From the IMG/VR virus record IMGVR_UViG_3300010885_076060, positions 1-24,083 of that record: a stretch of DNA of 24,083 nt. One strand, written 5' to 3'. The stretch is from a virus. Position 1 is the first letter of the stretch, and each line of letters begins with the position of its first letter. Below the pieces are notes generated by a model. That model saw only the letters and a program-made list of their open reading frames with translations. It ran no database searches and was not told the origin of the DNA. This document shows positions 1-24,083 of the stretch, one piece after another. The position numbers and the translations under genes are program-made.

Positions 1-66
1 AGAGGGAAATCCACCCTACCCCCAGAGGGAAATCCACCCTACCCCCAGAGGGAAATCCACCCTACC
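1..66. repeat. Three 23-bp direct repeats (iteron-like), touching the window edge
   Basis: Units lie at 1-23, 24-46 and 47-66; the last matches for 20 bases. Each unit starts AGAGGGAAATCCACCCTACC and contains a short inverted pair AGGG/CCCT with a 7-base loop. The array may continue left of the window. It lies inside an open reading frame, yet 23 is not a multiple of 3, so each copy encodes different residues. That points to conservation of the DNA rather than of a peptide, as expected for protein-binding iterons. Confidence 0.85.
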
Positions 67-131
67 TACATATAACAGAACGCGCGCGCGTTGGAAATCT
101 AGAAGAAATAAAGAGAAAAGAAGAGAAAGAA
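1..131. other. Candidate replication origin inside the replication gene
   Basis: Three elements follow one another: the 23-bp repeats (1-66), a 14-bp palindrome with five CG steps (79-92, AACGCGCGCGCGTT), and an A-rich, nearly all-purine tract (93-131). The lambda origin has the same kind of parts (iterons, an A+T-rich stretch and a palindrome) inside the coding region of initiator gene O, though in a different order. The sequence shows the parts; origin function is inferred. The array could instead be an unrelated minisatellite or a regulatory site. Confidence 0.45.
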
Positions 132-734
132 ACCCCTACCCCTTTTTCTCAAGGCGATTCAATTTTTCCTGAAACAGAAAAATCCCCCAAAGTCACGAAT
201 GAGTTTTTGGAATCGAAGGCTCAAGAGTTTTTAGACCTTACCGCGTTGGAAGATTTAAAGCCGACAGAGATTCAACTCACCAAAACGCTTTTTAAGACTC
301 GCCTGCTTATTGTTGCGAGAGAGCATAATTTGACGCTTGATGATTTTATGGGAGCAGCGCGTCATCTTTACATTACAAAACGCCCCAAGCCAGAATACGT
401 TACTCGCCCTCACAATTTCATAGAGCGAAACAATAGAGACCACAAAAACGTTAAAGAACACCCGTGGCTGGATCACGTGGGGAAAGCAAAGCCAAAGGCT
501 GGTGAATTTCCAGAGCACTTACGTCCTGTGAATGACTTGGACAAACGATTCCAAGAGCTTGTAAAGCAGGTTTTTCCAGCTAATTTTTTAGGAAAGTTAG
601 GATGTCACCTTTTAGAATTTTCTCAAGGCGGAGAGCCATTATGGAATAATGAAATTTATATCAAAATTGAGTTTCATGGTCAGGAGGAAAAGTTGAACAC
701 CATCATCAACCAACTCAAGGAGGAATTAACATGA
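3..734 (+). CDS. Replication-type protein, C-terminal part (runs off left edge)
   Basis: This frame has no stop from the first bases of the window to TGA at 732-734. The visible part is therefore probably the C-terminal 240 or so residues of a longer protein. If translation instead began inside the window, TTG at 207 would give 175 aa. The part encoded before 207 is low-complexity and charged, like a linker. The later part contains PEYVTRPHNFIER, which resembles the conserved tail region of phage replication initiators and helicase loaders, followed by an amphipathic end. The inference of a lambda O-like or replisome-organiser protein rests on this weak resemblance and on the iteron-like repeats inside the gene. 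The stop overlaps the next gene's ATG (ATGA at 731), so the two are translationally coupled. Confidence 0.6.
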   Translation, partial: REIHPTPRGKSTLPPEGNPPYLHITERARVGNLEEIKRKEEKETPTPFSQGDSIFPETEKSPKVTNEFLESKAQEFLDLTALEDLKPTEIQLTKTLFKTRLLIVAREHNLTLDDFMGAARHLYITKRPKPEYVTRPHNFIERNNRDHKNVKEHPWLDHVGKAKPKAGEFPEHLRPVNDLDKRFQELVKQVFPANFLGKLGCHLLEFSQGGEPLWNNEIYIKIEFHGQEEKLNTIINQLKEELT

Positions 735-927
735 GCTACCTGTTTAAAGGCATGGAGGGACTGAACACGATCAATCAGGACTTGATCTACTTTGTGGCAA
801 GAAAGAGCATGTCCATAGAGACGAACTTCGACATTGTGCTTCCCCTGAAGCGTACGAGATTACACGCGAGCAATCCATTGAGGATGCCGTCATCATTAAC
901 CAAGCAAAGAGAGGAGATTTAGGATGA
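731..927 (+). pseudogene. Small phage protein gene with a one-base frameshift
   Basis: ATG 731 follows a strong ribosome site (AAGGAGG, 718-724) and overlaps the upstream stop as ATGA. Read as written, the frame ends at TAG 920-922 (63 aa), and its second half is arginine- and proline-rich without clear protein character. From 793 on, the -1 frame reads much better (for example SPEAYEITREQSIEDAV) and ends at TGA 925-927, which overlaps the next gene's ATG (924) as ATGA, like its neighbours. One extra T in the TTT run at 791-793 would join the two halves into a 65-aa protein. I infer a real deletion or a sequencing error. No classical slippery heptamer is present, so programmed frameshifting is unlikely. 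Function unknown. Confidence 0.6.
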
Positions 928-1160
928 GTCCAGAAGATGCTTTAGAAAAAGCAAGACAGCTTGAGTATGAATATCGACAAAAGCTTAGATCATGCAAGGA
1001 ACACAAAAAATTTATGAGTTTTTTAAGAAAGGGGGGGGGTAGTCAAGAGCATTGGGACGCTTACTGCAAATGGAGAGACAGCGTTTTTCTTGAGGAAAGA
1101 AAGGCATGGGAAGATGCGTATGACGAATGGGAAAAATTAACAGAGGAGACCCAACCATGA
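924..1160 (+). CDS. Small charged hypothetical protein (78 aa)
   Basis: A charged, probably helical protein rich in Glu, Lys, Trp and Tyr (QEHWDAYCKWRD, WEDAYDEWEKL), with no recognised domain. Its start is coupled to the preceding gene and its TGA (1158-1160) overlaps the next ATG (1157), so it belongs to the same run of tiny genes. A run of nine G at 1031-1039 lies in frame and encodes part of RKGGGS. Such a tract is prone to slippage, and a length change would truncate the protein. It is probably an accessory gene of the early region; function unknown. Confidence 0.65.
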   Translation: MSPEDALEKARQLEYEYRQKLRSCKEHKKFMSFLRKGGGSQEHWDAYCKWRDSVFLEERKAWEDAYDEWEKLTEETQP

Positions 1161-1378
1161 AGATACTGCTGCAATCCAAAGAAATCATCGCAAGGCGTCC
1201 TCAGTGGACTGAAAAGGCATTGCGAAAATTCGTAGAGCCTGAAGCAAAACAATATTCTGCATTCTCTCGATCTGGGAAAGGTATCCAGATTTACGATATG
1301 CAGAAAGTCCTTGAAGCCGAGAAAACACCAGAATTCATTGCCTATCAAGCCAAAAGAAAGGAAAGTGAAAATGTTTAA
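1157..1378 (+). CDS. Hypothetical protein (73 aa)
   Basis: I prefer ATG 1157 over the in-frame ATG at 1127, because 1157 overlaps the upstream TGA as ATGA and has GGAG at 1145-1148. The product begins MKILLQSKEIIARRPQWTE and is a short basic protein with conserved-looking aromatic positions (KQYSAFSRSGKGIQIYD). The segment TEKALRKFVEP...QIYDMQKVLEAEKTPEF looks like two helices with a turn and could bind nucleic acid, but no family is recognised. Its 3' end overlaps the next gene by 8 bases. Confidence 0.6.
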   Translation: MKILLQSKEIIARRPQWTEKALRKFVEPEAKQYSAFSRSGKGIQIYDMQKVLEAEKTPEFIAYQAKRKESENV

Positions 1379-1538
1379 CGAACCCAAGAGCATCCCTGAA
1401 GATTTGATACTGGAGCTTGAGGAAAGCATTGAAAAGTGCTTACGTTTGTTTGGCAAGGTCAAGCAGATCAACGAACACCATCAGGACAACGAGTATCGGG
1501 AGAGGAACAGAGATTACGAGGAAAGTATCGCGTTATGA
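1371..1538 (+). CDS. Hypothetical acidic helical protein (55 aa)
   Basis: ATG 1371 is preceded by AAAGGAAAG (1357-1365), a good ribosome site; an in-frame upstream ATG at 1311 lies well inside the preceding gene and is less likely. The product is a highly charged helix (EDLILELEESIEKCLRLFGK followed by a Glu/Arg/His-rich tail) with coiled-coil character and no recognised domain. Its TGA (1536-1538) overlaps an ATG at 1535. It belongs to the run of tiny coupled genes; function unknown. Confidence 0.55.
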   Translation: MFNEPKSIPEDLILELEESIEKCLRLFGKVKQINEHHQDNEYRERNRDYEESIAL

Positions 1539-1657
1539 TAACTCTGTTTATGCCTAGGATTAACGTAGAGCAATGGAAAAGAAGATGGAGTTGTAAATCA
1601 TCATCAAAAAGTTATACAGTCTGTACGTGCGATTTTAGAGGATGTGACTCATGCTAA
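1535..1657 (+). CDS. Doubtful 40-aa reading frame
   Basis: It starts at an ATGA overlap with the preceding stop, the local pattern of gene coupling. However, the product is Cys-, Ser- and Lys-rich (ends CTCDFRGCDSC) and lacks obvious protein character. From 1569 another frame across the same bases reads far more like a protein, so this may be a remnant or chance frame. Its stop TAA (1655-1657) overlaps ATG 1651, which opens a further 29-codon frame (to 1740) that I do not support either. Confidence 0.25.
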   Translation: MITLFMPRINVEQWKRRWSCKSSSKSYTVCTCDFRGCDSC

Positions 1658-1751
1658 CTCTTTACGCTTTCAAGCCGAAGACTGTTCGTGTAAGATTCAG
1701 GAAATTTTTAAGGAGATTGCTGGATGCACCCAGAAGATGACGGTAACTTGA
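1569..1751 (+). pseudogene. Apparently broken small gene without a start codon
   Basis: The frame from 1569 to TGA 1749-1751 has good protein character (HQKVIQSVRAILEDVTHANS, then a Cys-containing helix CKIQEIFKEIAGC), but it has no plausible start codon and follows a TAG at 1566-1568. An ATG at 1573 in the neighbouring frame reads MEKKMEL and then hits TAA at 1594. One added base near the TT at 1591-1592 would fuse it to the good frame. This is a second sign of single-base damage in the cluster. The piece encoding SVRAIL is echoed at 2064-2086 and 2121-2130. Function unknown. Confidence 0.35.
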
Positions 1752-1816
1752 TCTACCTCATTGGAGGCATAATTCTGCTGATTACCATTATCTATGTGAC
1801 AACGAGATATTTGTAG
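1724..1816 (+). CDS. Tiny single-pass membrane protein (30 aa)
   Basis: ATG 1724 follows AAGGAGA (1710-1716) at good spacing. The product is MHPEDDGN, then a strongly hydrophobic stretch of about 17 residues (LIYLIGGIILLITIIYV), and a short basic tail TTRYL. The acidic N-terminus and basic C-terminus suggest a single transmembrane helix with the tail in the cytoplasm. Small phage membrane proteins of this type include holins, antiholins and exclusion factors, but nothing here decides the role. It is too short for most gene finders, although the ribosome site and composition support it. Confidence 0.5.
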   Translation: MHPEDDGNLIYLIGGIILLITIIYVTTRYL

Positions 1817-1825
1817 GAGAAAGAA

Positions 1826-1978
1826 ATGACAGCAGATAAACTTTATGATGAGGATAAAATTTATAAAGATCAGATGGTACAGGCTTATCTTGAGATGTAT
1901 GGGGAGCGTATGCCAGGAGAGGTTGTAGTTTGCTCTAAGGAAGCTATTGTGCAGAGAGAAGAATCATCTGTAAAATAA
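1826..1978 (+). CDS. Hypothetical acidic protein (50 aa)
   Basis: ATG 1826 has AGGAGA at 1815-1820, overlapping the stop of the small membrane-protein gene, so the two are probably cotranslated. The product begins MTADKLYDEDKIYKDQMVQA and continues with a predicted helix and a short strand (GEVVVCSKEA). It contains no transmembrane stretch and no recognised domain. It is the last of the tiny genes before a gap without genes. Confidence 0.5.
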   Translation: MTADKLYDEDKIYKDQMVQAYLEMYGERMPGEVVVCSKEAIVQREESSVK

Positions 1979-2063
1979 AATGCCTTTCAATCGCTATAGG
2001 ATGAACGAGAATGATAGGTAAGGATAGTTTTGGTAGTTTGGTAAGGCAAGAGAATTAACATTG

Positions 2064-2136
2064 CTGTACGAGCGATTTTAGGGGGGTAACTAAATCTGCA
2101 AAAGGGGGGTAACTAAAAGGGCGATTTTAGGGGGGG
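2064..2136 (+). repeat. Repeated GCGATTTTAG units with G tracts
   Basis: Between genes (1979-2141) the + strand holds G tracts at 2081-2086, 2104-2109, 2119-2121 and 2130-2136. GGGGGGTAACTAAA occurs twice (from 2081 and from 2104). GCGATTTTAG precedes G tracts at 2072 and 2121, and CTGTACG-N-GCGATTTTAG also occurs upstream near 1621. The last unit lies directly before ATG 2142 and may supply a poor ribosome site. The gap therefore looks like degenerate duplicated sequence. G-quadruplex formation is conceivable, but the loops are long. Confidence 0.5.
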
Positions 2137-2141
2137 ATAAG

Positions 2142-2348
2142 ATGTTTTCGTTGGAACAATTTAAGCGATTAATGGCCGATCCAGATTTTGCTAAATTAAC
2201 CAAAATTGCCAAAAGAAATGGTTGGAAAGTTGGAATTATTCCCAGTCCTAACTACGTAGTAACTCAACAATTTAAAAATGCGATCAAAACAAAATCAAAG
2301 CCATATCGCAAAGACTGGTGGAATAGAAATGATCAACGGAAGCTATAA
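2142..2348 (+). CDS. Small basic hypothetical protein (68 aa)
   Basis: ATG 2142 is preceded by a G7 tract and GATAAG rather than a normal Shine-Dalgarno, so expression is uncertain. The product is basic (MFSLEQFKRLMADPDFAKL, then KIAKRNGWKVGII, and a Lys/Arg/Trp-rich tail) and may bind nucleic acid, but no domain is recognised. Its TAA (2346-2348) ends one base before the target duplication of the IS1595 element, so the insertion spared the gene and separated it from what lay downstream. Confidence 0.5.
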   Translation: MFSLEQFKRLMADPDFAKLTKIAKRNGWKVGIIPSPNYVVTQQFKNAIKTKSKPYRKDWWNRNDQRKL

Positions 2349-2356
2349 AAGAAAAT
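2349..2356. repeat. Left copy of the 8-bp target-site duplication
   Basis: AAGAAAAT directly flanks the left inverted repeat, and the same eight bases flank the right end at 4439-4446. Eight-base duplications are characteristic of IS1595-family insertion. The perfect copy suggests a recent, simple insertion. Confidence 0.93.
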
Positions 2357-2379
2357 CGGACTTATGTATTTTTAGACTT
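2357..2379 (+). repeat. Left terminal inverted repeat of the IS1595 element
   Basis: These 23 bases match the reverse complement of 4416-4438 exactly, starting CGGACTTATG from the outer end. The position of the 8-bp target duplication fixes the outer boundary at 2357. Confidence 0.93.
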
Positions 2380-2429
2380 GAATAATCTTTAAATCCATTG
2401 TATTCTCTTAGTTATAGGAGGATATGACC

Positions 2430-3326
2430 ATGAATATTTTCGACCTAAGCAGAAAGTTTTCTACACCAGAAAAAGCGGTAAAATATTTCGAGTCCGTCAG
2501 GTGGAAAGATAAGGTTGTTTGTCCTTATTGCAAATCTGACAAGACCTGTAAGCACAGAACAAAGATACAAAATAGGTGGCAATGCTGGAAGTGCCATAAA
2601 TCCTTTGCTGTCACAGTAGGGACAATTTTTCATGGAACGCATATTCCCCTCAACAAATGGTTTATGTTGATGGCTTTGATGCTGAACGCCAAGAAAGGTT
2701 TGTCCTCTTGCCAAGCATCAAGGGATATTGGCGTTCAACAGCGTACAGTTTGGTCGATGATGCACCGCATTAGGAAGGCGATGGAAACCGACCAAGCCCA
2801 GCTACTCAAGGACGTTGTGGAGATGGATGAGACTTACATAGGCGGGAAGCCACGAAAAGGCAAAGACAAGGACGATGATGATAAGCCCTCAAGTCCTCGT
2901 GGGCGTGGCACGAAGAAGACGCCCGTTGTTGGCATGGTAGAGCGTGGAGGAAGCGTTAAAACTGTCGTAGCTTCCAAGTACGAGCTAAAAGGCAAAGACC
3001 TGAAGAAGCTGGTACGCAAGCACATTGACCTTGAGGAAACCATCCTTGTCACGGATGAGTACAAAGGCTATCTTGGCATGAAAAACCTGATCTGTCATCT
3101 CAGCATCAACCACCAGAAAACATACGCTGAGGGCGATGTGCATACGAACACCATCGAAAGCTTTTGGGCAATCCTCAAGCGTGGTATGATCGGACAGTTT
3201 CACAAGGTGAGTAAGAAATATTTGCAAAACTACTTGCATGAGTTCGAATATCGATATAATCGAAGAAATGCAGATAATAGAGTTACGTTTGAAAATTTGT
3301 TAGGAAGAATGTGTTATGGAAAATAA
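2430..3326 (+). CDS. IS1595-family (ISXO2-like) DDE transposase
   Basis: It catalyses excision and insertion of the element. I chose ATG 2430 because AGGAGG (2416-2421) lies 8 bases upstream; ATG 2424 lies only 2 bases from it. The 298-aa product has an N-terminal zinc ribbon (CPYC at 31-34, CWKC at 52-55), then a helix-turn-helix-like region (LSSCQASRDIGVQQRTVW). The catalytic core shows the expected acidic residues: D133 in EMDETYIGG, D209 in LVTDEYKGY, and E243 in HTNTIESFWAILKRG. The charged insert KGKDKDDDDK between the first two blocks is common in the family. Length and motifs are complete, so the enzyme is probably functional. Its end overlaps the first passenger gene by 11 bases, so expression of the two is linked. 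Confidence 0.95.
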   Translation: MNIFDLSRKFSTPEKAVKYFESVRWKDKVVCPYCKSDKTCKHRTKIQNRWQCWKCHKSFAVTVGTIFHGTHIPLNKWFMLMALMLNAKKGLSSCQASRDIGVQQRTVWSMMHRIRKAMETDQAQLLKDVVEMDETYIGGKPRKGKDKDDDDKPSSPRGRGTKKTPVVGMVERGGSVKTVVASKYELKGKDLKKLVRKHIDLEETILVTDEYKGYLGMKNLICHLSINHQKTYAEGDVHTNTIESFWAILKRGMIGQFHKVSKKYLQNYLHEFEYRYNRRNADNRVTFENLLGRMCYGK

Positions 3327-3807
3327 AAACATTGAATTATATGACATGCCCACCAGAATCAAAGAGCTTGAATTCATTCAAAGTGTTATTACTAGATTAT
3401 CTGATAGACAGCAATCCATAAAATACGCTTGCTGGACATTTCTGGCTGCTATTTTTGGAGCATCTCAAGTTCTATCTGCCAGCAATTTTACTAAATTGGC
3501 TGCATTCGTTTCCAGTGCATTATTAATATGGAGCTTTCGTAAAATTGATTTAAATTTCTTAAAAATGGAAAAGCTGTATCGCATATGGTACGACTTTATC
3601 TGTTGGAAAAGAAGCGAAACCTGCCAATGGCTTTTTGAATTGAATCCTAAAAACATCAAACAAATTCTAAAGGAAGAGTCCACTGTTTTTAGTGAATTCG
3701 ATCCATCTATAATTGAGTCAGAATCAAAAAAGAGTTGGTCTCTTCCCGTTTATTTTTGGTCAGGATTTTCTATTTGTTTGTTGTACGCTATCTCCCTGCT
3801 TGTTTAG
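3316..3807 (+). CDS. Passenger small membrane protein, candidate effector of a TIR defence pair
   Basis: ATG 3316 has AGGAAG at 3302-3307 and overlaps the transposase end. The 163-aa product has EFIQSVITRL at residues 19-28, two adjacent membrane helices (about 36-53 and 60-76), a soluble middle, and a third hydrophobic stretch at the C-terminus (about 144-163). From memory, the opening motif and the layout match small membrane proteins often encoded beside DUF1863/ThsB-type TIR-like proteins, and they resemble the 2-TM SLATT effectors of defence systems. Here the neighbour is exactly such a TIR gene, overlapping tail to tail by 20 bases. A membrane-damaging effector role is inferred; an immunity or anchoring role is possible. 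Confidence 0.6.
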   Translation: MENKNIELYDMPTRIKELEFIQSVITRLSDRQQSIKYACWTFLAAIFGASQVLSASNFTKLAAFVSSALLIWSFRKIDLNFLKMEKLYRIWYDFICWKRSETCQWLFELNPKNIKQILKEESTVFSEFDPSIIESESKKSWSLPVYFWSGFSICLLYAISLLV

Positions 3808-4264
3808 CTGCTTTTTCTATCCATTTCTCGATGTTGTCATAAATACACTCATAGGCAGTAGACGCATTGCATTCTATAGATGGGTCATAGGCATTTAAGT
3901 TCATATTTACAAGACGATAAAATGGATTGTGTCCTTTAGGAGTTGTTAGCCCATTTCTGTGTTTTATTTTGTGAATAAAAATACCAAAAACACCCATTCT
4001 TCTCTCAAGGCTTCTGTCGATTTCATAACGAACCCATTTACTATCAGAAGTATCAGAGCCTATCAAAACACAAGTAACACTTGCTCCGTCAAGTTGTTCA
4101 TTTATCCAACGTTTTATGCTTTCATCAGAACTTCTTTTTACTGCTTCAATGTCTGCGTGATCCGTAAATTTTTTGTTCGTTGTCTCAAAAGTGCCAATGT
4201 TTCTGATTTGATTTACAGCCCAATTATCATCCCAACAAAAACTAAAAAATACTTTTCTAGCCAT
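3788..4264 (-). CDS. TIR-like protein, ThsB/DUF1863 (MTH538) family
   Basis: I start at the reverse-strand ATG at 4264 (MARKVFFSF, the usual start of this family), with GGAG upstream; the ATG at 4279 lacks this spacing. The 158-aa product has the first strand VFFSF (5-9), the helix KRWINEQLDG, the core VTCVLIGSDTSDSKWVRYEI (63-82) and GVFGIFIHKIK (91-101). These are the hallmark blocks of PF08937 TIR-like proteins. In Thoeris, the ThsB proteins sense phage and make a cyclic ADP-ribose-type signal. No ThsA effector is encoded here, so the overlapping membrane protein is the obvious partner candidate. Possible roles are phage exclusion for the host or element, or an unrelated nucleotide hydrolase. 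Family assignment is confident; the role is inferred. Confidence 0.85.
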   Translation of the reverse strand: MARKVFFSFCWDDNWAVNQIRNIGTFETTNKKFTDHADIEAVKRSSDESIKRWINEQLDGASVTCVLIGSDTSDSKWVRYEIDRSLERRMGVFGIFIHKIKHRNGLTTPKGHNPFYRLVNMNLNAYDPSIECNASTAYECIYDNIEKWIEKAAKQAGR

Positions 4265-4280
4265 GAATTTATACTCCATA

Positions 4281-4292
4281 CGTTACGTAACG
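4281..4292. promoter_or_regulatory. 12-bp perfect palindrome upstream of the TIR gene
   Basis: CGTTACGTAACG is a perfect dyad lying 17-28 bases ahead of the TIR gene start on the reverse strand, close to its ribosome site. It could be an operator or a small leader hairpin. The 4293-4415 stretch between it and the right inverted repeat has no gene. It contains an interrupted inverted repeat (GAGGG..GAAC at about 4353-4364 with GTTCCCTC at 4375-4382) and presumably the TIR promoter, which I cannot place. Confidence 0.4.
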
Positions 4293-4415
4293 GCTTGACG
4301 CACATGGAGCCATCGGCTATAAAATCCGTGTAGTCTACAGTTACAGTTTAGATGAGGGAGCGAACACTATATTTGTTCCCTCAAAACTCTTGTAACATAT
4401 AGAAACTAATTTTTA

Positions 4416-4438
4416 AAGTCTAAAAATACATAAGTCCG
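4416..4438 (-). repeat. Right terminal inverted repeat of the IS1595 element
   Basis: This is the exact reverse complement of 2357-2379. The element ends at 4438, directly followed by AAGAAAAT (4439-4446), the second copy of the target duplication. Confidence 0.93.
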
Positions 4439-4446
4439 AAGAAAAT
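4439..4446. repeat. Right copy of the 8-bp target-site duplication
   Basis: AAGAAAAT is identical to 2349-2356. Removing the element and one copy restores the original junction between the 68-aa gene and the region ahead of the VRR-NUC gene. The remaining 4447-4538 holds no gene. Confidence 0.93.
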
Positions 4447-4538
4447 ACCCAAGCCATAAAGACTCGGGCAAAGTTTATTAGTAACGAAAGGATAGCCACG
4501 TTGCGTGACCAGTTGTAAAACTAACACAATGTGATCAA

Positions 4539-4949
4539 ATGGCAACACGTAATTATCTTTGCGAAATCCTCATTCCAAACTACAAGCAGCCCAGAGGAAT
4601 CAAGGGGGAAGCATCCCTATCCTTTGAGATAGCAGGCTACTTGAGACAGATGTCCATAGAAGGGAAGCTGCCTTATGTGTGGTTTCATGTTCCTAATCAA
4701 TTCTCAGGACAATATCGCGGTGTATTCGGCGCAATGATGGCTTGGATGGGGAGAATATGCGGAATCCCTGATTATGCCTTTCTAGGAAAGGATGGCTGCT
4801 TTTTCATTGAGGTGAAGACAGACAAGGGAATTCAAAGCGAGAATCAAAAAATCGTTCAAAAGTGGTGTGAGGATGTGGGTGTAAAATACTGCTTGTGTCG
4901 ATCTTTGGAAGATGTTAAAAGGGTTATATTCGAGCGCACTGCTCGATAA
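4539..4949 (+). CDS. VRR-NUC domain nuclease
   Basis: This 136-aa protein has the compact VRR-NUC (PD-(D/E)xK superfamily) pattern. E30 lies in the first helix, GIPDYAF is at 75-81 with catalytic D78, FFIEVKTDKG follows with E91 and K93, and the helix starts SENQK with Q103. Stand-alone VRR-NUC proteins of this size are common in phage replication regions, where they are thought to act as structure-specific or Holliday-junction nucleases. The start ATG 4539 has no clear Shine-Dalgarno, so the start is the least certain part. The gene ends the left transcription unit; a small hairpin (CGAGC/GCTCG, 4931-4945) overlaps its end and a terminator follows. Confidence 0.88.
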   Translation: MATRNYLCEILIPNYKQPRGIKGEASLSFEIAGYLRQMSIEGKLPYVWFHVPNQFSGQYRGVFGAMMAWMGRICGIPDYAFLGKDGCFFIEVKTDKGIQSENQKIVQKWCEDVGVKYCLCRSLEDVKRVIFERTAR

Positions 4950-5010
4950 GGGTGCAGGTTAAGTCCTCATCCTACATCATCCAGAGGTGAAGCCTCCCTG
5001 TTAAACTTTA

Positions 5011-5036
5011 TCCCCCTTAATCGGGGGATTTTTTTT
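5011..5036 (+). terminator. Rho-independent terminator after the VRR-NUC gene
   Basis: The stem TCCCCC (5011-5016) pairs with GGGGGA (5023-5028) around a 6-base loop and is followed by eight T (5029-5036). It closes the left transcription unit. Upstream, 4950-5010 holds only a small hairpin GAGG/CCTC (4984-4996). In a P22-like phage, late transcription would need antitermination or a separate promoter past this point. Confidence 0.88.
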
Positions 5037-5046
5037 GAAATAAATC

Positions 5047-5193
5047 ATGAAAAAAGAAGAAGTCATCAATAAGAAAGGTATTGTGTCTAAAATGCAGTCT
5101 TTTCTTGACTTGTGGGAGAGAACGAAAGATATTCAGTATTATTATGAATACCAAAAATATTTCAAACAGTTGAAACATGAAGTTGATCAGTGA
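5047..5193 (+). CDS. Hypothetical charged helical protein (48 aa)
   Basis: ATG 5047 begins just after the terminator. The product is MKKEEVINKKGIVSK, then a helix rich in aromatic residues (QYYYEYQKYFKQL). It is highly charged, with no membrane stretch and no known domain. No good Shine-Dalgarno is visible, since the T run of the terminator lies where it would be. It overlaps the next gene by 17 bases in another frame, which argues for coupling but also leaves room for it being a chance frame. Confidence 0.4.
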   Translation: MKKEEVINKKGIVSKMQSFLDLWERTKDIQYYYEYQKYFKQLKHEVDQ

Positions 5194-5368
5194 ATATTGC
5201 TCCGTTGCTTCAAAGATATTGTTCTCTTGGCATGTGTTGATTGTAACAGGCTTGCTATGCTTCGGTTATGTGGCTCATCTTGTATGGGGCGCGAATAATG
5301 TTGCAGAGCAAGTGGATGAAGAGATTCTGAAGGATGTTTTTGGGGTCGAGGTGGAGTTTTCTAAATAG
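5177..5368 (+). CDS. Small single-pass membrane protein (63 aa)
   Basis: A membrane helix lies at about residues 15-38 (ILFSWHVLIVTGLLCFGYVAHLVW), preceded by a short polar N-terminus and followed by an acidic tail, EQVDEEILKDVFGVEVEFSK. From memory, the tail resembles that of small phage proteins, often membrane-anchored or lipoproteins, ending in a similar E...D.I....G...D pattern whose role is unknown. The place between the replication genes and the terminase is where P22-like phages keep holin, lysozyme and Rz genes, so a lysis-related role is conceivable from position only. No lysozyme is visible nearby. Confidence 0.55.
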   Translation: MKLISEYCSVASKILFSWHVLIVTGLLCFGYVAHLVWGANNVAEQVDEEILKDVFGVEVEFSK

Positions 5369-5373
5369 CTTAT

Positions 5374-5421
5374 GGGGCGGTGCTTATTAATTTTTGATAG
5401 GCTGGATATTCAAGCCGCCCC
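5374..5421 (+). promoter_or_regulatory. Long-range hairpin in the gap between two small genes
   Basis: GGGGCGG (5374-5380) pairs with CCGCCCC (5415-5421), and CTT/AAG extends the stem inward across a two-base bulge. The loop is AT-rich. It is followed by AAAGGA and ATG 5444 rather than by a T run, so it is not a standard terminator. It could control translation of the next gene or stabilise the transcript. Confidence 0.45.
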
Positions 5422-5443
5422 GCCAATATGAAAGGAAAAACTA

Positions 5444-5662
5444 ATGGACGGCAATTGGCATATCGCGACACTTAATGAATTTTTTCCTCTGAAACCTGTT
5501 GAAAAAGATCAATCAAGACTTACAGAAAAGGAATGTGTGAATTTAAGAGCATTGTGCCTTAAAATAGCTGATGCTGAACAGGAGAGAGATAACTATGGAG
5601 GATCAACCAACGTAATTGGTCGAGCCAATCGTCTTTACGCGTACATCACGAAGGGAGAGTAA
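5444..5662 (+). CDS. Hypothetical protein (72 aa)
   Basis: ATG 5444 follows AAAGGA (5431-5436). The product (MDGNWHIATLNEFFPLKP...) has a central helix LTEKECVNLRALCLKIADAEQ and a small Gly/Asn-rich end. I recognise no domain. It is followed within one base by the next gene, with which it must be cotranscribed. It lies just ahead of the terminase genes, among the early or late accessory genes of the phage. Confidence 0.6.
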   Translation: MDGNWHIATLNEFFPLKPVEKDQSRLTEKECVNLRALCLKIADAEQERDNYGGSTNVIGRANRLYAYITKGE

Positions 5663-5663
5663 T

Positions 5664-5885
5664 ATGAACAATATCAAAATCCATAAGCTTTATGACGGCA
5701 GCATTATTTTTACCAATACTGACACAGGAGAAGAGAAATCTTTTCCTAAGGAACGGCTCGTTCATTTCTATTCAACACCTGCTGACCAATTTCAATATCT
5801 TATTGACTTTGCAATATCTTTGAATGAGACGACAGCAAAACCCGTAAATATTAAGAAGAAAAAAATTGCAGAGGAGTTTTCGTAA
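5664..5885 (+). CDS. Hypothetical protein (73 aa)
   Basis: I choose ATG 5664 because it has AAGGGAG directly upstream and only one base separates it from the preceding stop; an in-frame ATG at 5616 lies inside the previous gene. The product starts MNNIKIHKLYDGSIIFTN and reads as beta strands (DGSIIFTNTDTGEEKSFP), then a helix and a lysine-rich tail NIKKKKIAEEFS. No family is recognised. It is the last small gene before the packaging genes. Confidence 0.6.
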   Translation: MNNIKIHKLYDGSIIFTNTDTGEEKSFPKERLVHFYSTPADQFQYLIDFAISLNETTAKPVNIKKKKIAEEFS

Positions 5886-5920
5886 AAAAGTGTTGGAAAA
5901 CTGCCAAAAACGCTTCATGC

Positions 5921-5940
5921 TAATTGGGATTAATTGGGAA
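5921..5940 (+). repeat. Tandem 10-bp repeat ahead of the small terminase gene
   Basis: TAATTGGGAT is followed directly by TAATTGGGAA, in the 60-base gap before ATG 5947. Small terminases often bind near their own gene, so this could be part of a packaging recognition (pac) site. A chance repeat is equally possible. Confidence 0.4.
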
Positions 5941-5946
5941 ATTTAA

Positions 5947-6366
5947 ATGACTTGGAACGGCAATACTCCATTCATTGAAAATCACAAACATTCGGCTAAA
6001 CCACGGAAGCGTACGACTTTGTCTGAAGAAAAGCTAACAGATGCTGCCTATCGTTCAGGCGATGATCTTCTTCTTTTCTATGAACAGCTTTTTAAAAACA
6101 AAAATTTAAAGAAATATGGCGGAGACAGGATTAGATTAGCGGATAGAATCAATGCCGCTCATTATTGGTCTAGGCTTGTTTTTGTTCAGCCTAAAGAGGG
6201 CGCTGTAGAGCCACCCTCAGATATTCAATTAACACCAGAACAGCACGAAGAATTTGATAAGTTCCTGTTATCTAAGGGTATTTCTCGCGAAAATATTACC
6301 TTTGAAAAGAAACTTGTGGTTGAGGTGTCAGAATTTTTAAAGAACATGATTAACAGGAATGCTTAA
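5947..6366 (+). CDS. Putative small terminase subunit (139 aa)
   Basis: It is assigned mainly by position: directly before, and overlapping by 8 bases, the large terminase gene. Its length (139 aa) and helical composition fit; P22 gp3 is slightly longer (about 160 aa). The N-terminal basic stretch KPRKRTTLSEEKLTDAAY could form the DNA-binding part, the middle helices (GGDRIRLADRINAAHYWSRLVF) the oligomer core, and the C-terminal helix EVSEFLKNMINR the contact with the large subunit. No sequence motif proves it. In P22-type packaging the small subunit recognises pac and starts headful packaging. Confidence 0.6.
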   Translation: MTWNGNTPFIENHKHSAKPRKRTTLSEEKLTDAAYRSGDDLLLFYEQLFKNKNLKKYGGDRIRLADRINAAHYWSRLVFVQPKEGAVEPPSDIQLTPEQHEEFDKFLLSKGISRENITFEKKLVVEVSEFLKNMINRNA

Positions 6367-7762
6367 TATTCAGGCTTTGTCATCCCTAAACGATCAGCAT
6401 TACTTAAATGAAACCTACGAGCCTACGCCGAAAGCTCTGCAATTCTACGCGTCAGGACTGACAGCACGTCAGAGATTGTTATTAGGAGCTGTTCGTTCAA
6501 GAAAAACATCTCTCGCTTTGAAAGAGGTCTCGTGCCATGTCCACGGACATTATCCCAAATGGTGGAATGGATATAGATATGATCGTCCTACAAGATGGCT
6601 CGTTGGGACTGTGAAAGCGGAGAAGACGCGTGATGTTCTTCAGAAATATCTTCTCGAAGGAGACGCGCAGTTTGGACTAAATCCTTTCATTCATCCAAGT
6701 TTGATCGTTGACAGATATTCAGGCTCTCTCAAGAATTCAGTCAATAAGCTTTTCGTTCAACATGCGTCTGGCGGAATATCTGAAATTAAATTCTCTTCCT
6801 TTAGTGAGGGTGCGAGCGGTTTGCAGTCAGAGACATTTGATGGCGTTCATTTGGATGAAGCTCCTGATTTTGACGTTTACCAAGAAATATTGTTCAGAAC
6901 AACGGCATTTGGAGATTATAAAACATTTGTCATTTTAACTATGTGGCCTGAGCGGGGAAGAGATGAGCTTGTCTCATTCTTCATGAATAAAGGGAGTGCT
7001 GGTGAATCTGTTGAAGATCACTTTTACATGCATTGTTCATGGGCTGACAATCCATCAATGACAGAAGAAGAGAAGACGCGATTAAGACAAGGAACTCCTG
7101 AGTATTTGCTTGACGCTCGTGAGCATGGGATTCCTATTTTTGGTGTTGGTAAGGTCTTCAGGATGAAAGAAGAAACTGTGGTGATTCCTGCTTTTGAAAT
7201 TCCTTCTCATTTTGCTCTTGTCTATGGGGTTGATCCCGCAGCGACCCAAGACGGATTGTGGGGAGCGGTATTGCTCGCTTATGATAGGGATAATGATATT
7301 GTGTATGTCATCAAAGATTACAAAAAAAATGGTATTACCCGTGTAGAGCATCACGACAATTTATCTCATATCTTTCCTGATTGGGTGATGGGAATATGTG
7401 ATCCTGGCGGCGGTGGAGAAGATCAGCAGACGCGTGAAAGTGCCGTTGATTTTCTGAGAAACAAAGGTCGAACTATTATCATCGCTAATAAGGCGAAAGG
7501 AAAAAAAGAAGCACGGATTGATGATATTGAAATACGCTGCCGATCAAGTAAGTTCAAAATATTTGAGACTTGCGTGCATTATCTTGATGAATGGAGGCGA
7601 TACTCAAGAGATGAAAATGGCAAAATCATTAAAGAAAATGATCATACGCTTGATGCCAGTTTTTATGCTATCAGCGAATTGGGACGTGCTATAACCAAAA
7701 GAGAAACAGAAAGAATATGGAATGATTCAAGTCCTGACTATGGATATTTATTTGGTGAATAG
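6359..7762 (+). CDS. Large terminase subunit, P22 gp2 type
   Basis: This is the ATP-driven DNA-packaging motor and headful nuclease. The 467-aa length is close to P22 gp2 (499). The ATPase part has a P-loop region GAVRSRKTS (43-51), the typical HVHGHYPKWWNGYR block (60-73), and Walker B VHLDEAP (163-169). The C-terminal nuclease shows YGVDPA (D292), ICDPGGGG (D348) and NDHTLDASFYAI (D432). From memory, the stretch REHGIPIFGVGKVFRM and the end segment FKIFETC...YSRDENGKI follow P22 gp2 closely. The P-loop has Arg where the usual GKT glycine sits, which is odd. The gene overlaps the small subunit gene; the portal gene begins 3 bases after its stop. Confidence 0.95.
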   Translation: MLNIQALSSLNDQHYLNETYEPTPKALQFYASGLTARQRLLLGAVRSRKTSLALKEVSCHVHGHYPKWWNGYRYDRPTRWLVGTVKAEKTRDVLQKYLLEGDAQFGLNPFIHPSLIVDRYSGSLKNSVNKLFVQHASGGISEIKFSSFSEGASGLQSETFDGVHLDEAPDFDVYQEILFRTTAFGDYKTFVILTMWPERGRDELVSFFMNKGSAGESVEDHFYMHCSWADNPSMTEEEKTRLRQGTPEYLLDAREHGIPIFGVGKVFRMKEETVVIPAFEIPSHFALVYGVDPAATQDGLWGAVLLAYDRDNDIVYVIKDYKKNGITRVEHHDNLSHIFPDWVMGICDPGGGGEDQQTRESAVDFLRNKGRTIIIANKAKGKKEARIDDIEIRCRSSKFKIFETCVHYLDEWRRYSRDENGKIIKENDHTLDASFYAISELGRAITKRETERIWNDSSPDYGYLFGE

Positions 7763-7765
7763 AAA

Positions 7766-9628
7766 ATGAATGAAAAAGAAACGTTAGCTCTTCAGAAAGC
7801 TCAATCTTACTGGAATAGCGCAGTGCTAGCTCCCGCTTATCGGGAATGGTTTCAAACGGCTTTGAAATGTGAACGATACAGAGGGGGCGGCTTTCACGGA
7901 GAAGAAAAGCCTACCATTCGCGATCTCATGTATCCCTCTACGTTTGATGAGGAGACAGACAATGAAGTCTTCCCCAAAAAGAAGCGTAAACGCCTTTCCA
8001 TCAATCTTATTGAGGGATATGTCAATGCTTTGATTGGAGAGCAACTCAAGACAAAAACAAGTGTTTCGGTAAGAGCGCGAGAAATTGCCGCAGATCCCAC
8101 TCAACCTTCGTCTCCTATGGGCTTATCGCAGGAGGAGTTGGATCAGGTTGTGATGGCGTTTAATGCCAAGCTATTCAAAACCTACGAAGAATGCAACGTT
8201 GTCTACTACGAAGGACGATCTTTGGAAGATATGCTTGTCTATGGCATGACGGGTGGTTTTTTTGATGTGATTAATGGTACTATGTCTTACAAACGCGTCA
8301 ATCCTTTGTATGTCATTGCCGATTTGCGTGATGAAACGATTGGTTTTGATGAGAGTGAATTTGTGGGAATGCTTCTTCCCTTACCTGTCAATAAAGCCAT
8401 TCGTCTCTTTCCTCAAATGAAAAACACACTCCTTTCCTCCAATGTGTCCGAATATACTGCTAACACCATTTCTCCTGCCAGAATGATGCTGGATGGTTCT
8501 ACCGCTGCTCCTCCGTCTATTGGCAACATAGCGTATGTCAAAATGGTCGAATGGAAAGAATATGAGCGGTCGTATTCGGCTTTGGCTAAAAACGGACGCT
8601 ATTTCACAACATTTAGTGAGGAGGTGGCAGAAAAGTTTGCTTATTCCAAAAAAAATATCACCTCTGAAAAGAGCGAACGCATTCATAGAGCTTTTTTTGC
8701 TGGTGATATGCTTTTATCTTACAAAGCATTAGAGTTTTCTCAACCTCGGGAACAATTTTCCATTGTTTTATCCTGTCTTGCTAAAAAATCATCCAGTGAC
8801 GGGTTTTATATCCCCAAGTCACTCGTTGAAAATATTCTTGATTTGCAGGATCAATTCATCATTAGCCTTGAAAAAGCTACCATTCTTTCTCAGTCAAAGA
8901 AAATAGCAATTGATCCTGAGGGATTGACATCTTCCATGCAGAAGATGTCACAAAGCCGCATTAAAAAAGAGGTGGCAAGCCCTACCTCTGTTTTATTTTT
9001 GTCCAATCCTCGCCAAAATCTTGTGGACTTTTCACTCACGAACGAAATCAGGACGCATTCGGGTCTTGCGGAAGAATTTTTGAGACTCTTTGACCAGGCA
9101 ACAGGAATTCAAAGAGAACAGAGAGGACAACAAACGAACGCAGAAAGTGGAATTGCAATTTATCGCAGGCAGATTCAATCTATCACAAGCTCAATTTATG
9201 CATTCAATGAATTTGATATTTTCAAAAAGAAAGTGGGCAGACTTTTTCTACAAACCTTGCAAATGCAGACGATGGGGATAGAAGATATTTTTTATCCTGC
9301 CCATCCCTTAGAGGGCGGCTACATTACATTGAACGAAAAAAATGGCGATAAACTCATGAGAGACATTAATTTTCTCCCTTTGGATATTTACATTGAAGAA
9401 AGTCCTTATTTTCTGTCCAGTAAAGAAGAGCAAATGGATATATTACTTAATTTGCTTCAATCGCCCGCAGCTCCCCTTATTTTGCAAAGTCCCCGACTTC
9501 TTGAAAAGCTGCCCATTCCTCTTGATCCACAAATTGCTCAGGAATTAATGAGCATCATGCAAGCGCAGAAACAGGCACAAATTCAAGCTCCCCAAGGAGC
9601 GCCTCAACCTAATGGAGATATACAATGA
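7766..9628 (+). CDS. Portal protein, P22 type
   Basis: This is the dodecameric ring at the packaging vertex through which DNA enters and leaves. The 620-aa length is near P22 gp1 (725). Portal-like signs are the N-terminal block LSINLIEGYVNALIGEQLKT, the central FDQATGIQREQRGQ followed by SGIAIYRRQIQS (the usual allele-check region of P22-like portals), and DIYIEESPYFLSSKEEQ near the end. The C-terminus is Gln/Pro-rich (AQKQAQIQAPQGAPQPNG), like the barrel or tail part of P22 portals. It follows the terminase and overlaps the scaffold gene as ATGA (9625-9628), as in other late operons. Confidence 0.9.
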   Translation: MNEKETLALQKAQSYWNSAVLAPAYREWFQTALKCERYRGGGFHGEEKPTIRDLMYPSTFDEETDNEVFPKKKRKRLSINLIEGYVNALIGEQLKTKTSVSVRAREIAADPTQPSSPMGLSQEELDQVVMAFNAKLFKTYEECNVVYYEGRSLEDMLVYGMTGGFFDVINGTMSYKRVNPLYVIADLRDETIGFDESEFVGMLLPLPVNKAIRLFPQMKNTLLSSNVSEYTANTISPARMMLDGSTAAPPSIGNIAYVKMVEWKEYERSYSALAKNGRYFTTFSEEVAEKFAYSKKNITSEKSERIHRAFFAGDMLLSYKALEFSQPREQFSIVLSCLAKKSSSDGFYIPKSLVENILDLQDQFIISLEKATILSQSKKIAIDPEGLTSSMQKMSQSRIKKEVASPTSVLFLSNPRQNLVDFSLTNEIRTHSGLAEEFLRLFDQATGIQREQRGQQTNAESGIAIYRRQIQSITSSIYAFNEFDIFKKKVGRLFLQTLQMQTMGIEDIFYPAHPLEGGYITLNEKNGDKLMRDINFLPLDIYIEESPYFLSSKEEQMDILLNLLQSPAAPLILQSPRLLEKLPIPLDPQIAQELMSIMQAQKQAQIQAPQGAPQPNGDIQ

Positions 9629-10644
9629 GCGAAACTACTGCATCTATAGAGTCACAGGATAACGGCTTGAATCCCTTTAATTACGAGCCAAGCACTCCCT
9701 ATCTTAATCAAGCCATGAAAAAGTTGGGGGAAATGAAAGAAAATCTTCTAGAGAAAAATAATGCTCTTGCACAGGCAGGCGATAAGAAGCAGGAAGAACC
9801 ATCTGACCCAGTTGACAAAAATAGCACTCCATCAACGCAAGATGATACCAAAGAAAAAAAAGAAGCAGAACTATCCTCTGCGCCTGCTGAAGATTTTAAG
9901 GCTCTTTATGAGAAACTTCAAAAAGAGTCAGAGATTAAAGAAAAACGTGCCGAAGATAATCAGCGTCATGCTCGACAGATCGCAAGAAGTGTATCAGCTG
10001 TTAAAAAACACATTATGGAACTACAGGAAAGCGGAGAAATTGACGAAGATATTGCAAAATCTATTCTGGAAGTTGCCAGCAAGAATATCGATCTTGACCA
10101 AATGCTGATGCCTGATGCTAAGGGAAGTAAGGAAAAATTACCTGAATATGTAGAGGGTCTTCAAACGCTTACATCTCAGGCATCAGAAGTTTTAGAAAAG
10201 TATCTGGAACTTTCACCAAATGAAGGAGATGAGAAAAAATACGCACAAGGATTTAATGCTCACCTCAATCTTCTTGCAGAGGAAGGAAGGAAAGAATTAT
10301 ATGAGTTTCTTAAAAAACATGGTGAATCTCCGAAAGCGCTTTTAAAATCAATGCTGGAGATTGGCAAGAACTTTTGGGAATCTCCCATCGGAAAAGGATT
10401 GTCGGATCATGGTGACCTTATAGGCATTATTGATCATCAGGCATCAAAGATTGATGCCCTCACTAAGCAAATTGAAAAAATGTCCAAAACTCAAAAACAA
10501 GAAGAAGAAAAAAATCAAGATTTTAAAGCAACCCTCCCTTTGAAAACAGAGCAGTCGAAGATCAATATTTTCAATACAGCCGAAGTTATGAAACAGACAG
10601 CAGGATTTGGTGATATTATTGACATTCTTGGTGGGAAAGTTTAG
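9625..10644 (+). CDS. Scaffolding protein (putative)
   Basis: The 339-aa protein is very rich in Lys, Glu, Gln and Asp. It has a disordered N-terminal third (KKQEEPSDPVDKNSTPSTQDD) and long predicted helices and coiled coils (EDFKALYEKLQKESEIKEKR; KQIEKMSKTQKQEEEKNQ). These properties, the size (P22 gp8 is 303 aa) and the place between portal and coat genes identify a scaffold that guides procapsid assembly and then leaves. No protease motif is visible, so removal by exit, as in P22, is likely. The end, KQTAGFGDIIDILGGK, may be the coat-binding part, as the C-terminus is in P22. Confidence 0.85.
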   Translation: MSETTASIESQDNGLNPFNYEPSTPYLNQAMKKLGEMKENLLEKNNALAQAGDKKQEEPSDPVDKNSTPSTQDDTKEKKEAELSSAPAEDFKALYEKLQKESEIKEKRAEDNQRHARQIARSVSAVKKHIMELQESGEIDEDIAKSILEVASKNIDLDQMLMPDAKGSKEKLPEYVEGLQTLTSQASEVLEKYLELSPNEGDEKKYAQGFNAHLNLLAEEGRKELYEFLKKHGESPKALLKSMLEIGKNFWESPIGKGLSDHGDLIGIIDHQASKIDALTKQIEKMSKTQKQEEEKNQDFKATLPLKTEQSKINIFNTAEVMKQTAGFGDIIDILGGKV

Positions 10645-10683
10645 ATATTTAAATATAGGACCCGTTTTAGCTTTAGAAAGACC

Positions 10684-10736
10684 CGCTTGAGTCCTTGTAT
10701 GACCCTCTTTTGAGCCTTCTCATCCTTCCTCAAGCG
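10684..10736 (+). promoter_or_regulatory. Structured gap between scaffold and coat genes
   Basis: The 177-base gap 10645-10821 has no gene. CGCTTGAG (10684-10691) pairs with CTCAAGCG (10729-10736) around a 37-base pyrimidine-rich loop, and an imperfect direct repeat follows (TCAAGCGCATTTCCT at 10730, TCAAATGCATTTCCC at 10755). There is no T run after the stem, so it is not a standard terminator. An AT-rich stretch with TATAAA (10775-10780) could be a promoter -10 box, but I see no good -35. Extra expression of coat protein would fit such a site. Confidence 0.4.
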
Positions 10737-10821
10737 CATTTCCTTTCATGAATCTCAAATGCATTTCCCTAGATTATAAAATAATTTATTGAACTCATTT
10801 TTTTTGTGAAGGAAAAATATT

Positions 10822-12027
10822 ATGGATATTACTCAGCCTATTTCGGGCGTTCCCGCTCTGGCTTTACCTTATGAGGTTTTGAAACCTGTCGCTTTTGGTG
10901 CGCTCAACGTTACTGACTTTAAAAATCTCTTTGGCTCAGATATAGAAACCTCTCCGATCATTATAGAATTTGCGATGCCTGGAAAATCGACAACCGATTG
11001 GACATTCTCACCTGACTTCAATGCAATGAATGTAGCAACAGGATTTGCTCCCTATATGGAGGCGATAGATCGTAAAGCGTATGCCGTTGAGCGTAACAGC
11101 ATTAACAAGATTAAATGGTCGGAAGTTGATCGTTACCAAGACTTTCAACGCGTTGCTTCTCCCGTGGAAGCTCCTGAGACCGTTCTTCTGAAACTGGCTT
11201 ACCGCAAATTTGCAAAGCGTTGGCCACTGGAAATCATTGGTGCATTGACGACAGGCTCACCTGGTATCCCAGGACGTTATACTGTTGGAGTCAATGGAAG
11301 TATGCCTGTTGCTGGACGCTGCTATTTTGGATATACGGCTGCGGGTGCGCTGACACCTTATGCACCTGTCCAAAACGCTGACTTTCAAACCACTGTGGAT
11401 AATATTATCAATGGAGTGGTAGGACAAAATAAATCTGTCATGAGTGTTCAGTTTGTGCGCGATATGCATGATATTGTCGTGAGTCTGGTGGGACAAGCTC
11501 CTCTAAAGCCCATTCGCAAGTTTGTCGGCAGTAATTTTGAAGAAAGGCAAATTTTTCCGTGGTTTATGTCATCTTATCAGGCTGCCCAGCTTAAAAAAGA
11601 CACTGACTTCAAAGTTCAGAACTATGCGCGCGGCGTGGTTATCCCAGGTCAAACAAATCCTACTCAGTCAAACAATCTGGTGGCACACATTGAAGATTTT
11701 GAAATCATTCGATGCCGTGAGCTGGATCAGTACACAACCTTTACCATCAACAACCGTACCTACGACTGGGGATTCATTTTAGGTGCGGACGCTCTTCGTA
11801 TCATGCAAAAAGATGGTGGGGACGGTTTGCAAATCAAGACCAACCTTGGTCTTTTTGAATCTGAAAAAGATGAAGCCGTCACTAATTTGTTTAGCTATTG
11901 GAGAGGATACAAGTGCCCTGCTTATTGGAACAAACTGACAAATGTGCTCAATAGCACTGGTTCAGATACAGGTGTTACACAATTTGCAGAAAACGGCGTC
12001 ATTCACATTATCACAGCACGTCAATAG
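10822..12027 (+). CDS. Major capsid (coat) protein (putative)
   Basis: It is assigned by position after the scaffold, by size (401 aa; P22 coat 430) and by composition typical of HK97-fold coats: mixed alpha/beta, few cysteines, and a likely extended arm at the N-terminus (MDITQPISGVPALALPYEVL). Other features are the block DFNAMNVATGFAPYMEAIDRK and the late segment WGFILGADALRIMQKDGG, reminiscent of the C-terminal part of N4 gp56-like coats. I see no direct match to P22 gp5, so the coat may come from another lineage than the terminase. GAAGGA (10809-10814) at good spacing supports ATG 10822. Confidence 0.82.
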   Translation: MDITQPISGVPALALPYEVLKPVAFGALNVTDFKNLFGSDIETSPIIIEFAMPGKSTTDWTFSPDFNAMNVATGFAPYMEAIDRKAYAVERNSINKIKWSEVDRYQDFQRVASPVEAPETVLLKLAYRKFAKRWPLEIIGALTTGSPGIPGRYTVGVNGSMPVAGRCYFGYTAAGALTPYAPVQNADFQTTVDNIINGVVGQNKSVMSVQFVRDMHDIVVSLVGQAPLKPIRKFVGSNFEERQIFPWFMSSYQAAQLKKDTDFKVQNYARGVVIPGQTNPTQSNNLVAHIEDFEIIRCRELDQYTTFTINNRTYDWGFILGADALRIMQKDGGDGLQIKTNLGLFESEKDEAVTNLFSYWRGYKCPAYWNKLTNVLNSTGSDTGVTQFAENGVIHIITARQ

Positions 12028-12042
12028 AAGGAGAAATATAAT

Positions 12043-12417
12043 ATGACTATGAGACATTTTTTTAAACCTTACGCAGCGGCAGATGCTCCTGCTGCTAGTG
12101 CGACTAACAGTAGTCTCTCCTATGTCACGGATGGAATCGGAAACCTAGTGGAAGCTTACGTTAAGGTGTTCAAGAATACGGACGCAGCTATTGCACAGGA
12201 TATAACTATTTCTATGCCGCTGCTTCCTGCAAACGGCTTGCAGATTTATGGGTGGATTGTCAGTGTCGTGAGTGGAACTACTGGGCAGGAGATAAATAGT
12301 TTGGTCATATCCTCACAACAATTAAACCGAGCCACGAATATCTTGACTCTTACAGTAGCACATGAAGCGGAGCTCCCGCAAAATAGCACCATCACAGTAT
12401 GGTTTACCGCCTCCTGA
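12043..12417 (+). CDS. Small beta-rich virion protein, possible head decoration
   Basis: ATG 12043 has AAGGAG (12028-12033) upstream, 15 bases after the coat stop. The 124-aa product is Ala-, Ser-, Thr- and Asn-rich with many short strands (LVISSQQLNRATNILTLTVAH, NSTITVWFTAS) and few charges. This is typical of phage structural or decoration proteins. Its place directly behind the coat gene supports a head-decoration role, which I infer only from this. Confidence 0.55.
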   Translation: MTMRHFFKPYAAADAPAASATNSSLSYVTDGIGNLVEAYVKVFKNTDAAIAQDITISMPLLPANGLQIYGWIVSVVSGTTGQEINSLVISSQQLNRATNILTLTVAHEAELPQNSTITVWFTAS

Positions 12418-12435
12418 GAAAGGCAATCTTTGTGA

Positions 12436-13071
12436 ATGTTAGTCAGCGATGTTCTTAATATCGTAAAAAGTAAAGCTCTTGGTCGCGATAATTACAATCC
12501 TGACCAAGAGTTTATGCTGTTGAACTTTTTTAATCTGGCTCATTTTGAGCTATGGGATGCGCTTGCTAATTTGGATGATACAGCTCTGACGGAAATGACG
12601 GCAAATGTGACAAGTTCCAACATGGTCATTTCCACTGATAACAATATTCCCATCAAGGCAAGGCTGCAGGTATTCAATGGTGAGGGAAGACGTTTAAGAA
12701 AAGTTTCCAGCATCGATGTGGTGAGGAATCCACGTCTTGCACAGGATAAAAACGCTTATGTGATGATAAGCCCGTCTTCTTTTAGGTTGACCTATGTGCC
12801 TCTTCCTGGCGAGGTCATTCCATTGACTTTTTTTTATACTCCCGAAGCCGTTTCTTTGAATCTGAATGACGACTTAAATAATGTTTATCCTGAAAAACGT
12901 CTCCAATATCTTCTGGCGGATGGAACATTTTACCATTTGTGTTTTTCCGAAGAAGGAACGCGTCCTATAAGGCAGCAGGACAAAGCTCTCATTGAGTGGA
13001 AAAGGGGAATTGCCAGTGAGCAGGCCTCTCTCCTGAATGGACAATCCTTTTCTACAGAAGGAATGTGGTAA
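12436..13071 (+). CDS. Head-to-tail connector / adaptor (P22 gp4 position)
   Basis: The 211-aa protein lies where P22 gp4 (166 aa) is encoded. The N-terminal helices (VSDVLNIVKSKALGRDNYN, then EFMLLNFFNLAHFELWDALAN) and the later VYPEKRLQYLLADGTFYHLCFSE fit adaptor proteins that form a ring under the portal. The middle is beta-rich with FRLTYVPLPGEVIPLTFFY. Family membership is inferred from order, size and general pattern. No lysozyme activity motif, as reported for P22 gp4, is recognisable. The stop TAA overlaps the next ATG (13071). Confidence 0.65.
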   Translation: MLVSDVLNIVKSKALGRDNYNPDQEFMLLNFFNLAHFELWDALANLDDTALTEMTANVTSSNMVISTDNNIPIKARLQVFNGEGRRLRKVSSIDVVRNPRLAQDKNAYVMISPSSFRLTYVPLPGEVIPLTFFYTPEAVSLNLNDDLNNVYPEKRLQYLLADGTFYHLCFSEEGTRPIRQQDKALIEWKRGIASEQASLLNGQSFSTEGMW

Positions 13072-14876
13072 TGCCTGTCAGTATGGAAAAATACGATCCG
13101 TTCGTAATCCCCGTTCCTGTGAGTGGCATAAATATGAATATTGATGAAGAATTTCTACCCTCTTCCTATGCCGCATCTATGATCAACTTAATACCTAATC
13201 CATTTGGATCTATAACATTACGTAATGGTACGCAGCAGGTGTATCAGTACGCAGGTAAAAAGGTCTTATATGTTATTCCCTATGTAAAGTTAGACGGGAC
13301 ACACTTTTATTTTACTGTGTGTGTGAATAGCACTGATTCCTCAAAATGTGATCTTTTTTATGGAAACACGCTGCTTTTTACCTTTGTAAGCTCCGTTAGG
13401 ATGAGAGGATTCTCCTGTATGGGGGAGTTTTTGCTTTGTGATGGTGTTGACCCTATCCAAATCTTTAATGAATCCACTGTTTCTTTATCACCTCTGTCAC
13501 AACAAATAACACTTGGTCTCACAAAGAGTAACTTGGGTCTTTTTTCGGTGGTGGGCAATTATTATGATGGAATTCATCTGAATCCTCACATATATGCAAT
13601 CTACAATGGAATACATTATACAGTAACACCCGTGGGAGACCTTTTTACGTTGACGGATGTGAATGGAAATTCGCCAGATATTTCCGCTAACAATCAGGTT
13701 CTCTTTGTGGTGTATCCTCCTTACGCAGCTTTTTGTACTGTGATTGGCGGACGATTGTGGTTTACAGGGGAAGGGGGCACATCTCGTACGTTTAAAGTCC
13801 AATCTCAAGCGATGCTGATTTCCTATTCTTTTAGACTCAATATTCTTACGGACTTTTTGGATTCAAAAACAGGACTTATCCCCTCATTGTCTTTGAGTAA
13901 TATCACTTCTACATCTGATTCTATTGATAGAATTGAACAGTACAAAAATTTCCTGCTGTTTTTTGGTAAAAAGCAAATATATGTCTACAATGGTTTTTAT
14001 CCTGAGGCACCTAATTTTGATTTTTTCAAAAGTATTCCTTTTGGGATTTATCATCCTGACCTGCTCAAGAAAATCGCAGATGATATTTTATTTGTTTCGG
14101 ATGGAGGATTTAAAAAGTTATCGACTACAATTACTTCATCTGCCTCTGTATCCAGTTTGAACAATCTCACCTTGGATGTTTCCGTTTCTGATATTAATGG
14201 ACTTGATTTGTTCGTGATCGATATACAGCGATCTATCATAGATGCTGATTATTTGAATTGCTCTACTGCTTTTTATGCTCTCAACAAGCAAGTGATGTTT
14301 AAATTAGGATCTTATCCTGTCATTGTTTTTTCTTGCCTGAACGGAAGTTATATTCCTTATCTTTATGAAGGTGATTTTAGATGGACTTTTGGAATCGCTG
14401 AAGGTAATAACTTGGTTTATCTCGCATATGGGCAGAGTATCATTGTCTATCAGGAGGAATATGAAAGCCAAAAAGATTTCATTTCGGGAGATCTTTCTTT
14501 TTTGTGGAAAACTCCTACGCGAAATATGGATATTAAAACCTTTACATCTCAACATGTAGTGATTAATGCCGAATGCGATCCTCAGTTTTCCGCTAATCTT
14601 TCCACGGGTAAATGCAGTCTGACCCTTGATTTGATGGGAATGAATGGGAGAAATTTTTCTTTTTCAAAAACTCTTACCTTTCAATCTGGTGGAGATTTTT
14701 TAAATGGTTTTAAAGTAAGACGCACTCAAAATTACGGAATTTTGCCATCTATTGAATTCAAACAAATACTGAGCCTTACTTTCAACAAGGTCTTTTTCAT
14801 TCTTTCGGGACGATCTTCACAGGGAAGATTTAAAATAAAAAATATTGCGATGAGAGGAATTTTTTCACATGGTTAA
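13071..14876 (+). CDS. Tail hub / DNA-stabilisation protein (P22 gp10 position)
   Basis: I prefer ATG 13071 (TAATG overlap with the preceding stop, AAGGA at 13058-13062) to the in-frame GTG at 13065. The 601-aa protein is almost entirely beta strand with repeated Tyr/Phe/Gly-rich units (YNGIHYTVTPVGDLFTLTD; KQIYVYNGFYPEAPNF), as in propeller-like hub proteins such as P22 gp10 (472 aa) and T7 gp12. The N-terminus DPFVIPVPVSGINMNID and the block LIPNPFGSITLRNGTQQVY fit the usual opening of such proteins (net of ordered strands, resolved gene product list). The role inferred is sealing the portal channel and holding the needle or fibres. The 3' end overlaps the next gene by 8 bases. Confidence 0.7.
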   Translation: MPVSMEKYDPFVIPVPVSGINMNIDEEFLPSSYAASMINLIPNPFGSITLRNGTQQVYQYAGKKVLYVIPYVKLDGTHFYFTVCVNSTDSSKCDLFYGNTLLFTFVSSVRMRGFSCMGEFLLCDGVDPIQIFNESTVSLSPLSQQITLGLTKSNLGLFSVVGNYYDGIHLNPHIYAIYNGIHYTVTPVGDLFTLTDVNGNSPDISANNQVLFVVYPPYAAFCTVIGGRLWFTGEGGTSRTFKVQSQAMLISYSFRLNILTDFLDSKTGLIPSLSLSNITSTSDSIDRIEQYKNFLLFFGKKQIYVYNGFYPEAPNFDFFKSIPFGIYHPDLLKKIADDILFVSDGGFKKLSTTITSSASVSSLNNLTLDVSVSDINGLDLFVIDIQRSIIDADYLNCSTAFYALNKQVMFKLGSYPVIVFSCLNGSYIPYLYEGDFRWTFGIAEGNNLVYLAYGQSIIVYQEEYESQKDFISGDLSFLWKTPTRNMDIKTFTSQHVVINAECDPQFSANLSTGKCSLTLDLMGMNGRNFSFSKTLTFQSGGDFLNGFKVRRTQNYGILPSIEFKQILSLTFNKVFFILSGRSSQGRFKIKNIAMRGIFSHG

Positions 14877-16092
14877 TAAACTTATTCCTGATCATTTGCT
14901 TGACGCTCTTTATCAAGCCACTAATATATCTCCAAATAACAATGTGTTCACTCAGAATCAGCTTGCACGTCTTCCTATACCTGTTCTTGGTCTTGACAAC
15001 ATCATTAGCTGGACGAGTGATTGCTTGCAGGATACACAAAACCAAATAAATAGCATCATAGCGGGACAATTCGGACCAAACGGCAACACAAATCAATTCC
15101 TTGTTTATACTGAACCCAATGTTTTAGGAGCGGTCAGCTTGCAAGATATGCTCACTACGCTTGGAGCGTTGAATTTTGATGGGAGTAAAATTAATACTGG
15201 GACAATTTATGGTCAAAGCATACGTCCTTTATCGATAGCAGATCAACAGATCGGAAATGTTTCAGGTGTGAAGGTTCTTCCTGCAACCATTGCACTTTCC
15301 AAGCTTTCGCTTCCTACAGATCAAGCGTGTATCATCGGAAGCACAACAACCAATGGTGGCTCTGTATATTACCAATCGCTTTCTCCGTGGCTGGTTGCCA
15401 CTGGAAGAGCGACAGACAATGGTATATCGGCACAAACTCTGGATGTCATCTGGGCGAATACAGCCAATACTTTTACAGGAGCAAAGATTACTCCTAATAC
15501 AATTACAGGCGTTCAGATTGCTCCTAATACAATTACAGGCGTTCAGATTGCTCCGGGTAGTGTTCCTTTGTCAGATTTACAGTCAAGCGGTTATTTGGGA
15601 GTGGTGTGCTCAAGTAACAACAACTACGCTTATCAAGAAGTTAGTTTAGGAGCTCTGCAAGTTATTACGCGGACAACGGGCGCATCTTCCTTAACAGCCC
15701 AAAATCTGTCGACAATATTTAATAATGAAGACGGACACCCCTATGATGGATCACAACTTCAAGATGGCTCTGTTCCTCCTTCAAAGCTCGCTCCTGATCC
15801 AACTCGCGCTTTTGCATGGGGAAAAATCGATGGGAGAGGGAATGTTTTAAATGGATATAATATACAATCTGTCGACAGGAATTCTGCTGGCAAATATACT
15901 GTAAAGTTTTTGTCAGCTGCCCCTAATAATAAATACGCAATCATTATGAACGCCGTTAATGGCGATGGGAGTGAATTTAGCCACGGTTATCCTTACGATG
16001 AGACTCAAACCACGGGGCAATTTGATGTTTGGACAAAGAAAAGCGGACTGTATTCTGATACAGGCTTCTATATTACGGTGTTTTCATTATGA
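14869..16092 (+). CDS. Tail needle or fibre protein (P22 gp26 position)
   Basis: This is a 407-aa Asn-, Gly-, Ser- and Thr-rich protein with a repetitive middle. ITPNTITGVQIAPNTITGVQ is followed by IAPGSVPLSDLQ, then a similar unit DGSQLQDGSVPPSKLAPD. Such short hydrophobic-hydrophilic repeats build trimeric fibre shafts. The C-terminal domain (KYTVKFLSAAPNNKYAIIMNA through GFYITVFSL) looks like a compact beta tip for receptor contact. It follows the hub gene, where P22 encodes the needle gp26, but it is longer and richer in receptor-type sequence. A fibre with needle function is also possible. An exact 30-bp tandem repeat sits in the shaft part. Confidence 0.65.
   Translation: MVNKLIPDHLLDALYQATNISPNNNVFTQNQLARLPIPVLGLDNIISWTSDCLQDTQNQINSIIAGQFGPNGNTNQFLVYTEPNVLGAVSLQDMLTTLGALNFDGSKINTGTIYGQSIRPLSIADQQIGNVSGVKVLPATIALSKLSLPTDQACIIGSTTTNGGSVYYQSLSPWLVATGRATDNGISAQTLDVIWANTANTFTGAKITPNTITGVQIAPNTITGVQIAPGSVPLSDLQSSGYLGVVCSSNNNYAYQEVSLGALQVITRTTGASSLTAQNLSTIFNNEDGHPYDGSQLQDGSVPPSKLAPDPTRAFAWGKIDGRGNVLNGYNIQSVDRNSAGKYTVKFLSAAPNNKYAIIMNAVNGDGSEFSHGYPYDETQTTGQFDVWTKKSGLYSDTGFYITVFSL
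15491..15550 (+). repeat. Exact 30-bp tandem repeat in the fibre gene
   Basis: The two copies at 15491-15520 and 15521-15550 are identical, starting CTCCTAATACAATTACAGGC. They encode the ten-residue unit PNTITGVQIA twice, in frame. The perfect identity suggests recent duplication, so shaft length could vary between isolates by multiples of ten residues. Confidence 0.9.
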
Positions 16093-16469
16093 CCAGTCTT
16101 AATATGAGAAGAATAATTCAATTTGACGAAATCAAGCCCATGGTTTCTGCAGCACCTGCTTTTTTCCCCAAGACTCAGGATGCGTTAGACGGGTGCTTTA
16201 TCTATCTGATGGATGGATTTTGTTATGTAGGGATCAAGAAATTAAAGCATCATCCAGATATTGGAGAAGTGCAGATCATCTCGGACAAAAGTCAGAAGAG
16301 GTTTTTAAGCCCCGCGCTCTTTAGGATACTCTTATCCCTTGTTCACAGTCTTGGTTTTTCAAGAATGGCTATGCGGTTTCAGAGCGAACGACTCAAAAAG
16401 ATATGTCTCAAAAAGTCATGGATTGTGCCGTGGGGATTGGGTTTTTATGTCAATAAGGATGGTGTCTGA
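16089..16469 (+). CDS. Small protein, possible acetyltransferase-like virion protein
   Basis: The 126-aa protein begins at an ATGA overlap with the fibre gene and ends overlapping the next gene by one base. The pattern of strands DGCFIYLMDGFCYVGIKKL, GEVQIISD, a helix SPALFRILLSLVHSLGFSRM, and the end LKKICLKKSWIVPWG weakly resembles a GNAT acetyltransferase fold. From memory, some podovirus internal proteins in this part of the genome have such a fold. Its place before the ejection proteins suggests a virion component or assembly factor (P22 gp14 is in this position). The acetyltransferase idea is tentative, since no clear acetyl-CoA loop is visible. Confidence 0.5.
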   Translation: MTSLNMRRIIQFDEIKPMVSAAPAFFPKTQDALDGCFIYLMDGFCYVGIKKLKHHPDIGEVQIISDKSQKRFLSPALFRILLSLVHSLGFSRMAMRFQSERLKKICLKKSWIVPWGLGFYVNKDGV

Positions 16470-17536
16470 TGGCTGGATTTTTCAGTGGTAATGAACCTCA
16501 ACCTCAACCAATGCGTCCTGCTCCTGAGCCGTTCAAGTTCGGCTCATTTAAGGATTTGCTGAACAATGTGGAAACTGTTCAGAGAACAGGCGCGGATGGT
16601 AAAGAGCATTTTGTTCAAAAGCAAATTACTCAAGACGATTCTGAGGTGAGCAGATTTTTGGAGATAGCAAAAAGAAGCATTGGAAGCCTTATTACTGAAA
16701 TTTCTGCTGTTGCACGTGAAAATCCACGTTTGGTCGCTCCTTTTCAGGGTTTTATCAATGAAGTCTCAACACTGAACGATCAGGACTTGGCAGATTGGAC
16801 TAACACAGTCCGCCCCGAAGACTTTACGGCTCTCAAGGACAATCTGATTCAGACGAATACTTTTCTAAATAATGAAAGCTGGGATGATTTCGACCACCAA
16901 TTGGAAATTGATCTTACTGCGCGAGGACTCGCCAATAGCTCCGTTGGAAATGATGCACGTATCCGAGTACAACGAGGCCGCGCCATTACCAATAACCAAA
17001 TCAGGAATCAAGCTGAAGTGTTAGGAGATCAGATGACATCTTCTGACTTGGCACGAAAGACGCAAATGTTTCAAGGTCGGCGTGATGCCCGTACTCGAGG
17101 AATGGATATAGCAGGTCAACAGTTTGGATTGGAACAACAGGAAGTGGATCGGAATCTCATGGGACGCGATGATCGGATGCAGAAGCTTATGACCATGCTG
17201 GGACTAAATCAAAATGCGATTAACGAAGATACTAACCGCAAAAGAGGAGCAAATATTGCCCCCACTGTGCTTGGCGCACAAGATGCTATTACAGGTCGGC
17301 AGCAAAGCGCATGGGCGCAAACCGAGCAGAACAAACTCAACCGCTATCAGATAGATATGCAGAAGTATCAGGCAGATCAAGGGTTGACGGGTAATATTTT
17401 TGGAGGTTTGGCAACAATTGGTGGTCTGGGTCTGGGCGGTTATTTGGGAGGAGGGGGGTCGCTCTTGCCTTCATTAGGTGGAGGGGGTGCTTCCTCATGG
17501 CTTTTGAATAATGCCCGCAGATCGGCAGGAGTATAG
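16469..17536 (+). CDS. Internal virion / ejection protein 1 (P22 gp7 position)
   Basis: This 355-aa protein is first in a block of three large genes where P22 encodes gp7, gp20 and gp16. It has a Pro-rich start (NEPQPQPMRPAPEPFKFG), a long helical middle rich in Gln, Arg and Asp (LARKTQMFQGRRDARTRG), and a C-terminal Gly-rich hydrophobic stretch at about residues 308-340 (GNIFGGLATIGGLGLGGYLG). That end looks suited to insertion in a membrane during DNA ejection. Ejection proteins form the temporary conduit across the host envelope. The assignment is from order and composition. Confidence 0.6.
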   Translation: MAGFFSGNEPQPQPMRPAPEPFKFGSFKDLLNNVETVQRTGADGKEHFVQKQITQDDSEVSRFLEIAKRSIGSLITEISAVARENPRLVAPFQGFINEVSTLNDQDLADWTNTVRPEDFTALKDNLIQTNTFLNNESWDDFDHQLEIDLTARGLANSSVGNDARIRVQRGRAITNNQIRNQAEVLGDQMTSSDLARKTQMFQGRRDARTRGMDIAGQQFGLEQQEVDRNLMGRDDRMQKLMTMLGLNQNAINEDTNRKRGANIAPTVLGAQDAITGRQQSAWAQTEQNKLNRYQIDMQKYQADQGLTGNIFGGLATIGGLGLGGYLGGGGSLLPSLGGGGASSWLLNNARRSAGV

Positions 17537-17539
17537 AAG

Positions 17540-19165
17540 ATGGCAACCGCACTTTTAGACGGAATTAAAAGTATTACGGAAATATCCAAGCTGTCTCAGG
17601 CAGATCGAAAAGAGAAAGCCAAAGAGAGGTCAAAAGCGGGAGATATGGCCATCAAGAAAGCAACGCTTCTTGGTTCCATGCCCACAGAAGGCGGAACGAT
17701 GGGTGAAGGGCTTATGGCAGGTGCGAATCGCATGGCTCAAAATCCTCATCAAAACGCCTGGACGGGACTCATTGAAGGTCTCATGCGCGGGTTTGGTATG
17801 GGACTTAAGGGCAAAGAAGCCGCGGAAAAACGCAAGCAGGTAGAAGATGCTCTCGACATGATTGATTATGCTATGCAGGGACAGGAATATCTGCAAGGCA
17901 TTCAAGGTCAGGTTGCTCAGAAACGGGAGGATTTCGCCTTCATACCCTCTGAAAAGCAATATATGGATGCCGTTAAAGAAGGAACTCTAAAGCCAACCAT
18001 TCAGACCATGCTTCAGGAAAATGGCATCGATCCCAATAATGTTACGCTTTCGGATGACAAAATGACACTATTCGTGGACAAAGATGGCAAGATTGAGAAA
18101 ATTCCTGTTGCCAGCATGTTTAATCCCGAAGACTCAAGGAAATTCGGCTTTACAAACTCTATGGTCAAGACCAATCTCGAGCAGTCGGCTAATGAGCAGG
18201 TGAGAGGACTCGCTCAAGAAAACAACGCCATGAAGAGCAAGCTGGAAATTTATCAGGACATGTTTTCCAAAATTCAAGGCGTTGATCCTGCATTGGCGCA
18301 GATGGTCGCAGAGGGGGTGGTGGAAGGCGAGCAGATAGAAAAACAGAAACTCGGCAATGAGACCATGACCGCTGAGGCGAGAAAAAGATCATCTTTGGCA
18401 AGTCAAGATAGAGCCAATTTGGATAAGACCTATCGACCTAAAGAGCTTTTGTTAAGGGAACGCGAAGCAGAAACGGCGGAGCAGAATGCAGATTCAAAAA
18501 CCGTAAAATTGATTCAGGAGTTGGTAGGTGAAGAAATAGACGCTAAAGAGGACTTTTTGAGGACTTCCCCCAGAATTATTGAGATCGTTGATAAGTATCC
18601 TCAGATTTGGGGATCGTTGGCTCAACTTCAATGGGAGAATGAAGACCCATCTTACTTTGAAGCCAAAAGGCGTAACTTGATGAACAGTGGAGAAAAAGGA
18701 CAAGCTGCCGCTGAAATGATCAAATATATTAATAAGATGCAGATTGACGTTGCTCGTGGATTTATACGTCCCAACCAGTTTTTGGAGAAAAAAGGATCAA
18801 AAGCAGTGCCAAACTTCAATATGCCTGCGGCTTCCTTCAGGAAAATCATGGGCGAGCAAATCATGGATGCTAATGAGGACATTCAAAAGCTTAATAAACG
18901 TATTCAGGCAATCTCAGGAAGGCGTCAGGATCAATTCTATGATGCTTTCTCAGGGAAAAAAGAATATATCCCCCCAGCAGCTCCAAAATCGCTTGGAATG
19001 CGAGATACAACACCTCTACAGGGGGCAGATAGTGGGAAGGGGAGTGGGGTTACGATTGTTTTGTACGACCCAGAAACGAAGCAAGAAGAAGTTAAATCTG
19101 TCTCAGATTTGAACCAGGCAATCGCACAGGCAAAAAAGGTTGGTCTTGAAGTGAGAATCAAGTAA
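17540..19165 (+). CDS. Internal virion / ejection protein 2 (P22 gp20 position)
   Basis: The 541-aa protein is mostly helical and highly charged, with long coiled-coil-like segments (KPELLLREREAETAEQNADS; EDIQKLNKRIQAISGRRQ). Its Gly/Met-rich early part (GSMPTEGGTMGEGLMAGANR) may be flexible. It starts 3 bases after the preceding stop, and its TAA overlaps ATG 19165 as TAATG, so the three ejection genes form one translational block. P22 gp20 is 471 aa. No enzymatic motif such as a lytic transglycosylase is seen. Role inferred from context. Confidence 0.6.
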   Translation: MATALLDGIKSITEISKLSQADRKEKAKERSKAGDMAIKKATLLGSMPTEGGTMGEGLMAGANRMAQNPHQNAWTGLIEGLMRGFGMGLKGKEAAEKRKQVEDALDMIDYAMQGQEYLQGIQGQVAQKREDFAFIPSEKQYMDAVKEGTLKPTIQTMLQENGIDPNNVTLSDDKMTLFVDKDGKIEKIPVASMFNPEDSRKFGFTNSMVKTNLEQSANEQVRGLAQENNAMKSKLEIYQDMFSKIQGVDPALAQMVAEGVVEGEQIEKQKLGNETMTAEARKRSSLASQDRANLDKTYRPKELLLREREAETAEQNADSKTVKLIQELVGEEIDAKEDFLRTSPRIIEIVDKYPQIWGSLAQLQWENEDPSYFEAKRRNLMNSGEKGQAAAEMIKYINKMQIDVARGFIRPNQFLEKKGSKAVPNFNMPAASFRKIMGEQIMDANEDIQKLNKRIQAISGRRQDQFYDAFSGKKEYIPPAAPKSLGMRDTTPLQGADSGKGSGVTIVLYDPETKQEEVKSVSDLNQAIAQAKKVGLEVRIK

Positions 19166-21750
19166 TGCCAAGTAAATTTGCCCTTTTTGACCAAGGTATG
19201 TCGCAAGATCAAGGTCAGGTCAGTCCTCCTGTGGATTTACCGCAAAGCGGAAATAAGCCTATGTCAAAGTTTGACCTTTTTGATCAAGGCATCGGACAAA
19301 CAGAAACATCTAACCAAACCGCACAGCCCACGCCAGAGAAGCGTGAAGGCTTAATGGGAATGCTTGAAGATGCGGGAGATTACTTTAGGAAGCATCGTGA
19401 TGAGCGTTTAGCAAATGAGGAAAAGACAGAACCCTATACCTACGCCCAAAGATTTATGCAATTGGGCAGGGGTGTCACAAATACCTATACAGGATTAAAA
19501 GATATTTTGAGTCAATATGGAGCCTATCCTGTCCTCTTGGGAGCAGAAAAAGTTTTAGAAGTGGCAGGAGCAAAAGAAGCAGCTAAAGCCATTACACCTT
19601 ACAAGGAAAGCTTTGGAGATAGCACTTCATTACATGACTCACAAAAGTGGTGGAATGAGCAGGCTGGAAGAGACATAACCCCTAAAGATAGTACTGGAAA
19701 GCAATTAAACCTCCTTGGAGAGTTTTTCGCTCCCCTGCCCGTTAAGGGCGGCCGAGCATTAAAAGAAGCTATTGCGGGTAAGACTTCTAAGGAAGCTGTT
19801 AAAAATGTTGCTGATCTGGCAGGAACGAATATAGCGCGCTCTACAGGGGCAGCCGAAGCCATGCACTTGGCAGATGAGCGTTTTTTCAGTAAAGACAATA
19901 GTCCTGTTTTGAATTTTATAGATGGGTGGCTTGAGTCTGTAGCTGGGGCAGCATTAGGTGAAAAAGCTTACGGAGGAGCAAAAACTCGTATCCTTCAAAA
20001 ATTAGGTCATACCGTTCATTTGACTGCTGAACAACTTGCCAGACAAGCTGCTAAACAATCTCAGAAAGAATCTCTCGAAAAAATCGGTAATCCTAATAAA
20101 ACTCAAAGAGTAATAGGAAAAATCCTTTCTAAAACAGTTAAGAAAGATGAGGGATGGGAAGAGCTTATTAAGTCAGCTAAAGAAGAGGGAGTTGATCTGC
20201 CCTTCAATGTTGCATTAGGAGGAGGAAAATTTAAAAACCTGCTGGCTAATAACATCTTCAAGTCTATGTTTACTTCTAAAAGTTACAATGCGGTTATTAC
20301 AAACGCTGACAGATCGATGGTGAATGGACTCAAAGAAGTGATTGAATCGGTTCATCCTTTTCCGTCCTTGCGTGGTGAAGCTTCTGAAAGCGCAAGGAAT
20401 TTTCTGAAAAATGAATCAGAAGCCGTCCTAAAGGAACAGAGGCAGCTTTACGACTATGCTGAATCTTTGATTAAACCAGAGGATAAGGTTTCTATCGCTC
20501 CTTTTATTAAGCGGGCGGACAAAATCCTCACATCAATGTCTGATTCTCCTTCTGGTGCGCGGGCAACAGTTTATAATAAGATTTTAGATATTTATGACAA
20601 GTGGGGACTACTATCAAAAAAAGATAAAAAAGTAGCGGATGAACTCGCGTCTTATGTTGGCACAATGGACGGCAGAGAGGTAAGAATTCCGCAAGAAATA
20701 TTAGAAAAGGCTTTGGCAATAGGTCAATCTAAAAAATCAGATGCTCAAATTTTAGCTTCAAGAGTAGAGAACCTTAGGAAAGACTGGAATCAACTTTATG
20801 ATCCTGCAAAACAGGATTTTTCTAAAATGTTTGGCTCTTTAACAAAAGGATTGAAAGAAAGCCTCGAAACTTCTCCTAATAAGGATTATACAAGCGCTCT
20901 CTTTAGTGCGGATAAATTCCATGAAATGAATGTAGCGAATCGCATTAAAACAGATATGGCTCAATCGCTCATGAATGGTGAAGTCCCTAAAGAAGCCTTT
21001 CAATACATGGATACCCCTCAAAGAGTAAAGCAGCTTTCTCATATTATGGGAGACAGTCCTCAAGCTAAGGAGGTCATGCAGTCTTTGAAGCGTGCCAAGC
21101 TTAATGAGATTCTTTATGAAAAAGCTGTGGATGGACAGTCGGCTATTTTAAATGAATCGGGACATATTAAATATGGAGCATTAGCGAGCAGCCTTATCAA
21201 ATCACATAATATTGAACTAGTGAAAGAGCTTTTAGACCCAGCAGCCTTCCAACAGCTTCAGAGATTGGCTAAGATTTCTAAGGGATTTTTTGAATCAGGA
21301 AGACAAGAAGGAACTAACTGGTCAACAACAGGGATTGCCTCTTCTGATATAGGGAAGTTTAACAAAGGACTGGACTCTGTTATTGCGGCGTTAACTGCTT
21401 CTATATATGGTTCTACCTCTGGTATGTCCCCTGATCTCTCTACTATAGTTTCAGGATTAGCTTCTGCCTACGCCCCCATAGGAGCAATTAAAGGATTTTC
21501 CTTACTTTTATCTGATAAAAAGATCATTGATTCTGCCATTATGTACGCGAAGGCAGCGGTGAAAAATGATAGAAAAAGAATGGATAGACTTCTTGAGCAT
21601 TTGCAACAAAGAGTCAATGACTTGCGAGAGACTAAAGAAGGATGGTCAGGTGGTATTAACTTTCATGCAGAGCGATTAAATGATGGAACGGAAAGAAAAA
21701 TCAGAGCCAAAGATGTACTATATGAAGAATATAACAAAAGAAAAAATTAA
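19165..21750 (+). CDS. Internal virion / ejection protein 3 (P22 gp16 position)
   Basis: This 861-aa protein is the largest in the window and the last of the ejection block (P22 gp16 is 609 aa). It begins with a duplicated ten-residue motif, SKFALFDQGM at 3-12 and SKFDLFDQGI at 34-43, which may serve as a docking or packaging tag. The rest is mainly helical and charged, with a less polar Ser/Gly/Ala-rich segment late in the protein (VIAALTASIYGSTSG; LASAYAPIGAIKGFSLLL) that could contact the membrane. No transglycosylase active site is recognised, so it is probably a structural DNA-transfer protein. The late operon appears to end here. Confidence 0.62.
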   Translation: MPSKFALFDQGMSQDQGQVSPPVDLPQSGNKPMSKFDLFDQGIGQTETSNQTAQPTPEKREGLMGMLEDAGDYFRKHRDERLANEEKTEPYTYAQRFMQLGRGVTNTYTGLKDILSQYGAYPVLLGAEKVLEVAGAKEAAKAITPYKESFGDSTSLHDSQKWWNEQAGRDITPKDSTGKQLNLLGEFFAPLPVKGGRALKEAIAGKTSKEAVKNVADLAGTNIARSTGAAEAMHLADERFFSKDNSPVLNFIDGWLESVAGAALGEKAYGGAKTRILQKLGHTVHLTAEQLARQAAKQSQKESLEKIGNPNKTQRVIGKILSKTVKKDEGWEELIKSAKEEGVDLPFNVALGGGKFKNLLANNIFKSMFTSKSYNAVITNADRSMVNGLKEVIESVHPFPSLRGEASESARNFLKNESEAVLKEQRQLYDYAESLIKPEDKVSIAPFIKRADKILTSMSDSPSGARATVYNKILDIYDKWGLLSKKDKKVADELASYVGTMDGREVRIPQEILEKALAIGQSKKSDAQILASRVENLRKDWNQLYDPAKQDFSKMFGSLTKGLKESLETSPNKDYTSALFSADKFHEMNVANRIKTDMAQSLMNGEVPKEAFQYMDTPQRVKQLSHIMGDSPQAKEVMQSLKRAKLNEILYEKAVDGQSAILNESGHIKYGALASSLIKSHNIELVKELLDPAAFQQLQRLAKISKGFFESGRQEGTNWSTTGIASSDIGKFNKGLDSVIAALTASIYGSTSGMSPDLSTIVSGLASAYAPIGAIKGFSLLLSDKKIIDSAIMYAKAAVKNDRKRMDRLLEHLQQRVNDLRETKEGWSGGINFHAERLNDGTERKIRAKDVLYEEYNKRKN

Positions 21751-21840
21751 GCTCTTTATTAAAACGAGATTTGTAATTTTGTCTATTTATTTTACCATCA
21801 TTGATGTCACGTCTTTTTTTTTATCCATAATAGGGAAGAT

Positions 21841-21963
21841 ATGAGCCACGTTTACTCTCTTATCAAAACTTGTGAATTCTGGTTAGTGATGGAAGGAATT
21901 GCTCTTTTATGTAAACTACTCAAAGAGCATTTCAAGAATCATCCATTACCGATTATTTGGTAG
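21841..21963 (+). CDS. Small hypothetical protein (40 aa)
   Basis: ATG 21841 has AGGGA at 21832-21836 and opens a 40-codon frame (MSHVYSLIKTCEFWLVMEGI, then LLCKLLKEHFKNHPLPIIW). It reads as one amphipathic or partly hydrophobic helix with a basic end and could lie on the membrane. Ahead of it is TTGATG (21801) and CATAAT (21826) at a long 19-base spacing, a weak promoter candidate. It faces the reverse-strand membrane gene tail to tail with a 5-base gap. Unknown function. Confidence 0.42.
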   Translation: MSHVYSLIKTCEFWLVMEGIALLCKLLKEHFKNHPLPIIW

Positions 21964-21968
21964 TTTTA

Positions 21969-22340
21969 TCAAGAAGCCATAAACCAACTATCGACTTTCC
22001 ATTTCAAGGGATAATTCTTTTCAAGCCATAAATGAAGATCGTGACCATATTGTGTGTCTAGGAGACCATTGTATTTGAATATTCTTATAAGAAGCCAAAA
22101 TCCAAAGATAAGTAAAAAGATACCGTGTATAATTTTGTTGGAAACGGCGAATATATCCTGCTCAACGAAACAAAATACCTGTACTGGCAACCAGAACGCC
22201 CACATCCACCATCCTATCCTGACGGCACATCTGATCACCCTATTTCTGTAATGCTTGAGCCAAGAGATTTGTGATCTGTCGATGGGGTCTTGTTCTATGA
22301 TTGATTTTTTTTTGATCTGTGGTATATTTTTTGTAGACAT
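21969..22340 (-). CDS. Two-helix membrane protein, possible superinfection-exclusion protein
   Basis: This reverse-strand gene starts at 22340 (MSTKNIPQIKKKSIIEQD), with AAAGGA upstream; a longer frame from 22382 lacks this. The 123-aa product has a basic N-terminus, a Trp-rich membrane helix (AVRIGWWMWAFWLPVQVFCFV), a second one (IIHGIFLLIFGFWLLIRIF) and a polar end. It lies opposite to the late operon, between the last ejection gene and the fibre-like genes. In P22 the same place holds sieA, a small inner-membrane protein that blocks DNA entry by related phages, together with the immI region. No sequence match to SieA is claimed; the analogy is position, orientation and topology. Confidence 0.6.
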   Translation of the reverse strand: MSTKNIPQIKKKSIIEQDPIDRSQISWLKHYRNRVIRCAVRIGWWMWAFWLPVQVFCFVEQDIFAVSNKIIHGIFLLIFGFWLLIRIFKYNGLLDTQYGHDLHLWLEKNYPLKWKVDSWFMAS

Positions 22341-22344
22341 TGTA

Positions 22345-22360
22345 ACGAGTTCCTTTCGTT
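22345..22360 (-). promoter_or_regulatory. Repeated ribosome-site hairpin, copy A
   Basis: The 16 bases ACGAGTTCCTTTCGTT (+ strand) recur exactly at 22533-22548. On the reverse strand they read AACGAAAGGAACTCGT. With the next base they form a 5-bp stem around the AAAGGA ribosome site, 10 bases ahead of the membrane-protein ATG. Such a small stem could tune translation. Confidence 0.55.
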
Positions 22361-22368
22361 GTGATGTT

Positions 22369-22392
22369 AGGACGATGCTCAAACATCGTCCT
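22369..22392 (-). promoter_or_regulatory. Perfect 9-bp hairpin in the leader of the membrane-protein gene
   Basis: AGGACGATG (22369-22377) and CATCGTCCT (22384-22392) form a perfect stem with a 6-base loop. No T run follows on either strand, so it is not a plain terminator. It lies in the 5' leader of the reverse gene, just ahead of the ribosome-site hairpin, and could be an operator or an RNA control element. Confidence 0.6.
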
Positions 22393-22484
22393 ATTACTTT
22401 CTCCTATCCCATAGTGCGAGTCAAGCATTATCATCTATTGTCATATAGTCTGGTATTTCTTTGATTTTTGATATTATTCTAAAT

Positions 22485-22529
22485 TCAGATGCTTCTTTCC
22501 AAGAAATTTGCTAGAGTAGGGTCAGGCAT
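22485..22529 (-). CDS. Possible 14-codon leader peptide
   Basis: On the reverse strand, the second copy of the ribosome-site element lies 9 bases ahead of ATG 22529, which opens MPDPTLANFLERSI and a stop. It may be a leader peptide, the stump of a deleted gene that once shared the same leader, or chance. The ribosome site is the only support. The surrounding 22393-22698 holds no other gene that I can support. Confidence 0.25.
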   Translation of the reverse strand: MPDPTLANFLERSI

Positions 22530-22532
22530 TTG

Positions 22533-22584
22533 ACGAGTTCCTTTCGTTCAATGTTGAGCATCACGGGGCAGCTAAAGACTGCCC
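22533..22584 (-). promoter_or_regulatory. Repeated ribosome-site hairpin, copy B, with adjacent stem-loop
   Basis: The exact second copy of the 16-bp element (22533-22548) is followed on the + strand by GGGCAG (22566-22571) and CTGCCC (22579-22584), a 6-bp stem with a 7-base loop. This repeats the layout of copy A: element, ATGTT, stem-loop. The stems differ in sequence but keep their place, as in related control regions. Confidence 0.5.
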
Positions 22585-22698
22585 TGTTGATGCGACTCAC
22601 CACAAACTATCAGGAGAATGTGATGAATGTTGAATTATTACGAAAAACATAGAAGAACACAATATGCAAACTGAGACACTCACCAACGGAAGCAGAGA

Positions 22699-23064
22699 AT
22701 GAACGTAATCCATATTCATAGAATTGATAATGTCAGCTGGGATCAGGCTGGTCATTACTATGTGAACAATGGCAATGATGTTATGGTCAGCATAGGAGCT
22801 TGCTCGCAGTTTACTGGATCAGGTAGACCTGACACAGACATTACACCTTATATCACCTATGATAATCTTTTGTGGTTTACTCTTCCTACAGTCACTCTAC
22901 GTGGTGCGCTCGAACCTCCATATGGCGTGAATATATCCGATGGGTTGTATGGTATCCGCGGCATCCGTTTATATCCCAGTACTACACAACTCATTGAGCT
23001 GATTGTTTGCGAAAGCTTTGTACCTATCCGTACATCCGCTATCGGAAACGCACCTAATTTGTAG
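22699..23064 (+). CDS. Virion or fibre-associated protein, first of two paralogues (121 aa)
   Basis: ATG 22699 follows GGAAG at 22687-22691. The product is beta-rich, with the shared blocks YYVNNGNDVMVSIG in the first third and CESFVPIRTSAIGNAP at the end; the next gene has both. It also has YNLLWF-like aromatic strands (TYDNLLWFTLP) and GLYGIRGIRLYP in common with its neighbour at protein level. I recognise no named family. The position after the immI-like region, where P22 encodes its tailspike, and the beta-rich composition suggest a tail-associated or receptor-binding accessory. Confidence 0.55.
   Translation: MNVIHIHRIDNVSWDQAGHYYVNNGNDVMVSIGACSQFTGSGRPDTDITPYITYDNLLWFTLPTVTLRGALEPPYGVNISDGLYGIRGIRLYPSTTQLIELIVCESFVPIRTSAIGNAPNL
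22754..22798 (+). repeat. Duplicated block near the 5' end of the paralogue pair, copy 1
   Basis: This 45-base block starting ATTACTATGTGAACAATGGC differs at one position from 23134-23178 in the next gene and encodes YYVNNGNDVMVSIG in the same frame. The sequence around it is much less similar. Confidence 0.9.
23001..23054 (+). repeat. Duplicated block near the 3' end of the paralogue pair, copy 1
   Basis: These 54 bases, starting GATTGTTTGCGAAAGCTTTG, are identical to 23399-23452 in the next gene and encode the shared C-terminus. They could serve as a recombination handle. Confidence 0.92.
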
Positions 23065-23078
23065 AGGAGAAAGTTTTT

Positions 23079-23462
23079 ATGAAAACGATTCCAATTATTG
23101 GCATCAGTCCAAACAACTACAGCAATCTGCCGTATTACTATGTGAACAATGGCAATGATGTTATGGTTAGCATAGGAGTTTTCCCTATAACCTATCCTGC
23201 GGGCCCCGCACAGATTGAGATTTTTCCATTTGTGACATACGACAATTTTTTGTGGTTGGCTCTCGACTCTCCAAACACGCCCCTTATTATTCCTGTGGGA
23301 ATGGCACAACAAACTGGTATTTCTATCGCTAATGGGCTCTATGGAGTGCGTGGTATACAGCTTCAGGTTGTCGGGGACGCTAACACGCGAGTAGGCATGA
23401 TTGTTTGCGAAAGCTTTGTACCTATCCGTACATCCGCTATCGGAAACGCACCCACCTACTAG
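23079..23462 (+). CDS. Virion or fibre-associated protein, second of two paralogues (127 aa)
   Basis: ATG 23079 has GAGGAGA (23064-23070) at ideal spacing. It shares with the preceding gene the blocks YYVNNGNDVMVSIG, VTYDNFLWLAL (against ITYDNLLWFTL), ISIANGLYGVRGIQL and CESFVPIRTSAIGNAP, while the segments between have diverged. The shared DNA blocks are 44/45 and 54/54 bases identical, far more than the rest, so gene conversion or recent exchange is likely. It is probably a beta-sandwich virion protein forming homo- or hetero-oligomers with its paralogue. Function unknown. Confidence 0.6.
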   Translation: MKTIPIIGISPNNYSNLPYYYVNNGNDVMVSIGVFPITYPAGPAQIEIFPFVTYDNFLWLALDSPNTPLIIPVGMAQQTGISIANGLYGVRGIQLQVVGDANTRVGMIVCESFVPIRTSAIGNAPTY

Positions 23463-23469
23463 GTTTGAT

Positions 23470-23859
23470 ATGGGCACTTATCCTTTCGTTAACTTCAAGA
23501 TGACGCCAACACTCAATATTGGCAGTACTCCTACTTTGATTTTTGGCAACGATCTTTATACGTGCCTTATAGATAGTGTTTTTATTTCCAATGTCACAGA
23601 CAATCTTATGCTTGTGACGGTCTATATCGCCAGAGAGCAGACGATTGGTACAGAAACAGATTTCATCTTCAGCAATCAAATCGCTCTTCCTCCCAGTGAA
23701 AGAATTGATGTTTTACAAGGAAGTACGCTTACTGTTGAAGCCGCCGATCTTCTCTATGCTTATTCCGATTCTTCTTCAAATTTGTTCAACACATTTGTCT
23801 CATATCGTGAGCTCACTGAACTCACTGCATCCTTTGGCAGCCAAAAAAAATACATCTAA
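23470..23859 (+). CDS. Small beta-rich virion-type protein (129 aa)
   Basis: I start at ATG 23470, 8 bases after the preceding stop; the in-frame ATG at 23401 lies inside the previous gene. The pattern is LNIGSTPTLIFGNDLYTCLIDSVF, ISNVTDNLMLVTVYIAR, then ALPPSERIDVLQGSTLTVEAADLLYAY and a final strand FVSYREL (listed in separate blocks). It resembles a family of short phage structural proteins, seen near coat or fibre genes, with a beta-sandwich fold. It is probably a minor virion or fibre-associated protein. No clear Shine-Dalgarno is seen, so coupling to the preceding gene is likely. Confidence 0.6.
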   Translation: MGTYPFVNFKMTPTLNIGSTPTLIFGNDLYTCLIDSVFISNVTDNLMLVTVYIAREQTIGTETDFIFSNQIALPPSERIDVLQGSTLTVEAADLLYAYSDSSSNLFNTFVSYRELTELTASFGSQKKYI

Positions 23860-23906
23860 TTCCTTTGGAAAAGTGATATATTACTTCAAAATTAAAGGAG
23901 AGAATG

Positions 23907-24056
23907 ATGTTAAATATTTTGAGTTTAGGACTGTGTTTATTTTTATGCTCTTGCAATATCCCCGTTCTGTTCTGGGAAGAAGAAGGCCGTAAAGTGGTGG
24001 ATGATGTGGTGAATGAAGAAGAAAAAATTACACCTCCTGCTCCTCAAACAACCTAA
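23907..24056 (+). CDS. Small lipoprotein (49 aa), candidate spanin-type or surface protein
   Basis: Two adjacent ATGs occur at 23904 and 23907; AAAGGAG (23894-23900) fits 23907 better. The product MLNILSLGLCLFLCSCN is a short signal peptide with a lipobox-like LCSC, so cleavage before the last Cys would give a mature lipoprotein of about 34 residues. The mature part is acidic (EEEGRKVVDDVVNEEEKI) and ends in a Pro-rich tail TPPAPQTT. Small Pro-containing phage lipoproteins include outer-membrane spanins (Rz1). No partner Rz-like gene is in the window, so this is only a candidate. A near-palindrome (AAGTGATATATTACTT, 23871-23886) lies upstream. Confidence 0.5.
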   Translation: MLNILSLGLCLFLCSCNIPVLFWEEEGRKVVDDVVNEEEKITPPAPQTT

Positions 24057-24058
24057 TC

Positions 24059-24083
24059 ATGAAAATGGATAATATTTTATCCG
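24059..24083 (+). CDS. Possible start of a further gene, cut by the window edge
   Basis: ATG 24059, two bases after the lipoprotein stop, opens MKMDNILS up to the window end. There is no clear ribosome site, and eight codons are too few to identify anything. The close spacing to the previous gene is the only support. Confidence 0.25.

Follow-up and report, generated by a model that had tools for sequence, protein, structure and literature searches.

An orphan gene for a predicted membrane protein opposing the late operon, at a P22-type slot behind the ejection genes of a podovirus-like phage

The stretch of DNA analyzed here (hereafter the window) is a complete IMG/VR record of 24,083 bp (IMGVR_UViG_3300010885_076060), which may itself be a fragment. 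Matches to phage families were found for the terminase, the portal and, weakly, the coat. Terminase, portal, scaffold-like, coat, tail and three ejection-type genes follow one another as would fit a P22-style podovirus, with the scaffold and ejection roles assigned from gene position. Among named relatives, the best are the Megaira phage MAnkyphage (34% for the terminase and 24% for the portal) and a Caedibacter taeniospiralis plasmid (32% for the terminase), and the host is therefore likely to be a protist-dwelling endosymbiont. Searches with the last ejection gene led to two further related phages (G001 and G002), and those with the gene at 4539-4949 to two more (G003 and G004). The last ejection-type gene of the window (19165..21750, plus strand, 861 aa), whose role is likewise taken from its position, forms the left edge of the slot described below, and its protein is 73%, 51% and 33% identical to those of G001, G002 and G004, respectively; the ejection gene of G003 was assigned by position and not by similarity. 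In the record of G001, this gene (L003 5001-7622) is broken into two frames (5001-6584 and 6633-7622), and the break lies in a stretch that is near-identical to G002 at the protein level. Elsewhere in the window, a convergent gene pair (3316-3807 on the plus strand and 3788-4279 on the minus strand) matches the candidate defense system PDC-M50, which comprises the membrane protein PDC-M50A (E 3e-12) and the ThsB-type TIR protein PDC-M50B (E 4e-50; Pfam ThsB_TIR 9e-24). The pair is adjoined by an IS1595-type transposase (2424-3326), and the block is also present at the contig end of G001, with proteins that are 82-85% identical. G001, G002 and G004 all retain a further small membrane gene of the window (5177-5368).

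Beyond the ejection genes, the minus strand carries the gene under study (21969..22340; hereafter the target), which starts with an ATG at 22340, ends at 21969 and encodes an orphan protein of 123 aa. A Shine-Dalgarno sequence, AAGGA (22351..22355, minus strand, read from 22355 to 22351), precedes the ATG with a 10-nt spacing, and the leader extends over 22341-22393. The first-pass annotation had given the gene the span 21969-22392; the ORF is indeed present there, but the gene proper is confined to 22340-21969 and the rest is leader. A 137-aa form with a TTG start, taken from a mechanical ORF list, was rejected as it runs into the leader hairpin. Of 2000 shuffles of the spacer region, 13 (0.65%) gave an ORF of at least 124 codons, and at least nine Trp occur in 0.05% of composition-matched codon strings. 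Thus, based on its nine Trp and its unusual length, the target ORF is probably coding. By codon usage it is not separable from spurious ORFs, and low codon-usage scores are also seen in other small genes of this phage; promoter-like sites are no commoner than in shuffles. A run of nine A (22305..22313, minus strand) lies within the gene, at KKK codons near residues 10-12, and is one of only two 9-base homopolymers in the window, the other being a T9 run at 21814-21822.

A basic N-terminus and two Trp/Phe-rich helices had been ascribed to the product of the target, and composition, hydropathy and a low-confidence structural model agree with this prediction. The protein has 16 Lys and Arg residues against nine Asp and Glu, and contains nine Trp and nine Phe. 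KD hydropathy shows a weak peak of 1.21 at residues 42-60 and a strong one of 2.32 at residues 70-88. The AlphaFold model, which is of low confidence (pLDDT 66, pTM 0.36), places helices at residues 23-60, 64-91 and 98-110 and has the shape of a two-helix hairpin followed by a short third helix. We tentatively predict, with the hydropathy and this model as guides, an inner-membrane protein with a helical hairpin topology. No homologues were found in IMG/VR, INPHARED, PLSDB or GTDB contigs, the search for related loci relying on exact peptide words, which distant relatives of the target may escape. Several of the homologue queries spanned 22343-21969, one codon beyond the ATG, and one was the 137-aa TTG form, which is immaterial for homology. 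Family searches against Pfam, PHROGs, NCBIfam and PADLOC were likewise without a match, and two PHROG matches (E 0.017 and 0.25) were dismissed as chance. Searches of the PDB with the target protein returned matches at chance level only, and no homologue of the target is encoded at the slot in G001-G004 or MAnkyphage.

The leader was thought to carry two stacked hairpins, and its computed fold bears this out (MFE -21.3, z -3.86; one of 200 shuffles is as good). The upstream hairpin (22368..22393, minus strand) has a 10-bp perfect stem, one of just two perfect stems of at least 9 bp in 24 kb. The second hairpin (22344..22360, minus strand; stem AACGA/TCGTT), found in the same fold, holds the Shine-Dalgarno sequence in its loop, and its outer stem pairs the start codon of the target. 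The arms of the upstream hairpin (TAGGACGA/TCGTCCTA) are found again at the corresponding site of G004, where a counter-oriented membrane ORF starts about 25 nt farther on, and in G003 strong hairpins likewise precede the counter-oriented ORF. Several strong palindromes follow the ejection-type gene of G003 (L080 13522-13910), one of which has the 15-mer GACGAATTCGGTTTC in common with the palindrome of G004. A scan for the leader palindrome returned 71 contigs, among which G004 is the only relative, while the others look like unrelated palindromes.

The 16-nt segment with the Shine-Dalgarno sequence (AACGAAAGGAACTCGT) occurs a second time, unchanged, at 22533..22548 (minus strand), 188 nt farther upstream than the target's copy. 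This second copy has a hairpin upstream of it (22558..22593, minus strand; z -2.68) and a 14-codon ORF behind it (MPDPTLANFLERSI; 22485..22529, minus strand), which is perhaps a gene remnant or a leader peptide. The 16-nt repeat was found in 53 contigs of IMG/VR, which is roughly the chance expectation for a 16-mer. The arrangement of a CAT, a stem, a Shine-Dalgarno loop, the returning stem and an ATG was dropped as a defined element, as the window has six hits, mostly away from gene starts, against 1.5 per 24 kb of random sequence.

The target had been placed between the last ejection gene and fiber-like genes. Its orientation against the late operon is confirmed, but a small membrane gene missed in the first-pass annotation (21716..21963, plus strand) intervenes and is convergent to the target. 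The start of this gene overlaps the stop of the ejection gene, and it consists of two ORFs (21716-21844 and 21841-21963) that overlap by ATGA. The T9 run (21814..21822, plus strand) is the site of a putative -1 slip that would join both ORFs. The run is present in the window and in G001, and in both the -1 frame is open from the T9 into the second ORF; over the first 26 codons past the T9 in this frame, the two phages differ by 11 synonymous and four nonsynonymous changes. When joined, the two ORFs give a product similar to that of a 78-aa ORF of G004, which lies in one frame at the same place and in the same orientation, with a z of 4.6 for the window fusion and 7.9 for the G001 fusion, compared with at most 1.9 for the separate ORFs of the window. 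Thus, the open -1 frame, the synonymous bias and the joined match suggest that 21716-21963 is probably one gene, either read through the slip or split by one. An error of assembly at the T9 would account for the split frame as well, but is less likely given that G001 also has a T9 there. A segment that includes most of this gene (21737..21969) is inverted in G001 (L003 7619-7851), as seen from a nucleotide match on the opposite strand (75% over 166 nt, E 2e-28) and from tblastx, which carries the match to 21969; no flanking inverted repeats of at least 7 nt were found around it. G004 has the window's orientation of the segment, whereas in G001 the gene has a start region similar to a leftward start in G002.

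In each of the five phages, the 900 nt that follow the last ejection gene contain at least one counter-oriented ORF of 45 aa or more with a membrane segment; the products measure 123 aa in the window, 53 aa in G001, 50 aa in G002, 55 aa in G003 and 76 and 65 aa in G004. In the same genomes, such an ORF is present on one strand of a 950-nt window in 21.5% of cases, which gives a P of about 5e-4 for five of five, in a post hoc test that counts small ORFs not proven to be genes and two close relatives (the window and G001). G001-G004 are thus like the window in their podovirus module order and in having counter-oriented small membrane ORFs after the last ejection gene, although these ORFs are unrelated to the target protein. 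MAnkyphage has a related module order, but its slot is filled by toxin-antitoxin genes instead, with RelE/CopG genes just after the last ejection gene. A patatin gene lies beyond the slot ORF in G001. In G002, the slot (L059 8978-10552) contains a gene for HicA (Pfam 1e-14), a likely HicB gene as its partner, and other small genes, possibly toxin-antitoxin pairs as well. The contents of the slot differ among the window, G001, G002, G003, G004 and MAnkyphage, as is characteristic of morons. Since relatives have HicA, patatin and RelE/CopG genes at this slot or next to it, position alone points to an accessory gene and not to exclusion.

The analogy with P22 drawn at the outset is sound as to position, as sieA in NC_002371 is on the minus strand, 22 bp after gene 16, and is followed by mnt/arc/ant and then gene 9. 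The site between genes 16 and 9 of P22 has been described as a variable 'ant moron' in flux (PMC2629481), and all sieA-like genes examined in detail occupy the P22 sieA position (PMC10883804). SieA acts on the ejection proteins gp16 and gp20 (PMC10883804). Like sieA, the target is a gene for a small membrane protein that opposes the late operon after the last ejection gene. However, SieA has 164 aa compared with the 123 aa and two predicted helices of the target, and a plus-strand gene intervenes between the ejection gene and the target, unlike in P22. The slot resembles the 'ant moron' of P22-like phages (PMC2629481) in being a variable accessory region with differing genes, but no homologues of mnt, arc or ant were recognized in the window. 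Also, whereas the P22 'ant moron' ends at gene 9, a tailspike or fiber boundary is plausible in G001 and was not recognized in the window, where the target opposes and follows an ejection-type gene assigned by position and has no gene-9-like match to its right. The target had further been proposed to be unrelated to SieA, and BLASTP against P22 SieA (type A) agrees (E 0.30 over 26 residues). The 123-aa sequence lacks the SieA motif FxRYPxEAxxFNK (PMC10883804) and, judged by sequence (against type A) and by motif, the target is not a member of the SieA family. The target is best read as an orphan moron, an accessory gene that occupies a P22-type slot behind the ejection genes. The orphan protein is what is new here, and the class, that of moron genes at the P22-type post-ejection junction, is known.

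What such a gene might do is suggested chiefly by the analogy with SieA, which makes superinfection exclusion at DNA entry the best single guess, albeit a tentative one. In this view, transcription of the target would begin in its own start region and run counter to the late operon, and the 123-aa product would sit in the inner membrane as a two-helix hairpin, its basic N-terminus facing the cytoplasm. From the inner membrane of the carrier cell, this protein may then interfere, as SieA does, with the ejected proteins or the DNA channel of a related phage. The membrane character, opposed strand, private leader and swappable slot suggest that the target would be expressed apart from the lytic program. 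Position and orientation as in P22 sieA, the counter-oriented membrane ORFs in five of five phages, two helices with a basic N-terminus and a private structured leader whose arms recur in G004 all favor exclusion and, as the phage has a candidate defense pair elsewhere, acting against other phages would be in keeping with the rest of its gene content. On the other hand, the target has neither a homologue nor SieA similarity or motif, its codon usage does not set it apart from spurious ORFs, and promoter-like sites are at the level of shuffles. Moreover, no tyrosine or serine recombinase (PF00589, PF00239) was found in the window or in G001-G004, all of which may be partial records, and lysogeny, which exclusion presupposes, is therefore unsupported. 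The slot contents of relatives, being toxin-antitoxin-like genes or enzymes, also weigh against exclusion. They agree with a role for the target as other accessory cargo, such as a membrane toxin or a host-modifying membrane protein whose translation is held tight by the leader, and we regard this possibility as nearly as likely as exclusion. The leader hides both the Shine-Dalgarno sequence and the start codon, the slot has toxin-antitoxin-like genes in G002 and MAnkyphage and a patatin gene in G001, and small Trp-rich two-helix proteins are frequently membrane-active. Nevertheless, the target lacks a recognizable antitoxin partner or antisense RNA, Rfam searches gave no match, and most type I toxins are shorter than 123 aa.

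The convergence of two small membrane genes at the end of the late operon could also be read as a lysis function, with the target acting as a holin or antiholin, alone or together with the gene at 21716-21963, and in G004 a counter-oriented operon with an endolysin leads toward the slot. We consider this unlikely, as the endolysin lies about 6 kb from the slot in G001 and about 30 kb in G002, an endolysin match is absent from the window, and the gene at 5177-5368 is an equally good holin candidate. In addition, the target opposes the late operon and the slot content is swapped among relatives, unlike what would be seen for an essential lysis gene. The codon usage, which resembles that of spurious ORFs, the lack of a homologue, and surroundings that were rearranged by inversion and have short, broken-looking frames would all suit a non-working ORF, that is, a chance or decaying frame in a rearranged spacer. 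This too seems improbable in view of the length and Trp statistics given above, the Shine-Dalgarno sequence and structured leader, the membrane helices with a basic N-terminus, and the low codon-usage scores of the phage's other small genes. A broader proposal is that the slot is a recurring two-sided device, in which a late membrane gene with the T9 slip faces an interchangeable inner-membrane excluder with a start-hiding leader and an A9 run, and that the excluder represents a protein family, new and unrelated to SieA, with which phages of protist endosymbionts block DNA entry. We offer it as a speculation that is quite improbable in its entirety.

If the target does act in exclusion, a cargo site next to the ejection genes would serve entry blocking far beyond the enterobacterial P22 group, by way of an unrelated protein, and phages of uncultured endosymbionts would have yielded a gene for entry exclusion. 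Apart from exclusion, the comparison shows a little-studied phage group in which small membrane ORFs opposing the late operon recur at this slot, as well as a neighboring gene whose parts a T9 slip probably joins or has split.

The genes to the right of the target had been called fiber-like, a description that finds no backing in family matches where these were sought, namely in Pfam, PHROGs and NCBIfam for 22699-23064, in Pfam for 23079-23462, and in Pfam and NCBIfam for 23470-23859. Relatives of 23470-23859 adjoin the portal gene in G001 (65%) and G003 (28%), and the gene has thus moved relative to these phages. The small genes 22699-23064 and 23079-23462 are paralogous, with near-identical ends (55 nt at 100% and 48 nt at 96%) and middles that have diverged, as if via gene conversion or core exchange. 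Farther right, a 50-aa ORF (23904-24056), which is without a family match, has a lipobox-like N-terminus (LFLCSC) and may possibly encode a small lipoprotein.
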